Shown: in pieces, positions 1-64,000 of the stretch | Layout: each line of letters starts with the position of its first letter | Numbering within the stretch: position 1 is the stretch's first letter | From: Natronococcus sp. AD-5 | Lineage (GTDB): Archaea; Halobacteriota; Halobacteria; Halobacteriales; Natrialbaceae | Assembly: GCF_030734285.1 (NCBI RefSeq) | Contig: NZ_CP132295.1 | Coordinates: forward strand, 434,001-498,000 | Length of the DNA stretch: 64,000 nt | Direction: 5' to 3' | Translations under genes and position numbers: made by a program | Notes under the pieces: model-generated | The model's database searches: none | Seen by the model: the letters and a program-made list of their open reading frames with translations, nothing else | What the model was told of the DNA's origin: nothing

Positions 1-835
1 CCGGGTCGACCCCTTCTTCGATCGCTTTTCGGACCGCAAAGTCAACACCGCCGTTTTCGACCAGATCGACTACGTCTCGATCGTCCGAACACAGCGACAG
101 CCGCCGCGTCGGGACGTCGTCGACGAGTCCGATGAGATCGGCAAGGTTCTTCGACGACGACCCCTCGCGCAGGTAGACTCGAAAGCCGAGGTCGACCTTC
201 TCGCGAGCCTCGGCCTCGGAGATGCTCTCGTGATCGTTGTCGAGGTAACGCGCCGCTTCCTGCAGGTCCGATCCGGACACTCGCGGAAGGTGTCCATCGA
301 CGGTGAGTCCACGCCCTCGGGCGGCCCGAATCTTCGCGTGCAGGTCCGACTCGCCCGAAAGGAGCGCTGGGAGGTCCATCACCTCACCGAGTGCGACGGC
401 GTGTTCGTGATCGAGCAACTCCGCGACGTCGTCCGCGTCGAGCGCGGCACCGCCGTCTTGAAGGTTCGAAGCGGGAACGCTCGAGGGGACGCTAAATCGA
501 ACCTTCAACGGCGTTTTCGTCGCGTCCTCGAAGACAGCACGGACGCCATTGACGCCGAGCACGTTCGCTATCTCGTGCGGATCGTGGATGATGCTGGTCA
601 CGCCGCGTGGAACCATCGCTTCGCTGTACTGTGGCACGGTAACCATGCTCGATTCGACGTGCTTGTGGGCGTCGATCAGCCCAGGCGCAACGTATTCAGC
701 CTCGAGTTCGCGGTCGGCTGGCCGCTCCTCGAGTGCGATTACTTCTCCACCGTCGATCGCAATTGCGCGGTCTTCGAGTACACCCGTGTTGACGTTGACG
801 AGCGTTCCGCGAACGAGCGTATCGACGGTGTTCAC
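1..835 (-). CDS. ade: Adenine deaminase, C-terminus beyond left edge
   Basis: Deaminates adenine to hypoxanthine and would feed the xanthine dehydrogenases downstream. Translating the minus strand gives an amidohydrolase with the metal motif GLIDAHKHVESS near residues 53-64, then HDPHEIANVLG and LCSDDR, which are hallmarks of the Ade family. The first usable in-frame start is GTG at 835, but the same frame stays coding-like upstream (ETWARQLDELRDV) back to a TAG at 920-922. An ATG in another frame at 942-940 lies two bases after the permease stop, the expected operon start. So either the GTG is used or a small indel has broken the N-terminus. The gene continues past base 1. The family call is firm; the start is not. 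Confidence 0.88.
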   Translation of the reverse strand, partial: MNTVDTLVRGTLVNVNTGVLEDRAIAIDGGEVIALEERPADRELEAEYVAPGLIDAHKHVESSMVTVPQYSEAMVPRGVTSIIHDPHEIANVLGVNGVRAVFEDATKTPLKVRFSVPSSVPASNLQDGGAALDADDVAELLDHEHAVALGEVMDLPALLSGESDLHAKIRAARGRGLTVDGHLPRVSGSDLQEAARYLDNDHESISEAEAREKVDLGFRVYLREGSSSKNLADLIGLVDDVPTRRLSLCSDDRDVVDLVENGGVDFAVRKAIEEGVDP

Positions 836-944
836 CGTCGGGACACCCCCGCTACCGACGTCGCGTAGCTCATCGAGTTGGCGGGCCCACGTCTCGACGC
901 GTTCGTGAACAGTCGATGCCTACGATCGTTCGAGAGCGACATCG

Positions 945-2336
945 TTAGTCGTCTTCTCGAGGGACCGCAGGATCGGTGGGTGACGGTGCATCGTCCCCAT
1001 CGATCGGCTCTTCCAGGCCCGCCTCATATTCGCCGTCCGGACGCGGCACGAGCGTGTTCAGAAAGATCGCTGCTATCGCAGTCATGATCACCGCGTTGCC
1101 GAAGAAAATCTCGGCGCTTCCCGGCAGCGCCTCGAGTGCTTCGGGACGGAGTTCGACACCGAGCCCCAGTCCGATCGAGACCGCGATGATGACCATATTG
1201 CGACGGGTCATCCGTTCGTTGAGGAAGATGAGGCGGAGACCGCTCGACATCACCATTCCGAACATGACTAGTACGGCGCCGCCGAGGACGGAGTCGGGAA
1301 TCGTCGCGACCACTGCACTAACCTTCGGAATGAAGCCGAGTCCGAGCAAGACGACACCGCCGACTCCCACGACGTATCGGCTCATCACGCCGGTGAAGTT
1401 GATGATACCGACGTTCTGAGAGAAGGTCGTCAGGGGGAACGCACCGAAGATCCCACCGAGGGAACTCCCGAACCCGTCGACGAACAGGCCACCGCGAATT
1501 TCTTCGTGTTTGGGGTTACGGCCCTCCGCGGCTGTGATGCCGGACATATCTCCGACGGACTCGATCGCAGCCGTGATGAATAGCGCGGTGAACGTGAGGA
1601 TAGCAATCGGTTCGAAAGCGAACCCGAAGCGGCCGGGTACCGGGACCGCGAACCAGCCCGCTTCGGCGACCGGAGCGAAGTCGACGATCCCGATCGCGAT
1701 CGCCGCAACGTAGCCGACGACGATGCCGATCAGGATGCTGAGTATCCGCCAGATCCCATCCATGAACAGATTCATCCCGACGGTGATCGCTAGGACGAGA
1801 CCTGCAAGGCCGAGGTGGTACACCGCACCGTAATCAGGCGCTTCAGCCCCACCGGCGGCGTAGTCCATTCCGACCGGAATGAGGTAGAGACCGATGATCA
1901 TCACGATCAGGCCGGTTACCAGCGGCGGGAAAAACCGTTCGATCCGTTTGTACTGCCATCCGATGAGAACCTCGACGAGGGCGGCGATGACGATCGCACC
2001 GAAAACAGCGTCGAGGCCGTACTGCCCCCCGATCGCGATCGCTGCACCGACGAATGCGAAGCTCGATCCCATCACGACCGGGAGTCTGGCGCCGATCGGA
2101 CCGATCGGGAACACCTGCACGAGCGTGGCGATCCCCGAGAAAATCAGCACCATCTGGATCAGGTACGTCGTGTCGCCCGCGCCGACTCCCATCGCCCCGG
2201 AGACGATGATGGCTACCGCAATCGTCGGAACGAACATCGCCGAAACGTGTTGCAACCCCAGAAAGATCGCTTCCAGTGTCGGTGGTTTCTTTTCCAACTC
2301 GTACGCCAACTCGATGGACCCGTCATTGGGTGACAT
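945..2336 (-). CDS. NCS2 family xanthine/uracil permease
   Basis: A 463-residue polytopic membrane protein of the nucleobase:cation symporter-2 family. It has about a dozen hydrophobic segments and the family motif region AIESVGDMSGIT (about residues 261-272) followed by a conserved FPLTTFSQNVG stretch that resembles the substrate-site region of UraA/XanQ. Located directly before the adenine deaminase gene and near xanthine dehydrogenases, it most likely imports xanthine, urate or uracil. The N-terminus is short and acidic, and the start ATG at 2336 fits the family. Substrate cannot be fixed from sequence. Confidence 0.9.
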   Translation of the reverse strand: MSPNDGSIELAYELEKKPPTLEAIFLGLQHVSAMFVPTIAVAIIVSGAMGVGAGDTTYLIQMVLIFSGIATLVQVFPIGPIGARLPVVMGSSFAFVGAAIAIGGQYGLDAVFGAIVIAALVEVLIGWQYKRIERFFPPLVTGLIVMIIGLYLIPVGMDYAAGGAEAPDYGAVYHLGLAGLVLAITVGMNLFMDGIWRILSILIGIVVGYVAAIAIGIVDFAPVAEAGWFAVPVPGRFGFAFEPIAILTFTALFITAAIESVGDMSGITAAEGRNPKHEEIRGGLFVDGFGSSLGGIFGAFPLTTFSQNVGIINFTGVMSRYVVGVGGVVLLGLGFIPKVSAVVATIPDSVLGGAVLVMFGMVMSSGLRLIFLNERMTRRNMVIIAVSIGLGLGVELRPEALEALPGSAEIFFGNAVIMTAIAAIFLNTLVPRPDGEYEAGLEEPIDGDDAPSPTDPAVPREDD

Positions 2337-2345
2337 GGGATAACA

Positions 2346-2386
2346 CCCTACAGATCATTGCGGTCCGACATAAGTTCTTTGTAGGG
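2346..2386 (-). promoter_or_regulatory. Inverted repeat in permease leader
   Basis: CCCTACA (2346-2352) is matched by TGTAGGG (2380-2386), with about 27 bases between, in the 5' region of the permease whose start is at 2336. An AT-rich TATA-like stretch (TTTTATATAT, about 2432-2441) lies farther upstream. It could be a DNA operator or an RNA hairpin in the leader. No known riboswitch consensus is recognisable. Confidence 0.4.
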
Positions 2387-2510
2387 GGTATAATCAGACA
2401 TCACATGCCGATATAATTGGGCGTATGGGATTTTATATATGGAATAGCAGATCGTCTCTCAACATATGTCGCGCTGTGCGGGTTAGAAATTACGATGGAC
2501 CGTCGGCTAG

Positions 2511-3908
2511 TTACGTGCCGGATATCACTCCGCCCGCGGAGACGTAGTAGTAGAGGATGAACGCGGCAGCTAGCACCCACTGCCCCGGCTGAATGTCTTC
2601 CGTCTCACTCATCGCCGTCTTAATAATCGGATAGCTGATAATCCCTGCCGCCAGTCCGTCCGCGATAGAGGCCGTGAGCGGCATGACGGTGATGGTGAGC
2701 CCACCCGAAATGAGCCAGGCCGGATGGTCCCAGTCGATGTCTGTGACGCCCTGCAGCATGAGGATTCCGACGACCACCAGTGCGAGGTACGGTGCGTACT
2801 GCGGAATAGCGGCAATCAGCGGAACGGTTAGCAGCGAGAGCAGGAAAAAGAATCCGACCGTAAGGGCCGTCATCCCCGTTCGGCCGCCCTCTTCGATTCC
2901 AGTCGAACTCTCGATGTACGTCGTCACCGTTGACGTCCCGACTATCGCCCCGAACGTGGTGCCGACTGCGTCGGCCATCAACGGTTTCTCGATCTCCGGC
3001 AGGTCTCCGTCCTCGTCGAGAAACCCTCCGAATTGCGAGACGCCGATCAGCGTACCCGCGGTATCGAAGAAGTCCACAAAGAAGAACGTGAACACGATGA
3101 GTACGAACGTTGCCGGATCTATCTGGTTGAAACCGTCGATAAATGCCCCGGCCAGCGGTGTGATATCGTACTGCGGAGAGGCGAGTTGCTCCGGCGCGAG
3201 AACGCCGCGATCGACGACACCTGCGAGCGTAAGCGCCCAGCCCGCGATCGCCGTCGTCGTAATCCCGATGATGATCGCGCCGGTCACATCACGTGCATAG
3301 AGCACGAACGTAACTGCGAGCCCCGCGAGCGCAACGAGCGCGACGGGATCGGTCGCGACGTCATTCAATTGGACGAGCGTCGCGTCGTACGCGATGATGA
3401 CGTTCATCTCGATTAGACCGAGTAACAGGAGAAATAAGCCGATACCCGCTCCGACGGCGAACTTGACCGGTTCCGGGAACAGCTCGATGACGTACCGTCT
3501 CGCACCGACGTACGTCAGGAGCATGAATATTACACCTTCGACGAAGACGGCTGCGAGGGCCGTTTGCCACGGAACCCCGAGTAGTATCACCACCGTAAAC
3601 GCGAAGTACGCATTCAACCCCATCCCAGGAGCCAGCCCGAACGGACGATTCGCGTGAACGGCCATCACGAGTATGCCAGCGATAGACGCTAGGATAGTCG
3701 CGATGGCGATCATCTGGAAGACTTCCTGATCGGAGTACCCCTCTATCTGGATCGCCTCGGAGAGGATCGCGGGATTGACGATGATAATGTACGACATCGT
3801 GAGGAACGTCGTCGCTCCCGCGATTAGCTCCGTCTTCATATCGGTTCCGTGTTCTTCGAACCCGAAGAACTCCGCCAGCCGAGACCCCGTGTCAGGTGCA
3901 TCCGACAT
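2511..3908 (-). CDS. AzgA-type purine permease (NCS2 family)
   Basis: A roughly 465-residue membrane protein of the AzgA/PbuG branch that transports hypoxanthine, adenine or guanine with protons. The N-terminal signature FFGFEEHGTDMKTELIAG, TFLTMSYIIIVNPAI and FFFVDFFDTAGTLIGVS are characteristic. A TATA box (about 3932-3940, minus strand) places transcription at or near the first codons, so translation is probably leaderless from ATG 3917 or ATG 3908. The shorter form is given here. It lies upstream of the other NCS2 permease but is separated by 174 bp with its own promoter-like AT-rich sequence, so the two are probably independent units. Confidence 0.92.
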   Translation of the reverse strand: MSDAPDTGSRLAEFFGFEEHGTDMKTELIAGATTFLTMSYIIIVNPAILSEAIQIEGYSDQEVFQMIAIATILASIAGILVMAVHANRPFGLAPGMGLNAYFAFTVVILLGVPWQTALAAVFVEGVIFMLLTYVGARRYVIELFPEPVKFAVGAGIGLFLLLLGLIEMNVIIAYDATLVQLNDVATDPVALVALAGLAVTFVLYARDVTGAIIIGITTTAIAGWALTLAGVVDRGVLAPEQLASPQYDITPLAGAFIDGFNQIDPATFVLIVFTFFFVDFFDTAGTLIGVSQFGGFLDEDGDLPEIEKPLMADAVGTTFGAIVGTSTVTTYIESSTGIEEGGRTGMTALTVGFFFLLSLLTVPLIAAIPQYAPYLALVVVGILMLQGVTDIDWDHPAWLISGGLTITVMPLTASIADGLAAGIISYPIIKTAMSETEDIQPGQWVLAAAFILYYYVSAGGVISGT

Positions 3909-4078
3909 ATGGGACATGTCATATCATACCACTATATAAGTTTCTCCGACACCTTCTTTCGTCCAGCGACACACGGTAGTTCACCTCGTCGTGGCAAACG
4001 CTCGCAGTTTTGTGGCACACGAATTCGACGGTGAGCCAGCGTCACAGTGATGTCCTCGCTAGAACGGTATCGAACGAA

Positions 4079-4357
4079 ATGACTGACGCAACTATCGATC
4101 TCGAGGGGCTGCGACGAGGCACCGATCTCGTCAAGCGCGGCGGGGTAGGCCATCCGAGCGACCCCGCCGACGTCGAGGAGATCGTTGGTGAAGCGTCGAT
4201 CCCGGTGATGGGGAAGGCCCGCATCGGCCACACGAAGGAAGCTCAGATCCTCGAGGCCGTCGGCGTCGACATGATCGACGAGAGCGCTCTACGGCCGCGA
4301 CGTCTGATCGGTGTTGAATCGCAGGCGAGTTACCGTTCAGGGAGATGCCACAACTGA
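4079..4357 (+). pseudogene. pdxS: pdxS remnant with internal deletion
   Basis: The reading frame begins like haloarchaeal pyridoxal 5'-phosphate synthase PdxS (DLEGLRRGTDLVKRG). It then jumps without a frameshift to the later block GGVGHPSDPADVEEIV and SIPVMGKARIGHTKEAQILE, and stops matching after VDMIDES. About 40 residues of the PdxS N-terminal region are missing between the two KRG-like sites, consistent with recombination at a short repeat. Most of the roughly 300-residue barrel is absent, so the product cannot be an active synthase. Recognition rests on memory of the family; the coordinates of the decayed 3' end are approximate. Confidence 0.75.
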
Positions 4358-4391
4358 CACACGTATGAGACAGGATCCGAGTGGAGAGACC

Positions 4392-4484
4392 ATGCGAGTG
4401 CTGGTCCCGTACGACCCACAGGAGCCGAAGACGAGGCTCGCCGACGCGCTTTCGGCCGACGAGCGGCGCGCGTTCGCTGCGGCT
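4392..4484 (+). pseudogene. cofC: cofC N-terminal fragment
   Basis: Thirty-one codons from ATG 4392 read MRVLVPYDPQEPKTRLADAL then SADERRAFAAA. This matches the start of 2-phospho-L-lactate guanylyltransferase CofC, an enzyme of coenzyme F420 synthesis. The similarity ends at about 4484, where an opposite-strand npdG fragment begins. It is only about 15% of a normal CofC. The frame upstream (RRVTVQGDA) faintly resembles the start of PdxT (VVAVQGD), which would fit the pdxS relic, but that is too short to call. Confidence 0.65.
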
Positions 4485-4485
4485 T

Positions 4486-4676
4486 CTTCAGTGGCAACGC
4501 CTGCGACGTCGGCGTTCGCACCGCGTTCTGAAAGCAGCGTGTTGTAGACGTTCGCCCGTCGTTTTGCTTTCTCGGGATCTCTCGATCCGATTACGACGGT
4601 GTGTTCGGTATCGCGCCCAGCGCAGCGCGAGTCCTTCGCCGATATCTCCGGTTCAGCCGCGGAGTGCGATCTCCAT
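4486..4676 (-). pseudogene. npdG: npdG (NADPH:F420 reductase) N-terminal fragment
   Basis: On the minus strand from ATG 4676 the sequence reads MEIALRG, a TGA stop, then TGDIGEGLALRW, a frame change, then RDTEHTVVIGSRDPEKAKRR. This is the Rossmann nucleotide-binding start of F420-dependent NADP reductase. It carries one nonsense codon and one frameshift and ends abruptly at the cofC fragment, tail to tail. Clearly non-functional. Confidence 0.7.
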
Positions 4677-4852
4677 ACCGGCGAGATTGTGCGTTCGCAT
4701 TCTTAGAAGCACTCCTCAGAGCGGGTTGTGTGACCGTCCACGCCAGTTGAGGGGACGAATACATTTTGTGGCATACCAGTCGTACACAGCGATGTCGCGA
4801 GAACCGATCGTCGCTGGGGCCGCGCCGGTCCGGGCTGTTCGAGGCAACCATA

Positions 4853-4925
4853 ATTATATATAACGCTGTCCCTCATTTTACACTACGAGACGTATGCTAG
4901 TGACACACTTACAGGAGGGATTAGT
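4853..4925 (+). promoter_or_regulatory. Promoter and ribosome binding site of first xanthine dehydrogenase operon
   Basis: A strong archaeal TATA element (ATTATATATA, 4853-4862) predicts transcription start near 4887. A Shine-Dalgarno AGGAGGG at 4913-4919, six bases before GTG 4926, supports that GTG as the start. A leader with an SD is notable because most promoters in this window look leaderless. Confidence 0.65.
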
Positions 4926-5456
4926 GTGCAGTTCGGCCTGACCATCAACGGCGAATCGACGGAGGTCGACGCGGCGCCGGACGACGACCTCGCATCGGTG
5001 CTACGCAGCGAAGGATACACGGGCGTCAAGTGCGGCTGTGACGGCGGCGTCTGTGGCGCCTCGAAGGTGCTCATCGAAGGCGAAGCCCTGATGGCCTGTG
5101 GGACGACCGTCGAGGAAGCGGACGGCACGAGCATCGTGACCATCGAGGGGCTCGGCACGCAGGAGGATCTGCATCCGATTCAACGGGCGTTTGTCGATCA
5201 CTTCGCGGTACAGTGCGGGTTCTGTATTCCGGGCATGATCATCCAGACGAAGGAGTTGCTCGAGGAGAACCCGAACCCGAGCGAAGCCGAGGTTCGGGAG
5301 GCGATCGACGACAATTTGTGTCGGTGTACCGGCTATCAGAAACCCGTCGAAGCGATACTCGACGCCGCCGAGCGGACGAACGGTGACGAGGCCGTCGCAG
5401 CGGACGGCGGCACGCTATCCGATCGGCGAACGAACACCGGTGAGACTCATGACTGA
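4926..5456 (+). CDS. [2Fe-2S] subunit of xanthine dehydrogenase family enzyme
   Basis: A 176-residue small iron-sulfur subunit of a molybdenum hydroxylase, which passes electrons from the Mo site. The N-terminal plant-ferredoxin-type domain (residues about 1-75) has C36, C38, C43 and C58. The expected third ligand of the C-x4-C-x2-C motif is Ser46 (VCGAS instead of VCGxC). The C-terminal helical domain has the normal pairs C97/C100 (QCGFC) and C132/C134 (LCRC). A good SD supports the GTG start. The 3' end overlaps the next gene by 8 bp, so the two are co-translated. The length is typical. Cluster I may be altered or use the nearby extra Cys36. Confidence 0.9.
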   Translation: MQFGLTINGESTEVDAAPDDDLASVLRSEGYTGVKCGCDGGVCGASKVLIEGEALMACGTTVEEADGTSIVTIEGLGTQEDLHPIQRAFVDHFAVQCGFCIPGMIIQTKELLEENPNPSEAEVREAIDDNLCRCTGYQKPVEAILDAAERTNGDEAVAADGGTLSDRRTNTGETHD

Positions 5457-7893
5457 CCCGGACAATCCGAAACCCGACGGCGGTACGGCATCGCAACCGG
5501 AGCAGGACCCCTCGGCGTTCGAGGACCACCCCCTCGAGTGGGACGAATCCGAGAACAACAACCTGGCACCCGACGAGCGAGCGAGCATCTCGCTGCCGGC
5601 CGAGAAAGACGACGATCCGAAACTCGTCACCGGCCAGGCGAAGTACACCGCGGATTACGAGAAGAAGTTTCCCGACCTCGCGCACGCCCGTGTCGTGCGA
5701 AGCGAAATCCCCCACGGGAAGGTGACGACCGTCGAGACGAGCGAGGCCGAGGAGATGGACGGCGTCCACGCCGTCCTGACGCCGTGGTCCGAGGAAATCC
5801 CCGACGCAAAGTACACGAGCGCGGGTCAGTCATACCCCGAGCCGAGTCCGTGGGACATGAACGTGCTCAACGAGCACGTCCGTTACGTCGGGGATCCGAT
5901 CGCGGCGATCGCGGCGGACGATGTCGAGACCGCACGTGCCGCAGCAGACAGCATCGAGATCGAGTACGAGGCAGACGACTACGTGCTCGACCCCGAGGAA
6001 GCCTACTCGACGGACGCACCGCAACTCTTCGCCGAGGACGACGTCGAAAACAAGATCGTCGGGCACGACTACGATCGAAATCGAATGGCCCAGATCGAGG
6101 GCGAGATCGGCGAGACCGTCGCCGCGTTCGAACGCGACGACGTCCACGTTCACGAATCCGAATGGGAGACGATCCGGCAGTCACACGCCCAGATCGAGAA
6201 GCACACCTCGCTCGCGTACGCCGACGAAGACGATCGGCACGTCCTCATTACGAGTACGCAAGTGCCGAACCACACTCGACGACAGTTGGCTCACCTGTTC
6301 GACATTCCGATCCGAGACATTCGCGTCTCCAAGCCCCGGGTCGGCGGCGGCTTCGGCGGCAAACAGGCGATGGTCGTCGAGCCGATTCCACTCGCGCTGT
6401 CTCTCGCGGCCGACCGGCCCGTGCTCTACGAAGCAACGCGTGAAGAGGAGTTCCACGCGATGCGCTCGCGACACCCGATGAAGGTGCGAGCGCGCACCGC
6501 GGTCACCGAAGACGGCGCGATCGAAGCGATCGATCTGTACGCGCTCTCGAACACGGGGGCGTACGGAAGTCACGGGATGACAGTCGCGGGGAACGTCGGC
6601 AGCAAGCCGATGCCGTTGTATTCGAAGGTGCCGAACGCGCGGTTTAAAGCGGATATCGTCCACACGAACACACCGCAGACCGGCGCGATGCGTGGCTACG
6701 GCGCACCGCAGGGGACCCTCGCGCTCGAAGGACACCTGGACGAAGTCGCCCGTGACCTCGACCTGGACCCGGTCGAATTCCGCCAACAGCATTACATGGA
6801 AGTCGGCGATCTCGACGAAATCGCCGGAATGATGGGTGGCGAAGGGGCGGAGCGACGGATTCGCTCGTGCGGACTCGACGAGTGCATCGAACGCGGGATG
6901 GAAGCGATCGGCTGGGACAGTCTCGAACAGCCCGACGAAGATCACCTCCACCGCGGCATCGGGATGGCGCTCTCGGCCCAGGGAACTGGCGTGGCGGGCG
7001 ACGAGCTCGGGGCCGCCCAGCTCATGATGAACGAAGACGGCTCGTTCCACCTCCACGTCGGGGGCGTCGATATCGGAACGGGTGCGGACACGGCGTTCAT
7101 CCAGATCGCAGCCGAAGTGCTGGGGTGTGACGAGAAGGATATCGTCATCAAATCGTCGGACACGGACGTCACGCCCTTCGACTACGGCGCCTACGCCTCG
7201 TCGACGACCTATATCAGCGGTACGGCGGTCAAAAAGGCCGCAGAAGACGCAAGAGAGCGTATCCTCTACTGGGGATCGAAGCTCCTCGACGAGCCCGAAG
7301 CGACCCTCGAAACCGGAGACGGTGCAGTCTACAGCGAGGAAACGGGTGCGAGCGTCGACCTCGAAGAAATCGGATACGAGGCGGCCTACGGACACGAGGA
7401 ACGAGAGCACATTCTCGGTAAAGGGACGCACTGTACGGAGGAGAGCCCGCCACCGTTCGCCGCACAGTTCGTGGACGTCACCGTCAACGAGGAAACGGGC
7501 GAATTCGACGTCAACAAACTCGTCGTCGCCGTCGACTGCGGGGTCGCGATCAACCCGGGAATGGCGGAGGGTCAGGTCGAAGGCGCGAACCACATGAGTT
7601 ACGAGATGGCGGTCAGTGAGGGCATCACGTTCGACGACGAGGGCCGGCCGGAGGTGACGGATTTCAACGAGTACGACTGGCCGACGGCCGCGGAGACGCC
7701 CACTATCGAGTCGATCCTGATCGAAACCCACGAACCAACCGGTCCCTTCGGTGCGAAGTCCGTCGCGGAAGTTCCGACGAACACGGTTCCACCCGCGCTC
7801 AGCAATGCTATCCGCGAAGCGGTCGGCGTTCGCATCACCGACATGCCGATCACCGCGGAGAAGATCGAATCCGAACTCGAGAACGGCGACTGA
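5449..7893 (+). CDS. Xanthine dehydrogenase family molybdenum-binding subunit
   Basis: An 814-residue large subunit (CoxL/XdhA type) carrying Mo-pterin and the hydroxylation site. It shows the a/b hammerhead region with DPIAAIAADD, RVGGGFGGKQ, GAMRGYGAPQG, the GGVDIGTGADT block and the C-terminal GAKSVAE, whose Glu (about residue 774) corresponds to the catalytic glutamate of xanthine oxidases. The start is ATG 5449, overlapping the FeS gene; an upstream in-frame ATG at 5383 lies inside that gene. No FAD-binding (CoxM-like) subunit follows. The substrate is probably hypoxanthine/xanthine or a related N-heterocycle, inferred from neighbours. Confidence 0.92.
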   Translation: MTDPDNPKPDGGTASQPEQDPSAFEDHPLEWDESENNNLAPDERASISLPAEKDDDPKLVTGQAKYTADYEKKFPDLAHARVVRSEIPHGKVTTVETSEAEEMDGVHAVLTPWSEEIPDAKYTSAGQSYPEPSPWDMNVLNEHVRYVGDPIAAIAADDVETARAAADSIEIEYEADDYVLDPEEAYSTDAPQLFAEDDVENKIVGHDYDRNRMAQIEGEIGETVAAFERDDVHVHESEWETIRQSHAQIEKHTSLAYADEDDRHVLITSTQVPNHTRRQLAHLFDIPIRDIRVSKPRVGGGFGGKQAMVVEPIPLALSLAADRPVLYEATREEEFHAMRSRHPMKVRARTAVTEDGAIEAIDLYALSNTGAYGSHGMTVAGNVGSKPMPLYSKVPNARFKADIVHTNTPQTGAMRGYGAPQGTLALEGHLDEVARDLDLDPVEFRQQHYMEVGDLDEIAGMMGGEGAERRIRSCGLDECIERGMEAIGWDSLEQPDEDHLHRGIGMALSAQGTGVAGDELGAAQLMMNEDGSFHLHVGGVDIGTGADTAFIQIAAEVLGCDEKDIVIKSSDTDVTPFDYGAYASSTTYISGTAVKKAAEDARERILYWGSKLLDEPEATLETGDGAVYSEETGASVDLEEIGYEAAYGHEEREHILGKGTHCTEESPPPFAAQFVDVTVNEETGEFDVNKLVVAVDCGVAINPGMAEGQVEGANHMSYEMAVSEGITFDDEGRPEVTDFNEYDWPTAAETPTIESILIETHEPTGPFGAKSVAEVPTNTVPPALSNAIREAVGVRITDMPITAEKIESELENGD

Positions 7894-8002
7894 GACCGCG
7901 TCCTGAACGCGTCGCTACCGCCGCCTCGTTTTTGCGCCCACAATCGGTTGCCACACCGCACAACTATAATTTTTCATATATTACCAGGGCAGAAACCTCG
8001 AC

Positions 8003-8011
8003 AAATATTTA
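8003..8011 (+). promoter_or_regulatory. TATA box of second xanthine dehydrogenase operon
   Basis: AAATATTTA at 8003-8011 predicts a start of transcription near 8035, about 25-35 bases before the GTG/ATG starts of the second FeS subunit. It shows that the second pair has its own promoter rather than being read through from the first pair. Confidence 0.45.
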
Positions 8012-8059
8012 GGTGGTAGTACGCGATGTCATACACATAGTGTTAGCATCACGCATAGA

Positions 8060-8614
8060 GTGACCGATATGCACATCGAATGTACAATCAACGGCAAGGT
8101 ACGGACGTTCGAGGTATCGAAGACCGAGCTCCTCCTCGACGTGTTGCGTCGAAACGGGTACACCGGCGCCAAGCGAGGATGCGACACCGGCGCGTGTGGG
8201 ATGTGTACGGTCCAGATCGATGGAGAGCCGACGATGTCGTGCGTAACGCCGGTCGCGAAAGCCGACGGTACGACTATCGAGACGATCGAAGGGCTCGGTA
8301 CGCAGGCGGATCTCCATCCGGTCCAGCAGGCGTTCGTCGATAATTCGGCGCTGCAGTGCGGGTTCTGTATCCCGGGGATGATCATGCGATCGAAAGCGCT
8401 GCTCGAGGAGCGTCCGTCGCCGAGCGAGGCCGAAGTGCGTGAGGCGCTCTCGGACAATCTCTGCCGGTGCACCGGGTACAAGAAGATCGTCGAGGCGGTG
8501 CTCGATGCGGCGAATCGAATGGCGGAACAGGAGGTGGCTGCGGACGGCGGGCGGTCGCGTCCCCGCGACGATCAGCGCGACGGGTCCAGGTCGCGAGGTG
8601 AAGCGCGTCGATGA
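8060..8614 (+). CDS. [2Fe-2S] subunit, second xanthine dehydrogenase family pair
   Basis: A 184-residue paralogue of the FeS subunit at 4926. All eight ligands are present: C41, C46, C49 and C61 (GCDTGACGMC) for the ferredoxin-type cluster, and QCGFC plus LCRC for the helical-domain cluster. The start is GTG 8060 or ATG 8069; the ATG is close to the conserved N-terminus. The stop overlaps the next start (ATGA), so the pair is translationally coupled. Its intact ligand set makes it the reference for judging the Cys-to-Ser change in the first copy. Confidence 0.92.
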   Translation: MTDMHIECTINGKVRTFEVSKTELLLDVLRRNGYTGAKRGCDTGACGMCTVQIDGEPTMSCVTPVAKADGTTIETIEGLGTQADLHPVQQAFVDNSALQCGFCIPGMIMRSKALLEERPSPSEAEVREALSDNLCRCTGYKKIVEAVLDAANRMAEQEVAADGGRSRPRDDQRDGSRSRGEARR

Positions 8615-11064
8615 GTACGCCCGACGAATCCACCCGTTCCGACGGGAGTACGGTCGACGAGAGAACCGAGGTCGACGGCGACGCCGACCGATCTCCGATG
8701 GAGTGGGACGAACCGGAAAACAACCGCAAGAGCAGAGACGAACGGGTGAATCTCACGACGGACGTCGAGAAGGACGATGCGCGAAAAATCGTCACCGGAG
8801 AGGCGCGCTACACCGCAGATTACGGTCGGGAGTTCCCGAACCTCGCTCACGGGACGGTCGTTCGCAGCGAGATCGCACACGGCTACGTGACGGCGATTGA
8901 CACGAGCGAAGCCGAAGCGATGGACGGAGTGTACGCGATCGTCACTTCCTGGGACGACGTCGTTCCCGACACGCTGTACTCGAGTTCCGGACAGTCTTTT
9001 CCGGAGCCGAGTCCGTGGGATATGCGCGTCCTCAGGCGACACGTTCGGTTCGTCGGGGATCCGATCGCGGCCGTGGCCGCCGAGAACGGTGAGATTGCGG
9101 ATCGCGCCGCCCGCGCGATCGACGTCGAGTACGAGGAACGAGAGGCCGTCTTCGACGTCGAGGCCGCGATGGAACCGGACGCCCCGCGCCTGTTCGAAGA
9201 CGGCGAGGTCGAAAACGCACAGAGCGGCGCGAACTACGAGCGAAACCTCGAGTCACACTTCGAGGGGGAGATCGGCGACGTCGACGCCGCCTTCGAGCGC
9301 GACGATGTCCGGATACACGAGACCGAACTGGAGACGCCGTACCAGTCACACTGCGTTCCCGAGCCCCACACCGCGATCGCGTACACCGATGAAGACGGCA
9401 GATACACCTTCATCACGGCGACGCAAGTACCGAATCACACGCGGAGACAGTTGGCGCACGTCTTCGACGTCCCGATCCGTGATCTTCGCGTGGAAAAGCC
9501 CCGCGTAGGCGCCGGATTCGGCGCGAAACAGGAGATGGCGATCGAGCCGATCACGTTTGCGCTTCACCTGAAGGCGGACCGTCCGGTCAAACTCGAGATG
9601 ACGAGACGGGAGGAGTTCTACGCGCTGCGTTCGCGCCACCCGATGCGACTGAAGATGCGATCGGGAGTGACGGAGGACGGCGAGATCGTCGCGATGGACC
9701 TCTTCGCGCGCTCGAACTCCGGAGCGTACGGCACCCACGGAATGACGGTCGCCTCGAACGTCGGGACGAAGGCCCTACCCCTGTATCCGCGCGTACCGAA
9801 CGTCCGATTCGAGGGCGACGTCGTTCACACGAACCTCCCGATGGGAGCCGCGATGCGAGGCTACGGCGCACCGCAGGGGCATTTCGCCGTCGAGGCGCAC
9901 GTGGACGAGGTCGCTCGCGACCTCGGGTTCGACCCGATCGAGTTCAAACGACGTAACGCGATTCGAGAGGGGGACCTCGACGACGTCTCGACCATTCTCA
10001 AAGACGACGATCGGTTCGCACGACGGATTCGCTCGTGCGGACTCGACGAGTGCATCAAACGCGGGATGGAAGCGATCGGTCGGGACGATTTCGAGCAACC
10101 CGACGAGGAGCACCTCCATCGCGGGGTCGGCATGGCGATGTGTGCACAGGGGAGCGGTGTCGCCGGCAAGGAACTCGGCGCCGCTAAACTCATGATGAAC
10201 GAGGACGGCTCGTTCCACCTCCACGTCGGCGGCGTCGACACCGGGACCGGAAACGACACCATGTTCACCCAGATCGCAGCCGAAGTCCTCGGCTGTCGAC
10301 CGGCCGACGTCGTCGTCAAATCCTCGGACACCGACATCACACCGTTCGACTACGGGTCCTACGCCTCGTCGACGACGTACATCAGTGGTACCGCCGTCAA
10401 AAACGCGGCCGAAGACGCCAGAGATCGACTGTTGTACTGGGGATCGAAACTTCTCGAAGAGCCCGAAGCGACCCTCGAAACCGGAGACGGTGCAGTCTAC
10501 AGCGAGGTGACCGAGGCGAGCGTAACCCTCGAGGAGATCGGCTACGAAGCGACCTACGGCCATGACGAGCGCGAACAGATTATGGGCGACGGTCACCACT
10601 CGACGGACGAGAGTCCACCGCCGTTCGGCGCGCAGTTCGTGGACGTCACCGTCAACGAAGAGACCGGCGAGTTCGAAATTAACAAACTGGCGTACGCTGC
10701 CGACTGCGGCGTCGCGATCAATCCGCCGCTCGCCGAGGGGCAGGTCGAGGGAGGCCAACACATGAGCCTCGAGTACGCGATCAGCGGCGACCTGGAGTTC
10801 GACGATGAGGGGAACCCACGGACCATCGGCTTCCGCCGGTACGGTATGCCCCGGACGACGGATCATCCGCCGATGGAAACGATTCTGGTCGAAACCCACG
10901 AGCCAACGGGCCCGTTCGGGGCGAAATCGATCGGCGAACTGCCGACCAACGGCGTTCCACCCGCGCTGAGCAATGCCATCCGTGATGCCGTCGGAGTACG
11001 AGTAACGTCCCTACCGATCACCCCGACAGACGTCAAAAAGGCGATCGAACGTCACGGGGAGTGA
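8611..11064 (+). CDS. Xanthine dehydrogenase family molybdenum subunit, second copy
   Basis: An 817-residue paralogue of the 5449 gene, very similar along its whole length (long identical stretches around DYGSYASSTTYISGTAVK and the GDGAVYSE region). Mo-site motifs are kept: RVGAGFGAKQ, AAMRGYGAPQG, GGVDTGTGNDT and C-terminal GAKSIGE, with the catalytic Glu near 776. The 'GAGFGAK' variant of the GGGFGGK loop differs from copy one, so the two enzymes may differ in substrate. Again there is no FAD subunit beside it. Tandem duplication with divergence is the simplest explanation. Confidence 0.92.
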   Translation: MSTPDESTRSDGSTVDERTEVDGDADRSPMEWDEPENNRKSRDERVNLTTDVEKDDARKIVTGEARYTADYGREFPNLAHGTVVRSEIAHGYVTAIDTSEAEAMDGVYAIVTSWDDVVPDTLYSSSGQSFPEPSPWDMRVLRRHVRFVGDPIAAVAAENGEIADRAARAIDVEYEEREAVFDVEAAMEPDAPRLFEDGEVENAQSGANYERNLESHFEGEIGDVDAAFERDDVRIHETELETPYQSHCVPEPHTAIAYTDEDGRYTFITATQVPNHTRRQLAHVFDVPIRDLRVEKPRVGAGFGAKQEMAIEPITFALHLKADRPVKLEMTRREEFYALRSRHPMRLKMRSGVTEDGEIVAMDLFARSNSGAYGTHGMTVASNVGTKALPLYPRVPNVRFEGDVVHTNLPMGAAMRGYGAPQGHFAVEAHVDEVARDLGFDPIEFKRRNAIREGDLDDVSTILKDDDRFARRIRSCGLDECIKRGMEAIGRDDFEQPDEEHLHRGVGMAMCAQGSGVAGKELGAAKLMMNEDGSFHLHVGGVDTGTGNDTMFTQIAAEVLGCRPADVVVKSSDTDITPFDYGSYASSTTYISGTAVKNAAEDARDRLLYWGSKLLEEPEATLETGDGAVYSEVTEASVTLEEIGYEATYGHDEREQIMGDGHHSTDESPPPFGAQFVDVTVNEETGEFEINKLAYAADCGVAINPPLAEGQVEGGQHMSLEYAISGDLEFDDEGNPRTIGFRRYGMPRTTDHPPMETILVETHEPTGPFGAKSIGELPTNGVPPALSNAIRDAVGVRVTSLPITPTDVKKAIERHGE

Positions 11065-11239
11065 CGTCCCGTTTCGGTGATCGCCGCGTAGGCTGTGCCG
11101 TTCGACGGGGTTGTGATACAGCGCATTCTGAGGCGCGATAGAATCGCCCCACGGCCGCGGTCGAACATTTCGACTCCGTTCCGACCGTTGTGCGGGCGAG
11201 ATCGGCTCGATAGCGAGCAAGCGACTACCGGAACGAGAC

Positions 11240-11993
11240 CATGGCCACAGAGACGACTCGAAGACAGTCGGAGTAACCGCCGAACAGACCGGTTGAACCG
11301 TTATTCCAGCGAGCTACAATGCTACGTCTACCTGGCCGTTCGCGACCGCGAGCCGGCGGGACGTGAACAAATCGCGCGGCAATTCGATTCCGTCTCCGAT
11401 CGACGCGCCGTCGCTCACCACTGCGCTGTCCTCGAGCGACTCGGAACGCTCGAGGACGATACGGAGGCCGGCTTCGGATCCGGACTGCTGTTACGGCACT
11501 TTCGAGTCCGAGACCAGTCGCCCGTCCGGCGACCGACGAGGAACTCGCGATTCGCCCGGTGAGGCGAAACGAGCACGGCGACCTGCGCAGGATTCTTCGA
11601 CGGAGCAGCGACGAGGACCTCGATATCGGAGCGGGGTCGGTCGCTCGCCGAATAGCTGCCGAGCAGAGACTTGTTCGCCAGGACTACGTCTGCGAACGTG
11701 CCGCGTACGCTGCGTACACCGACGACGGAATACGAGGGAAGGCCTTCTCAGTTCCTCGCGGCTCCAGCACGGACATACGGCGACAGTGAGAAGTGGCGTA
11801 GTCGACGGTACCGATACCGGTCTCGAAAGAATCCTCCAGGAGCACGGACTCGACTGGGTTCGATCGCGCGGATACGGCAAGGTATACCGCCCGCTTCCGG
11901 CGACGAGAGGCGCGGTCACCGCAGCACTCGAAGCGGATGGATAGGCTATCGACGCCGGACGCGAGGGATACCACCGGACGGAATCGGGTTTGT
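11240..11993 (+). pseudogene. Decayed gene(s), possible winged-helix and acetyltransferase-like relic
   Basis: No intact gene lies between the Mo subunit and the TusA gene (about 1 kb). Coding-like pieces occur in shifting plus-strand frames: MATETTRRQSE then a stop at 11240; YSSELQCYVYLAVRD...EQIARQFD near 11305-11460, resembling a winged-helix N-terminus; EELAIRPVRRNEHGDLRRIL near 11540-11790, vaguely acetyltransferase-like; and LDWVRSRGYGKVYRPL near 11846-11940, ending in TAG. They look like one ancestral gene broken by at least three frameshifts or stops. Family identity is a guess. Confidence 0.35.
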
Positions 11994-12089
11994 CGACGAC
12001 GTGGTGGTGGCGTGGCGGTTCGACGACGCAAATGGCGACACGTAACGGGAACGGAGACGGAACGATGCGTTTCGGCGGCGACCGAACGA

Positions 12090-12377
12090 TCAACGGTGTG
12101 ATACCATCCTGCTCGTCGACCGGGCGGCCCGTTCGGTCACACGGATGCGAAGGGTAAACGTCTCCGTCCCACCGTCGCCCTCATCGGGGGCAGTAGTGAC
12201 CGCGTATCCGTGCTTGCAGCAGGTTCGGAAAATACTCCGTTCGGCCGGCGGATAGTCTCCGGAAACGACGAGTTCGTCGCCGGGGTCGAGTTCCTCGAGA
12301 CAGCGGCGGACGACGCTCACCGGTTGCGGACAGACCATTCCACTGACGTCGATCTGCACGGGAACGTCTACGGCCAC
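12090..12377 (-). CDS. TusA/SirA family sulfur-carrier protein
   Basis: A small TusA-like protein whose core starts IDVSGMVCPQPV, with the single conserved Cys that carries persulfide sulfur in the family (CPxP motif). It continues LDPGDELVVSGDYPPAERSI and HGYAV. The open frame extends upstream to 12521, but the domain begins around 12360. In-frame GTG codons at 12377 and 12359 are plausible starts, and a TATA-like TTATTAC on the minus strand near 12386 favours the inner one as leaderless. It could donate sulfur for molybdenum cofactor maturation of the neighbouring hydroxylases, but that is inference. Confidence 0.75.
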   Translation of the reverse strand: MAVDVPVQIDVSGMVCPQPVSVVRRCLEELDPGDELVVSGDYPPAERSIFRTCCKHGYAVTTAPDEGDGGTETFTLRIRVTERAARSTSRMVSHR

Positions 12378-12550
12378 ACGCGTAATAACTGTTGGTGGCT
12401 CGAGTTTGTCGGCGCCGGCGGGATCGGCTCCTACCTCACCATCACGATAAACGGACTCCAGTATCCGAAGTCGCCGACCGCGATCGTCGTAGTGTTCGTC
12501 TCGGTCGTGAGCTGCGATCACCTCTCGACGCGCCTGCGGGCGGCGCTGCT

Positions 12551-13894
12551 CTAAGGCCGTACCTCCGCGGCCGCGTCGCGGTGTTCTTCGAGGGATAGTC
12601 CGACGCCGTTCGCCCGTTCGCGGAGGGCGTCTGCATCGACAGTCGTCACCTCGCTATCTTCCATCAGGATCTCCCCGTCGACCATCGTGAAGACGACGTC
12701 GTCACCGTGGGCCGCGAAGACAAGATGCGAAAGGGGATCGTGAAGCGGGGTTCCGCGCGTCACGTCGGTCGTGACGCCGATGACGTCCGCTCGCCACCCC
12801 TCCCTGAGCGCGCCGAGTTTTTCGAAACCAGCGGCGTTCGCACCGTTTATCGTCGCCATCTCGAATACCTCCTCGGCGGGTGCCGCGACGGGATCGAGCC
12901 GATCGACTTTCTGGAGGAGGCTCCCTTGGCGCATCTCCGTAAACGGATCGAGCGTGTTGTTACAGGGCGGCCCGTCGTTCCCGAGTGCGACGTTGATTCC
13001 GCGATCGAGGTAGTCCATGACGGGCGCGATACCGCTAGCCAGTTTCATATTCGACGACGGGCAGTGGGTGACGTGTGTACCGGTCTCGGCCAGGACCTCG
13101 CGTTCGCTCTCGTCCGTCCAGACGCAGTGGGCGAGCACGACGTCTTCCCCGGTGAGACCGACCTCGTCTAACCAGTGGATGTTACGCATCCCGGTATTGG
13201 CTTCGACCGTCTCGATTTCGCTTCGGTTCTCGCTTGCGTGGGTGTGGATTCGGACGCCGTCGTACGTATCCGCGAGTTCGCGAGCGCCGCGGAGACACTC
13301 CTCGGAACACGAGACAGCGAACCGAGGCGTCACCGCGTACCGAATGCGGTCGTCGAACGAACCGTGATACTCCCGAATGAGTCGTTCCGTCTCGGCGAGC
13401 GCGTCGTCGGTCTCTTCGGCGAGTCCGTCCGGCGACCGTCGATCCATCAGCACCTTCCCCAGCAGACCGCGAATTCCGATTTCGCCGGCCGCTTCGAACG
13501 CCCGCTCTGCGTGGTTCACCGACAGATGGTCGATACACGTCGTCGTTCCGCTCTCGATGAGTTCGAGATACCCCAATTTTGCGGCGATTTCCATCTCGTC
13601 CGCCGAGAGCGAGGCTTCCATCGGGAGGATGAACTCGAACAGCCAGTCGAGGAGCTCCGAATCGTCCGCGATGCCCCGGCCAAGGCTCTGGACCGAGTGG
13701 AGGTGCCCCCCAACGAGGCCGGGGAGGAGGATATCGTACGATCGTTCTTCGCGATCCGAATACTGGGCGCGTATCTCGCTTCGCCGCCCGACCGCTTCGA
13801 TCCGTGACCCCTCGACGACCACGCTCCCGTCGTCGATGACGGTCTCGGAGTCGGCGATAACCGTGCCAGACAATATCATACGATTTCTACTCAT
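12551..13894 (-). CDS. Amidohydrolase family deaminase (SsnA/guanine deaminase-like)
   Basis: A 447-residue subtype III amidohydrolase. The metal ligands are visible as GGHLHS (His-x-His after the first strand), IHTHAS, LAHCVW and the Asp in GNDGPPCNN. The overall layout matches the S-adenosylhomocysteine/guanine/chlorohydrolase deaminase branch (HCPSSNMKLASG). In this neighbourhood guanine to xanthine is a reasonable role, but 5'-deoxyadenosine or an aromatic N-heterocycle is equally possible. Alternative starts are ATG 13894 and ATG 13879. Confidence 0.85.
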   Translation of the reverse strand: MSRNRMILSGTVIADSETVIDDGSVVVEGSRIEAVGRRSEIRAQYSDREERSYDILLPGLVGGHLHSVQSLGRGIADDSELLDWLFEFILPMEASLSADEMEIAAKLGYLELIESGTTTCIDHLSVNHAERAFEAAGEIGIRGLLGKVLMDRRSPDGLAEETDDALAETERLIREYHGSFDDRIRYAVTPRFAVSCSEECLRGARELADTYDGVRIHTHASENRSEIETVEANTGMRNIHWLDEVGLTGEDVVLAHCVWTDESEREVLAETGTHVTHCPSSNMKLASGIAPVMDYLDRGINVALGNDGPPCNNTLDPFTEMRQGSLLQKVDRLDPVAAPAEEVFEMATINGANAAGFEKLGALREGWRADVIGVTTDVTRGTPLHDPLSHLVFAAHGDDVVFTMVDGEILMEDSEVTTVDADALRERANGVGLSLEEHRDAAAEVRP

Positions 13895-13975
13895 CGTCGT
13901 CCTTGAAAACGATTTCTACCACTTCGAGGCGGGCACCCGACGCAAGCGATTGCGAACCGGGTGACGATGTACCCC

Positions 13976-15208
13976 TCAATCGGAGGCTTGCTTGCTCACG
14001 GCCCGAAGGAGGACCTCTGCGCCCGTGACGACGTCTTCCCACTCGGTGTACTCGCTCTCTCGGTGGCTGATCCCGTCGACGCTCGGAACGAAGATCATGC
14101 TCGTCGGGGTGATCTTATTGAGATAATTGGCATCGTGACCCGCACCGCTAACCAATCGCGTGTACTCGCAGCCGGCGTCCTCGGCTGCTTCCGCGACGGT
14201 CTCGATACAGTCGTCGTCGAACGGATCGGCATCGACCCGCATGATCTCTTCGAACTCGTACTCGAGCCCCTCCCGTTCGGCAGCCCATTCGATTTCGCTC
14301 TGGATACGTTCGACGGCCGCGTCGACGACGGCATTGTCGTACGAGCGGAAGTCGAGGGTGAACTCGACGCGTTCGGGGATGACGTTGATCGCGTTCGGCC
14401 ACACGTCGACGCTCCCGACCGTCCCGACGAGATCTGTTCCTTCGGCGGCGGTGACCTCGCGGACGGCCTTCGTCACGTCCGCCGTCGCGACGAACGCGTC
14501 GTGGCGCATGTTCATCGGCGTCGGGCCAGCGTGGTTCGCCTGCCCCTCGAACGAGACGTTCATCCACGAAAACCCGAAGACGCCCTCGACGACACCGACG
14601 CTCAGGTCCGCCCGTTCCAGGAACGGCCCTTGTTCGACGTGAACTTCGAAGTAGCAGTGGAGATCGTCCGGTTCACAGGGTTCATCGCCCTTATACCCGA
14701 TCCGTTCGAGTTCGTCACCGAAACGGTTCCCGTTCTTGTCCGCTCGATCGTAAGCGTACTCGAGATCGAAGACGCCAGTATAAACGCCGCTACCGAGCAT
14801 GTCCGGCTGGAACCGAACGCCTTCCTCGTTGCTCCAGGCGACGATTTCGAGCGGGCGCTTCGTTTCGCCGTCGGCATCGTTGAACGCTTCGACGACCTCG
14901 AGAGCGCTGAGAACCCCGACGACGCCGTCGTACCGGCCGCCGTTGTACTGACTGTCGATGTGAGAACCGAACAGGACCGCGTCTGCCTCCGGATTAGTTC
15001 CTTCCTGGCGCCCGAAGATGTTCCCCATTTCGTCGACGCGCACCTCGAGGTCCGCTTCGCGGAACCACTCGACCAGCGTGTCGCGCGCCGCTTTGTTCTC
15101 GTCGGAGAGGGCCGGTCGGTTCACACCGCCGGCGTCGGTAGCGCCGATCTCGTTGAACTCGTCGAACCGTTCGCGGAACCGACTCTCGTCTATCGTATAC
15201 TCTGTCAT
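13976..15208 (-). CDS. M20-family allantoate/N-carbamoyl-L-amino acid amidohydrolase
   Basis: A 410-residue Zn-dependent hydrolase of the AllC/HyuC group. It shows FGSHIDSQYNGGRYDGVVG (His and Asp metal ligands), WSNEEGVRF (bridging Glu pair), HVEQGPFLE and the dimerisation-domain motif NHAGPTPM. HxEQG and NHAG are diagnostic for allantoate amidohydrolase, ureidoglycolate amidohydrolase and N-carbamoylase. It hydrolyses a ureido group to ammonia and CO2. With the allantoinase-like gene at 23000, allantoate is the preferred guess. The start ATG 15208 is well placed before the divergent gene at 15334. Confidence 0.9.
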   Translation of the reverse strand: MTEYTIDESRFRERFDEFNEIGATDAGGVNRPALSDENKAARDTLVEWFREADLEVRVDEMGNIFGRQEGTNPEADAVLFGSHIDSQYNGGRYDGVVGVLSALEVVEAFNDADGETKRPLEIVAWSNEEGVRFQPDMLGSGVYTGVFDLEYAYDRADKNGNRFGDELERIGYKGDEPCEPDDLHCYFEVHVEQGPFLERADLSVGVVEGVFGFSWMNVSFEGQANHAGPTPMNMRHDAFVATADVTKAVREVTAAEGTDLVGTVGSVDVWPNAINVIPERVEFTLDFRSYDNAVVDAAVERIQSEIEWAAEREGLEYEFEEIMRVDADPFDDDCIETVAEAAEDAGCEYTRLVSGAGHDANYLNKITPTSMIFVPSVDGISHRESEYTEWEDVVTGAEVLLRAVSKQASD

Positions 15209-15333
15209 ACCTCACCACACCTAGCCCACGGTCTTTAACATTCCGGCGTACCACGGTGTGGCCACCCGTTCGGCGCGACAAATAGAGTGGGGCGACCAAA
15301 AGAGTCAAACCGCCAATACACGATACACCTGGT

Positions 15334-16971
15334 ATGTCGTCTACTAGCACTGCATCGATAGAGTTCCGTAATGCGACGGTCCTCGACGGGAGCGGCGGGG
15401 ACGCGTACATCGCCAGCGTCCTCGTCGACGACGGTCGAATACGTCGAATCGGAACCGATCCTGCCGGTGCCGACCGAAAGATCGATCTCGGCGGATCGTA
15501 TCTCGCGCCGGGATTTATCGACATGCACGCTCACTCGGAATTACGCCTGTTCGACAAACCCGAGGCAGCCGAAAAAGTGACCCAGGGAGTAACGACGGAA
15601 GTCCTCGGTCAGGACGGTGTCAGCGTCGCCCCCGTTCCAGCAGGGCTCAAAGAAGAGTGGGCCAACCGAGTTCAGTCGCTCGACGGCACGATGGAAGACG
15701 CCTGGCCGTGGACGTCCGTCCGTGGATTTCTCGGCGAGTTGAGTGACGCGGAGCCAGCCGTCAACTGCGCCTTCTACGCCCCACACGGAAACCTCCGCTC
15801 GCTACTGGCCGGTTTCGAAGACCGCCCGCTCGACGCCGCCGAACTCGAATCCCTTCAGGACGAACTGGCGTCCGCACTGGCCGACGGAGCGTTCGGAATG
15901 TCGAAGGGAATGATCTACCCGCCGAGTTCGTACGGTCACGACCCCGAACTGGAAGCACTTGCGGCGGTCCTCGGCGATCACAACTCGTTCATGATCTCGC
16001 ACGTCTGGAACGAAACCGATTACGTCGTCGAATCCATCGAGCGGTATCTCGACATCTGTCATCGCGGCGGCTGCGACGCTCACGTCTCTCATCTCAAAAT
16101 CGGCGGGAAGCAGAACTGGGACTCCTCCGAAGAGGTCCTCTCGCTGTTCGACGACGCCGAAGCACGCGGACAGAACGTCTCCTTCGACCAGTACCCCTAT
16201 ACCGCCGGTTCGACGATGCTCACGGCGCTGTTACCCCCCTGGGCGCGTCAGGGAGACTCGGAGGCGATACTCGAGCGTCTCCGCGACGAGTCGGTACGAG
16301 ATCGAATCGCCACGGCCATCGACGAACCGGGTGACTGGGAGAACCTCGCCCGGGCGGCGGGCACGTGGGATAACATTTTGATCACACAGACGGCGAGCGG
16401 CCGGCATCAGGGGGAAACGATCGCGGAAATAGCGGCCCGCCGTAATTGCGCCCCGGTCCAAGTGATGTGTGACGTGCTCGTCGAAGAGGACCTCGACGCG
16501 ACGATGGCCGACTTCATCATGTCCGAGGACGATATCGAGTGCTTTCTCGCCGATCCGCGAGGAACGTTCTGCAGCGACGGCATCTTCGGCGGCAAACCCC
16601 ATCCGCGCGCGATCGGCACGTTCCCGCGTATCCTCGAACGATACGTTCGTGACCGCGGCGTGCTGACGCCTGAGCTCGCGGTACACAAGGCGGCAGGTCG
16701 ACCGGCGGACCTTCTCGGACTGCCCGACCGGGGATACGTGGCGGAAGGCTACGTGGCCGACCTCGTCGCGTTCGATCTCGACGATATCGTCGAACGACCG
16801 ACGTACGAGAACCCGAACCAGCTGACCGAGGATTTCGACTACGTCCTCGTCGGTGGCGAGATCGCGGTCGAAGACGGCGAAACGGCGGGCAGGCGGAACG
16901 GATCCGTGCTCCGATCGGCCGAGGAGTGGGACGGCCGGACCCGTCCGTCCCGTTCCCGCAGCGCGTTCTGA
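15334..16971 (+). CDS. N-acyl-D-amino-acid deacylase family amidohydrolase
   Basis: A 545-residue member of the D-aminoacylase/dihydroorotase-like family. N-terminal NATVLDGSGGDAYIASV and PGFIDMHAHSE (His-x-His) are followed by VTQGVTTEVLGQDGVS with the conserved glutamate/Cys-equivalent region, HVSHLKIGG, and a late CSDGIFGGKPHPRAIGTFPR block that carries the catalytic Asp. It removes acyl (or carbamoyl-like) groups from D-amino acids or related amides. It is divergent from the M20 amidohydrolase, sharing a 125-bp intergenic region. A hydantoin-derived N-carbamoyl-D-amino acid is a possible substrate (inference). Confidence 0.88.
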   Translation: MSSTSTASIEFRNATVLDGSGGDAYIASVLVDDGRIRRIGTDPAGADRKIDLGGSYLAPGFIDMHAHSELRLFDKPEAAEKVTQGVTTEVLGQDGVSVAPVPAGLKEEWANRVQSLDGTMEDAWPWTSVRGFLGELSDAEPAVNCAFYAPHGNLRSLLAGFEDRPLDAAELESLQDELASALADGAFGMSKGMIYPPSSYGHDPELEALAAVLGDHNSFMISHVWNETDYVVESIERYLDICHRGGCDAHVSHLKIGGKQNWDSSEEVLSLFDDAEARGQNVSFDQYPYTAGSTMLTALLPPWARQGDSEAILERLRDESVRDRIATAIDEPGDWENLARAAGTWDNILITQTASGRHQGETIAEIAARRNCAPVQVMCDVLVEEDLDATMADFIMSEDDIECFLADPRGTFCSDGIFGGKPHPRAIGTFPRILERYVRDRGVLTPELAVHKAAGRPADLLGLPDRGYVAEGYVADLVAFDLDDIVERPTYENPNQLTEDFDYVLVGGEIAVEDGETAGRRNGSVLRSAEEWDGRTRPSRSRSAF

Positions 16972-17118
16972 GCACGACGTCGTACCCGGGCGGGTGGTAA
17001 AGTGATACCCGATCTACAACGTATCGGCGCCGGTAGAAAGAGACGATCGTTCCCAGCGAACCGCCGCGAAGATCGCTTCGCGGATCCGTTCTAAGAGGTG
17101 TGTCACCTTGCCCCGTAG

Positions 17119-17127
17119 TTATATATC
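17119..17127 (+). promoter_or_regulatory. TATA box deciding start of LLM oxidoreductase
   Basis: TTATATATC at 17119-17127 predicts transcription near 17148, downstream of the first in-frame start at 17108. This makes ATG 17156 the likely start, with a leader of about eight bases. Confidence 0.6.
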
Positions 17128-17155
17128 ACCGGCTATTCTATTCGGAAACGACTCC

Positions 17156-18193
17156 ATGAGCTACAGTCACGAGACGGGCGATGGGAGCGACAGAGTCGGG
17201 CTATACCTTCAGGACAAACACCCGATTCGGGAGAATATGGAACTGGTGCAGTACGCCGAAGAGCAGGGCTTCAGCGAAGTCTGGCAGGCAGAATCTCGCC
17301 TCGCACGGGACGCCATCACGCCGATGGCTGCCTACGCCGCTGTCACCGACGATATCAAAATCGGCTCCGGCGTCATCAACAACTGGACCCGAAATACGGC
17401 CCTCATCGCACAGACGATGAGTACCCTCGAAGAGTTAGCCGGGCCGAACCGCGTCCTCTGCGGGATCGGCGCCTGGTGGGATCCCCTGGCGGAGAAAGTC
17501 GGCGTCGATCGCTCGAATGCACCCCGTGCGATGCGTGAGTGCGTTGAAGTAACGAAACGTCTGCTCGACATGGAGAACGTAACGTACGATGGCGAGCACG
17601 TCAACGTTCGTGACATCGAACTCGACGTCGTCCACGGCGACTCCGGGCCCAGAACGGTTCCAGTCTACGTCGGCGCGACCGGCTTCAAGATGATGGAGTT
17701 GACCGGGCATTTCGCGGACGGTGCACTCATGAATTATCTCGTCAGCCCCGAGTACAATCAGAAGGCCCTCGACGCGCTCGAAACCGGTGCGGAACGATCG
17801 GATCGGTCCCTCGACGAGATCGATCGACCGCAGCTGATCGTCTGTTCGATGGATCACGACGAGGAAAAAGCGCTGGATAATGCGCGGGAACTCATCACGC
17901 AGTATCTCGGGCAGCAGCCGCACATCATGAAAGCCAGCGGCGTGAGCCAAGATCTGATCGACGAGGTCGGCGACGCCATCGGCGGCTGGCCGGCTGACAA
18001 GGACGTTATTCAGAAGGGAATGGAGTACATTCCGGACGAGGTCGTCCACAAACTGACGGCGAGCGGTCGACCCGAACAGTGTCGCGAGAAGGTCCGCGAG
18101 TACGCCGACAATGGATGTCTCTGTCCGATCCTGTATCCCCTCGGCGATGATCCACAGCTCATGATCGACGAGTTCGCAGACGGCTACCGCTGA
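17156..18193 (+). CDS. LLM class flavin/F420-dependent oxidoreductase
   Basis: A 345-residue luciferase-like monooxygenase fold protein in the methylenetetrahydromethanopterin reductase-like group. It has [21 protein letters not shown] at the N-terminus, [14 protein letters not shown], a [15 protein letters not shown] loop and [17 protein letters not shown]. Haloarchaea use F420 with many of these proteins; FMN is the alternative. Substrate unknown. The upstream TATA fixes the start at 17156 rather than 17108. It stands alone between the deacylase and convergent threonine synthase. Confidence 0.85.
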
Positions 18194-18423
18194 CGAAACT
18201 CGGACGCTGCGACGGGACAACAGGGGCGTTCACGTCGCGATCCGCGATCCTCTTGCTCTCCTTCCGTTCGGTTGTCGGTCGGAGCAGCGTCGGTTCGTCG
18301 CAACCAACCCTGGCTTCCGGGGAGGCTACCGCTCGGTTCGCTGATCGACGGTGATTGCGATCTCGACCGGGGTTGCAACCGAAAACACGAGACAAAGTGA
18401 CAGTGACAGGTTTATCGCGCCGC

Positions 18424-19683
18424 CTAGTCGTCGGCGGCAGCCGACTCCGGGACGTCGAAGCGCTGCTGGACCTCCGCGATGTCCGGGTCGATCCGCATCA
18501 CGTCTCCGGTCGCCTGTTTCGCGCTCTCGGTGTCTTTGAGCCCGAACCCGGTCGAGTTGACGACGACCGTTTCGTCCGATTCGATGATTCCCTCTTCGAT
18601 CGCACGCTTGACGCCAGCGAGCGGCGTCGCACCGGCCGGCTCCGTGTAGATTCCTTCGGTACTTCCCAGCAGTTTTTCGGCCTCGAGAATCTCTTCGTCT
18701 CCGACTAGCAGCGAGGTCCCGCCGCTCTCCTCGAGCGCACGGCAGGCTTTGATCGTGTTGCGCGGCCGACCGACGGCGATACTATCGGCGAGCGTTTCGG
18801 CGATATCGTCGACGTCGTCGTGGTCGTGGAACGCGTCGTGAATAGCGGACGCTCCTTCGGCCTGCACGCCGAGCATCTTCGGCGTGTCTTCCACGTAGTC
18901 GAGCTCGTAGAACTCGCGGAACCCTTTCCAGGCGCCGGCGATCGTACACCCGTCGCCCATCGAGAAGACGATCCAGTCCGGAACCTCGCCGCGGACTTTC
19001 GACTGTTCGGCGAGTTCGTGTCCGACGGTGCGCTTGCCCTCGACCTGAAACGGGTTGATCGCGGCGTTACGGTTGTACCATCCGTACTCGTCCGTGACTT
19101 CGACGCTCAGGTCGTACGCCTCGTCGTACGATCCGTTGACAGCTAGGACGTCGGCGCCGTAGACGAGCGGCTGTGCGAGTTTTCCGGCAGGGGCGTCGCC
19201 GGGAACGAAGATTCGGCAGTCGAGACCGCCGCGAGCGGCGTAGCCCGAAAGCGAGGCCGCGGCGTTACCGGTCGACGCACAGGTGATGATATCCCGGCCC
19301 GCGTGTTTCGCTTTCGTTACCGCGACGGAACTCGCCCGGTCTTTGAAACAGCCGGTCGGATTCCGGCCGTCGTCCTTGACGAGCGTCTCGACGCCGAGTT
19401 CGTCGCTGAGATTCGGCGTGTCGAAGAGATCCGTCCCGCCCTCGTTGAGCGTTACGACGTCGGCCTCGTCGTCGACGGGAAGGAACGCCTCGTACTTCCA
19501 CTGGCTATCGATGGTGCCGTCGAGTTCGGCGTCGAAATCGTCGTGGATGACGTCGTAATCGTACTTCACTTCGAGGATACCCGATACCCCTTCCTCTTCC
19601 GGACAGGTGTAGATGATCTGTTCCGGATCGTACTCCTCACCACAAATCGTACACTCAAGTGTGGTAACATGGTCCATCGCCAT
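18424..19683 (-). CDS. thrC: Threonine synthase
   Basis: A PLP enzyme converting O-phosphohomoserine to threonine, 419 residues. An N-terminal zinc-ribbon-like CTICGEEY...YTCPEEE is typical of archaeal ThrC. The PLP lysine lies in RNPTGCFKDRASS (TGCFKDR replaces the commoner TGSFKDR), followed by TCASTGNAAASLSGYAARGG and the phosphate-binding region. A minus-strand TATA (AGTATTTATG, about 19706-19715) puts transcription at about 19684, so leaderless translation from ATG 19683 (or 19677) is likely. It is a housekeeping gene inside the catabolic region. Confidence 0.92.
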   Translation of the reverse strand: MAMDHVTTLECTICGEEYDPEQIIYTCPEEEGVSGILEVKYDYDVIHDDFDAELDGTIDSQWKYEAFLPVDDEADVVTLNEGGTDLFDTPNLSDELGVETLVKDDGRNPTGCFKDRASSVAVTKAKHAGRDIITCASTGNAAASLSGYAARGGLDCRIFVPGDAPAGKLAQPLVYGADVLAVNGSYDEAYDLSVEVTDEYGWYNRNAAINPFQVEGKRTVGHELAEQSKVRGEVPDWIVFSMGDGCTIAGAWKGFREFYELDYVEDTPKMLGVQAEGASAIHDAFHDHDDVDDIAETLADSIAVGRPRNTIKACRALEESGGTSLLVGDEEILEAEKLLGSTEGIYTEPAGATPLAGVKRAIEEGIIESDETVVVNSTGFGLKDTESAKQATGDVMRIDPDIAEVQQRFDVPESAAADD

Positions 19684-19767
19684 GGCAAGAACAAAGAAGG
19701 CGGCTCACATAAATACTCGCTTCCACATCCCCGTGTGGCTGTGTGCCAACGAGATCTGCGGTCGATG

Positions 19768-21047
19768 CGGGACGTTCGAGAACGCCCTCGAGAAGGCCCG
19801 AAACGGTGAGCCGCTCACCGTCATCGATGGAGTCGAGTTGCTCACGACCGGCACGGAGACGACCGGGATCGATCGAAACGGAAAGAGGCGGTGCTCCAGG
19901 CGGGGGATTCCCGTCGCGAATTGGCCGTCGGTGAAGAAGTCACCTTCGTCGCGGCGATCAACAATAACGTCACGACGGCGTGTAACACCGGATGCTCGTT
20001 CTGTAATTTCAAAGATCCGCACGGCGATTCGAGACGGCACACGACGGCGCTCACGAGGGCTTCACGAAAACGCTCGCCGGGTCGCGCGATATCGTCCGCG
20101 ATGCCGTCTCCCGTGGCATCTATGAGGTCTGTTCTGTGAGCGGACTCCACCCAGCGCTCGCACTAACCACCAACCATCGGGAGATTCTCGAGGCGAGCAC
20201 CGTGCCAGATCTCGATTACAAATCGCCGTCCGTTTACGAGGTGGATCCGGGAACGTACGTCGAACAGCTTGAGGCGATGAGCGTCGACGGCGTCCACGTT
20301 CACCCGATGACGCCCGAAGAAGCAACTCACGCCCGCCGGGGACCTCGTGGTCGCTCGAGAACGTGTACGCAACGTGTACGGAAGCGGGGCTCGATAGCGT
20401 CCCCGGGACGGCTGCGGAGATTCTGGTCGACGAAGTTCGCGGCGTCATCTGTCCGGGAAAGATTACGACCGCGGAGTGACTCGAAGCGATAGAGGCGGCT
20501 GCAGCCGTCGGCCTCCCGATGACGGCGACGATGATGTACGGTCACGTCGAAAACGAAGTGCGCCGGGTTATGCACCTGAAACGGATCAGGATCTCCACGA
20601 TCGGACTGAAACAGTACGGAGTTCGTCCCGCTCTCGTTCGTCCACCACAACACTCCGCTCGCCACATCCGGTCTCGTCGACTCCGGCGCCAGCGCGGCCG
20701 AGGACGAACTGGTTATCGCCGTCTCCCGGCTGTTTCTCGATAACGTCGAGAACATCCGGTCCTCCTGGGTGAAATACGGTGACGAGCAGGGATTGAAGCT
20801 GTTGAACTGCGGAGCAAACGATTTCACGGGTACGCTGCTCTCCGAGGAGATCACCAAGCGTGCCGGCGGCAGCCACGGAGAGTTTCGATCGTTTCAGGAG
20901 CACGTGGACACGATCACCGCGATCGGCCGCGTGCCCGTCGAACGGTCGACCGATTATCGCAAAACGCGACGAATCGACCCGTCAGAATCACCGATCGGAC
21001 CACTTCTCGGACCAGCCGCCGGCAGGACGCCGCTATTCGAGTCCTGA
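19768..21047 (+). pseudogene. cofH: cofH pseudogene (F420 biosynthesis radical SAM)
   Basis: Across this stretch the three plus frames piece together an almost full-length CofH, the radical SAM subunit of FO (7,8-didemethyl-8-hydroxy-5-deazariboflavin) synthase. Pieces in order are TFENALEKARNGEPLTV, EEVTFVAAINNNVTTACNTG with the C-x3-C-x2-C cluster motif (ACNTGCSFCNF), [46 protein letters not shown] then a TGA near 20477, TATMMYGHVENEV, and GLKLLNCGANDFTGTLLSEE to the C-terminus. At least five frame changes plus the nonsense codon separate them. A working copy must exist elsewhere if the cell makes F420. Confidence 0.88.
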
Positions 21048-21247
21048 CGATACCGTTGTCTCGTTGAAAACGAGACACACGCAGCGAGATCCCCACAGAT
21101 ACCGCCACACCGGCCACAATCGGCGCCACAGCACCGAATATTTATGGGCGATACTCCCATCACACCTGGTGGGTGCTAACTACCCACAAGAATCGGGGCG
21201 TGCGTAGCACGGTAGCTCGAAAAAGCCGGTTAGCACCGTGTATACCC

Positions 21248-22969
21248 ATGATTGGAAGACGACTCGCCACGACGGAAGCGGTCATCGTTCTCGTCAGCCC
21301 CGACAGCGGCGATGAATTAGCGACGATCGAACGATGGGGACGCGAGCACGAGATCCCCGTCCACGCGGTAGACGTGGGCGAAGATATCGATCCGGTCTAC
21401 AGTTCCGGAACGGAGTACCTCGGCGTCACCCTCGGTGGTGACGGGACCTACCTCGAGGGAGTCAGGCAATTCAGTCCCAAGCAAATTCCGATTCTCGGGA
21501 TCAACGCGGGTACTCTCGCGTTTCTCGCGAGTATCTCGCCGGCAGATCTCACCGGCGCACTGACCGAGGCCGTCACCGGCAAAGCGACGATCGATCAGCG
21601 CCAACAGCTGCATGTCGATGCCGACGGCGTCGATTGCACGGGTATCAACGACGTAATGATCGAGCACGTCCCGCCGGAAAATCCGGTCGATCGAAAGATT
21701 ACACGACTCGAGGTGTTCGCCGGGGAGGAATTCATCGGCCAGTACGAGGGGAGCGGACTCGCAGTCTCGACGCCGACCGGATCGACCGGCATCTCGCTAT
21801 CGGCCGGTGGGCCGATTCACTATCCGAAGAACAACGCGCCGCTCTAGATCGTGCCGCTTCACACCCATCGTCTCGGCGTACGCCCGCTCATCGTCGACGC
21901 GGACACGACCGTTCGCGTCGCCTCCGCCGGCGCAGCGAACCTGCTCGTCGACGGTGGCCGAGCCCAGACGACCCTGGCGGAGGACGCCATCGTCACGATA
22001 CGGGGCGCCGAGACGCCCGCCTACGTCGTCAACACGAGTTACGACGACGGCTTCTTCACCTCCGTGTCGGAGAAACTCGGCTGGGGTGTCCGCGATGGAA
22101 AAGACGACACGGGATCGGTGAAGGTGGGGATACGAGAGACCCAGACCCGGCGATCGGACGCTCTCCTCGATCGAGCGAGACAGATCGCTAACGAAGCCGC
22201 CCGCGCTGCCGGCCCCCCGCTTCGCGAACTCCACGGACAAACGGAGTCGATCGAATTCAAGACGGGCAAGTCGGATATCGTTACCGAGGCGGACTACAAA
22301 GCCGAGAACATCATCACGACGGTCATCGAAAGCGAGTTCCCCGATCACGGTATTCGTTCGGAAGAGACCGTTCAGCGAGCGGGAACGAGCGACTACACCT
22401 GGTCGGTCGACCCACTGGATGGGAGCGGGAACTTCGCCCACGGAAATCCCAACTACTCGATTTCGATCGCACTTCTCGAGGACGACGATCCCGTCGTCGG
22501 GGTGGTGTATGCCCCTGAAACGGACGAGGTGTTCAGCGCGATAAGCGGCGAGCAAGCGACGCTCGACGGTAAACCCCTCTCGACGACGGACCGAACGTCT
22601 CCCGACGAATGTATGCTCCTCTCGGGGTACGATCCGGACGGCACCTTCCTCTCCCACAGCTATCACGAGGCCCGGGGGGTTCGCCGTCTCGGGTCTGCCG
22701 CGCTGAATCTCTGCTACCTCGCAGCCGGCAGTGCGGACGCCGTCTGGGAGTACGACACCTACCCGTGGGACGTCAACGCGGGACTCGTCATTGCCCGGGC
22801 CGCGGGCGCGACCGTGACGAACGCCAGCGGCGAGCCTTACGATCCGAATACCGATCTCGACGCGAGAAATGAACTGGTCGGTTCGAACGGTCCGCTTCAC
22901 AAGACGCTGCTCTCCCACCTCGATAACGCGGGGACGCTCCAGACTTCGGCCACGAGCGCGACCGACTGA
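21248..22969 (+). pseudogene. NAD kinase-inositol monophosphatase fusion interrupted by TAG
   Basis: A single frame encodes an NAD kinase domain with LGVTLGGDGTYLEGV (GGDGT motif) and STPTGSTGISLSAGGPI. It is interrupted by TAG at 21845-21847 just before the NAD kinase C-terminal strands (IVPLHTHRLGVRPLIV), then continues as an inositol monophosphatase/NADP phosphatase domain with WSVDPLDGSGNFAHGNPNYS and WDVNAGLVIARAAGA. One nonsense change (for example CAG to TAG) explains it. The two parts could still be made as 199 residues from ATG 21248 and 372 residues from GTG 21851, but the first lacks the end of the NAD kinase fold. MJ0917 of Methanocaldococcus is a known kinase/phosphatase fusion with the domains in the opposite order. 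Confidence 0.75.
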
Positions 22970-22999
22970 CTGCTCGGCAGAATCCGGCCGTTCGTTCCG

Positions 23000-24355
23000 T
23001 TACTCGACCCCCGCGTCGGGCCCGCGTGAAAGGTACGATCCATCGCCCGCCTCTGTGACCACGTCGTGATCTCGTGCGGCGATATCGCCGTCAGTGATGA
23101 CCGTATCGACCCGCCAGTTCCAGCTCCGGCCTTCGAACGGGGTCCACCCGCCGTTGTACGTCAAGTCGTCCGCCGAGACCTCGTACGGTTCGTTCCGGAG
23201 CAGAACGAGATCAGCGTCCGTCCCTACCGCGAGCGATCCCTTCCGTGGGAAGATACCCGCCTCACGTGCGGGTCGCGCACAGACGAGTTCGAGGAGCCGC
23301 GACCACGATATCCGCCCCTCGTGGACCCCTTTGCTCGCGAGAAACTCGAGCATCGTCTCGACACCGGGTAATCCAGCGTACGGCTCCCAGATGTCGTCCC
23401 ACCCGCGTTCGCGGTCTGCGCGGTGCGTCGGGAAGTGATCCGTCGCGATGAGGTCGATGGTTCCGTCCCGTACCGCCTGCCAGAGCCGCTCGACTTCCGC
23501 GGCGGATTTCAGGCTCGGATTGACTTTCAAAAACGGACCGCGGGTCTCGGTATCGTCGGCGGAGAACGCGAGGTACTGCGGACACGTTTCGAGCGTGACC
23601 GGGACGTTCCCACGAGACTTGAATCGATCGGCGACCGCAGCGCCGCTCCCGCTCGAGATGTGGACGACGTGAAGGGGGCAGCCCGCGTACTCAGCGAACC
23701 GTCCCATCCGACCGATCGCCTCGAGTTCCGCCTCGAGCGGGCGCGACCCGGGATAGAGTTCCGGCTCTGTACCGTCGAGACGCTCTCGCGCGCGATCCAG
23801 TATCGCCTGTGACTCGCAGTGAACCCGGACCGAGCCGCCAGCGGCACCCACGGCGCTCATCAGGTCGAGAATCACGTCGTCGTCCGCGCGATACGGGTCC
23901 GCTGTGAACGTCTTGAACTCCGGAACGCCGACCTCGAGGATCCCCTCGACGTCGACCTCGGCCTCCTGAAAGTTCCCGGCGACGAGCCCGAAGTCGACGT
24001 GCGCCTGATCCTCGCAACACGCTCGTTTCTCGCGGAGCTCGGAGGGCGTGGTGACGGGCGTTTGCGTCGGCAATTCGACTACGGTCGTCGCCCCCCCGGC
24101 AACGGCGCTTTCGGTCTGGGAGGCGAAGTTGATGTCCTCCGGAAACAACGCCGGATCGTGCATGTGCGTGTGGACGTCGATCGCGCCCGGGATCGCGACC
24201 ATCCCGTCGGCCTGTACGACCGACTCGGCGTCGGCCCCCGACACGGAGAGTTCCGAGCCAACATCCGCGATCGATCCGCTCTCGATCGCGATTGAGCCGG
24301 GTTGGATCCCCGCGTTCGTTACGATACGAGCGTTCTCCACGAAACAATCCGTCAT
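23000..24355 (-). CDS. Allantoinase/hydantoinase-like cyclic amidohydrolase
   Basis: A 451-residue dihydroorotase-superfamily enzyme that opens a cyclic ureide. Metal ligands are seen in IDVHTHMHDPALFPED, the bridging lysine in VPEFKTFTAD, then RVHCES, LHVVHISSG and IATDHFPTHRADR. The C-terminal NGGWTPFEGR resembles the YxGWTPFEG tail of allantoinases. With the AllC-like M20 enzyme and xanthine dehydrogenases nearby, allantoin to allantoate is the best-supported role; hydantoin or dihydropyrimidine are alternatives. The start ATG 24355 is divergent from the next gene. Confidence 0.85.
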   Translation of the reverse strand: MTDCFVENARIVTNAGIQPGSIAIESGSIADVGSELSVSGADAESVVQADGMVAIPGAIDVHTHMHDPALFPEDINFASQTESAVAGGATTVVELPTQTPVTTPSELREKRACCEDQAHVDFGLVAGNFQEAEVDVEGILEVGVPEFKTFTADPYRADDDVILDLMSAVGAAGGSVRVHCESQAILDRARERLDGTEPELYPGSRPLEAELEAIGRMGRFAEYAGCPLHVVHISSGSGAAVADRFKSRGNVPVTLETCPQYLAFSADDTETRGPFLKVNPSLKSAAEVERLWQAVRDGTIDLIATDHFPTHRADRERGWDDIWEPYAGLPGVETMLEFLASKGVHEGRISWSRLLELVCARPAREAGIFPRKGSLAVGTDADLVLLRNEPYEVSADDLTYNGGWTPFEGRSWNWRVDTVITDGDIAARDHDVVTEAGDGSYLSRGPDAGVE

Positions 24356-24517
24356 GGTTCACACACTCTCGCGGGACTCTCATAACAGTTCAGGTGCGCG
24401 CCACGCCGGCAGCGCTGCGTTCCCTACGAGGCTCCCCGCAGGTTGTCCCTGACTCCGTACCGGGTTGCTGGGCGGATCAGAGGTAGTTTTTTAGTGGTTG
24501 ACAGAGACTCACACATT

Positions 24518-25825
24518 GTGATACTCAACGCTGGTACGCTCGTCACGATGAACGACGAGCGCGAGGTTAGAGAAGAAGTACACGTCGTCGTCGAAGGCGG
24601 CGAAATCGTCGAAATCGCCGATGGGTACGCGTCCGGTGATACCGCCGTCGACGCGCGTTCCGAAGTCGTCATTCCCGGACTGGTCAACTGCCACACGCAC
24701 ATGTACGCATTGCCGATTCGAGGTGCTCCGCTCGCGGTATCGCCACGAAGCTTCTACGAGGCGTTGGTCGATATCTGGTGGCAAATAGACGAGGCGTTCA
24801 CGACGGAGGACGCACGCCTGTCGGCGATCGGTTCGTGCGAGGAGATGCTCGAGGGAGGGGTTACAGCCTTCTGCGACAATTACTCCGGTCCGAACACCCT
24901 TCCTGGCGCGTTGGATGCCGTTGCCGACGGCGTCGCTCAGACGCCGATACGCGGCCTGATTGCGTTCGAGACCACGGCCCGTAACTCTCGGGACGAAGCG
25001 ATCGAGGGACTCGACGAGAATCGACGGTTCATCCGCGAGAAAGAAGGCGGGTACGATCGGGTGAGCGGCCACTACTGCCTTCATACGCTGTTTACCAACA
25101 CGGAAGAAATGGTTCGCGAATGTGTCAACCGAGCGGCTGCCGACGATCGGCCGATTCAAATCCACCTCGAAGAGGGATTAGTCGACGTCCACAAATCCAT
25201 CGAGGAGTACGGTGAGCGCCCTGTCCACGCGCTCGAGTCGATGGGATTTTTCGACGCCGACGTCATCGCCGCACACTGTGTCCACGCGACCGAAGAGGAG
25301 ATTGAGGTCCTCGGCGAGAACGACGTCGCTGTGGCACACAACCCGTACTCGAATACGAACAACGCAGTCGGGATCGCGAACGTCGAGAAGATGCAAGAGG
25401 AAGGCGTGACGATCGGCATCGGCGGCGACGGATGGGACCCCGATATGTTCGAGACGATGCGGACGGCCGTCGGCATTCACAAATTGAAACGGAACGATCC
25501 GAGCGGGTTCGATATGGCGACCGCGCTGGAGTGGGCGACGATCGGGAGTGCAACCGTGATGGGGATGGAAGACCGGATCGGCAGTATCGAGGAAGGAAAG
25601 CGGGGTGACTTCGTTACTCTCGATCTCGGGCCGAATCCGATTCTTCGAGAGAGCGCTCCATACTACGTCGTCAGCGCAGCAAGTCAGGCAGATGTCACTC
25701 GGACGATTATCGACGGAGACACCGTCTACAAACGCGGCGACGGTGTTCACGCCGTCGATGCTGAAGATATGAAGGCGGTCGGCGCCGCGAGTGCCGAATT
25801 ATGGGAACGGATGGGTCTCGTATAG
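24518..25825 (+). CDS. Amidohydrolase (SsnA/chlorohydrolase-like)
   Basis: A roughly 435-residue subtype III amidohydrolase. It has PGLVNCHTHMYALPIRG (HxH), the active-site region GGVTAFCDNYSGPN, QIHLEEG, IAAHCVHATEEE and GIGGDGWDPDMF (Asp ligand), closest in layout to the putative aminohydrolase SsnA. An AT-rich TTTTTTAG near 24487-24494 points to a leaderless GTG start at 24518 (ILNAGTLVTMND). The open frame continues upstream without domain sequence. Natural substrate unknown; clustered with purine/ureide genes. Confidence 0.85.
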   Translation: MILNAGTLVTMNDEREVREEVHVVVEGGEIVEIADGYASGDTAVDARSEVVIPGLVNCHTHMYALPIRGAPLAVSPRSFYEALVDIWWQIDEAFTTEDARLSAIGSCEEMLEGGVTAFCDNYSGPNTLPGALDAVADGVAQTPIRGLIAFETTARNSRDEAIEGLDENRRFIREKEGGYDRVSGHYCLHTLFTNTEEMVRECVNRAAADDRPIQIHLEEGLVDVHKSIEEYGERPVHALESMGFFDADVIAAHCVHATEEEIEVLGENDVAVAHNPYSNTNNAVGIANVEKMQEEGVTIGIGGDGWDPDMFETMRTAVGIHKLKRNDPSGFDMATALEWATIGSATVMGMEDRIGSIEEGKRGDFVTLDLGPNPILRESAPYYVVSAASQADVTRTIIDGDTVYKRGDGVHAVDAEDMKAVGAASAELWERMGLV

Positions 25826-26307
25826 ACGCGAACACCAGCAGAACGAGACCACGCCTCCTCAGTTTCTGATTCTCGTCAGACGTAGTTCGGCACGTACGCT
25901 AGTTACAAACCCCTTCCTCTTCCGTTTGAGTTCCATTTTATCTGGGAGCCCGCACCGTTGACGTGGACGACGCGTACACATCAGCGGAAGCCGATCATGG
26001 AGATCAAGGCGGATCGGCGCTATGATACGGTGAGTCGCTCGTTCTCTCGCCCCGAACCCTGCGCCCCTAATTTCACACCCTAAGTGTGTATTTTCACGCT
26101 ATCGGTAAGAGGAACACACCGGCGGCCGTGTAATTCACACCCTAAGGGTGTAAATATATGGCCCGGGAGGGATCGACTCGTATTGCGAGAAGAGATACAA
26201 TATACACTACGGGTGTGAACATCGCACGCCTCCGCTACTATCGCGTCCGTCAACGAAGGGTACACGCATAGTCAGCCTTATAAGACTTCGGAGGCAACGT
26301 GCAGTAG
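25826..26307. other. Intergenic regulatory region before rdfA-like gene
   Basis: The first 240 bases contain no convincing gene; one short frame near 26000 (MEIKADRRYDTV) is too small to call. The second half holds three related palindromic sequences around a TATA box, described separately. Sequence between 26090 and 26310 is AT-richer than the flanks. Confidence 0.6.
26072..26219. promoter_or_regulatory. Three palindromic operator-like repeats
   Basis: TTCACACCCTAAGTGTGTA (26072-26090), TTCACACCCTAAGGGTGTAA (26134-26153) and ATACACTACGGGTGTGAA (26202-26219) share the dyad TTCACACCC/GGGTGTGAA. The middle copy abuts a TATA element (TAAATATATG, 26151-26160). The spacing (62 and 68 bp between starts, about six helical turns) would put a dimeric regulator on one face of the helix. 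It probably controls the gene pair beginning at 26308. Confidence 0.65.
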
Positions 26308-26958
26308 ATGTCCCCTGATCCGAGTTGCAAGGTCGACGCAACGATCGATCAGTACGGCCTCGAGACGGCTGATCCTCGCCACGAGTCGCTAAACGACGGA
26401 CTCCTCGCCCGATGGACAGGGGCTAACGGCCACTCCGACGTTGGATATCGGACGCTAACCGAGTGGTTCAACAAGCGGCTCCTCAAGCGCGTTTACGACG
26501 AGCACGGGCGTGAGGCGCTCGATGCGCAGATCGATGCTGACTACGAGGCGCTGACGTCCGACGACGGACTGATCCGCGAAGAGACGATCGAACGGCTCGA
26601 GACGGTTGGAATCGACGGAGCACAGCTACTCGATGACATGGTTTCCTGGGGGACGATGCGAACCCATTTGAACGAGTGTCTGGACGGCTCCAAAGAACGA
26701 TCGGACGCTCGGACGGACTGGGAACAGAACAGCATCAGCGCTGCGCGAGAGGTCGTCGTCGAAAAAACCGACGAAGCGCTTTCTTCGCTCGCAACTAAAG
26801 GGGAACTCGACGGCACGAGATCGTCGACCGTCGAGGTGCAGATTCACCTGCGGTGCGACAAGTGCCCCACGCGAGTTCCACTCGAGGTGGCACTCGAGCG
26901 CGGATACGTTTGCGATCAGCACAGCGATGCGACCAGCAGTTCGAATACACACTCATGA
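26308..26958 (+). CDS. RdfA-like protein (rod-determining factor family)
   Basis: A 216-residue haloarchaeal protein that resembles the family named rod-determining factor RdfA, tied to cell shape in Haloferax. The N-terminal half (SLNDGLLARWTG...YRTLTEWFNKRLLKRVY) looks like a helical DNA-associated domain. The C-terminus carries a zinc-binding pattern CDKC...YVCDQH (residues about 184-206). The stop overlaps the next start (ATGA at 26955), so it is co-translated with the SMC-related gene. The name rests on recalled family features and on the neighbour; function in this organism is inferred. Confidence 0.72.
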   Translation: MSPDPSCKVDATIDQYGLETADPRHESLNDGLLARWTGANGHSDVGYRTLTEWFNKRLLKRVYDEHGREALDAQIDADYEALTSDDGLIREETIERLETVGIDGAQLLDDMVSWGTMRTHLNECLDGSKERSDARTDWEQNSISAAREVVVEKTDEALSSLATKGELDGTRSSTVEVQIHLRCDKCPTRVPLEVALERGYVCDQHSDATSSSNTHS

Positions 26959-28745
26959 CCTGGAAAATCGATATCGAGAACATCGCCGGTATCTACGAGG
27001 GTAGTGCACAGCTCGAGCCGGGACTGAACGCGGTCAAAGGATCGAACTGGCAGGGGAAATCGAGTTTCATCGAAGCGATCAAAACCGGCCTCGGAACAGC
27101 AGCGACGCTCACCGAAGGGAAAGACCAGGGACGCGTCCACCTTCAGACTCCCGAGAAGAGTATTTCCGTCGAACTCAGCCGATCTAACGGTGTCGTCAGT
27201 GTCGAGGGAACCCCCTATCTCGAGAACGACTACGATGTCGCTCGCACCTCGTTATTTGCGTGCCTCGGCGAGAGAAACGAGATCCGTCAGGCCGTTCGAG
27301 AGGGGCGGAATCTGGAAGACGTTCTACTGCGCCCGCTCGATTTCCAGAACATCGATGCGCAGATCGCGGACCTCAAGAAAGAGCGCGAACAGATCGACTC
27401 AGAGCTCGCACAGGCGAAAGAAGCGCGCAAACGCCTTCCCGCGCTCCAAGAGCGAGTTACACAACTCGAACGTGAAGCCGAAGAACTCCGCAACCAACGG
27501 GAGGAACTGTCGGCACCTTCCGGTGCCAACGATGAGTCCGACTCCGTTCAAGGTGAGTTGAGCCAGGCGCAGGCGGATCGCAGTCAGGCGGAAAACCAGC
27601 TCGAGCGCTTGACCCAGACGATCGAGCGCATCGAAACCCGACTCGAGGAACGCCGCTCGGAACTCGAAGACATCGAAATCGACGAAGATGCGTCCGTCGA
27701 GTCCGAACTGAAAGACGCGCGCAAGCACCGTCAAGAGGTGAACCGGGCCCTCGAGGTGTTGCAAAACGTCTATTCGGCCAACGAGCTGGTCCTCGAGGAG
27801 AACCAGCTCGATCTCCTCACCGCCGTGAACCGTGAACTTACCGGCGATTCGGTCGTCTGCTGGACATGCGGTTCGGAGGTTTCCAGGTCGGCGCTCGAGG
27901 ATCGACTCGACGCGCTCGGGGAGAAGATCACCGAGAAGCGATCCCAACTCGAGACCCATCGTGATCGGGTCGAGGAACTCGAGGCGCGGCGCGAAGAACG
28001 GGCACAGATACGGCGACGGAAGCGAAATGTCGAGATGGAGATAGAGGATCTCGAAGAGAAACTCGCCGATCGAAAACAAAGTCTCGAGGAGACCCGCGAA
28101 CGCTTCGAACGCGCAGGTGAACGCGTCGAAACACTCAGCGAAACGGTCGATGAAACGGTCACCGAAATCACGGACATCGAGAGCGAAGTCAAGTATCGGG
28201 AAGCGGAGTTGAAAGACGCACGTAACGAACTCGAGGAACTCGAATCCCGCGCTGACCGGATCGATCTTCTGGAAGACGAGCGCGAAGAGATCCAGCACGA
28301 AATCGAGGATCTCAGGGATCGAAAACAGCAGATCAAGCGGCGAGCGCGCGACGAGTTCACCGAATCGATCCAGGAGATCAGCAAGCGATTCGAAACCGGA
28401 TTCGAATCGGCTCACCTAACCGGAGACTTCGATCTCGTTGTGGCACGAGAAGGACGCGAAGCCGACCTCGAGGCGCTCAGCGAAGGCGAACTCGAACTGA
28501 TCGGGTTCATCGCCGCACTTGCAGGGTACGAGTCGTTCGACGTCGAGGAGGCCGTGCCAATCATGCTCGTCGACGGTGTTGGGAGTCTTGCGGACGAAAA
28601 CCTGCAAACGCTCGTCGAGTATCTGGACGAACGAACGGAGTACCTCGTTTTTACAACGTATCCGGAACACACGACCAGTGACGGACAGACGATCGATCCA
28701 ACGACGTGGTCGGTTGCGAGCCAAGAAGCGATCGACGCTAACTGA
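26955..28745 (+). CDS. Archaea-specific SMC/Rad50-related ATPase
   Basis: A 596-residue SMC-like protein. Walker A is GSNWQGKSS near residues 28-36. A long charged coiled coil (about 130-290) is followed by a CWTCGSEV zinc-hook-like CxxC at about 302-305, a returning coiled coil to about 470, the signature LSEGELELIGFIAAL, and Walker B VPIMLVDGVGSLAD. The start at 26955 is preferred over 26853, which lies inside the upstream gene. It has the architecture of the archaea-specific SMC-related family that travels with RdfA. A role in chromosome or replicon organisation coupled to shape is inferred. Confidence 0.88.
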   Translation: MTWKIDIENIAGIYEGSAQLEPGLNAVKGSNWQGKSSFIEAIKTGLGTAATLTEGKDQGRVHLQTPEKSISVELSRSNGVVSVEGTPYLENDYDVARTSLFACLGERNEIRQAVREGRNLEDVLLRPLDFQNIDAQIADLKKEREQIDSELAQAKEARKRLPALQERVTQLEREAEELRNQREELSAPSGANDESDSVQGELSQAQADRSQAENQLERLTQTIERIETRLEERRSELEDIEIDEDASVESELKDARKHRQEVNRALEVLQNVYSANELVLEENQLDLLTAVNRELTGDSVVCWTCGSEVSRSALEDRLDALGEKITEKRSQLETHRDRVEELEARREERAQIRRRKRNVEMEIEDLEEKLADRKQSLEETRERFERAGERVETLSETVDETVTEITDIESEVKYREAELKDARNELEELESRADRIDLLEDEREEIQHEIEDLRDRKQQIKRRARDEFTESIQEISKRFETGFESAHLTGDFDLVVAREGREADLEALSEGELELIGFIAALAGYESFDVEEAVPIMLVDGVGSLADENLQTLVEYLDERTEYLVFTTYPEHTTSDGQTIDPTTWSVASQEAIDAN

Positions 28746-29278
28746 CGTTCACTCAGCCTACGCGGTTTCTCACGACGGCGTTGAAACGACAGATGCACAA
28801 CTGGGCGTTTCTCCTGTCGTTCCGTCACAGACGTGCACGAATTGCGACCGCCAGTCCAGTACCGTACGGAGACGGGCTGGTCCGCACGCGGCAGCTGTGG
28901 CCAAGAGCTGGATGAGTGACTACTCGGACCGAAGACTGGCAATCTCAAACTTTTGGCTTTGCTATCGGGTAATCAGTTCGACGGGTTGGACGCCCGTCAG
29001 CGTATCCTGAAGTCGGGAACGTCGACCACGATCGACGTATCCAACGCCCGTTCTGGATTGGAGTTTGAACGGGATGTCGGCGACAAGCCCGCCCCTTCGG
29101 CGTAGGCGGTTGACGCGTTCTCGCTCCCGAAGCGAGCCGTTTCCACTGGGAGGAAATACGACAGAGAGCCCGAGAGATTGGAGCGACGGACGCCGGTTAT
29201 TAACTGTACTGTCGACACCCTCCGGATGACACCGCAAACAAAGACTTTAACCTCATCTCGGCAGTATTTGAACTGTAG
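28746..29278. other. Gene-free stretch, possible decayed mobile-element tail
   Basis: About 530 bases without a supportable gene. A plus-strand frame from about 29037 (SNARSGLEFERDVGDKPAPSA then TAG) and a CTNCDRQ piece near 28833 are reminiscent of a transposase tail, but I cannot establish this. The last 40 bases hold a promoter-like ACTTTAACC (about 29244-29252) for the following gene. Confidence 0.3.
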
Positions 29279-29464
29279 ATGACATCTGATCCAAACGACG
29301 TAATAGACCTCGGAAACCGGCTTCTCAAGCAGTATCCGGACGCGTTTTCGACCGAGTTCAATACGAACAAAGAGGTTGTACAAAACATGACCTACGTGAG
29401 TTCGAATCGCCTCCGGAACCGTATCGCCGGGTACATCACCCGGCAAAAGCAGTCTCATCGATGA
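29279..29464 (+). CDS. eS17-like ribosomal protein paralogue 1
   Basis: Sixty-one residues with the eS17 (S17e) pattern: LGNRLLKQYPDAFSTEFNTN, then a middle helix, ending RLRNRIAGYITRQK. The length equals archaeal eS17 (about 60-65), but several usually constant positions differ (VSSNRLRNR where eS17 has xESKxVRNR). A TATA-like ACTTTAACC about 30 bases upstream suggests a near-leaderless transcript. It stands alone, away from ribosomal gene clusters and next to the RdfA/SMC pair. It may be an alternative small-subunit protein or have been repurposed. Confidence 0.78.
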   Translation: MTSDPNDVIDLGNRLLKQYPDAFSTEFNTNKEVVQNMTYVSSNRLRNRIAGYITRQKQSHR

Positions 29465-29627
29465 CCAGCGTCTATTTTACGCCGTTCCCATGACTCTCGA
29501 GGCGGCAGTCTCGTCTCGCGTGCCGTAGACACGTCGGTAGTGCAGTGGTTCTTCACGGTGCGACAGAGAGCCGGCACATATTGCTTGTACCGCCATGTCA
29601 TTGTGTGACACCGTGTAACTAAGTGGT

Positions 29628-30611
29628 ATGGCGATTAGCGCTGCGATTGGGGAGTTCGCCGAGATTCTCGCGCAACTCGAGCAAACCGACAAAAAGGTAC
29701 GAAGTGTAGCCCTTACGGGGACGGATACGGACGCGGAAGCGGTCACTGCACGCGTTGAGGTCGGCGTACCCGTAATCGAGGGCGAAAGCGTGAACGACGA
29801 CGTGACGATCGCGGCAACCGAGATAAAACTGACCGACGGCTACGTCGACGTCACGCTCGAATTTTCGATCCCGTCTTCCACTGGAGGAGTAGCGCTCGGG
29901 GAGAACCGATCTCGGTCACTCACGGGATTGGAGGATACCAAAACGGCCGAGTCATCCAACAGCGCCCCACCGTACAAAGACCCGAACGCGCTCGAGACGG
30001 TTTACGAGCAGCACGATTCGTTCTCTGAAATGACCGCGGCCCTCGGCGTCGACGTCACGTCTGAAACCGTCCGTCGATACATGGTCAAACACGGTATACA
30101 CGATCCAGGAGAAACAGGTAACGGATCGGCCGATCAGTCGACCGACGACGGCAAGAACCCGAGGAACGACGCCGCGATGTCGAGTAACGACAATTTCCCA
30201 GAGTCGTCAGACGGTGAATACGCTGCGGCACAAAGCGATGACGAGGCGTCAGCACCGTCAGATGGGGCGGTGACCGAGTCTCTCTCCGACGAAACCGAAA
30301 ATCCGGAGTATGGCGACCGCTCCGTGGCCGAGATCCTTACACAGAAAGATTCCAAAGGGGACGAACCGCTCATCGCCGACGGGGTCGGTGTTCCGCGAGA
30401 TCTGACCGTCTCAGATCTAACGAAGATACTCAACCGGTCTAGAACGGTCTCCGAAGTGAACCGTGCACTCGATCTCGATCACGATCAGACCCGGCGAGCT
30501 TTGAACGAGCTCGGAGTTATCGAGTTCGTCACCGGCCGACTCGCCGATCCTCGCGACGATATCACAATCGCTGAAGTGGAGCGCTGCATCCGAGAGGAAA
30601 ACATTCTCTAA
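29628..30611 (+). CDS. Unrecognised acidic protein with two HTH-like segments
   Basis: A 327-residue protein of unknown family. Residues 1-90 form a beta-rich block (ALTGTDTDAEAVTARVEVGVPV). Residues about 125-165 (ALETVYEQHDSFSEMTAAL then SETVRRYMVKHGI) look like a recognition-type helix-turn-helix. A 90-residue low-complexity acidic linker follows, and residues about 265-310 (LTVSDLTKILNRSRTVSEVN, DQTRRALNELGV) form a second HTH. No membrane segments. It may be a DNA-binding adaptor linked to the locus; that is inference. Confidence 0.7.
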   Translation: MAISAAIGEFAEILAQLEQTDKKVRSVALTGTDTDAEAVTARVEVGVPVIEGESVNDDVTIAATEIKLTDGYVDVTLEFSIPSSTGGVALGENRSRSLTGLEDTKTAESSNSAPPYKDPNALETVYEQHDSFSEMTAALGVDVTSETVRRYMVKHGIHDPGETGNGSADQSTDDGKNPRNDAAMSSNDNFPESSDGEYAAAQSDDEASAPSDGAVTESLSDETENPEYGDRSVAEILTQKDSKGDEPLIADGVGVPRDLTVSDLTKILNRSRTVSEVNRALDLDHDQTRRALNELGVIEFVTGRLADPRDDITIAEVERCIREENIL

Positions 30612-30696
30612 CTCTGGTCTTGCTCCCTTTCCCGTCGACGGACCGGAGTGGTTTCAGATCTAACGTGACGTTCGGATCGCGAGTCAGGAAGTACTC

Positions 30697-30939
30697 TTAT
30701 GCAGTAACGTGACCGCTTGTATGCGGATTGAGCAGCGAGATCCGATAGTACTCGGTAAATTTGATCACGTCGTATCGAGCGAGTTCCGCTTCGATATCCG
30801 GCTCAACGGCTCCCTGCCCGCTTTCACGCACAACCCGGTAGAAGCATTCTTTGGCTCTATCCGAGAGTTCGTCGATGTGTCGAACATCGTGTGACGGAGG
30901 GATCGACTCAAGCCGCGTTACTATGACTCGCGGTTTCAT
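30697..30939 (-). CDS. Small haloarchaeal protein of unknown function
   Basis: Eighty residues from ATG 30939 (MKPRVIVTRLESIPPS), charged, with HIDELSDRAKECFYRV and VIKFTEYYRIS. The pattern resembles short DUF-type haloarchaeal proteins, but I cannot name the family. A TTG 15 bases upstream is a less likely start. A TATA-like GTATATTAATT about 45 bases upstream of the ATG (minus strand) supports transcription. Confidence 0.55.
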   Translation of the reverse strand: MKPRVIVTRLESIPPSHDVRHIDELSDRAKECFYRVVRESGQGAVEPDIEAELARYDVIKFTEYYRISLLNPHTSGHVTA

Positions 30940-30954
30940 GATAGGTGTTTCCAA

Positions 30955-31314
30955 TTAGCCAGTATCTCTCACCGGTAATTAATATACCGACATCGGTAAC
31001 GATCAGCGGAAGTCACGAATTATTGACTGTACCGGTAGCCGCCAATAGGAAGAAATAGTTCGTCTCTCGTGTACTCTACGTATAGTTCACGTATACAACG
31101 CTCTTCACCTTGGCGTTCAATTTGCAAACTTCCCGTAGTTGAACTACCCGTTCGTAAAGCGGTATCTCCGATTACGACGATGAGATGGACGTCCAATACT
31201 CGCTTCTCGAACTGTCCTAAATAGCTGGCGTCTTGGCAGAAAATCAATCGAATTCTGTGGCAATATATTAGCTATTTGGCAAACGTTATTGCGTTTGGCA
31301 GATATAGACACACA
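30955..31314. other. AT-rich intergenic segment
   Basis: About 360 bases with lower GC than the rest of the window. A 75-codon minus-strand frame (31020-31247) has no recognisable family, so I do not call it. Promoter-like elements for the next gene occur at 31262-31270 and GTTATTG at 31285-31291. Confidence 0.45.
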
Positions 31315-31506
31315 ATGATGGCGGACGATTCAGAGAATATTATCAATGCCGGTGATACCCTCCTCGAGCGGTATCCCGACGGGTTTTCAGCCGATTTTGA
31401 AGAGAACAAGAATTTGGTCGAGAAATTAACCGATGTCGAATCAAAACGGGTTCGAAATCGGATTGCAGGATACGTCACTCGGAAGCGTACTGGCGACAAA
31501 AAATGA
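31315..31506 (+). CDS. eS17-like ribosomal protein paralogue 2
   Basis: Sixty-three residues from ATG 31315 (or 62 from the adjacent ATG 31318) with near-canonical eS17 sequence: [40 protein letters not shown]. It is closer to standard archaeal eS17 than the copy at 29279. The upstream in-frame ATG at 31276 adds an unrelated AT-rich stretch and is rejected. GTTATTG about 25 bases upstream suggests a leaderless mRNA. It is not in a ribosomal operon. Whether it is the only eS17 of the genome or an extra paralogue cannot be judged here. Confidence 0.82.
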
Positions 31507-31611
31507 TTCGGTAGATATTTTCATCGTGGACGATCCGTTCCCGGCATCGCGGTCGGACCGAGCCCGACGAACGGGAGAAACAATTATTTGTTTATACGAA
31601 GCGTATATGCT

Positions 31612-32424
31612 ATGGCTACAATCAGAATACGCGACTGGACAAAGGAGCAATTGGAGGAGATACGAGACCAGGAATCGCACTCGTCTCACGACTCCATCAT
31701 CAAGTCGCTGTTGAAAGACCACGAGTTAGCTCAGTTCGCACACGCCGCTCCGAGTGAAGAACCAGTAGAGCCCGATCCGGAACCCGATGAAAAGGCCTTC
31801 GACGATCTGACCGTGCTCGACGAACTGATAACCGTCGATAACGGAGTCTTATTCCTCTGGTGTCCGAACTGCGGCAAGGAGATGGCTCATCTCTCCATCG
31901 AAAATCCGATCAGTATCCCCGTCTACGAGATGGAATGTCAGCGCTGCCTCACTCATCTGGACCAGCATGCTATCGTCGGGATCGAAATAGGCTATCCGAT
32001 CGAAGAACGGTTGGTCGACGACACGTTACAGGACGACCTCAAAACCTGTGTGATCGATTACTGGGATCGAAAACTCGAGCAACTGGCCAGAGAAGTAGCC
32101 GACGATACCGATCTCGATCATCAGGTCTGGCAGTTCGGTCAGTACGCCCGCGACTTCAACTGGGACTGGCCGACCGACGTACCAGTCATCGGTATCGCGA
32201 TCGGCGAAACCTATCGTGACGACATGACTGGTGACGTCCTCGAGGTGCTCGAATGCGTAACAGAAAACCGAAACGAACTCAACTCGTACCGGATTCGGCG
32301 TTACGATAGCGACACGGACGTCACGGAAACGGAGATCATGGGGAAAGAGTCACTTACGCCCCTCTTCCTCCGTCGAAGCCTGTACCTCGTAGAGGAAGAA
32401 GAGACGAAGGATACTGAACCGTAG
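31612..32424 (+). CDS. Haloarchaeal zinc-ribbon protein with RHH-like N-terminus
   Basis: A 270-residue protein of unknown function. The first 45 residues (MATIRIRDWTKEQLEEIRDQ, DSIIKSLLKDHE) have the strand-helix-helix look of a ribbon-helix-helix DNA-binding domain. A zinc ribbon follows with LWCPNCGKEM and MECQRCLTHL (about residues 83-118). The C-terminal half (DYWDRKLEQLAREVADD, FNWDWPTDVPVIGIAIG) is unrecognised. CAATTATTTG at 31581-31590 sets the start of transcription near 31612, so ATG 31612 is chosen over 31588. Confidence 0.7.
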   Translation: MATIRIRDWTKEQLEEIRDQESHSSHDSIIKSLLKDHELAQFAHAAPSEEPVEPDPEPDEKAFDDLTVLDELITVDNGVLFLWCPNCGKEMAHLSIENPISIPVYEMECQRCLTHLDQHAIVGIEIGYPIEERLVDDTLQDDLKTCVIDYWDRKLEQLAREVADDTDLDHQVWQFGQYARDFNWDWPTDVPVIGIAIGETYRDDMTGDVLEVLECVTENRNELNSYRIRRYDSDTDVTETEIMGKESLTPLFLRRSLYLVEEEETKDTEP

Positions 32425-32445
32425 CGTTCTGTCCGGCGGAAGCAC

Positions 32446-33108
32446 TTACGACGACGTTTCAGAGTTATGTCCCATCCGCTCTCGATCGGTCGGGCGGTCG
32501 ATATCGCGAAGAACACCCGGATCTCCCGTCTCGATGATTGCCCCGTCAGTCGCGTTCTGAAGGACGTTCCGGCCGCCGACGTCACCCGATACGGAACCGA
32601 GCGCTTCGAAGTGCCGGGAATTAAATAGCACTGGATTCCCCCGTTTTCCATCGCAACCGGCCGTAAGCGCAGAACCGTTCCCGCTCTGATAGGCTTCAAT
32701 GAGCGTATTAACCGTAGAAGGAGAAACCGCCGGCATATCACCGAGTGCAAAAAGGATAGCCTCGGCGCCTCGATCACGAGCCGCTGCTACTCCCTCCCGT
32801 ACAGATGCGCTCTGGCCGGTTTCGTAGGCGTTGTTATACCGATATTCGACGTCGTACTCTTGAAGCGCCGCTCGAACCCGTTCGAAATCGTGTCCCAGTA
32901 CGATGGTGACGTCTGTGAGACGGGAGTCGACGAGCGATGAAACTGCGTGACAGACCAGTGGTTTGTCATTGAGGGGCTCGAGTAACTTGTTCTTCGTCCC
33001 GTATCGACTGCTGGTCCCCGCCGCCAAGACGACCCCGTGAACAACGGCGTCCCATTCGGTATCTTCAGTCGGCGAGGGGTCGATAACCGGAAGTGATTCC
33101 CGCGTCAT
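32446..33108 (-). CDS. Molybdenum cofactor nucleotidyltransferase (MocA/MobA-like)
   Basis: A 220-residue NTP transferase that would add CMP or GMP to molybdopterin. It shows GVVLAAGTSSRYGTKNKLLEPL (nucleotide-binding LAAGxSxRxGxxK), VLGHDFERV, LFALGDMPAVSP and GNPVLF, closest to MocA/YagQ-type cytidylyltransferases that serve xanthine dehydrogenase family enzymes. It starts inside the end of moeA (ATGA overlap), forming a two-gene operon. The cofactor product fits the two molybdenum hydroxylases at 5-11 kb. CTP versus GTP specificity cannot be decided. Confidence 0.85.
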   Translation of the reverse strand: MTRESLPVIDPSPTEDTEWDAVVHGVVLAAGTSSRYGTKNKLLEPLNDKPLVCHAVSSLVDSRLTDVTIVLGHDFERVRAALQEYDVEYRYNNAYETGQSASVREGVAAARDRGAEAILFALGDMPAVSPSTVNTLIEAYQSGNGSALTAGCDGKRGNPVLFNSRHFEALGSVSGDVGGRNVLQNATDGAIIETGDPGVLRDIDRPTDRERMGHNSETSS

Positions 33109-34331
33109 TCGATCACCGGATACGGAACGATCTCGACATCCGCTCCCTTTTCGAGCGTCGCCTGCGTTATAACGAGTCCATCCGCTCGACTAGCACGAGT
33201 ACTCGAGGACAGAACGCTTGGATCAAACCGTTCGTCGTAGATTCGGAGCGGCGAATCGCGATGGCCGAGTGGCATGGCCGTGGTCTGTCCGTCCTCTTTC
33301 GACAGAATTACGGGAATCGCATATTCAAAGCCGTCGGGACCGAGGGAGACCTTCCGTTGCATGAATCCACTCACCGTCGGTATCGCTGTTCTGCCGGTAA
33401 AGAACGGACGCATCACGAGTGTAGCGACCGTGTGAGCACCGATCGGTTTCCCCGGAATCGCGAAGACGACCGCTTCGTGGTCGGGTAATCGAGCGAATGC
33501 GATGGGCTTCCCGGGACGGATTCGAACCCGGTGAAAGAGAACGGTCCCGAGCTCGTTCAACGCCCTAACGACGTGGTCTTTGTGTCCGACGCTCGTCCCT
33601 CCCGTCGTGACGACGACGTCGTACTCGCCCGCGAGTCGATCGATCGCCGACTCAACCTGATCGTACTCGTCCGGGACGGTCCCCTCGGAGGTCGCTTTGT
33701 GACCCCACGAACGAACGAGACTTGCAAGCATGGGTGAATCGAGATCACGCGATCGTCCTTCGTGAATCTCCGTCCCGGTCGCGAGGATACCCGTCGACAA
33801 TTGCTCGGCGACTTCGATCTCCGTCCTGCCGAGATCACCGAGGAGAATCGCATCTTTTGCCGAAAGGTGCTCACCAGTATCAAAAAGCACATCCCCTTCG
33901 CTGATGTTGCTACCGCGCTCGTACGTGTACGTTCCCGGGGAGATGTCCATTCCGCGCAATAACTCGCCATCGACGATCGCATCCTCTCGTTTCAACACCG
34001 CGTTCGCCGTTTCCGGGATCGGTGCTCCGGTCGCGACGCGGACTGCTTCGCCAGAATCGATGGATACTGGTTCGTCTTCCGGATAGATCTCTCCGTCGAT
34101 GACGGTCACCGGATACGAGTCAGTTGCATCGAATGCGAACCCGTCCATGGTCGCAAAATCGCGTTCGGGGACGTCTCGAGCGGCGACGATCGACTCGGCT
34201 GTGACTCGGCCCGAGATCGAATCGATGGAGACTGTTTCAGTTCCGACTACCGTATCGAACCCGCGTCGAACGGTCATAACCCGCTCCACCGCATCTCCCC
34301 GCCAGATGAGGTCCTCGTGAACGCTTCCCAT
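33105..34331 (-). CDS. moeA: Molybdopterin molybdenumtransferase MoeA
   Basis: A 408-residue MoeA, which inserts molybdate into adenylated molybdopterin. Motifs: ERDFATMDGFAFDA, VRVATGAPIPETANAVL, ILATGTEIHEG, VVTTGGTSVGHKDHV and FAIPGKPIGA. A TATA-like TAATGTTTTAG (minus strand, about 34358-34368) supports ATG 34331 rather than the upstream in-frame ATG 34355. It is the first gene of the moeA-mocA operon. Confidence 0.93.
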   Translation of the reverse strand: MGSVHEDLIWRGDAVERVMTVRRGFDTVVGTETVSIDSISGRVTAESIVAARDVPERDFATMDGFAFDATDSYPVTVIDGEIYPEDEPVSIDSGEAVRVATGAPIPETANAVLKREDAIVDGELLRGMDISPGTYTYERGSNISEGDVLFDTGEHLSAKDAILLGDLGRTEIEVAEQLSTGILATGTEIHEGRSRDLDSPMLASLVRSWGHKATSEGTVPDEYDQVESAIDRLAGEYDVVVTTGGTSVGHKDHVVRALNELGTVLFHRVRIRPGKPIAFARLPDHEAVVFAIPGKPIGAHTVATLVMRPFFTGRTAIPTVSGFMQRKVSLGPDGFEYAIPVILSKEDGQTTAMPLGHRDSPLRIYDERFDPSVLSSSTRASRADGLVITQATLEKGADVEIVPYPVIE

Positions 34332-34355
34332 GTCCTTCTCTTTTCTGATGGTCAC

Positions 34356-34882
34356 TAAAACATTATCCGTGGGGGACGAGACGATCCGCTAAGTCGTCGC
34401 TTTCACGCGTCTAAACCGCCTCGAAGCTTCGTGGAGTGGACGCGGGCGGGTTATTTTGCGTCGTAGGATTCACTTAGCAAGACTCCGGAGTAGTCCGCAA
34501 GTACGGCTTCTATCCCGGTTGACGAGTCCGCGACCTACTCGTGGTAAATACGCACAACGCAATTCGCTGCGTAGCACTCCTTGAGTAGGGCTACGGGCGT
34601 CATAGCCACGCTCCTCCTCGATTTGCTTGTTTCTCAAACTGCTACACCCCGTGTGAATTTCGTGACATCGCCATAGTCAGCACTAGGATTTCATATAGCG
34701 ATACTTAGTTTACCCAATGCTATCGAATCGTTGGCGTCTTACTACTTATCTCGGTTGTCCAGTGGAGACAAATCAATTAGCAGTAGTTTTATTAGACTGT
34801 CACGAGTGGCAGAAGACGAGAAAATGACGGTTTTAGAACGCACTCTCCCCGAAGGAGTCGGCCCTTTCGAGCGGGGAAGACC
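34356..34882. other. Intergenic stretch upstream of integrase
   Basis: About 530 bases with no supportable gene. A minus-strand frame around 34440-34620 (MTPVALLKECYAANC, stop, DSSTGIEAVLADYSGVLLSE) looks faintly coding and may be a relic. TACACCCCGTGTGAA near 34642 resembles the 26-kb dyads but with different spacing. CCCCG (34847-34851) can pair with CGGGG (34872-34876) just before the integrase start. Confidence 0.35.
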
Positions 34883-36124
34883 ATGAGCAGCGAGCAAATC
34901 AACTGGTCACACAAGTCACTCGAGGAACTGCAAACATTCTGGAACGCCCAAATTGAACCGGATCTCGCCCGCGACGGGCTCGATCTCGACAGGCGACCGC
35001 GCTATCAGGAGATCGCTGACGCCGGCTACTCGGGAATCGCCTACGCGCTCCGCGAGCATCACGAGCTCACGCTGGGACAGTTCCTTACGACCGTCGGGTA
35101 CGGAACTGGCGACGCTGACGACGAATACGACTGGAGTATCGCCGACGAAACTACCGTTCAGGAACTCGAACTGTACCTTCGATCGTACCAGCGCCGGAAG
35201 GGACGCGCCGAGAGTACGATCGACTCGAAGCGGTCTCGGCTCGCCCGATACGCTCGCACGTACGCCGATCTGTACGGCGAGGCTGATCTCGTCGAACGCG
35301 TCCGACGAGACGTCCCCCCGAGACGTGACGAACGTCAGCGCGTGTACGGCGTCCTCGACACCTTCGACGCCGAACTCGACAGCGCCGAATCGAAGTTCAA
35401 ACACCTGACCGACGTCCGACTATTCTACGAGTGGCTCCGACGTGACCGCGACGCCGCGTACAATCCGGCGTCGGACCCGCCGCATGCGAGCAACTGGAAA
35501 AGCGAGACTCCGAACGACGATGAACGCGATCCACCGGCACTCGAGTCCGTTCACGTCCGGACACTCGTCGACGCGTGCGACTCTAGCGAAGACCGACTGC
35601 TCGTCGTCGCCGCGTGTGCGTGGGGGCTTCGACGCGGCGAGATCGCGTCAATCCGCCGCTCTCAGTTCGAACTCGAGGACGGCGACCCGCGAATCGTCTT
35701 CGGGGAGGAACGAAAGAACGGTCCAGGGACGGTGACGATTCATTACGGTCTCGAGACGCTCGAGGACCGAATCGGTTCGCTCGGCGATGCCCAGGGATGG
35801 AACGGCTACCTGTTTCCGTCGTCGGCTGCCGAGAGCGGCCACGTCACCGGGGACACGATCACGGCCCGGTTCAAGCGTCTCGCGGAACGAGCGAACGTAA
35901 CAGTTCGTGGTGAGACGCCGACGCCCCAGTACGGACGACGGTTCTGGTATCGGACGTATCTCGACGCCGTCGAGCGACTGTCCGAGCAGGTTCAGGCGGT
36001 CGCCGAAGAACAGGGCAGTGCCAATGCCACGGTCGTCGTCGAGAACTATCTAGGCGAGGAAGAAGCGCGAAAACGACGGCGTGCGTTCATGCGAGAACGG
36101 CTCGAGGACGCGTTCAAACGGTGA
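34883..36124 (+). CDS. Tyrosine recombinase / phage-type integrase
   Basis: A 413-residue site-specific recombinase. The N-terminal core-binding part includes VQELELYLRSYQRRKGRAES. The catalytic domain has ACAWGLRRGEIASIRR (first Arg), a PQYGRRFWYRTYLDAVERL segment where an HxxR motif is expected, and ENYLGEE near the C-terminus as candidate nucleophilic Tyr. The His of the HxxR box is not evident, so activity is uncertain. A GC hairpin sits just before the start codon. It could have mobilised the accessory genes around it, but no tRNA or attachment repeat is visible. Confidence 0.78.
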   Translation: MSSEQINWSHKSLEELQTFWNAQIEPDLARDGLDLDRRPRYQEIADAGYSGIAYALREHHELTLGQFLTTVGYGTGDADDEYDWSIADETTVQELELYLRSYQRRKGRAESTIDSKRSRLARYARTYADLYGEADLVERVRRDVPPRRDERQRVYGVLDTFDAELDSAESKFKHLTDVRLFYEWLRRDRDAAYNPASDPPHASNWKSETPNDDERDPPALESVHVRTLVDACDSSEDRLLVVAACAWGLRRGEIASIRRSQFELEDGDPRIVFGEERKNGPGTVTIHYGLETLEDRIGSLGDAQGWNGYLFPSSAAESGHVTGDTITARFKRLAERANVTVRGETPTPQYGRRFWYRTYLDAVERLSEQVQAVAEEQGSANATVVVENYLGEEEARKRRRAFMRERLEDAFKR

Positions 36125-36441
36125 TGTAGACGATCGAGAAGGCATTTCAAGACGGACGATTCGATAAACTGGTCGTGGCGGACTGTAGTACAACCGAAAC
36201 GGAAGCGTCTTCCCTCCAGCAGTCGCTGTGCCTTCCGCTACAGGTACCAGTGATCGCGGATCGGACGGCCCGTCCCGTTCACCTGTCCGTAATTTTACTC
36301 ACGGTTTCTCCGACCAGGGGCTATCCTCGCTGCAGGCCTTCTACAAGGTGACAGAGCACTAACGAAAATTCACAGCTTCAGCCGCGAATAACGGTGAACC
36401 GACCCCGTGCGTTTAATAATCAGAACTGATAATTGGGTAGT
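36125..36441. other. Intergenic with possible relic and promoter
   Basis: No intact gene. A plus frame from about 36130 (TIEKAFQDGRFDKLVVADCS) looks coding for some 40 codons, without a start. GCGTTTAATAATC (36410-36422) is a TATA-like element placing transcription at about 36440 for the next gene. Confidence 0.4.
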
Positions 36442-36696
36442 ATGGGTACCGTACTGGCACGAAGCCTCACCGGGAAGTCGATCATTGGAACTGATGGGAC
36501 GGTCTTCGGAACGCTCTATACCGTCTCTGCGAACGCCGACTCCGGCACGCTGCAGAATTTAGTCGTCGAACCGCGAGAACAGGGTTCGTCCGCGCCCGTC
36601 AGCACTGGAACGGACTCCAGCGGTCGACTGCTCGTTCCCGTCAGCCAGGTCAAAACGGTGAGCGATCAGATCGTCATCCATCCGGAACCCGTTTGA
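36442..36696 (+). CDS. Small PRC-barrel protein (CdpB-like)
   Basis: Eighty-four residues from ATG 36442, consisting of one PRC-barrel: VLARSLTGKSIIGTDGTVFG, then LQNLVVEPREQ and LLVPVSQVKTVSDQIVI. Haloarchaea have short single-PRC proteins, among them the cell-division proteins CdpB1/CdpB2, and this has that size and shape. The TTG nine bases upstream is a less likely start because a TATA box predicts a leaderless ATG. Partner unknown. Confidence 0.75.
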   Translation: MGTVLARSLTGKSIIGTDGTVFGTLYTVSANADSGTLQNLVVEPREQGSSAPVSTGTDSSGRLLVPVSQVKTVSDQIVIHPEPV

Positions 36697-37638
36697 AAAC
36701 GGTTGGCCTCGAGACGGATCTGCTGGTAGCTGAATCGGCGTCGTGCGCTCTGTCCTCGATATCGAGTCCGCTATCGGTCAACTGGTCGGTTCTCGACGAG
36801 TCGGGAGGCGGTACTGTGATCGTGGACCGTCTTCCGGACTCTTGTACTTGTCTCCGGGGACTGCATTTTGCTGTACAGGTGGTTTCGGCCCTTCGTATTC
36901 AATAGGTGCCTATTGTTTACTCATCTCTCCCTAGAGACGACGTAACTTCACTTCTCTTCTAGAAGCTAGCATACAATAGATATAATAGTTACCTTAGTGA
37001 AAATAGGTAAAATAGGCAGGATAGGATGAAGACGCCTCGTGAGTGTGGAATGATATCTATCCATCCGCCGAACGGTTAGTGTCCACGATAAACATCGCTC
37101 CTCGACAGCTCATCTTGTTTATTCGAGGACGGGAGGTGATAGACGTCCCCTTCATAGCAGATTGTTTGGAATCGAGATGGGTGACGAACCGCTATAGAAG
37201 CCGGGCCACGCGGTAGCGACACAAATAGTCGCAGTAACTCCTACTCAGAGGTCCTTCCCGCGTTAATCTCGAGCACAACCGTCGGTAACAGTGTTTGGCC
37301 CGAATCAGTATCCGTAGTTCGATCGATTCAGAGGCGTTACCCTCATCGCACAGTTTTGAGACGGCGGGGTTTCTCGAGGGCACGGTCGAATTCGGTGCGA
37401 TCGAGACGCTTCGCGATGGTACCTCGCCAACTGGTCTCCGCTTCGACCGACGAAGTAGCTGAACCGATCGATGGCTCAGTTTCTCCCGAATGTATAATGC
37501 TCATCTTTCGATCCGGTCAGGTCTCGCCGCGTTCCTAGCTGCGGCGTCTCCCTCAAAATGAAACTGAAATTGATTACTTTCAGGAAATAATGTACCCAAA
37601 CCCGATTACTTATGAGGTCCCTCCACAAGGTGAGGGGT
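36697..37638. other. Gene-poor AT-richer stretch
   Basis: Over 900 bases without a recognisable gene. Frames at 36743-36934 (VLDIESAIGQLVGS, SSGLLYLSPGTAF) and, on the minus strand near 37350-37430 (GTIAKRLDRTEFDRAL), have patches of protein-like sequence but no credible start or length. Base composition drops to AT-rich between 36940 and 37040. ATTACTTATG at 37602-37611 is the likely TATA of the next gene. Confidence 0.45.
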
Positions 37639-37875
37639 ATGATTCGTGAGGCAGTATCACGGTCTGCGTTACAGGCGCAGAAGCGTGCGATCGTCAAAAC
37701 CCTCTGTTACCGTCTGTTCATGCTGTTGATCACCGTTACGATCGCGTGGTTGATCGTCGGTGATATCGGAGATGCAGTGAATATCGGATTGCTCACGAAC
37801 GCGCTGAAAACGGGGACGTACTACGTTTACGAGCGAGTGTGGGATCGTATCTGGTGGGGCGTGTCAACAACGTAA
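37639..37875 (+). CDS. DUF2061 membrane protein
   Basis: Seventy-eight residues with the DUF2061 pattern: KRAIVKTLCYRLFMLLITVT, then DAVNIGLLTNALKTGTYYVYERVWDRI. Two hydrophobic segments are separated by a short loop. The family is found beside sulfate/cysteine or stress genes in bacteria but has no fixed role. ATG 37639 is chosen because the TATA at 37602-37611 would put the start of transcription just before it; an in-frame ATG at 37612 is upstream. Confidence 0.8.
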   Translation: MIREAVSRSALQAQKRAIVKTLCYRLFMLLITVTIAWLIVGDIGDAVNIGLLTNALKTGTYYVYERVWDRIWWGVSTT

Positions 37876-38197
37876 GCGACAACGGCACCCTCGTCATCCA
37901 GTGGTACCGTGCCGACGGAGTGCATTCGAACGTCGCCGTCTCTCGTCTCGAGGAGCGGTCTGCTGTACCGAAGTGTACTCTATTCACAAGAAACCCGGTG
38001 TCGGACGTTATATTCTCTCCGCCGTCGAACGATAAACTGCTACTCGCGATACAGAGTGCCCGTTCCGGAGTTGCAAGGGTTCGACGAACGAACCAGAACT
38101 AGCGGTGTTGTGAATCGCTGTGTAAAAATCATAATAGCGAGTCGCTGATCGAATTCACGGGTCTATCTACAGCATCTGCTCGACGAGGCCGCATCGA
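37876..38197. other. Intergenic, no gene seen
   Basis: About 320 bases. A frame at 37839-38102 overlaps the DUF2061 gene and has a plausible beta-rich start (YLVGRVNNVSDNGTLVIQWY) but then loses protein character, so it is not called. Confidence 0.4.
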
Positions 38198-38656
38198 TTA
38201 CCTCGTGTCGGTTCCGCGGGCACGCCATGCCACTACGAGGCCTCCCATCAGTACAACCACGATGACCGCGTGGTACACGATATCAGGAATAGTTCGAGGG
38301 CCGACGCCGACGATCATCGTCCAAATTCCGATGCACGTTCCCGCGAGCGCAAACGCCTGCACGATCGCACCGATAGAGGCTATCGAGCGGGGACGAACCC
38401 GCGTTATAAGCAGACCGACGAGCAGAACGGCACCGATCACACTTTCAGCGATCATCGCCTCTCGGTGTTCGTATTCCTGGATGAGTACACCCGCGTGTAT
38501 CATGGCGGCAAGGAAGAAGGACGCCCCCTCTAGAGCCAATAGCGAACGTATCGTCCGTCTCGTGGCCGGTATCTCGATCCATCGGACTCGGTCATCTTGT
38601 CGACTATCCCCGCGGTCCGCGGTATTCTCGGACGTTTCAATAGTGGGTTCGTCCAT
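38198..38656 (-). CDS. Four-helix membrane protein, unknown
   Basis: About 152 residues from ATG 38656 (MDEPTIETSENTADRG). After a polar N-terminus there are four hydrophobic segments: LLALEGASFFLAAMIHAGVL, VIGAVLLVGLLI, IGAIVQAFALAGTCIGIWTM and IVYHAVIVVVLMGGLVVAW. No family recognised. An in-frame start at 38701 would add 15 residues. It lies on the same strand as, and downstream of, the ABC exporter genes. Confidence 0.65.
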   Translation of the reverse strand: MDEPTIETSENTADRGDSRQDDRVRWIEIPATRRTIRSLLALEGASFFLAAMIHAGVLIQEYEHREAMIAESVIGAVLLVGLLITRVRPRSIASIGAIVQAFALAGTCIGIWTMIVGVGPRTIPDIVYHAVIVVVLMGGLVVAWRARGTDTR

Positions 38657-38784
38657 AGAGTACCGAACGGGCGTCGCTGCATTGACCGATTCGTCGAACA
38701 TGTTCCGCCGCCGCCTACGACTGACAACGAGAACTTCTGAACCCTTCCGCGGATCAGAGACCGAACGATCGAGGAGCCAAGCAC

Positions 38785-39630
38785 TTACCTAACGGTAGCA
38801 CTCGACGCTCGATCGATGAAGTAGACGGCTACTGCGCCGAGCACTACATCGAGAGCGCCGAGCACGAGAAGTGATCGACCGATGACGTCCCACGTCCAGC
38901 CAGTGAGCATAATCGCCCGTACGGCATCCACTCCGTAGGTGACCGGATTCACCGAACTCACTAATTGAAGCCAGCCCGGCAGTGCCTTCTCCGGCACGAA
39001 CGCCGTGCTCGCAAACAGCAGCGGGAACTGGACGAGGTTCGTGCTGATTCCCGTCACGCGGGAGCTGCCGGTCGTGATGCCGAGAATGTACGAGACCGAT
39101 ACGAACCACACCGAAAATACGAGTACGACAGCGACGATACCGACAATACCGAGCAGCCCCGTCGTTATCCGTGCACCGAGCACGCGCCCGAGTCCTACCA
39201 TGAGGAAGGTTGGAATCAGTATCAGAAGAAGATCCGACGACGCTTTTCCCGCGAACATCGCGACCCGGCTCACCGGCGAGACGAGCACTTTCTCGAACAT
39301 TCCCGTTTCGACGTCTTGGACGAACCCAATTCCCGAGCCAGCCGCGGTAATCAAGGCGGCTTGAATGACGATCGCCGGAACGAGAAACGCCAGGTAATCT
39401 CCGCCCGGTACAGCCCCTGCAGCAAGCCGTCCGAACACTTGACTAAACAGTACGAGAAAGACCACCGGCTGCACGAGTGCGAAGACGAGGACGAACGGTT
39501 CACGTAGCTTCTTCACGTTCCAGCGTGCGAAGGTGGTCCTCACGTCGTCGAAGAAACCGCTGTGAGAGCCAGCCTCCGACGACAGTCCGCGTTCACTCTC
39601 GCGGTGTGATGTCACTGTCGGTCCCCCCAT
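38785..39630 (-). CDS. ABC-2 type transporter permease (DrrB-like)
   Basis: A 281-residue permease of the daunorubicin-resistance DrrB/ABC-2 type. It has about six membrane segments with the family stretch GGDYLAFLVPAIVIQAAL, GIGFVQDVETGMFEKVLVSPVSR and FVPEKALPGWLQLVSSVNPVTYGVDA (quoted in parts). It overlaps the end of the ATPase gene, so it belongs to the same operon. It would export a hydrophobic compound or lipid, but the ATPase partner is frameshifted, so function is doubtful unless another ATPase serves it. Confidence 0.88.
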   Translation of the reverse strand: MGGPTVTSHRESERGLSSEAGSHSGFFDDVRTTFARWNVKKLREPFVLVFALVQPVVFLVLFSQVFGRLAAGAVPGGDYLAFLVPAIVIQAALITAAGSGIGFVQDVETGMFEKVLVSPVSRVAMFAGKASSDLLLILIPTFLMVGLGRVLGARITTGLLGIVGIVAVVLVFSVWFVSVSYILGITTGSSRVTGISTNLVQFPLLFASTAFVPEKALPGWLQLVSSVNPVTYGVDAVRAIMLTGWTWDVIGRSLLVLGALDVVLGAVAVYFIDRASSATVR

Positions 39631-40665
39631 TTTGGGTGAATACGGGCCGTTTTCCTCGGGTCACGTCCGTTATCGTCGCGTCCGTGAGTGCGAGGAAGAC
39701 GTCATCGAGCGTCGGCGATCGAATGTCGAAGCCGGTAACGTCGAACCCCGCTTTCGTAAGATGCTCGATAATCTCGATTCCGAGTTGCCGTGCTCGAGAA
39801 GATTTCACGCTGAAGCCGTCTTCGGTGTGCCGTATCGTCTTCGCTTCGTCGGAACTCATCACGCCGGACGCTTCGGTAGCCGCGCGGGCGCGATCGAGGA
39901 GCGTTCCAGTCGAATCTTCGAAGCCGAGTTCCAGCACGTCCCCACCCGCCTGTGATTTGAGCTCGGCTGGCGAGCCGGTCGCAACGATCGTCCCATCGAG
40001 AATGACCGCCAGATTCGAACAGAGTGCGTCAGCCTCCTCTAGATGCTGCGTCGTGAGAAAGACGGTCGTTCCCCGTCGGTTGATCTCGCGGAAGTGCTCC
40101 CAAAGGCGGATGCGCGCCGCTGGATCAAGCCCAGCCGTCGGTTCGTCGAGCAAGACGATAGGCGGGTTGTGGACGAGAGCCGTCGCTGCGTCGAGACGCT
40201 TTTTTTGACCCCGGAGAGCGTGCCCGCGCGAAAATCCGTCTTTTCGGTAAGTCCGACGAGATCAAGCAGGTCGTCGATTCGGTCTGCGCGGTCCGATTTC
40301 GGAACGCCGTAGGAGCGGCAGGCGAAGCTTAGATTTTCGCGAACGGTGAGCGACGGGTCGATGCTCGCTTCCTGTGCCACGTACCCGATACGCTCACGTA
40401 TCGCCCTCGGCTCCGTTCGGGCGTCGTAGCCAGTAACCGTAATCTTCCCCTGCGTCGGTTGGAGAAGCGTCACGAGCGCCTTGATCATCGTCGTTTTCCC
40501 GGCCCCATTCGGCCCAAGAAAGCCGAAAAATTCGCCAGCGGGAATCGTGAGCGTGACGTCTCTTACCGCTTCGACGCCGTTCGAATACGTGAGCTCGACA
40601 CTGGTCGCTTCGATGGCCGGCGTTCGACCTCGGTCGGATTCGGGTATGCGTCGATAATCTTGCAT
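39593..40665 (-). pseudogene. ABC transporter ATPase (DrrA-like), frameshifted
   Basis: The N-terminal part from ATG 40665 holds Walker A (GPNGAGKTT) and the Q-loop region (IGYVAQEASIDPSLTVREN). The C-terminal part in another frame holds LLDEPTAGLDP, the H-loop (LTTQHLEEAD) and a DrrA-like tail (SPTLDDVFLALTD). The frame changes exactly in the LSGGQ signature at about 40200-40212: the minus strand reads TCCGGGGTCAAAAAAAGCG where one extra G would restore SGGQKKRLDAATAL. It is a single-base deletion next to an A7 run, so it is either a recent mutation or a sequencing error. Confidence 0.8.
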
Positions 40666-40810
40666 CGTGGCGATCACAGATTCTCGTAAGCGAGCGCGGA
40701 CTGTAATCGACCGCTCGAATATGTTTGCGCAAACGTTGGAGCAGATCCGGAACAAACACGCGGTAATGACGTTGTATAGCGATCATCAAGACGGGTAGGG
40801 ACAACGGAAC

Positions 40811-41254
40811 GTGCTCGTGCTCACGGACGGGAGCGAGCGAGCGAAGCGGAAAGCCGAGTGGGTGACTGTCTTCGCTTCCCCCGAAGCATCGATTCATCAG
40901 ATAGATCTTCTCGAGTGCCTCGATTCGGGCGTAGTTATCCGCCGATACAGCCGGATTCAGAACGACCGTAAGCGACAGAACCGATCATTCAGATGTGACT
41001 CTCCGCCTCGTTCGGCGACTCGGAATCAGGAGCGTATACCCGTGATCGACGTTCTTCATGGCGTCCCCCGTGAAGCGCTCCGCGATCACGTTGAGGAGTG
41101 TGCGATCGATCGTATCGTCGTGATCATGCGCGAGATAGAGACTCCCTCTCGATTGTTCATCGGGCACACGCTTATCAAAACGAGTCGTTTTGCCACGGTT
41201 CCCGTGATAACTGTTGGAGTAAAGACAACCCGTCTGAACCACAGTGCGACGTAA
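40811..41254 (+). CDS. Universal stress protein-like, divergent
   Basis: A 147-residue frame with USP features at both ends: MLVLTDGSERAKRKAEWVTV and VPREALRDHVEECAIDRIVV, RLFIGHTLIKTSRFATVPVI. The middle (about residues 40-75) is arginine-rich and unlike USP, and the ATP-binding G-2x-G-9x-G(S/T) motif of the family is degraded (MREIETPSRLFIGHT). It is open throughout, so it may be expressed, but it looks like a gene in decay. The start is GTG 40811; a TATA-like TTGTATAGC lies about 40 bases upstream. Confidence 0.5.
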   Translation: MLVLTDGSERAKRKAEWVTVFASPEASIHQIDLLECLDSGVVIRRYSRIQNDRKRQNRSFRCDSPPRSATRNQERIPVIDVLHGVPREALRDHVEECAIDRIVVIMREIETPSRLFIGHTLIKTSRFATVPVITVGVKTTRLNHSAT

Positions 41255-41444
41255 CGTTACTCGAGGTGCGTTTTCGTATTTGAGCACCGTTTTCCTCGAG
41301 AAATCGGCGCCGAAATACGATCTAACGGTCGATAGTACCAAACAAGGTACCGTTATCGACGCCGTTTGTCCGGCGACTCTTGAGACGAACCCCGCAAACA
41401 CGTTCGCGTTAAGAGCAAATTCGCAGCGCCTCCTCCTCTCTCGT

Positions 41445-41759
41445 ATGAACAGCGTACTACAAATCGCACTCGTAGGCTCGGTTCATCCACTCGGAGACGG
41501 AACGGACGCGATCGCGTTGCAACTGGGAATGGGACCGGGAGGCGGCGGATGGGGAGGAGGATTCGGCCTCCTCTGGCCGCTGTTTTGGCTGCTGGTCCTC
41601 GCTGCCCTTCTCGGGATGGTCGCATACCTCCTCACTCGAGGGTCCGACGGCACGAACGCTGACCGGGCGCTCGTAACGCTTCGCGAACGCTACGCACGCG
41701 GCGAAATCGAGGAAGACGAGTTCGAGGAGCGCGCGTCGCGGCTCCGGAACCGCCCCTGA
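41445..41759 (+). CDS. SHOCT-domain membrane protein
   Basis: One hundred and four residues. A short N-terminal hydrophobic stretch and a glycine-rich segment (GMGPGGGGWGGGFG) precede a membrane helix (LLWPLFWLLVLAALLGMVAY) and a C-terminal SHOCT motif (ALVTLRERYARGEIEEDEFE). SHOCT domains are short oligomerisation modules common in haloarchaeal membrane proteins. ATG 41445 is chosen; the open frame extends upstream without domain character. Confidence 0.85.
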   Translation: MNSVLQIALVGSVHPLGDGTDAIALQLGMGPGGGGWGGGFGLLWPLFWLLVLAALLGMVAYLLTRGSDGTNADRALVTLRERYARGEIEEDEFEERASRLRNRP

Positions 41760-42230
41760 ATTTTCGGTTCAACCGCTGTCGGACGCCGTCTCCGGTGGGG
41801 TAATTCGACGCGTCTCTTTTTGCAGCGCTCGCGAGTCGAACGCCGCGAGACGCGACCCCGATACATGTCGCGGGTTAGCCGTCTCTAAGAGAGATCCTGT
41901 CGAAACGACACTTCGCGCTGAGAACACGCTGAAACTGGCAGAAACGAGCCGAGAGTTCTCGACTGGCTCGTTGCTGAAACAGTCGACCACGATCCAACTC
42001 GAGGAGAAACGAGAACGACTTGACGGCGTTCGCGAGGAAATCGCGGAACCGACACCGTTGAAGCCCAGCACAGTGCTCGACGATGCGAATACGCTCTCGA
42101 GATAGCTCTCCGTTTTAAATTTCACTTGAGCACCCGTCAGACGCCGAAAGTCGTTGAGCAGGGGTATCTACCGCCGAAAAACATGTTCGAGTGAATATCC
42201 AATGCGAGCGCCCGCCTCGTCACTCTTACA
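41760..42230. other. Intergenic with coding-like fragment
   Basis: No complete gene. A plus frame from about 41850 to the TAG at 42103-42105 reads like a helical protein tail (TTLRAENTLKLAETSREFS, TIQLEEKRERLDGVREEI) but has no start or partner upstream. It could be the end of a deleted gene. Confidence 0.3.
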
Positions 42231-42671
42231 ATGGTACGCATCTACGCGCTGATGGCCATCCTGCACGTGATAGTTGGTGGCGTATGGACCGGCTGGACCG
42301 TGTTCATGGCTGCGCTTATCGTTCCAGCGGCCCGGGACGGCCGTTTCGATGCGGATGCGCTCAGTTGGCTGACGGGCCGCTTCGCTCGATTCTCGCAGCT
42401 AGCCCCGGCCATCATGCTCTTGACCGGGGGTTACATGGCGAGTCAGGGGATCGTCCCCGACGCTCCGCTGAGCTCCCTGCGAGGGCAGCTCGTGGTAACG
42501 ATGGTCGGTCTCTGGTTTGTCCTCTCGGCACTGAGTAACGCAGCGAGTAGACGGCTTGTCGCAGGTGTCGGATCGGACGGTGTCGAACCCGCTGCGCGCG
42601 ACAGCGCGATGGTATTCTACGTCGCGGGTGGCGTCGCCCTCGCGCTGTTACTCGTTGGCGGGTGGCTATAG
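42231..42671 (+). CDS. Four-helix membrane protein, CopD-like
   Basis: A 146-residue protein with four hydrophobic segments, beginning MVRIYALMAILHVIVGGVW, then TVFMAALIVPAAR, a GQLVVTMVGLWFVLSAL helix and VAGGVALALLLVGGWL. The HVxxGGxWxG start resembles the CopD/heme-type integral membrane families. No metal-binding cluster is obvious. Single gene. Confidence 0.7.
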   Translation: MVRIYALMAILHVIVGGVWTGWTVFMAALIVPAARDGRFDADALSWLTGRFARFSQLAPAIMLLTGGYMASQGIVPDAPLSSLRGQLVVTMVGLWFVLSALSNAASRRLVAGVGSDGVEPAARDSAMVFYVAGGVALALLLVGGWL

Positions 42672-42824
42672 GGGAGACGATATCGCAAAACTCCCACCTC
42701 ATCAGTCGCAGCTGTTGGGGGTATCGGACGGTGTAGACTGGTCTCATGGCGGGCGTCTACTCGGAAAAGACCTCGAATATGTTCGAGCCTACGGTGATAA
42801 GGTCGGCCGCCGACAGTACAGGGT

Positions 42825-43472
42825 ATGCCGAGAGCTCAGATAAAATTCAAACCGCCTGGAACACCACTCGGCGGTCCGTTCCGATTATCGACCGAGTACC
42901 CGAACGACGAGTTTCGGATCTTGAGCGCCTACCCGGCTGAAAAGGGGTTACTCGTCGTGCTGGAAGCGACGATGGCGGATCCGTCGGTCGTTCGACGGCT
43001 TTTCGAGCGCGCGCCGGAGGAACGGATCTCTTCCTCCGAAGTTCTCCACGCGGACGAGCAGACGGTCTTGGTTCAGTTCCAGCTTCCGTTCGTTCCCTCA
43101 CCGTATCGCGCGCTCCTCTCCTCGGGAAATCTGCCACAGTTCCCGTACGTGATCGAAGACGGCTGGATAGTTTGTGAACTCACTACCTCACACGAGCGGT
43201 TATCGAAGCTGAAAGACGAACTAGAGGAAACGGGATTTACGTTCGAGGTCGTCTGGGTCACCCAGTCGGTCGATCCGACCGACCTTCTGACCGACCGCCA
43301 ACGACGGTTCATGACCGAAGCCGCCGAACGCGGATACTACGACACCCCACGTGAGTGCTCACTCACCGATCTTGCCGCTGCGCTGAACGTCAGCAAATCG
43401 ACGGCGAGTGTCGTACTCCACCGCGCTGAAGAGACGATCGTCAAGGAATTCTTCTCCGAGCCGATCGCATAG
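42825..43472 (+). CDS. Bacterio-opsin activator (Bat)-type HTH regulator
   Basis: A 215-residue haloarchaeal regulator. Residues 1-150 form a beta-rich N-terminal sensor-like domain (FRILSAYPAEKGLLVVLEA). Residues about 155-215 carry the HTH_10 domain: LTDRQRRFMTEAAERGYYDTPR, LTDLAAALNVSKSTASVVLH. This arrangement is the common one-component Bat-like regulator. The nearest downstream gene is the SDR at 43757, a possible but unproved target. Confidence 0.88.
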   Translation: MPRAQIKFKPPGTPLGGPFRLSTEYPNDEFRILSAYPAEKGLLVVLEATMADPSVVRRLFERAPEERISSSEVLHADEQTVLVQFQLPFVPSPYRALLSSGNLPQFPYVIEDGWIVCELTTSHERLSKLKDELEETGFTFEVVWVTQSVDPTDLLTDRQRRFMTEAAERGYYDTPRECSLTDLAAALNVSKSTASVVLHRAEETIVKEFFSEPIA

Positions 43473-43756
43473 TCGTGGCCCGAAACGCACAAAACGTCTC
43501 TTCTTTCCGCACGACACGCTTCGGACTCTGCTACTGGGTGGCCCGATCACTAGAAGGGTTCGATTTTGCTTCTATTCACCGCGAGTAGGTTCGAGTTCTT
43601 CGGCGGATAATACGGGACGCATATCCTTCGTTCAATCGGCCCAGACTGGACGAATTCGAGCGCTACAACGTTCACCTCCTCGTAGTTCATCCGATCGACT
43701 ACCGAGAAACATGTTCGAGCGAATACTGGTGAAACCGCGGAGTCAACCGTCGGCCG

Positions 43757-44509
43757 ATGCCATCGAAATCGAATCTGTCGGATCGCGTCGTGCTGGTAAC
43801 CGGAAGTTCCTCTGGAATCGGTCGAGCGACAGCCCTCGCCTTCGGCCGGAAACGGGCCCGCGTCGCGATCACTTACTACTCCGATCGGGACGGGGCGGAG
43901 AAGACTGCGGACCTCGTGCGCGAGGCGAACGGGGAGGCGTTCGTTGTACAGTACGATATGACCGACCGCGACTCGATCGACGCAGCGGTGCAGGCGGTGA
44001 TCGACCGCTGGGAAACGATCGACGTGCTCGTGAACAATGCTACCCCGTCCGAAGTCGGCCCTACTCCGTTCGAGGACGTCTCGATGGAAGAGTGGTATCG
44101 AATCGTGCACGGGATTCAAGACGGCGTATTTCGAACGGTCCAAGCGGCCCTTCCCGCACTGCGATCGTCTGACGAGGGACGTATCGTGAACATCTCCTCG
44201 TCCGCAGTCGAAGGGTCGCCAGGCATGACAGCCTACGCCACGGCCAAGGCTGGCGTTCACGGGCTGACCGGAGTACTGGCCGCAGAACTCGGCGAGCTGG
44301 GTATTCTTTCAAACACGGTAATGCCGGGTATGGTGCTGACCGAGAGAAATATGGAACGACCCGATGAGGTCCGCGAAGCGGTCGCGAACCGGACGCCGTC
44401 GAAGCGAATTACAACGCCTGACGACGTGGCCAATCTGGTGGTGTTTCTGGGAACAGAAGCGAACGGGAACATTAACGGCGCGGTCGTGCCTGTGACCGGT
44501 GGACTGTAA
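43757..44509 (+). CDS. Short-chain dehydrogenase/reductase
   Basis: A 250-residue FabG-like SDR. The NAD(P)-binding TGSSSGIGRATAL loop is near residue 15 and DVLVNNAT near 90. The catalytic serine lies in NISSSAVEG, the catalytic Tyr and Lys in AYATAKAG, and PxxV(L)T follows (MPGMVLTER). All four catalytic residues are present. Substrate unknown. Confidence 0.92.
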   Translation: MPSKSNLSDRVVLVTGSSSGIGRATALAFGRKRARVAITYYSDRDGAEKTADLVREANGEAFVVQYDMTDRDSIDAAVQAVIDRWETIDVLVNNATPSEVGPTPFEDVSMEEWYRIVHGIQDGVFRTVQAALPALRSSDEGRIVNISSSAVEGSPGMTAYATAKAGVHGLTGVLAAELGELGILSNTVMPGMVLTERNMERPDEVREAVANRTPSKRITTPDDVANLVVFLGTEANGNINGAVVPVTGGL

Positions 44510-44759
44510 CGAAAACGCAGTCGTATCACCGGCCTCGAGAGGCGGCTCCGTAACAGATTTTTATCACTTCCGCGTCAGAGTAGTAAATTAGCGACGATCC
44601 TAAACCGGCGAGATTCCGTACTCGAGGTGTGGTATCACCGCTCGTCGATGCTCAGTTCCTCGAGGCGGGATCAACACGTTGTCCGCCACACGCGACATCA
44701 CCGTAGTCACCGGCGCCTCGGTCGTGGGCTCGCTCGAGGTCGTGCGAGCGCGGTCCGGT

Positions 44760-45935
44760 CTAGTGAAGTCCGAGGAGGTGCATCGAGCCGTACCCGAGTC
44801 CGAACGCCACGACGAACGACGCGATCCAGGCGAGAACCGTGACTCCCAATTTTCGTGGGCTCACGCCGGAACTCCCGCCGACGGCGAGACCGCTGCCGAC
44901 GATCGCGCTCACGACGATCTCGTTAAACGACACCGGGACGCCGAGCAGGACCGCGGTCTGGGCGATGAGAAACGAGGGAACGAGCGTCGCGATCGACCGG
45001 CGCGGTCCCAGCGAGGCGTACTCCTGCGAGACCGCTTTGATCATTCGCGGCGCGCTGGTCCAGGAACCGACGAGAATCCCGAGGCCACCGCCGAGGAGGA
45101 CCACGACCGGCGACACCACCGACAGTCCGTCGAGCAGCGGGAGCAGCGGTCCGACGGCCAGCCCGACCTGGCTCGCACCTGCGGAGAACGCCACGAGACC
45201 CCCGAGAACCAGCAGGAACCGTCGCAGTCCGCCGATCTCGTCGCGAGCAGTATCCCAGCGGACGACGGACCCGACGAACGCTCCGACGCCGAGCGAAATC
45301 ACGGCTGCGGCGATGGCACTTCCGATCGGTACCACGGAACTGCCGGCGGCGGCGACGGTTCCGCCGACCGGCGCGAGGAACACGAACTCGAGGTTCGCGA
45401 CCACGACGCCGACGAGTCCCGCGAGCAGCGGAACGCTGACGTGCTCGGGAACGTCGGGGCGCGGAAGGACGCTCGCGATGCCGTAGGCGATTCCGCCGCC
45501 GACGAACGGCGTGAGGAGCCACATGCCGCCGATCTCGACGTACTTCGCCCACGCCGGCTCGCCGCCGATGGCGAGTCCGATACCGATCACCGCGCCGGTC
45601 ACCGTGAACGCGGTCGCGATCGGGTAGCCGGTGGAGATGCCGGTCGCCATCAGTCCGGCGCCGATCAACAGCGCGACGATGACGCCGCTGGGTGGGAGGC
45701 TGACGCCGTGCACGAGTCCGCGACCGACGGCCTCGGAGACGCTCGCACCCTGGGTTACCGCGCCCGCAAACCCGAGAATTCCGACGACGAACGCCGCCCG
45801 CATCGTCGAGATGGCGTTCGCACCGACCGCGGGTGCGAAGGGGGTCGCGCCGCTCGAGCCGGCGCCGATCACCCAGGCCATGAACAGGCTCGTGACGGCG
45901 GCGAGAGCGAACAGGAGTATCGTCGTTGGGTCCAT
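44760..45935 (-). CDS. PiT-family anion permease (phosphate or sulfate)
   Basis: A 391-residue polytopic protein of the inorganic phosphate transporter family: MAWVIGAGSSGATPFAPAVG and NAISTMRAAFVVGILGFAGA, and a repeated GxxVGSxxxxA-type half. Some PiT members (CysP) carry sulfate. Because it sits downstream of YeeE/YedE, rhodanese, TusA and DsrE genes on the same strand as the first three, sulfate or thiosulfate is a plausible substrate; phosphate remains possible. Confidence 0.85.
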   Translation of the reverse strand: MDPTTILLFALAAVTSLFMAWVIGAGSSGATPFAPAVGANAISTMRAAFVVGILGFAGAVTQGASVSEAVGRGLVHGVSLPPSGVIVALLIGAGLMATGISTGYPIATAFTVTGAVIGIGLAIGGEPAWAKYVEIGGMWLLTPFVGGGIAYGIASVLPRPDVPEHVSVPLLAGLVGVVVANLEFVFLAPVGGTVAAAGSSVVPIGSAIAAAVISLGVGAFVGSVVRWDTARDEIGGLRRFLLVLGGLVAFSAGASQVGLAVGPLLPLLDGLSVVSPVVVLLGGGLGILVGSWTSAPRMIKAVSQEYASLGPRRSIATLVPSFLIAQTAVLLGVPVSFNEIVVSAIVGSGLAVGGSSGVSPRKLGVTVLAWIASFVVAFGLGYGSMHLLGLH

Positions 45936-45986
45936 CAGTCGTAAGTCGGCGGTCGTTCGGTAGTGCGATTCTCCGACATCTCGTAT

Positions 45987-46448
45987 TCAGTCGGCACCCG
46001 TCGCGGCGGTTTCGGTCGCTGGGCGCTGGCTGCGCCAGCGGCCCTGAAGGTAAGCGCCGGCGAACATGCCGACGAACGCCCACAGGATGGTGACGTTCCC
46101 GATACCGAGGCTGGCGTAGGCCGCGCCGGGGCAGATCCCCGACAGGCCCCAGCCGACGCCGAAGATAGCGCCGCCGATCAGGACGTTGCGATCGAACGCT
46201 TTCAGTCGCCGGCCGTAGACGTCACCGGTCAGCGGCGCGCGGTCGCGCAGCCGGGGCATCACCGCGAAGGCGATACCCGAGATGACCGCCGCGCCGAACA
46301 TGACGAACACCAGGCCGAGGTCGACGAACTGGAGGAAGTCCAGCACGACCTCCGGCCGGGCCATGTGGCTAAACGCGAGGCCGAACCCGAAGATCAGGCC
46401 GCCGACGAGGATCAGCGGCACGAACAGGGGGTGGCGGTTTCGGCTCAC
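45987..46448 (-). CDS. YeeE/YedE family membrane protein, half 2
   Basis: A 153-residue membrane protein (DUF6691-like half of YeeE/YedE). It has GGLIFGFGLAFSHMARPEVV, FVMFGAAVISGIAFAV and the conserved GVGWGLSGICPGAAYASLG with the invariant Cys. In characterised YeeE the Cys residues pass thiosulfate through the membrane. Its partner half is immediately upstream at 46507. Confidence 0.88.
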   Translation of the reverse strand: MSRNRHPLFVPLILVGGLIFGFGLAFSHMARPEVVLDFLQFVDLGLVFVMFGAAVISGIAFAVMPRLRDRAPLTGDVYGRRLKAFDRNVLIGGAIFGVGWGLSGICPGAAYASLGIGNVTILWAFVGMFAGAYLQGRWRSQRPATETAATGAD

Positions 46449-46506
46449 GGGACGTCACCTCCCCGTTCGCTATTCCGAGACGCGACCGAAGGGAGGGTCT
46501 CGCACA

Positions 46507-47013
46507 TTACGGACTCACCCCCATCGCCTGGACGAGTTGCGCGGTCACGATCGCGACCGTCAGGAACGTGACTACACCGACGATCGAGGTTTTCGAGGCC
46601 GAACCGACGCCGCAGACGCCGTGGCCCGACGTACAACCCTTGCCGATTCGGGTGCCGATCCCGACGAGGACGCCGCCGACCAGCAGCCGCCAGGGCTGGA
46701 CGTCCGTCGTCCACGCCTCACCCTGCCAGACGACGGCGTACACCGCCGCTCCCAGGATGATCCCGAGCGTGAAGACGACGCGCCAGTCGCGGGAGGCGCG
46801 GTACTGCTGGAACCGCGACTGCTCGGAGACGTACGACAGCGTCGACTCGAGGAACGTGCTCGCACCCGCCGCGATCCCCGTGCCGAGGTAGATGACGACC
46901 GCGCCGAGGCCGACGAGTAGCCCTCCGACGGCGTAGCGATAGACGCCGTTTGGGAACGGCTCGAGGGGCGCTACTTGGGCGACGAGTTCGGCGGGCACTG
47001 CGATCTCGAACAC
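46507..47013 (-). CDS. YeeE/YedE family membrane protein, half 1
   Basis: A 168-residue partner of the 45987 protein. The signature GIGTRIGKGCTSGHGVCGVG carries two Cys. Membrane segments include VGGLLVGLGAVVIYLGTGIA and TSIVGVVTFLTVAIVTAQLV. Together the two halves correspond to a full-length thiosulfate/sulfur transporter. It is five bases downstream of the rhodanese-MBL gene, in one operon. Confidence 0.9.
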   Translation of the reverse strand: MFEIAVPAELVAQVAPLEPFPNGVYRYAVGGLLVGLGAVVIYLGTGIAAGASTFLESTLSYVSEQSRFQQYRASRDWRVVFTLGIILGAAVYAVVWQGEAWTTDVQPWRLLVGGVLVGIGTRIGKGCTSGHGVCGVGSASKTSIVGVVTFLTVAIVTAQLVQAMGVSP

Positions 47014-47018
47014 GGCGA

Positions 47019-48212
47019 TCAGTCACCAGCCAGCGACTCTTGACTGGCGGCACAGTTGTTCGGGCCGAGCTCGAGTTCGAACGCCTCCTCGTCGTCGGCC
47101 TCCTGCTGGCCGAGGTTCGTCGGGATGATCTCCTCGTAGTTGGCCGGACGGGGCGGCATGTCCGAGAGGATCAGTTCGACGAACTCGTCTTCGTCCATCG
47201 TCAGCGCGGCCATCTCGTCCTCGAGCTGGCCGATCGGGGCCGTGTAGGTGTCGTCCTCGGCGGGGTCGGCGGCATCACTGAAGTGGGCCCCGCCGATCAG
47301 GGTGTCGTCGGGCAGCGTCAGCACGCGCTCCTGAAGTGACTCGTAGAGCTGCTTGGCGGCGTCTTCGGCGCCTTCGTTGCCCTCCTCGAGGTCGGGACGG
47401 GCGACGCTCTCGACGAACAGGCCGTCGCCTGTCGCCAGCAGCTCGCCGTCGATCAGGTACGAGGTCATTCCGGAGGTGTGTCCGGGCGTGTAGACGGTCT
47501 CGATCGTCGCATCGCCGACCTCGAACTCGTCGCCGTCCGCGGCCAGCGTCATCTCGTCGGCGTAGGTGACCCCGCGGTCGACCGACGCCTCGGGGATCGC
47601 GCCTTCGACGCCGACGGCGTCGAGGTCGCGGACGCCCGAGATGTGGTCCGCGTGGACGTGCGTGTCGATCGCGTATTTCAGATCGGCGTCGAGCTCGTCG
47701 ACGTCCTCGTGGTAGCGGTCGGTGAACGCGCGCAGCGGGTCGATCACGGCCGCCTCGCCGCCGTCGACGACGAGGTAGCCGAGACAACCGCTCGAGGGGC
47801 GCTGGTACTGGTAGAGCGTCCCGGCGCCGTCGTAGCGCTCGACTTCGACGCGCTCGTAGATGCGCGCCCAGCCGTTCATCCCGTCTTCGAGGTGGTCGAC
47901 GTCGTAGCCGCGCTCTTTCAACTGTGCGGCGACGTACTCGCTCGAACCGCCCTTCGCGCAGAGGACCGTGATTTCGCGGTCGTCGGGAATCCGCGCAAGG
48001 ACATCGTCGTCGATCTCGTCGTCCAGGAACTCGAAGTACGGAACGTTGATCGACTCGACGTTCTCGCCGTCGATTCGCCACTCTTCGTACTCCGACTCCA
48101 TGCGGGTGTCGAGGAGGGTGACCGCTTCGCCCGCGTCGATTCGCTCCTTCAGCCCGTCGGGGCTGACCGGTTCGACCTCGACGTCCGGCATTGGAAGGTC
48201 CATGTCGTCCAT
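47019..48212 (-). CDS. Rhodanese-metallo-beta-lactamase fusion hydrolase
   Basis: A 397-residue two-domain protein. Residues about 10-115 form a rhodanese with the active-site loop VLCAKGGSS. Residues about 130-345 form an MBL domain with THVHADHISG, the later His in YTPGHTSG, the Asp in LLATGDGLF and GGAHFSD. This pairing is typical of persulfide dioxygenase/sulfurtransferase-related enzymes that handle sulfane sulfur. It is the first gene of the minus-strand operon and divergent from tusA-dsrE. Starts at ATG 48212 or 48203. Confidence 0.9.
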   Translation of the reverse strand: MDDMDLPMPDVEVEPVSPDGLKERIDAGEAVTLLDTRMESEYEEWRIDGENVESINVPYFEFLDDEIDDDVLARIPDDREITVLCAKGGSSEYVAAQLKERGYDVDHLEDGMNGWARIYERVEVERYDGAGTLYQYQRPSSGCLGYLVVDGGEAAVIDPLRAFTDRYHEDVDELDADLKYAIDTHVHADHISGVRDLDAVGVEGAIPEASVDRGVTYADEMTLAADGDEFEVGDATIETVYTPGHTSGMTSYLIDGELLATGDGLFVESVARPDLEEGNEGAEDAAKQLYESLQERVLTLPDDTLIGGAHFSDAADPAEDDTYTAPIGQLEDEMAALTMDEDEFVELILSDMPPRPANYEEIIPTNLGQQEADDEEAFELELGPNNCAASQESLAGD

Positions 48213-48452
48213 GTTGTACAGTTCTCAGTATCGGTTGCTCGCACTTAAGAGTTTGTATAGAATTTCCAATTATACACAATACAGTACTCGCGAATCCCGC
48301 AGAGATTGATGAGAGTGGCCGAATACGGGATATATGGGCTGTTTCTATACGTTTTAGTAGATGGGGTGTTTGTGTGTTGTGCAATAATCGGTAGTCTTTT
48401 ATGGAATGCCCAATATTGTATGATAACTCCAATACGGAGCACAGAGAAAACC
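48213..48452. promoter_or_regulatory. Divergent promoter region of sulfur cluster
   Basis: A 240-base AT-rich region between the rhodanese-MBL gene and tusA. Candidate TATA stretches lie near 48264-48282 (minus) and 48410-48422 (AATATTGTATGATAA, plus). Short repeats AATACGG/ATTATACAC occur but no clear operator emerges. Confidence 0.5.
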
Positions 48453-48698
48453 ATGAGTTCGGAATATCAGACCGCGCAGACGCTGGACGTGAAAGGACAG
48501 TCGTGCCCGATGCCCATCGTGAAAACCAAGCAAGCGATCGACGATCTCGAGGCCGGCGACGTCCTCGAGGTGATCGCGACGGACTCTGGCAGCATGAGTG
48601 ACATTCAGGGCTGGGCCGACGGAACCGACGGCGTCGAACTCCTCGAACAGGTCGAGGACGACGACCGCTACACCCACTACGTGAAGAAAACGGAATAA
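48453..48698 (+). CDS. tusA: TusA family sulfurtransferase
   Basis: Eighty-one residues: QTLDVKGQSCPMPIVKTKQA, with the persulfide Cys in CPMP, then LEAGDVLEVIATDSGSMSDI. ATG 48453 follows an AT-rich promoter; upstream in-frame codons are rejected because they enter the promoter. The stop overlaps the start of the DsrE gene by four bases. It relays sulfane sulfur, probably between the rhodanese and DsrE proteins of this cluster. Confidence 0.92.
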   Translation: MSSEYQTAQTLDVKGQSCPMPIVKTKQAIDDLEAGDVLEVIATDSGSMSDIQGWADGTDGVELLEQVEDDDRYTHYVKKTE

Positions 48699-49312
48699 TG
48701 AGCACGGACAACCAAACGACAGCAATCGAAGACGGCGACGCGGAACCGGAGCCCGAATCCGACGCCGAGTTTGACGCCGCCGAGTTGCAGATGCTGCGCG
48801 AGCGCGTCGAGGAGCTAGAGGAGTCACTCGCGGAGGCGGACGCGGGCGACGACCAGAAGAAGATGACCATCGTCGCGACGCAGGGCAGTTTCGACATGGC
48901 GTACCCGCCGTTAATCCTCGCGAGCACGGCGGCCGCCTTCGACTGGGAGGTCGTCGTCTTCCACACGTTCTGGGGGCTCGACATCCTCCACGAGGAGCAC
49001 TCGAAGGACCTCAAGCTGAGCGCCGTCGGCAACCCGAACATGCCGGTTCCGAACGCCATCGCCGCGCTCCCCGGGATGGACACGATGGCCACGAAGATGA
49101 TGCAGAGGAAGATCGACGAGAACGGAACCGCCACCATCGAGGAATTGATCGACCTCTCGCTCGAGAGCGGCGTCGACCTCCAGGCCTGCCAGATGACGAT
49201 CGAGCTGATGGACTACGACGAGGACGACTTCTACGACGGCATCACCACCGGGGTCGGCGCGGCCACGGCGCTCCAGCACATGGCCGAATCTGACATCCAG
49301 CTCCTGGTATAG
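48698..49312 (+). CDS. DsrE/DsrF/DrsH-like family protein
   Basis: A 204-residue protein: an acidic N-terminal coiled-coil-like segment (LQMLRERVEELEESLAEA), then a DsrE fold starting KKMTIVATQGSFDMAYPPLI, with VVFHTFWGLDIL and ESGVDLQACQMTIELM. The Cys in LQACQM is at the usual persulfide position. Co-translated with TusA. A role in cytoplasmic sulfur relay is family knowledge applied here. Confidence 0.9.
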   Translation: MSTDNQTTAIEDGDAEPEPESDAEFDAAELQMLRERVEELEESLAEADAGDDQKKMTIVATQGSFDMAYPPLILASTAAAFDWEVVVFHTFWGLDILHEEHSKDLKLSAVGNPNMPVPNAIAALPGMDTMATKMMQRKIDENGTATIEELIDLSLESGVDLQACQMTIELMDYDEDDFYDGITTGVGAATALQHMAESDIQLLV

Positions 49313-49423
49313 ATCGTGATCGCAGCTCGCGCGTTCGGCGGAACTGGAGACGCGGTCACGGCCGACGGTGAGTGATTGGGCTGACTCGAGTCGAATGCCG
49401 GCCGTCTGCAGTATGACAAGCGA

Positions 49424-50037
49424 TGAGTAACGAGTACGCGCGGGAATCCGAAAGAACTGGCGGCAGCTTCTCCTGCAGGTTCTGACGGTGTTTGCGGTCG
49501 GCCTCACGATGGGAGCCGAGCGAAACGTCATTCCGATCGTGGGCGAGGGCGTTCGGCGTCGAGTTATTCCTCATGATCGGCTCGTTCGTCGTGAGCTTCG
49601 GCATCGTCAAGACCGTTCTCAGCCTCTACTCGGGGAAGTGGGCCGAGGCGTACGGACGGAAACCGGTTCTCACCCTCGGGCGGCTCGCAGCACTGCCCAT
49701 TTCGTTCGTTCTGATCCTCGCGCCGAACTGGTGGTGGGTAACCCTCGGCAACGTTCTGCTGGACGTCAATCAGGGCGTCGCGTGGAGCATGAGCATGATC
49801 CCGAAGATCGAGTTGGCCGGGCCCGACGAGCGCGGCCTGGCCGCCGGCATCGACGAGGCGTTCGGCTACACGGGCGACGCCGTCGGCGCCGTACTCGTCG
49901 GCCTCACCGTCGACCTGCTGTTCATCGAGACGGCGTTCTACGGAACGGCCGTCGCGATGGTTCTCTCGGGAACGTACGCGTTCTTCCGGATGGACGAGAC
50001 GCACCTCGAATTCGGGACGCACGACCCGCCGGAGTAA
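49424..50037 (+). pseudogene. MFS transporter relic
   Basis: Pieces of a major facilitator in three frames. MSNEYARESE (from ATG 49424) is followed, after a frameshift near 49452, by NWRQLLLQVLTVFAVGLTMG and, after another near 49545, by AFGVELFLMIGSFVVSFGIV, GKWAEAYGRKPVL (the loop 2-3 signature) and GIDEAFGYTGDAVGAVL. It then passes directly to a C-terminal end (AMVLSGTYAFFRMDETHLEF). Roughly half of the expected 400 residues are missing. The long ORF on the opposite strand here is a shadow. Confidence 0.75.
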
Positions 50038-50051
50038 TCCTCGATTCTGAT

Positions 50052-50903
50052 CTACGAGGGCCGCTCTCCGAGGAACCGTGTCGCCGCATCGCGGAAGAGG
50101 GCGTCGACCGCCCCCGACGACAGTTCGCGGTTCAGCAAGCCTTCGTACTCGCGGCGGTAGGCGTGCGGCACGTTCGGATAGTCGGATCCGTACAGCACTC
50201 TCCCGGCGAGCTCTTCGAAGACGGTATCGTCGATCCGCGCGGGGTCGAAGTCGACGTACTCGTCGACGACCGTCGCCATACTGAAGCAGGTGTCGAGGAA
50301 GACGTTCTCGTCCTCGCGTGCGAGGTCGATGAACGCCTCGTGCTCGAAAACGCCCATGTGTGCGCAGCAGGCCCGTACCTCCGGGAAGGAGTCGCGGAAC
50401 GCCCGGAAGCGATCGACGCCGACGTAGGGGCTGTCCGCGAACATCGGTGCGGTTCCTGCGTGCTGGAGGACGGGTCGGTCGTACTCGGCGCAGAGTTCGT
50501 AGGCGGGGTCCAGTCGCGGATCGTCCGGCGCCGCCTCCTGGACGGGACACTGGAACTTCAAGCCGCGAGCGCCGGCTTCGAACGCGTCGCGAACGACCGC
50601 ACGGACGTCGTCTTCCGGATGGACGGTGGCGAACGGGACGCACATCTCCGACTCCGCGGCCCGATCGAGCACCCAGGTGTTGAGTTCGTTCGCGATACCG
50701 GGTTCGTGTGCGTACGGCAGCGCGACGTATCGCTCGATGCCGTGTTCGCGGAGCGTCCGTTCGATACCCTTCCGGTCTCTCGGATGCGTAATTTCCCAAC
50801 CGGCGGCGTCGTTGAGCGCATCTCGAATGGCCGCCATCAGCCGATCGGGCATCAGGTGAACGTGCGCGTCGATAGCGCCGGTGACTGGAACGCGAGCCGT
50901 CAT
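50052..50903 (-). CDS. Amidohydrolase 2 (ACMSD/LigW-like) family protein
   Basis: A 283-residue TIM-barrel hydrolase or decarboxylase. It shows TGAIDAHVHLMPD (His-x-His), GARGLKFQCPVQ, PVLQHAGTAP, CCAHMGVFEHEAFID and VLYGSDYPNVPHAY (final Asp). Members hydrolyse lactones or amides or decarboxylate aromatic acids. Substrate undetermined. Isolated gene; the start ATG 50903 is well defined. Confidence 0.85.
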   Translation of the reverse strand: MTARVPVTGAIDAHVHLMPDRLMAAIRDALNDAAGWEITHPRDRKGIERTLREHGIERYVALPYAHEPGIANELNTWVLDRAAESEMCVPFATVHPEDDVRAVVRDAFEAGARGLKFQCPVQEAAPDDPRLDPAYELCAEYDRPVLQHAGTAPMFADSPYVGVDRFRAFRDSFPEVRACCAHMGVFEHEAFIDLAREDENVFLDTCFSMATVVDEYVDFDPARIDDTVFEELAGRVLYGSDYPNVPHAYRREYEGLLNRELSSGAVDALFRDAATRFLGERPS

Positions 50904-51127
50904 CGTTGCCCGGTGATACTACCGGGTGTCTCTTCAGGTTACTCGTCGACGCACCCCCCCTCGAGTTGGAATCGCGAACTGTCGCCGTCGATGAACCGGC
51001 GCGATGGGGCCTGAGAAAATAGCGGACGGCCGCCTCTCGAGTAGTCCGTTCGGTGCTCCTCTTTCGTCTCATCCGTTGTGTCGACTCACGTGAGGCACGC
51101 GGCGACACCGCGACGTCGGACCCGCTA

Positions 51128-51292
51128 TTACGAGACCTCGTATTCCGAGCTATCGTACTCCGCGACTTCCACCGATTCGCACGAAGGACAGGTCCACTCG
51201 ACGGACTCGAGTACCGTTCCGCAGTTTCGACACTCGTAGATCACGTCGTCGTCGGTAGATAACCACCGCCGAACTGTGGTGGCGAAGGACAT
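51128..51292 (-). CDS. 54-residue zinc-ribbon protein
   Basis: A short protein from ATG 51292: MSFATTVRRWLSTDDDVIYE, then a rubredoxin-like four-cysteine knuckle CRNCGTVLESVEWTCPSC and an acidic tail. A TATA-like CCTTTAGAAG lies about 25-30 bases upstream on the minus strand. Such small zinc-finger proteins are abundant in haloarchaea and often regulatory. Too short for most ORF callers. Confidence 0.8.
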   Translation of the reverse strand: MSFATTVRRWLSTDDDVIYECRNCGTVLESVEWTCPSCESVEVAEYDSSEYEVS

Positions 51293-51787
51293 AACTTCTG
51301 TAGTTTCCCACTACTTCTAAAGGTCTTTGCTTTCAACTGCTTGTCCGAGCTGATACATAGTTTCACCTGCCGTACAGTATGACGGTCTCGACAGCTCGAT
51401 TTTCGTCGTGTCTGTAACCCCCGGTTGCGAGACGTTCGTGTTCCTGGCCGATCGTATTCTTAGCAAAGCGACGGAGGCGGGCACCGAGTTTCGTCTCGCT
51501 GGCATCGTCACAGAACGGGCCGGGGCGGCCCGGCGGCTGGCCGAACGCAGATCGAAATCGACCTCGCCCGTACCCTCCGCGCTAGTCCCTCGTTTGTGGA
51601 AGATACTACCGGGGATCGCGCGGGTGATCGACTCACGAACCACCGGAAGGAAAGATCGTTTCGTAGGTGAACGCGGTGTTCGAGGGGAGCGTGGAATCGA
51701 CTGCGTGATTTTCGCCGCGCGATACCCCTCTCCGTCGCGAATCGAACGGCGGTTGTCGTGAGCGAATCGGGGAGGCCGGTTAGTAGG
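51293..51787. other. Intergenic, unassigned coding-like frame
   Basis: A plus frame around 51396-51760 (CETFVFLADRILSKATEAGT, FRLAGIVTERAGAARR) has some protein character but no known family, and its 3' half is arginine-rich and unlike haloarchaeal proteins. I do not call a gene. The minus-strand alternative (51317-51643) is no better. Confidence 0.35.
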
Positions 51788-52555
51788 TTACCCCTGTCGG
51801 CGGAGCGTCAGCAGAGCAACTGCGAGCAGGGCGGAGAGTGCGACACCGACGCCGAAGCCGGGCATGCCGTCGTCGCCCTCGTCGCCCCCTTCGTCGTCAG
51901 CAGCCGGATCGTCGGACGCTTCGTCGTTAGCGCCCTCTTCGCCGGCTTCTTCGTCACCTTCCTCGTCGGCGTTCTCCTCTTCGCTGGCATTCTCCTCGCC
52001 GTCGTTTTCCTCGCTGGCGTTCTCTTCACCGGCATCCTCTTCGCTGGCATTCTCGTCGTCAGCGGCTTCCTCGTCACCCTCCTCGTCAGCGCCATTTTCG
52101 TCGGTGTTCTCGTCTGCGGATTCCTCGTCGGCGTCGTCGGTGACGGTGAGGACGCCGGAGTCTTCCTCACCATCAGCGGTGATCGTCCAGTCGTACTCAC
52201 CTTCGTCGAAGACGTACCCTTCGGCGGTGAAGGTGACGGACTCCGTGTCGTCAGGGCCCACGGTGACCTCCTCTCTGACCGGTTCACCGTCGATTTCGAA
52301 GACGACGTCGATTGTGACCTCCTCGTCACCGGAGTTGGTCACGGTAGCGTTGAACGCAGCCGATTCGTCGGTGGCAATCGAGTCGGTACCGTCGACCGAC
52401 AGTTCGAGTTCGTCGTTAGCAGACTCGTTACTGTTCGAAGCGGATGCGGTTGCCGCGCCCGCAGCCACCGCCGACATAGCAACCGCCGACGCGATCAAAA
52501 GCACGGTCACGACCACTGTACGGCTCGTTTTGCGATCTGGTGTTCGAATTTCCAT
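51788..52555 (-). CDS. PGF-CTERM surface protein with CARDB-like domain
   Basis: A 255-residue secreted protein. Residues 12-38 are a Sec signal (VVVTVLLIASAVAMSAVAAG). Residues about 45-140 form a CARDB-like beta-sandwich (FNATVTNSGDEEVTIDVVFE). Residues 140-230 are a repetitive Glu/Asp/Ala/Asn-rich stalk (for example EENASEE repeats). The C-terminus MPGFGVGVALSALLAVALL followed by basic residues is a PGF-CTERM anchor processed by archaeosortase A. The acidic stalk likely spans the S-layer. Confidence 0.9.
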   Translation of the reverse strand: MEIRTPDRKTSRTVVVTVLLIASAVAMSAVAAGAATASASNSNESANDELELSVDGTDSIATDESAAFNATVTNSGDEEVTIDVVFEIDGEPVREEVTVGPDDTESVTFTAEGYVFDEGEYDWTITADGEEDSGVLTVTDDADEESADENTDENGADEEGDEEAADDENASEEDAGEENASEENDGEENASEEENADEEGDEEAGEEGANDEASDDPAADDEGGDEGDDGMPGFGVGVALSALLAVALLTLRRQG

Positions 52556-52960
52556 GTGTTTTCTTCGTAGATTTCGATTGGCCGGATACTATTCACTGAA
52601 AGATGGTGACTGCCAGTTCGTGAGCGCCAATCTGCGGTGACAGTCCTTCCGTCCCCGGATAGCGGCGCCGAACGTGTTACCGGTGACCATCAACGGGAAA
52701 CGGCGGACGACGGTCCCAGTCGTTCTCGCATGCACACCGGCCGGGTAGACACGGGGTCCATTTCATTTTCGACTCGTTTACTATCGGTCCAACGCCGTCT
52801 TTTCACTGCTGAGTCTGTGCCGGATCGGCACGGGAGGTCGGCACCTCGTTTTCCGGTTTTGTTGACTGACGCTTCGCCTGGAATTATACAGCTATTTATT
52901 ATAGGCTTTTGCGTTGCAAATGCTTCCCGAATATCACAGTGTCGAGTCAGTCTGGATCCA

Positions 52961-53145
52961 ATGAACGCCGCTCTAAACGGGTTTGCCACGTTCGCTGACT
53001 CCGAAGGGCTCGAGCGCGTCGACGGGGTCGACGTCGAGACCCTCCGCGAGTATGCGCTCTCTCTCCGCGAGCGGTACGTCGACCGGAAAATCGCATCGTC
53101 GACGGTGCAAACGGCATCCGGCCGTGCCCGAAGACGCGGGTACGA
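52961..53145 (+). pseudogene. Integrase N-terminal fragment
   Basis: From ATG 52961 some 55 codons read ALNGFATFADSEGLERVDGV, DVETLREYALSLRERYVDRK and SSTVQT, which resembles the SAM-like core-binding domain of XerC/D-type haloarchaeal recombinases. It then runs into the antisense of the radical SAM gene, so the catalytic domain is missing. A TATA-like TATTTATTATAGG lies at about 52895. The family call is tentative. Confidence 0.45.
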
Positions 53146-53146
53146 G

Positions 53147-54124
53147 TTAGAACGGTCCGGACCAACCCGAATTCCGGTTCTCGAGCATCGAGTGGTCGAG
53201 ATAGAGCCGCTCGAGTCCAACGTCCCGGGCGTGTTCGATCACGTCTTCGTACTCCTCCTCGGTGATCGGACGGTTGATCTCCTCGTAGAAGTCCTCGTCT
53301 TTGGCCCTGTAGTAGGGGCGATACTGGGCCATGACGTCGACGAACGTTTCCGTGGAGAGCTCGTCGGCGACGAACTCTATCACCCGTTTCGCGCTCTCGA
53401 CGTGATTCGGCATAACGAGGTGGCGCACGAGGAGGCCGCCGGTCGCGAGCCCGGTGTCGTCGAGCCGGAGGTCGCCGACCTGGCGGTGCATCTCCCGCAG
53501 CGAGTCGGTGACGTTCGACCAGTAACCGGGTGCTTTCGAGTACTTCGCCGCGGCCGCGTCGTCGCCCCACTTCACGTCGGGCATGTAGACGTCCACGATC
53601 CCGTCCAGCCGCTCGAGAATCTCGGGTCGCTCGTAGCCGCCGCAGTTCCAGACGATCGGAAGGTCGAGTCCCCCCTCGTTCGCGATCCTAACGGCCTCGA
53701 CCAGGTGCGGCGAGTGGTGGGTCGGCGAGACGAAGTTGATGTTGTGACAGCCCTTCGCCTCGAGTTCGAGCGCCATCTCCGCGATCTTCGCGGGCGTCGC
53801 CGGATCGCCTTCGGCCTCGTGGCTGGTCTCGAAGTTCTGGCAGAAGACGCACTTCATGTTGCAGTTCGCGAGGAAGATCGTGCCGCTACCGTTGTGCCCT
53901 TTCAGGCAGTCTTCCTCGCCGAAGTGCGGAAAGTACGCGGAGACGTACGCGGTATCGTCGACCTGACACGTGCCGACGTTCCCGGCAGTCCGATCGACGC
54001 GACAGTCGTACGCGCAGAGATCGCAGTCCGCGTATCGACTCCAGAGGTCGTCTACGCGGTCCTCGAATTCCGCCGCAGAGAGGTCGTGGGAGTTCGGCGT
54101 CGGGTCTGGCGTATCGATGCTCAT
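53147..54124 (-). CDS. Radical SAM protein, PflA-activase-like
   Basis: A 325-residue radical SAM enzyme. N-terminal Cys-rich [15 protein letters not shown] is followed by the cluster motif [13 protein letters not shown] (C-x3-C-x2-C) and [17 protein letters not shown], matching the uncharacterised pyruvate-formate-lyase-activating-like group found in many archaea. It is divergent from the TFB gene. Substrate unknown. Confidence 0.88.
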
Positions 54125-54351
54125 ATCACGACCTGTGGCGATCGATCGCCAAATCTGTGTTGCAAGGCATCACACAACACGACCGTCGCCGCGGTTACCA
54201 GCACGTCTTTGAAGACGGACGGAACGTACCGGGCGAAAACACGCCGATCAACCGCGTCTCGGCGGGCGGGTGTCCCGCGCTCAGATCCGGACGGATCGCG
54301 AGGCTGGCTCCCAGCGTTTATCTCTCTCGGGTTACTCTGTCCATTCAAGTG

Positions 54352-55317
54352 ATGAAACGCCCGACCCGTCAGCGAGAACGCGACGAGCAGACAGCGCAGC
54401 AAACGACCGAGGAAGCGGGCGTTCGAACGTGTCCCGAGTGCGACTCGAGTTCGCTCGTTCGAAGCGCGGACGAGAGCGAAATCAGCTGCGAGGACTGCGG
54501 GTTGATTCTCGAGGAAGGGGCCATCGATCGTGGGCCGGAGTGGCGGGCGTTCAACCACTCGGAGCGCAACAGCAAATCTCGCGTCGGTGCGCCGACGACC
54601 CAGACGATGCACGACAAGGGACTCACCACCAGCATCGACTGGAAGAACAAGGACGCCTACGGGCGCTCCCTCTCCTCCGAGAAGCGCAATCAGATGAATC
54701 GACTGCGCAAGTGGCAGGAGCGCATCCGGACGAAGGACGCCGGCGAACGGAACCTCCAGTTCGCCCTCTCCGAGACCGACCGGATGGCTTCCGCCATGGG
54801 GGTCCCCCGATCCGTTCGGGAGGTCGCGAGCGTCCTCTACCGACGCGCGCTCGACGAGGATCTCATTCGCGGCCGCTCGATCGAGGGCGTCGCCACGAGC
54901 ACGCTGTACGCGGCCTGTCGGATGGAGGGCATCCCGCGGTCGCTGGACGAAGTGGCGGCGGTCTCTCGCGTCGAACGCATGGAGATCGGCCGTACGTACC
55001 GGTACGTCGCGCAGGAACTCGGACTCGAGATGGAACCCGTCGATCCGAAACGGTACGTGCCGCGGTTCTGCTCGGAGCTCGATCTCTCCGAAGAAGTGCA
55101 GTCGAAGGCCAACGAAATCATCGACACGACGGCCGAACAGGGGATGCTGTCGGGAAAGTCTCCGACCGGGTACGCCGCCGCCGCGATCTACGCGAGCGCG
55201 CTCCTCTGTAACGAGAAAAAGACCCAGCGGGAAGTCGCCGACGTGGCACAGGTGACCGAGGTCACCATTCGAAACCGGTATCAGGAACAGATCGACGGAA
55301 TGGGGATTCACGATTGA
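54352..55317 (+). CDS. tfb: Transcription initiation factor IIB (TFB)
   Basis: A 321-residue TFB. An N-terminal zinc ribbon ([10 protein letters not shown]...CEDCGLIL) and B-finger region ([20 protein letters not shown]) are followed by two cyclin-like repeats (about 120-215 and 220-310) ending [21 protein letters not shown] box (GCGTTTATC, 54314-54322) supports ATG 54352, giving an approximately seven-base leader; the open frame continues upstream but is not TFB-like. Haloarchaea have several TFBs, so this may be a specialised one. Confidence 0.94.
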
Positions 55318-55530
55318 GGCCCGCTCCGTGCTAACGCGTGCGGATTCTTCTCGTAGGGGGTCGACGTATCGGTCCCCTTCCGCGAGCCGCGAACGGCGAA
55401 CCGACACCGGGTTTCCGGTGAATCACCGGAGGAAAATCGGTCCGGGAGGAAATGCGACGAACGGAATTATGAGACCGGTGAGGACCCCAGCGGTACGATC
55501 GGCGGGCGAGTCGCCCGATTTCTCCGCGGG

Positions 55531-56145
55531 TCAGTCGTCGACGTACAGCGAGTCGAGAACGAACTCGTCTACGGCTCGGCGCGCTTCCTCGGGGGCGTCT
55601 TCGTGCCCGAGGGAGATCCGCCGTCCGCGGGCGGCGTGGATCACGTCCGTGAGTAGCTGCCCCATGCGCTCGGCGTCGACGTCGCGAAACGCCCCCTGTT
55701 CGATCCCATCCTCGATGACGTCGACGAGGCTCCCCCGAATTCGTTCGTAGTGTTCGGTGAATATCTCTCGATGCTGGTCGTCGTTCTGGGCCTGCGTGTA
55801 CAATTCGTGGTACACTTTCATGCGGTCCCAGTGCGTGAACTCGTCGAACTCGGGACCGAACAGACACTGGTCGATCCGTGCCTCGAGTTCCGTCCGCGGG
55901 TCCGCGTTCGGGTCCACTTCGACGCTTCCCTCGTACTGTTCGATGACATACTCCAGAAAAGAGGATATCAGGTCGTACTTCCCGTCGAAGTGGTAGTGGA
56001 TCACCTGTCGAGTGAGCTCCATCTCCTCGCCGATGTGGCGCATGCTGAGATCCGTGTATCCGTGCTTGCTCAGCGCACGGAAGGTGGCTTCCATGATCAC
56101 CTCTCGCGTGCTCCTGGAAGTAACGTTTTCGCCGGGGTCGCTCAT
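55531..56145 (-). CDS. TetR/AcrR family regulator
   Basis: A 204-residue TetR protein. The HTH (residues about 12-58) reads STREVIMEATFRALSKHGY, LSMRHIGEEMELTRQVIHYH and FDGKYDLI. The C-terminal ligand domain is all-helical (YEGSVEVDPNADPRTELEAR). It is divergent from the amidohydrolase at 56255. The shared 109-bp region holds the palindrome TTTACCGGTCAGTAAA, and a second dyad TACCG-N6-CGGTA overlaps its own start codon. It is therefore the leading candidate for the regulator of the cluster. Confidence 0.92.
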   Translation of the reverse strand: MSDPGENVTSRSTREVIMEATFRALSKHGYTDLSMRHIGEEMELTRQVIHYHFDGKYDLISSFLEYVIEQYEGSVEVDPNADPRTELEARIDQCLFGPEFDEFTHWDRMKVYHELYTQAQNDDQHREIFTEHYERIRGSLVDVIEDGIEQGAFRDVDAERMGQLLTDVIHAARGRRISLGHEDAPEEARRAVDEFVLDSLYVDD

Positions 56146-56204
56146 ACCGCCATTCCGGTAGAAACCTATTTAGTTCGATTGTTTCGATGGAGCCACGACG
56201 CGAG

Positions 56205-56220
56205 TTTACCGGTCAGTAAA
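56205..56220. promoter_or_regulatory. Operator-like 16-bp palindrome, copy 1
   Basis: TTTACCGGTCAGTAAA, directly followed by the TATA-like TTTTTATCC of the 56255 gene and about 60 bases from the divergent tetR start. It matches two other copies (59626 and 63437) under TTTAC-N6-GTAAA. Occupation would block TFB/TBP binding. Confidence 0.75.
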
Positions 56221-56254
56221 TTTTTATCCTCCCGGTCAATCTGTGTTACCGGGT

Positions 56255-57613
56255 ATGGGACAAACACTCATTCGAAACGGGACCGTGGTTTCCCTCGATC
56301 CGGATATTGGGGAGGTAGAGGGTGCGGATATCCTGATCGAGGACGGAGAGATCGTCGAGATCGATCGCGGTTTGACCGCGTCGAACGCGGACGTAATCGA
56401 CGCGAGCAACCACATCGTCTTGCCGGGGTTCGTCGACTCGCACATCCACCTCGCACAGACTCAGGTACGGGGTATCGCCGGGGACTGGTCGCTCATGGGC
56501 GACTACTTCGACGACATGCTCGGCAACATCACCGGGCTCTACCAGCCCGAAGACATGTACCTCGGCGGCCTCTTCGGCGCGCTGGAGAAGCTCTATACGG
56601 GGACGACCACGGCCCTGGATTGGTCGTACCCCAACTCGCTGGAACACGCCGAACGGGCCGTCGACGCGCTTCAGGATACCGGGCTGCGCGCGGTGTACAC
56701 CTACGGGCCGCCGGGTGACGACGCGGCGAAGTGGTGGTTCGACAGCGACGTCGACCTCCCCGAGCAGCAGATCCGCGAGTTCTACGCCGAGAAGATCCGC
56801 GACGACGACCTGCTCAGCCTCGCGCTCGGGCTCCGGGGGCCGGATTTCTGTACCGACGAGACCGCCCGCAGCGATTTGGAACTGGCCCGCGAACTCGACG
56901 CCGTCGCCACGATTCACATGGGCGCCGCGTGTTGGCCGTCCTCGGTCTACGGCGACGACTACCAGGGCTTCGGTGCAATCGAGGATATGCTCGGGCCGGA
57001 CGTCAACGTCGCCCACGCGAACCACTTCTCCCAGGAGGACATCGACCACGCCGTCGAGCAGGGGGTCTCCTTTTCGTCGACGCCGGAGGTCGAGATGCAG
57101 ATGGGCCACGGTATCCCCGTTACCGGAAAGGTACTCGAGGCCGGCGGCCGACCGACGTGGGGCGTCGACGTCTGCTCGGACATCAGCGGCGACATGGGCA
57201 GCCAGATGCGGATCGGCCTGCAGGTCCAGCGGATGTTCGAGAACCAGGAGATCCTCGAGAACGGCGAAGAGGTCACCGGCGTTGGTCTGACGGCGCGAGA
57301 CACGCTCGAGATGGCCACCATCGAGGGCGCGCGGGCGCTGAACATGGAAGACGAGATCGGCTCGCTCACGCCGGGCAAGCGGGCGGACATTATCACGGTC
57401 CGCACCGACGACTTCACGACGGCGCCGTGTCACTCGCCGATCCAGACCGTCGTGTTCCAGTCCGATCCGTCCCACATCGATACGGTACTCGTCGACGGCG
57501 AACCGGTCAAGCGCGACGGCGAACTGCTCAACCCGATCGTCGAGGAGGAGTTCGACCGGTTCGTCGAGTCCGGGAAGCGTCTGATCGACGAGGCTGGAAT
57601 CACCCTTAAGTAA
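56255..57613 (+). CDS. Amidohydrolase (cytosine/guanine deaminase-like)
   Basis: A 452-residue subtype III amidohydrolase. It has PGFVDSHIHLAQTQVRGIAG (HxH), a distinct KLYTGTTTALDWSYPNSLEH segment, TIHMGAACW, VAHANHFSQEDI and WGVDVCSDISGDM (Asp). It opens the TetR-linked cluster and precedes an FAH-family gene by 24 bases, so the two are an operon. A cyclic amide or amino-heterocycle substrate is likely, product unknown. ATG 56255 is preferred; GTG 56243 lies inside the promoter. Confidence 0.88.
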   Translation: MGQTLIRNGTVVSLDPDIGEVEGADILIEDGEIVEIDRGLTASNADVIDASNHIVLPGFVDSHIHLAQTQVRGIAGDWSLMGDYFDDMLGNITGLYQPEDMYLGGLFGALEKLYTGTTTALDWSYPNSLEHAERAVDALQDTGLRAVYTYGPPGDDAAKWWFDSDVDLPEQQIREFYAEKIRDDDLLSLALGLRGPDFCTDETARSDLELARELDAVATIHMGAACWPSSVYGDDYQGFGAIEDMLGPDVNVAHANHFSQEDIDHAVEQGVSFSSTPEVEMQMGHGIPVTGKVLEAGGRPTWGVDVCSDISGDMGSQMRIGLQVQRMFENQEILENGEEVTGVGLTARDTLEMATIEGARALNMEDEIGSLTPGKRADIITVRTDDFTTAPCHSPIQTVVFQSDPSHIDTVLVDGEPVKRDGELLNPIVEEEFDRFVESGKRLIDEAGITLK

Positions 57614-57637
57614 CCGACCCCTACAGATTCAACAACG

Positions 57638-58525
57638 ATGCGACTCGGACGATACACGACGGACGCGGAACAGCCCTGGTGCGGCGCCAGGACGGACGAA
57701 GAGACGGTCGTCAACCTCTCCGAGGCGGGCGCCGCCGCCGGCGTCGACCTGCCCCGCTCGAGCACCGACCTACTGGCCGATTGGCAGTGGCGACGGAAAG
57801 CCGAGCTGGCGGTCGAGTACGCCGAAGAAACGGGAACCGGCGTCTACGACGTCGACGACGTGAACCGACTCGAGCCGGTACGGAACCCGCGGAAGGTGGT
57901 GTGCGTCGGGCTCAACTACCGGGACCACGCCGAGGAGGGTGACAACCCGATCCCGGACGAACCCGTCCTCTTCTCGAAGTTCCCGACGACCGTGACCGGT
58001 CCCGGGAGCACGATCAGTTGGGATCCCGACCTCACCGAGAAGGTCGACTACGAGGCGGAACTCGTCGTCGTGATCGGTCGCGAAGCCCGGCGCGTCAGCC
58101 GGGAGGACGCGATGGATCACGTCGCCGGCTACCTCGTCGGCAACGACGTCTCGGCTCGCGACCTCCAGCACGGGGACGGCCAGTGGGTTCGCGGAAAGAG
58201 CCTCGACACCTTCGCCCCGATCGGTCCGGAACTCGTCACGGCCGACGAAGTCGACGACCCTCACGACCTCGAGATCTGGGCCGAGGTGAACGGCGAGCGA
58301 CTCCAGGAGTCGACGACCGCGAACCTCATCTTCGGTATCGACGAGCTGGTGTCGTTCTGTAGTCGGGCGTTCACGCTCGAGCCGGGCGACCTGCTGTTCA
58401 CCGGGACGCCGCCCGGCGTCGGGGTCTACCGGGAGCCGCCCGTGTTGCTCGAGGACGGCGACGAGGTGACGATCGGAATCGAGGAACTCGGGGAACTGAC
58501 GAACACCTGTACGTACGATAGCTGA
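57638..58525 (+). CDS. Fumarylacetoacetate hydrolase family protein
   Basis: A 295-residue FAH-fold enzyme (C-C hydrolase, decarboxylase or isomerase of 2-oxo acids). Metal-site residues are visible in VDYEAELVVVIG (Glu) and the conserved GLNYRDHAEEGD, YLVGNDVSARDLQ, GKSLDTFAPIGP and LLFTGTPPGVG. It is co-transcribed with the 56255 amidohydrolase. A second FAH member sits at the right edge, suggesting a pathway with a 2-keto/enol intermediate. Confidence 0.92.
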   Translation: MRLGRYTTDAEQPWCGARTDEETVVNLSEAGAAAGVDLPRSSTDLLADWQWRRKAELAVEYAEETGTGVYDVDDVNRLEPVRNPRKVVCVGLNYRDHAEEGDNPIPDEPVLFSKFPTTVTGPGSTISWDPDLTEKVDYEAELVVVIGREARRVSREDAMDHVAGYLVGNDVSARDLQHGDGQWVRGKSLDTFAPIGPELVTADEVDDPHDLEIWAEVNGERLQESTTANLIFGIDELVSFCSRAFTLEPGDLLFTGTPPGVGVYREPPVLLEDGDEVTIGIEELGELTNTCTYDS

Positions 58526-58535
58526 CTTCGGACGG

Positions 58536-59540
58536 TCACCGTCCGAAGCCGAAGACGTCGCGCGGGTTCTCCAGAACGACCTTTCGGATCGCCTCCTCGT
58601 CGATCCCGTAGCGATACAGCTCGAGGATCGCCCGCTTCAGCGCGAACGGATCGGTTCGAAGTACGTTCGCACAGTCCGTATCGACCATGATCCGCTCGGG
58701 GCCGTACTCGTCGATCGCGTCGGCGACGTCCGCAGCGGTGACGCCGATCAGCCACGAGTGGCCGATGGTGTAGCTCAGGTAGCAGTCGGTCTCCTCCATG
58801 AGGTATTCGGTGTTGTTCCCGTCCGCGTGGGAGGCGACGACCTGACTCTCGTCTAGGCCCGCGTCCCGGGCCGCTTCGACGTCGATCTTCACCGCCTCGA
58901 GCGCCGGATTTTCGGCGTCGATCACCGGTTCTTGTCCCAGGCCGGCGTTCTTCTCGTAACCCGGCGTTCCGATTTCCGAGCGGTACGAACGGCCGTCCCC
59001 GCTCGAGGTGTTCGGCGTGTGCAGGATCACCGGCAGGTCGTGAGTATCCGCGAGCTCCATCTGAGCCTGCACGACGGCGCGTTGCTCGTCGACGTCCCAG
59101 GCGCTGACGTGTTGGGACGGCGTGACGCCGGTCTCGCCGATCGCCACGACCTCGTCCAGCGCGCAGTAGTCGTCCATCGCCTCGAGCGCCGCGTCGGGAT
59201 CCTCGATGCGGACGCCCGTGTGGATTCCCAGGCCGAGTTTGGCCTCGAAGAAGTGATTCCGCTCGATCGCCGCGCGGCGGTTGATCGCGTCGTCCCAGAG
59301 GTACCGGACGTCGTCCGCTCTGACCGGCTTGTAGGGAGTCCAGTGGTAGCCCGACGCGACCATCACCATGGCCTCGCAGCCAGAGAGGGCGTAGCGCTCT
59401 CGATCCTCCCACGAGAGCGTGTGGGCGTGGTTGTGGACGTCGATCCAGGGGAGGTTGAGCAGTTCCGTAGGGAGGTCCGGGGAGCGTTCGTCGAGGTGCG
59501 CTGCGTCGGTCGGTCGTTTCGTCGAGTGTGTCGGTGGCAT
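58536..59540 (-). CDS. TatD-like metal-dependent hydrolase
   Basis: A 334-residue amidohydrolase-superfamily protein. WIDVHNHAHTLSW (HxH), VVAIGETGVTPS (Glu), VILHTPNTS, VASHADGNN and RIMVDTDCANVL (Asp) resemble TatD/PhP-type hydrolases; the LHTPN...SHADGN pattern sets it apart from DNase TatD. It is convergent with the FAH gene and shares the 59626 palindrome region with the divergent BNR gene. ATG 59540 is chosen; a GTG at 59618 would start next to the operator. Confidence 0.8.
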   Translation of the reverse strand: MPPTHSTKRPTDAAHLDERSPDLPTELLNLPWIDVHNHAHTLSWEDRERYALSGCEAMVMVASGYHWTPYKPVRADDVRYLWDDAINRRAAIERNHFFEAKLGLGIHTGVRIEDPDAALEAMDDYCALDEVVAIGETGVTPSQHVSAWDVDEQRAVVQAQMELADTHDLPVILHTPNTSSGDGRSYRSEIGTPGYEKNAGLGQEPVIDAENPALEAVKIDVEAARDAGLDESQVVASHADGNNTEYLMEETDCYLSYTIGHSWLIGVTAADVADAIDEYGPERIMVDTDCANVLRTDPFALKRAILELYRYGIDEEAIRKVVLENPRDVFGFGR

Positions 59541-59625
59541 GAATCGGGGCGAAGGGTACCGCGGACGACGCGCGCCCGTCGGCGGTCGTAACGAGTTCGC
59601 TATCGTCGCCGGGAGCACTTAGCGT

Positions 59626-59641
59626 TTTACAGGCTGGTAAA
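59626..59641. promoter_or_regulatory. Operator-like 16-bp palindrome, copy 2
   Basis: TTTACAGGCTGGTAAA, overlapping or touching the TATA element TTTATTATG (59643-59651) of the BNR-repeat gene and upstream of the divergent hydrolase. It matches the TTTAC-N6-GTAAA dyad at 56205 and 63437. Confidence 0.75.
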
Positions 59642-59672
59642 ATTTATTATGCGTCGAAGTAACATGCCACGT

Positions 59673-60719
59673 ATGTCGCTGCTGATAGGGACGGACGACG
59701 GCCTGTACCGGGCCGACGGGCTTCCGTTCGAACGGGGCGAGGTAGAGCGGGTTCTCGACTGTGAGGTGGTAACGGCGGTCAAGTCGTGGGACCACGCCGA
59801 CGGCGTGTTCGTCGCGTCGTCGCCGGGGGCGTATCGCTCCCGAGACGGGGGAGAGACGTGGGAGGATCTCGGCGTCCCCCTCGGCGACCGCTTCTGGCAC
59901 GCCGGCGAGAGCGAGGTGTGGTCGATCCTCGCGACGGCCGACGGGGCGCTGTACGCCGGCACGAACGACCCGTACATCTACCGCTCGGTCGACGACGGCG
60001 AGACGTGGTCGGAACTCAAGGGCTTTCGCGAACTCCCCTCGCGCGGCCACTGGGAGTCGCCCATCGATCCTCACTACGCGCGACTGCGCGCCCTCGAGAC
60101 CGTGTCCGGCCGACCGGAGCAGTTGATCGCCGGCGTCGAAGCCGGCGGTATTCACCTGAGCAAAGACGGGGGACAAACCTGGCTCGACCGCCGGGGGACG
60201 ATCGTCGACGATATCCACCAGATCCTCCCGATCTCGGAGGACGTCTGGCTCGCGACGACCGGCTACCTCGATCACGACCTCGAGAACCTCGGACTCGGTC
60301 ACGCGGTCGGCGTCGGCGGCCTCTATCGGACGACGGACGGCGGGGATTCCTGGACCCGTCTCGACGACGGGAACGACTTCTCCTACATCAGGCGGGTGTT
60401 CGTTCACGACGGGACGGTGTTCTTCTGCGGCGGCGAGGAGGCACCGCCGGCGTGGGTCGACGACGAACACGAGGCGGCGCTGTTCGAGTCGACGAACTTC
60501 GGCCGGGACTTCGAACGGGTTCCCTACCCCGGAGAGCCCCACGAAGTCATCGAAACGTGGGCGGTGTACGACGGCGACGTGATCTGCGGCTCCGGGCTCT
60601 TCGACGTTCCCGATCAGCGAGACGACGTCGAGGGCAGGCTCATGCGCCGCGACGACGACGGTGAGTACCACACGGTCGGTCGCGTCGCCGCGAACGTCAG
60701 CCGGATCGAACCCGTCTGA
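59673..60719 (+). CDS. BNR/Asp-box beta-propeller protein
   Basis: A 348-residue protein built of repeated sialidase-type Asp boxes: SRDGGETWEDL, SVDDGETWSEL, SKDGGQTWLDR, TTDGGDSWTRL and a weaker STNFGRDFERV. No signal peptide, so cytoplasmic. Such WD40/YVTN/BNR-like proteins are frequent next to catabolic FAH and amidohydrolase genes in haloarchaea, but the reaction is unknown. It might be a lactonase-like or lyase propeller. A TATA at 59643 suggests leaderless translation from ATG 59673; in-frame ATGs at 59649 and 59664 are upstream. Confidence 0.85.
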   Translation: MSLLIGTDDGLYRADGLPFERGEVERVLDCEVVTAVKSWDHADGVFVASSPGAYRSRDGGETWEDLGVPLGDRFWHAGESEVWSILATADGALYAGTNDPYIYRSVDDGETWSELKGFRELPSRGHWESPIDPHYARLRALETVSGRPEQLIAGVEAGGIHLSKDGGQTWLDRRGTIVDDIHQILPISEDVWLATTGYLDHDLENLGLGHAVGVGGLYRTTDGGDSWTRLDDGNDFSYIRRVFVHDGTVFFCGGEEAPPAWVDDEHEAALFESTNFGRDFERVPYPGEPHEVIETWAVYDGDVICGSGLFDVPDQRDDVEGRLMRRDDDGEYHTVGRVAANVSRIEPV

Positions 60720-60722
60720 GCC

Positions 60723-61115
60723 ATGAACGACGCACCCACCGCGACGCCCCCCTCGAGGCTGGCCCGGTTGCTCTACGGCGGCATCCTCGCGTACATGGCC
60801 GTCGACGGCTTCCTGAACAACGACAAGCGCGTCGAGATCGCCCGCGAGAAGGGAGTCCCCGCGCCGGAGGTGCTCGTCCCGCTGGCGACGGCGAAACTGC
60901 TGGTCGCCAACCTCGGGATCGTCCTCTGGAAGTACCCGCGAGCGTCCGCCGTCGCGCTGATCGTCTTCTTCCTCGGCACGACGCCGACGATCCACGACTT
61001 CTGGACGATGGAGGGACAGGAACGCCAGGCGAACAAGATCAACTTCTGCAAGAACGTCGCCCTGCTCGGCGGCGCGCTCCTCCTCTTCGAGGCGGCGTCG
61101 AAGCGGTCCGAGTAG
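60723..61115 (+). CDS. DoxX family membrane protein
   Basis: A 130-residue DoxX-like protein with four hydrophobic segments: LLYGGILAYMAVDGF, LATAKLLVANLGIVLW, ASAVALIVFFLGTTPTI and NVALLGGALLLFEAA. It follows the BNR gene by three bases, so it is in the same transcript. DoxX members pair with oxidoreductases of the membrane, but the partner is not evident here. Confidence 0.82.
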   Translation: MNDAPTATPPSRLARLLYGGILAYMAVDGFLNNDKRVEIAREKGVPAPEVLVPLATAKLLVANLGIVLWKYPRASAVALIVFFLGTTPTIHDFWTMEGQERQANKINFCKNVALLGGALLLFEAASKRSE

Positions 61116-61160
61116 CGGTTTCGACGCCGTCCCCGCTCGAGCGGTGGCCGCACGCGACGG

Positions 61161-61733
61161 TCAGTTTCGTTCGGCGTCGTCGTCGAGCACCTCCCGTTCG
61201 ACGGCCTCGAGGACGTCCCGACCCTCGCTCGTGACCTCGACGTATCGACGCCACAGTCCGGAGCTCTCGCAGTAGTCCTCCCGGACGAGGTGGTTGATGA
61301 CCGGTATCAGCTTGATCGGCGCGAGATCGGTCGAGAGCTCCTCGAGAACGGGCTGAATCGTACAGGGACCGGCGTCGGCGACGATCCGGAGGACCTCGTA
61401 GTCCAGTTCCGTCAGGTTGTACTCGGCGAGCCTCGCGTCGGTCTCCGAAATGGCCGGCAGCTTCGCCGCACCCTGATCGGTGATCCGGATCGTGTAGAGC
61501 TTCGTGCCGGTGTAGCCGTCCCTGGTGAGGTCCCCGTTCTTCTCGGCCTCCCGGATCAGGTACTCGGTCTCGACGCCGCTCAGGCCGAGCCCGTCGGCCA
61601 GCTCGTCCGTTCGATTGCGGCCGGTGTGGACGAACGTGAGCAGCTCCTCGTACTTCGTTTCGACCGTCTCGTCGCCCTCGAGTTGGAACCTGTCGCGGAC
61701 CCCCTCGAGATCCGGCGCGATCGTCTCACTCAT
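61161..61733 (-). CDS. Winged-helix regulator
   Basis: About 190 residues with two HTH-like segments: FVHTGRNRTDELADGLGLSG, VETEYLIREAEKNGDLTRDG (about residues 35-70), and LTELDYEVLRIVADAG, LIPVINHLVREDYCE (about 110-165). It overlaps the end of the symporter gene by about eight bases, so it is translationally coupled to it. It is probably a substrate-responsive or general regulator of this cluster. The alternative start ATG 61742 adds three residues. Confidence 0.8.
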   Translation of the reverse strand: MSETIAPDLEGVRDRFQLEGDETVETKYEELLTFVHTGRNRTDELADGLGLSGVETEYLIREAEKNGDLTRDGYTGTKLYTIRITDQGAAKLPAISETDARLAEYNLTELDYEVLRIVADAGPCTIQPVLEELSTDLAPIKLIPVINHLVREDYCESSGLWRRYVEVTSEGRDVLEAVEREVLDDDAERN

Positions 61734-63390
61734 CGCGATCACCCTCCGAGGCGGAGCGGGGTTCGTAGCGAAGCAGCGTCGGGAGGAGCCCGCCCTCGAC
61801 GCCGCGGTTCACGACGAACTCGTTCCACCGACCGCTCGGCGTCCACGGCTTCGAGAGCTCGAGGGCGAGGCCCTGGAGGTCGGGCCGGGGCTGCCCGTCG
61901 CTCGACGGTTTCGTGTCGGGCTGGGACCGCTCCTGCCACTCCGCCGTCCCGTAGTACGGCGGCTCGGTAACGAGCGAGATCCCGACGGCGACGATCGCGG
62001 GGATGAAGATCCCGACCCACGTCTCGTGGGCGTACGCGCCGAGTCCCCACGGTCCGTACTGCCAGAACAGGACGGCGCCGATCCCGGTGGCGATCCCGTA
62101 GAAGGCGCCGGACGCGGTCAGTCGCGGCCACGCCAGCCCGATGAGGATGACCGACACCAGCGGGGCGATGAACGACCAACCGAGCGCGAGCATGAGCGCG
62201 GCGGTCTCTTGCCACGTAACGGCCCAGACCCACGCGGCGACGCCGATCACCACCGTGAAGATCCGGCTCGGCCCCACGAGTTCGTCGGACGTCGTCGCTC
62301 GACCGACGAGCGGCTCCCACACGTCCCGAATCAGGATCGAGACGATGCCGATGATCGCGGTCGAGGCCGTGCTCATCAGCGCCGAGATCAGCGCGATGAG
62401 GACGAACGCGTCCATCAGCGGCGGCATCTCGAGCAGCATGACACCGAACACGCCGCCGGAGCGGTAGCCGGCGGTGTCGGGGGCTCCCCACGCGGCGACC
62501 GCGTACGCGCCGGGGAGCGCGAGCAGCAGCGAGAAGAACAGCGCCGTCAGGACGCCGCCCAGCACGGTTCCCTTTTTCGCGGCCTCCTCGCTGCGCGCGC
62601 TCACCAATCGGATCCAGTAGTACTGATTCCCGATGATCAGCGCGCCCCAGCCGATGAACCACGTCACCGGACTGTTGAACGTCAGCGCGACGGGCTCCAT
62701 CGCTCCCGTTCCCGATAGACTCGCCATCTGGGGGGCGGACGCGGCCATCCAGGAGGGCGAACCGAACGTAACGAACAGCCACGCCGCGACGACGATCATC
62801 GCGACGCTCCCGATGACGACCTGAATGACGTCGTTGACCGTCACCGCCCACAGGCCGCCGAGGTACATGTAGACGAGCGTGATGAAGAGGATGCCGAACG
62901 ACGCGTACAGGTACGAGAAGTCGGTCAGTTCGGCCACCACGAGACCGAGGCCGACGAACTGCGCCGCGACGACGCCGATGATGCCGAGGGCGCTCCCGAT
63001 CGCCGCGACCATCCGCGTCCGTCGATCGAATCGCTGCTCCATCCACTCCGACGTGGTGTACACCCCCGTTCTCCGAATGTACGGTGCGATCTTCCATCCG
63101 AAAATCACGAGGAACAGACACCACGTGAGCATGTACAGCGACGCCGGAAGGAGTCCGAGGGTGATGGCGAACTCCGGTAACGCCGATACCTGCGACCCGG
63201 CCAGCCCGATCGCGGCGAACCCGGCTCCGATCACGAGGTAGTTGATCTCTCTGCCCGATACGATGAAGTCCGACGTGGAATCGATCCACTTCTCGGTTCT
63301 GTATCCGACGTACAGCATCAGACCGAAAAAGAGGATCACTCCACCCAGCAACGAGACGATTTTGGCCGTATCCAGTGTGCCTTCTACCAT
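61726..63390 (-). CDS. Sodium:solute symporter (SSS family)
   Basis: A 554-residue sodium-coupled transporter with about 12-13 membrane helices. Signature segments include TSDFIVSGREINYLVIGAG, GLAGSQVSALPEFAI, GVYTTSEWMEQRFDRRTRM and ALISALMSTASTAIIGIVSI (Na+ site). It imports the substrate of this catabolic cluster, presumably a carboxylate, urea-like or ureide compound. Palindrome copy 3 lies about 50 bases upstream of its start, before a TATA-like TAATCATTAATAC (minus strand). Confidence 0.92.
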   Translation of the reverse strand: MVEGTLDTAKIVSLLGGVILFFGLMLYVGYRTEKWIDSTSDFIVSGREINYLVIGAGFAAIGLAGSQVSALPEFAITLGLLPASLYMLTWCLFLVIFGWKIAPYIRRTGVYTTSEWMEQRFDRRTRMVAAIGSALGIIGVVAAQFVGLGLVVAELTDFSYLYASFGILFITLVYMYLGGLWAVTVNDVIQVVIGSVAMIVVAAWLFVTFGSPSWMAASAPQMASLSGTGAMEPVALTFNSPVTWFIGWGALIIGNQYYWIRLVSARSEEAAKKGTVLGGVLTALFFSLLLALPGAYAVAAWGAPDTAGYRSGGVFGVMLLEMPPLMDAFVLIALISALMSTASTAIIGIVSILIRDVWEPLVGRATTSDELVGPSRIFTVVIGVAAWVWAVTWQETAALMLALGWSFIAPLVSVILIGLAWPRLTASGAFYGIATGIGAVLFWQYGPWGLGAYAHETWVGIFIPAIVAVGISLVTEPPYYGTAEWQERSQPDTKPSSDGQPRPDLQGLALELSKPWTPSGRWNEFVVNRGVEGGLLPTLLRYEPRSASEGDRDE

Positions 63391-63436
63391 GCGTGTAATT
63401 CACACCCGGGGAGATGTATTAATGATTAGGGAAATT

Positions 63437-63452
63437 TTTACCGCACAGTAAA
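63437..63452. promoter_or_regulatory. Operator-like 16-bp palindrome, copy 3
   Basis: TTTACCGCACAGTAAA in the symporter promoter, upstream of the TATA-like stretch at about 63412-63424. Ten of the 16 positions (both arms TTTAC/GTAAA) are identical to copies at 56205 and 59626; three inner positions vary. Confidence 0.75.
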
Positions 63453-63536
63453 ATAACCTAATTACACGTATTCCGGTAATAATTGTGCCGTTCGAACGGG
63501 ACGCTCCCCTGAACCGCCCTGATCGAGATTACGGGG

Positions 63537-64000
63537 CTACTCGGATCCGCTCGCGCCCGTCGACGCCGAATCGACGACGCGATGACGAAGCGTTCCGATC
63601 CCCTCCGCCTCGAGTTCGATTTCGTCGCCGGGCTCGAGCCAGCGATCCAATTCGAGGCCGCAGCCGTTACCGACCGTACCGCTTCCGAGGACGTCTCCCG
63701 GGTGGAGCGGTTCGGCCTGCGAGACGTGTTCGACGATCTCGGCGAACGAGTGGTACATCTCCCCCAGGGAGCCGTCCGACCAGACCTCGCCGTTGATCCG
63801 GGCGGATACCGCCAGGTTCTCGACGTCGATTTCGTCGGGGGTAACGAGCACCGGGCCGAGACCGTTCGCGAAGTCCTTCCCCTTGGCGGGACCGAGCTGT
63901 GCCGACATCTCCCGCAACTGGATGTCTCGGGCGCTGAAGTCGTTGAAGATCGTGTAGCCGGCGATGTACTCCTCGGCCCGTTCGGCCGGCACGTCACGGC
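63537..64000 (-). CDS. FAH-family hydrolase, N-terminus beyond right edge
   Basis: About 154 residues of a second fumarylacetoacetate-hydrolase-fold protein, running off the window. It reads YIAGYTIFNDFSARDIQLRE, AKGKDFANGLGPVLVTPDEI, ARINGEVWSDG and HPGDVLGSGTVGNGCGLELD. The ORF-finder-style start at 63992 is an artefact of the edge; the Glu-rich metal site would lie farther upstream. It is divergent from nothing visible; orientation matches the symporter. Confidence 0.9.
   Translation of the reverse strand, partial: RDVPAERAEEYIAGYTIFNDFSARDIQLREMSAQLGPAKGKDFANGLGPVLVTPDEIDVENLAVSARINGEVWSDGSLGEMYHSFAEIVEHVSQAEPLHPGDVLGSGTVGNGCGLELDRWLEPGDEIELEAEGIGTLRHRVVDSASTGASGSE

Follow-up and report, generated by a model that had tools for sequence, protein, structure and literature searches.

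The interrupted gene and its neighbourhood

The window, i.e., the whole stretch of 64,000 nucleotides analysed here (G000:C2:434001-498000), lies on a secondary contig of 1.02 Mb in the 5.17 Mb, two-contig genome of Natronococcus sp. AD-5. Translation of positions 21248-22969 (+) gave a frame of 574 codons, which ends with TGA and contains a single internal stop, the TAG at 21845-21847 (codon 200). A second open reading frame of 372 amino acids starts in the same frame at GTG 21851. The part before the stop matched the Pfam family NAD_kinase and only positions 13-58 of the 126 positions of NAD_kinase_C, while the part behind it matched positions 4-268 of the 271 positions of Inositol_P; the stop falls, therefore, within the C-terminal domain of the kinase and not at a domain border, as had been proposed from the sequence alone. 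NAD kinases of known structure could be aligned with the frame no further than residue 197, and the NAD kinase profile NF002521, which matched with its positions 67-204 upstream, resumes right after the TAG (profile positions 210-288). The motif GGDGT, which we assign to the kinase, and the motifs DPLDG and WD, which we take to be those of the phosphatase, are all present; the residue following DPLDG is Ser, as in two of 84 other proteins (Thr in 81, Met in one). A kinase domain followed by Inositol_P is thus laid out in one frame, with homology throughout, and this frame is interrupted once. The features are listed in Table 1.

Table 1. Coordinates of the interrupted gene, of neighbouring gene remnants and of open cluster genes (positions in the window)
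Feature	Position	Strand	Basis
Gene, 5' part: NAD kinase N-terminal domain and start of the C-terminal domain; ends with the premature TAG	21248..21847	+	translation, domain matches, structure alignment
Premature TAG; CAG/CAA (Gln) or GAA/GAG (Glu) in 103 aligned loci	21845..21847	+	tblastn, alignment
Gene, 3' part, in frame: remainder of the kinase's C-terminal domain, a linker, near-complete inositol-monophosphatase-type domain	21851..22969	+	open reading frame, profiles
cofH remnant (F0 synthase subunit): five deletions of one base each, a TGA in register, 5' end aligning poorly	19772..21041	+	alignment
npdG remnant (NADPH-dependent F420 reductase): roughly 70 N-terminal residues only, with one stop and one frameshift	4469..4676	-	sequence comparison
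Threonine-synthase-like cluster gene, open, adjoining the cofH remnant	18424..19683	-	neighbourhood comparison, profiles
LLM-class cluster oxidoreductase, open, resembling F420-dependent families (below the cut-offs in the rows shown)	17108..18193	+	neighbourhood comparison, profiles
Cluster amidohydrolase, open, nearest to allantoinase/dihydropyrimidinase models (below cut-offs)	23000..24355	-	neighbourhood comparison, profiles

The gene stands in a conserved cluster. Around the 16 other members of its clade (see below), most of a shared set of neighbours was found in 15 neighbourhoods, comprising amidohydrolases, a carbamoylase-type Zn hydrolase, D-aminoacylase-like, threonine-synthase-like and allantoinase-like proteins, an LLM-class oxidoreductase, rdfA and an SMC-related protein. 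In G079 (L117), the one exception, none of the cluster neighbours was detected; in L044 only part of the set lies within the stretch read. Several of the records bearing the cluster are named plasmids, and the cluster is mostly plasmid-borne. It extends over positions 5383-28745 of the window and is represented in addition by loci L112-L116, L118-L121, L041-L046, L125 and L126. Xanthine-dehydrogenase-type genes (a label that we presume; one relative is annotated only as molybdopterin-binding) and a 5'-deoxyadenosine deaminase (over the cut-off) also belong to it, as do, in some records, cofH, cofG and npdG. Judged from its gene content, the cluster may encode a purine or ureide pathway linked to F420 and NADPH; a literature search found no title describing it.

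Two genes of the cluster are present in the window as remnants. The deletions in the cofH remnant were counted against three relatives, and its poorly aligned 5' end contains an additional single-base insertion and a 20-base gap. For cofG no match was obtained in the window or elsewhere on contig C2. Open copies of cofG (over the cut-off), of a cofH-like gene (310 bits against a cut-off of 374) and of an npdG-like gene are located on the large contig, C1. Among the 16 clade neighbourhoods, cofH is full length beside the gene in five (L041, L043, L118, L119 and L120), a short match occurs in two (L042 and L121), and in the other nine it was not found at E <=1e-5; it seems that the cofH gene of the cluster has been lost repeatedly. 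A search for npdG in 11 related genomes showed six with a full-length copy on the cluster contig in addition to a chromosome-type copy, one (G061) with a shortened copy of 77 residues on the cluster contig, and four with a single copy of about 60% identity. Elsewhere in the window, a gene for an ABC-transporter ATPase on the - strand (about 40224 and onwards; open reading frame 40039-40755) has a single frameshift, at about 40.2 kb, after the LSG signature and beside a run of seven A; this could be decay or a sequencing error.

Codon 200 in relatives and the intact paralogue

Homologous loci were compared by tblastn. The comparison comprised 104 loci, taken from two genome collections which overlap, such that some organisms are counted from both; a bacterial match confined to residues 374-523 (L111) was set aside. 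A single tblastn segment spans codon 200 in 103 of the 104 loci. The exception, L110, gave no alignment over this codon and is absent from the later protein alignment. Homology is therefore continuous over the TAG, and the two halves have not been juxtaposed by chance; this bears out the proposal that the frame runs from a kinase into an inositol-monophosphatase-type domain with nothing but the TAG intervening.

At codon 200 the 103 aligned loci have CAG (91), CAA (8), GAA (3) or GAG (1); a stop codon occurs in none of them. Once 17 duplicates and two short rows, L101 and L103 (the latter aligning as two overlapping pieces), had been taken out, 84 other proteins remained, of which 80 have Gln and four have Glu. 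The alignment with haloarchaeal homologues, which had been suggested as a check of this residue, thus shows a disabling lesion in the window where 103/103 loci have a sense codon and 84/84 non-redundant proteins have Gln or Glu; CAG is converted to TAG by one C-to-T transition. No gene boundary was found at codon 200 in any of the 103 loci, so that homologues encoded as two genes divided at this point, which would have spoken against a lesion, did not appear.

Further stops in the data set were inspected. Within the window-type clade, the alignments of the other 16 members contain none. An internal TAG in the copy of G003 was rejected, as translation shows a normal terminal stop, and stops in the alignments of six loci were found to be gene ends (residues 564-568) and not lesions. 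In L098 a secondary segment shows one stop (residue 299), whereas the main segment of this locus (1-562) is open.

The genome contains a second copy of the gene. It is located on the large contig (G000:C1:1687547-1689250), is an open fusion of 572 amino acids with about 60% identity to the window copy, and has Gln at the position of codon 200. In a family search, a match at E <=1e-60 was obtained in 63 of 125 genomes, and the fusion was also found in further haloarchaeal families; the haloarchaeal NAD kinase-inositol monophosphatase (IMPase) fusion is a widespread haloarchaeal family. In a quick tree of 85 proteins (LG+G4, with SH-aLRT support only) the window copy and 16 others formed one clade of 17 rows (SH-aLRT 100), while the C1 paralogue fell outside this clade and grouped with other Natronococcus copies. 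Another loss of a window-type gene was noticed in G025, which has a fragment (L136 8563-9125, -) covering residues 386-573, 78-84% identical and with a stop and a frameshift of its own, besides a full copy of the chromosome type. None of the cluster genes tested was found in the 18 kb around this fragment. The fragment and the TAG in the window, taken together, indicate that the window-type copy was probably lost at least twice.

Selection and the origin of the stop

A two-rate codon model was applied to eight sequences, comparing the window branch with the remainder. For the whole gene, omega was 0.068 on the window branch and 0.070 elsewhere (2dlnL 0.01); downstream of the stop the values were 0.076 and 0.074 (profile bound about 0.12), for the phosphatase part 0.069 and 0.075, and for the kinase remnant (residues 201-295) 0.062 and 0.055, with a wide profile bound of about 0.17. 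By simple mixing, the neutral share of the branch would be at most about 5% after the stop and at most about 12% in the kinase remnant. The window protein deviates at none of the 101 columns that are conserved at >=97%. Even the shattered cofH, used as a control, reached an omega of only 0.101 against 0.051 (2dlnL 4.46), presumably because most of its branch is older than the damage; the branch test is thus weak for recent events. As relaxed selection was not detected, either the stop arose recently or the gene is still functional, and the branch test does not tell these two apart; the result fits a recent stop, but also a working gene or a sequencing error.

Could the TAG be such an error, in a gene which is intact and has CAG at this position? 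Apart from the stop the gene is free of lesions and selection is not visibly relaxed, as would be expected, and the frameshift in the ATPase gene, at its run of seven A, could be an error within the same window. The TAG, in contrast, is a substitution outside homopolymers. Errors of this type would be unusual if the genome was sequenced with long reads. The lesions in cofH and npdG nearby are too numerous to be errors, and the remaining cluster genes that were tested align with their relatives over nearly their full length. An error is therefore considered unlikely.

Even less probable is a gene which is split and still works. Translation would stop at the TAG and begin anew at GTG 21851 or further along the frame, for instance at GTG 22118, and would yield a free phosphatase, with the pieces of the kinase perhaps reassembling. 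The GTG lies in frame, three bases past the TAG, the 372-residue frame opened by it carries a near-complete Inositol_P domain, and constraint persists downstream of the stop. Yet the codon GTG 21851 corresponds to a conserved Val, encoded by GTG, GTC, GTT or GTA in the seven relatives examined, and its occurrence is, therefore, no evidence for a start site; the cut lies within a domain, and not one of the 103 loci is divided there. Retention of the phosphatase alone also predicts a relaxed kinase remnant, whereas its omega (within the wide bound given above) is close to that of the other branches. The restart at this GTG, which was one of the two options of the sequence-only reading, has accordingly found no support. 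There is an equally small chance that the stop is tolerated because termination and re-initiation now provide two products from the locus, a fragment of the kinase and a phosphatase on its own, i.e., that a domain fission is under way; if so, the accessory copy, once a kinase-phosphatase, would have become solely a phosphatase.

Programmed readthrough or recoding of the TAG, for example as pyrrolysine, would restore the full protein and would agree with the constraint on both flanks of the stop. A search of the genome for PylS gave no match over the cut-off; there was one weak match (32.3 bits), of a kind present in 13 of 14 control genomes. No Rfam family reached its gathering score within positions 15000-30000, and TAG terminates four of the 28 open reading frames examined in the window, three of them in the cluster. 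A special genetic code has thus found no support, and recoding appears to be the most improbable of the explanations.

The window gene is in our opinion very probably a young pseudogene, derived from an accessory, cluster-borne copy of the haloarchaeal NAD kinase-IMPase fusion. This is based on the sense codon in all 103 loci, the open paralogue on C1, the decay of cofH and npdG in the neighbourhood and the parallel loss in G025; against it stands the lack of visible relaxation, since the same would be expected of a sequencing error or of a gene that works in split form or by readthrough. The other option of the earlier reading, a fresh nonsense mutation, has thereby been strengthened: the codon is sense, and mostly CAG, in every aligned locus, and the gene still looks constrained. 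A conserved Gln codon would have become TAG by the single transition mentioned, and the product would be a fragment of 199 residues, ending within the C-terminal domain of the kinase. Both the kinase and the phosphatase would then be lost from this locus, and the intact 572-residue paralogue may make the loss tolerable. The TAG and the losses of cofH, npdG and cofG may share one cause, namely that the F420/NADPH arm of the cluster is no longer in use in this strain. The futile-cycle switch that had been imagined for a kinase and a phosphatase acting on the same NADP is probably not provided by the window copy.

Taken alone, the TAG is of little import, as it most likely reflects the usual decay of a spare gene copy carried by a secondary contig. 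The analysis also points to a conserved and mostly plasmid-borne cluster that brings amidohydrolases together with genes for F420 and NADP; its cofH is frequently absent or damaged.

Comparison with known fusions and NAD kinases

The closest counterparts are the haloarchaeal NAD kinase-IMPase fusions themselves (e.g., WP_254525534.1 and WP_226777291.1, annotated as "inositol monophosphatase family protein"), which have the same domain order as the window gene and a similar length. The cluster-borne copies in the same family are 72-88% identical to the window gene and have most gene neighbours in common with it; the two annotated relatives on plasmids which were viewed bear no more specific name than this annotation. 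Unlike the rest of the family, with a sense codon in all 103 aligned loci, the window gene is interrupted by an in-frame TAG. In a literature search, no title dealing with a kinase-phosphatase fusion of haloarchaea was found.

The NCBIfam model NF010678 (bifunctional NADP phosphatase/NAD kinase), which we take to be linked to MJ0917, resembles the haloarchaeal fusion in that both domains are joined in one polypeptide, but the order is different: phosphatase then kinase in NF010678, kinase then phosphatase in the haloarchaeal fusion (e.g., L004:118-1836, -). Its cut-off of 493 bits was not reached by the intact paralogue (181.8) or by the two halves of the window gene (79.9 and 88.9). Due to the reversed order and the scores far below the cut-off, the haloarchaeal fusion was not classed in NF010678.

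Another comparison is offered by nadK1 and nadK2 of Haloferax volcanii, which have the NAD kinase domain in common with the window fusion; to our knowledge, neither nadK1 nor nadK2 has a phosphatase domain. In PMC8305020, both are given as probable NAD kinases and their energy source is termed unresolved. MJ0917 is named as a characterised archaeal bifunctional enzyme in PMC4518329. The reading of the window gene, which we take for a pseudogene of the family and not for a working member, is corrected to that of a widespread haloarchaeal fusion, in which the order of the domains is opposite to that of MJ0917.

Follow-up and report, generated by a model that had tools for sequence, protein, structure and literature searches.

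Conserved palindromes upstream of a divergent rdfA-ASRP operon are candidate RdfA sites confined to haloarchaeal catabolic islands

The stretch of DNA analyzed here (the window, 64,000 nucleotides, G000:C2:434001-498000) belongs to the 1.02 Mb contig of a two-contig haloarchaeal genome of 5.17 Mb. It contains a gene for a protein of the RdfA family, followed by a gene for an archaea-specific SMC-related protein (ASRP), within a purine/xanthine-catabolism island. The features are as follows.

1-25825, no strand: purine/xanthine-catabolism island, homologues of Haloterrigena turkmenica pHTUR01
26072-26092, plus strand: dyad 1, TTCACACCCTAAGTGTGTATT, centre 26082, -226 from the ATG, PWM 30.7 bits
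26134-26154, plus strand: dyad 2, TTCACACCCTAAGGGTGTAAA, centre 26144, -164, the best palindrome (9 of 10 pairs), PWM 35.4 bits
26199-26219, minus strand: dyad 3, TTCACACCCGTAGTGTATATT, weaker and inverted, centre 26209, -99, PWM 23.5 bits
26260-26274, plus strand: promoter-adjacent element GTACACGC-AT-AGTCA, derived from orthologous promoters, directly upstream of the TATA-like box
26278-26285, plus strand: presumed TATA-like box TTATAAGA of the rdfA-ASRP operon
26308-26958, plus strand: rdfA, 216 amino acids, divergent RdfA1 clade (PF21811 and tree)
26617-26679, plus strand: predicted helix-turn-helix (HTH), RdfA codons 104-124, with Gly115 in the second helix tracking dyad presence
26854-26922, plus strand: putative zinc motif CxxC...CxxH, invariant, RdfA codons 183-205
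26955-28745, plus strand: ASRP, 596 amino acids, zinc hook CWTC (NF045487)
29279-29464, plus strand: S17e-like small protein, 61 amino acids, accompanies RdfA1 loci
29628-30611, plus strand: HTH-like protein, the Haloarcula homologue of which is the gene 3′ of the distal dyad pair
31315-31506, plus strand: second S17e-like small protein
31612-32424, plus strand: Cys-rich protein with an RHH-like N-terminus, homologues at both Haloarcula island ends

The window RdfA matches PF21811 over positions 1-194 of 195 with 149 bits (curated cut-off 27). Its structure model is helical (pLDDT 77 overall) and contains an HTH-like helix pair (104-110/114-124). Relatives with a solved structure were not detected by sequence, and the fold search gave no clear relative either (best Foldseek E 1.4; VIA Z at most 4.8, which is uninformative); the HTH is therefore a prediction from secondary structure. 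Viral relatives were not confirmed. An HTH-like part and a zinc motif had already been proposed when the sequence was read on its own, and both are predicted here at residues 104-124 and 183-205, respectively.

In the tree, the window RdfA falls into a clade of 54 rows that is separated (support 100/100) from a high-scoring branch of 25 rows; HVO_2174 is absent from this tree. The larger contig of the same genome encodes another RdfA with a higher score of 248 bits (L004, G000:C1:3988137-3988715). The window protein is a divergent clade member residing in a catabolic island, and what appears to be the canonical copy is encoded elsewhere in the same genome. For this reason the label of a cell-shape gene, used in the sequence-only reading, is unproven for this copy.

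The partner matches NF045487 with 470 bits (cut-off 300) and has the motifs of the SMC superfamily: Walker A (GSNWQGKS at 29), the zinc-hook hinge (CWTC at 302), the signature (LSEGE at 508) and Walker B (IMLVDG at 536). The two genes overlap by ATGA (26955-26958), in agreement with the proposed co-translation of the RdfA-like protein with a zinc-hook SMC-like ATPase, and the transcript is probably leaderless. In the window ASRP the usual Walker B glutamate is replaced by glycine (28560-28577). It is also missing in the ASRPs of L043, L151, L152, L153, L157 and L179, and the variants are LVDG in ASRP1, the partner of RdfA1, and VLDS in ASRP2, the partner of the paralogous RdfA2 described below. 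Since this residue is missing, ATP hydrolysis by these proteins may be atypical.

The three dyads expected upstream of rdfA were all found, far above chance. Each is 21 bp long and the centre-to-centre spacings are 62 and 65 bp; the first value agrees with the earlier one, the second had been given as 68 bp. They had been described as flanking the promoter, but all three lie 5′ of the TATA-like box, 69-197 bp away from it. Dinucleotide shuffling of the window (100 rounds) gives an expectation of zero matches to the dyad consensus with up to three mismatches, and with up to two mismatches the pattern matches only the three promoter sites in the 5.17 Mb genome (control 0 of 1). A PWM scan covered 264 kb of the replicon, the genome-wide statements coming from pattern searches; with a training set that contains the three window dyads themselves, these score 35.4, 30.7 and 23.5 bits, the next best site scores 7.6 bits, and the maxima on shuffled sequence are 8.7-11.7 bits. 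Accordingly, a distal dyad was not found within these 264 kb of the window's own genome. A conserved operator array at this operon is supported, but strict helical phasing, the other part of the phased-array claim, was dropped: the periodicity of 20 spacings of 52-71 bp is weak (resultant 0.48 for a 10.5 bp period, with p of about 0.015).

The element directly 5′ of the TATA-like box includes the half-site-like TACACGC, and in the form GTACACGC-N2-AGTCA it is kept at this position in many RdfA1 promoters. It could be a fixed half-site or the site of another factor. Across RdfA1 promoters it is independent of the type of the upstream dyad.

RdfA relatives were gathered from reference genomes and from GTDB-species genomes. 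Dyads with a CTNAG core, one or two per promoter, are present in 35 of 35 distinct orthologous promoters (RdfA at least 52% identical) and are not present in promoters of RdfA genes below 52% identity. This alignment had been named beforehand as a comparison that could refute the operator, and the refutation failed. Relative to the ATG, the promoter dyads of the RdfA1 clade range in position from -87 to -247, and their core is TWAC..CTWAG..GTWA, with free bases in between; A4, C9, A12, G13 and T18 are invariant, and C5, T10 and G17 nearly so. A blind pattern scan of whole genomes found the RdfA promoters again in two other genomes (G025 and G065). Covariation of the arms was not convincing: within RdfA1 dyads, paired arms score 0.734, only slightly better than re-dealt arms (mean 0.674, maximum 0.742), and within RdfA2 dyads they score 0.764 and are no better than re-dealt ones (0.794). 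The claim is therefore one of conservation at fixed positions and not of compensatory change.

Presence of the dyads goes along with one residue of the protein. All 42 RdfA proteins of the dyad clades (counting the RdfA2 protein L124, which is dyad-bearing by clade only) have Gly115, positioned at the start of the second helix of the predicted HTH. None of the 36 other proteins has it, and Ser or Gln takes its place there. The dyad clades are well supported (RdfA1, 34 rows, 99/95; RdfA2, 98/96), and L008, which also has Gly115, stands separately outside the main dyad clade, so that the association amounts to about three phylogenetic placements.

RdfA2 is a paralogous clade, about 41% identical to RdfA1, with sites of the form ATAAC..CTWAG..GTTAT. 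Its genes reside in a beta-oxidation island, together with an ASRP gene of their own and one for an AsnC regulator. Here the dyads are located about 100-280 bp 5′ of the genes for lpdA, thiolase and an AMP-dependent acyl-CoA ligase, an arrangement that recurs across genomes. The promoters of the RdfA2 genes themselves have no dyad, so autoregulation is not general. In three Natrinema genomes (L141, L157 and L181) the AMP-ligase gene has been lost and its dyad is kept between convergent gene ends; aligned in register at this orphan dyad, G409 and G416 are 86% identical over the dyad and about 45-53% over the flanks. Because remnants of the promoter may be present there, the orphan dyads hint at a role beyond promoter control and do not show it. 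A further ASRP gene of the beta-oxidation island (L155, NZ_CP084319.1 69423-71390) has no annotated RdfA beside it; a third dyad is found at a distance of about 4 kb.

The sites are almost exclusive to the surroundings of the cognate rdfA. In genomes with RdfA1 or RdfA2, 92 of 100 core sites are on the same contig as the cognate gene and within 115 kb of it, and five of the remaining eight are in one fragmented draft assembly (G027). G414 has six sites within 113 kb of rdfA on the 4.09 Mb contig C1. The site occurs in none of the 18 genomes lacking RdfA, and where other RdfA clades are present (about 25 genomes) a single poor match was found, in one genome. A good ATAACACACTTAGTCCGTTAT dyad, for which a cognate rdfA could not be found, was seen at G173:C1:1554373, more than 1 Mb from the known RdfA of that genome. 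CTWAG dyads were not found at other RdfA clades (L112-L123 and canonical ones). A third palindrome, GTTTCYCNNNGRGAAAC, is located about 190 and/or 1170 bp 5′ of rdfA in one canonical-branch clade (L052, L056, L058 and L069 in the four genomes G228, G136, G242 and G141) and occurs nowhere else in those genomes, which hints that cognate palindromes could be a general property of the family.

In the window, the island encodes adenine deaminase, NCS2 permeases, two XDH pairs, 5′-deoxyadenosine deaminase, hydrolases, thrC and two amidohydrolases. It is a rearranged version in which the S17e-like, HTH and RHH genes directly follow ASRP. A wider dyad pattern was searched in 35 genomes with the window RdfA clade, and many of these relatives have a site or site pair on the same replicon 34-45 kb from the promoter sites. 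Annotated plasmids show a conserved purine/xanthine island (with xanthine dehydrogenase genes, yqeB/yqeC/selD, permeases and deaminases) that has rdfA-ASRP at one of its edges and the distal site at the opposite one. An RdfA1 pair is also encoded on a plasmid of Haloarcula hispanica ATCC 33960 (pHH400, NC_015944.1), where the distal site is about 34 kb from the rdfA promoter. On pNG700 of Haloarcula marismortui, rdfA is at the S17e/5′-deoxyadenosine-deaminase end and the distal dyad pair is 5′ of an HTH gene adjoining an amidohydrolase; in Haloterrigena turkmenica and Natrinema sp. DC36, it is the amidohydrolase end that carries rdfA, and the distal site lies 5′ of 5′-deoxyadenosine deaminase. 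In Haloterrigena and Natrinema, genes for the tiny S17e-like proteins, which bear the name ribosomal S17e in other annotations, are located near the distal dyads. The S17e-like proteins of RdfA1 loci may be DNA-binding rather than ribosomal.

The sites are thus conserved, confined to RdfA-bearing islands and positioned 5′ of genes. Since RdfA and its SMC-like partner travel in catabolic islands together with near-exclusive dyads, RdfA is probably a local DNA-binding organizer or regulator of its own island. That it binds the dyads and acts locally and autoregulatorily is what we favor with moderate confidence. RdfA had been suggested earlier as the possible binder, and it is now the likeliest one, as the dyads are found in all 35 promoters, are absent without RdfA and track Gly115. 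The dyads would be the cognate sites of this small HTH-like protein with a zinc motif, which probably binds them in dimeric form. In the window's genome, RdfA on the three sites 5′ of its own promoter would autoregulate the rdfA-ASRP operon, and we infer repression rather than activation. Because the sites are 69-197 bp 5′ of the TATA-like box, this would probably require cooperative complexes, or looping that reaches the promoter, and not simple blocking of the box; a half-site-like GTACACGC adjoins the box. In the relatives, RdfA may act on one or a few further sites within the same 40-110 kb catabolic island, and ASRP, the SMC-like partner of the island, may be recruited to the dyads.

The dyads could instead be operators of another island regulator, with RdfA-ASRP as one of its targets: an AsnC-type protein in the beta-oxidation island and an S17e-like or HTH/RHH protein in the purine island. 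The AsnC gene adjoins RdfA2-ASRP2, S17e-like genes co-occur with RdfA1 loci, and the position of the RdfA2 dyads 100-280 bp 5′ of lpdA, thiolase and AMP-ligase genes is regulon-like. However, while the site core is common to both RdfA clades, no other local DNA-binding gene is (AsnC is found beside RdfA2 only); with ASRP set aside, RdfA alone among the DNA-binding candidates was seen in both types of island. In addition, HTH and RHH genes were not found beside RdfA1 in Haloterrigena and Natrinema, in stretches that have both dyad sites. We regard this explanation as unlikely. Much less credible still is the idea that the array serves secondary replicons as a ParABS-like plasmid centromere or origin element. 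Most RdfA1 loci are indeed on secondary replicons, and an orc1 gene is near the distal site of Haloterrigena turkmenica, but RdfA1 or RdfA2 loci with dyads are also found on chromosome-sized contigs (the 5.1 Mb single-contig genome G405 and the 4.09 Mb contig C1 of G414), the sites follow the catabolic island, and the partner gene encodes ASRP and not ParA.

The sites might also be domain anchors that are marked by RdfA, which loads or holds ASRP there; the island would form its own chromatin loop or compartment and effects on transcription would be secondary. We consider this possible, if rather doubtful. It would fit with sites at both ends of the purine island of about 38 kb, with rdfA at either end, and with the ASRP family including coalescin, an organizer of chromosome compartments (PMC9389158). 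The three Natrinema genomes that keep the dyad without the AMP-ligase gene, with flanks diverged to about 50%, point in the same direction, but promoter remnants may survive beside these orphan dyads, and nearly all sites are at a promoter-like distance 5′ of a gene. Anchoring and the favored reading of RdfA as the autoregulatory binder do not exclude each other, and the likelihoods we give to them overlap. In a more speculative picture, each catabolic island would have its own RdfA, SMC-like ATPase and palindromic anchors at its ends and key genes, and would be folded or insulated as a private domain with architecture coupled to expression, different RdfA clades reading different palindromes (the CTWAG family, and GTTTCYCNNNGRGAAAC in another branch).

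In gene architecture, a PF21811 RdfA next to an SMC-like ASRP, the window pair resembles RdfA-Sph3 (HVO_2174/2175) of Haloferax volcanii, which is needed for rods; 42 of 54 RdfA genes have an adjacent SMC-like partner (PMC10869688). Sph paralogues also influence gene conversion and swarming (PMC11276520). In contrast to RdfA-Sph3, the window pair belongs to a divergent clade, resides in a catabolic island and has its own palindromes. For such paralogues, the label 'rod-determining factor' given by automatic annotation may be misleading. CsmR, a reported regulator of motility and shape genes in Haloferax volcanii, has the motif TATCA-N4-TGATA (PMC13286277). A literature search for a described binding motif of RdfA or ASRP gave nothing relevant.

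Closest in logic is SegAB of Sulfolobales, in which the proposed chromosome organizer SegB reads palindromes 5′ of its own operon and at other places (PMC12284271). The RdfA-type palindromes are likewise found 5′ of the own operon and elsewhere, as in ParABS. The proteins differ: SegB is an RHH protein with a ParA ATPase, whereas RdfA is predicted to be helical and HTH-like and has an SMC-like ATPase, identified as ASRP and not as a ParA-type partner in NCBIfam and Pfam scans. Furthermore, SegB sites are mostly inside genes and chromosome-wide, whereas the RdfA dyads were intergenic in the cases checked and are restricted to a single island. The window ATPase belongs to the ASRP family (NF045487), as do coalescin (ClsN) and Sph (PMC9389158). 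For these, a dedicated site-specific loader was not found described in the literature consulted, nor were defined loading sites of ASRP/Sph proteins; RdfA is a candidate loader with defined sites, and its palindromes are candidate loading sites for archaeal SMC-like ATPases. In MatP-matS and ParB-parS, a small protein acting together with SMC-type complexes likewise recognizes sparse palindromes. Profile scans gave no match of RdfA-ASRP to MatP/ParB-type families, and in comparison with these systems RdfA would operate on the scale of a 40-110 kb island. Three things are new here: the proposed cognate sites of the RdfA clades, the restriction of these sites to catabolic islands, and their association with a coalescin-family SMC-like ATPase. 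RdfA is a known cell-shape factor for which a molecular activity was not found described in the literature consulted, and the cognate palindromes point to a testable biochemical function. They also suggest that large catabolic islands on haloarchaeal megaplasmids have their own chromosome-organizing or regulatory machinery.
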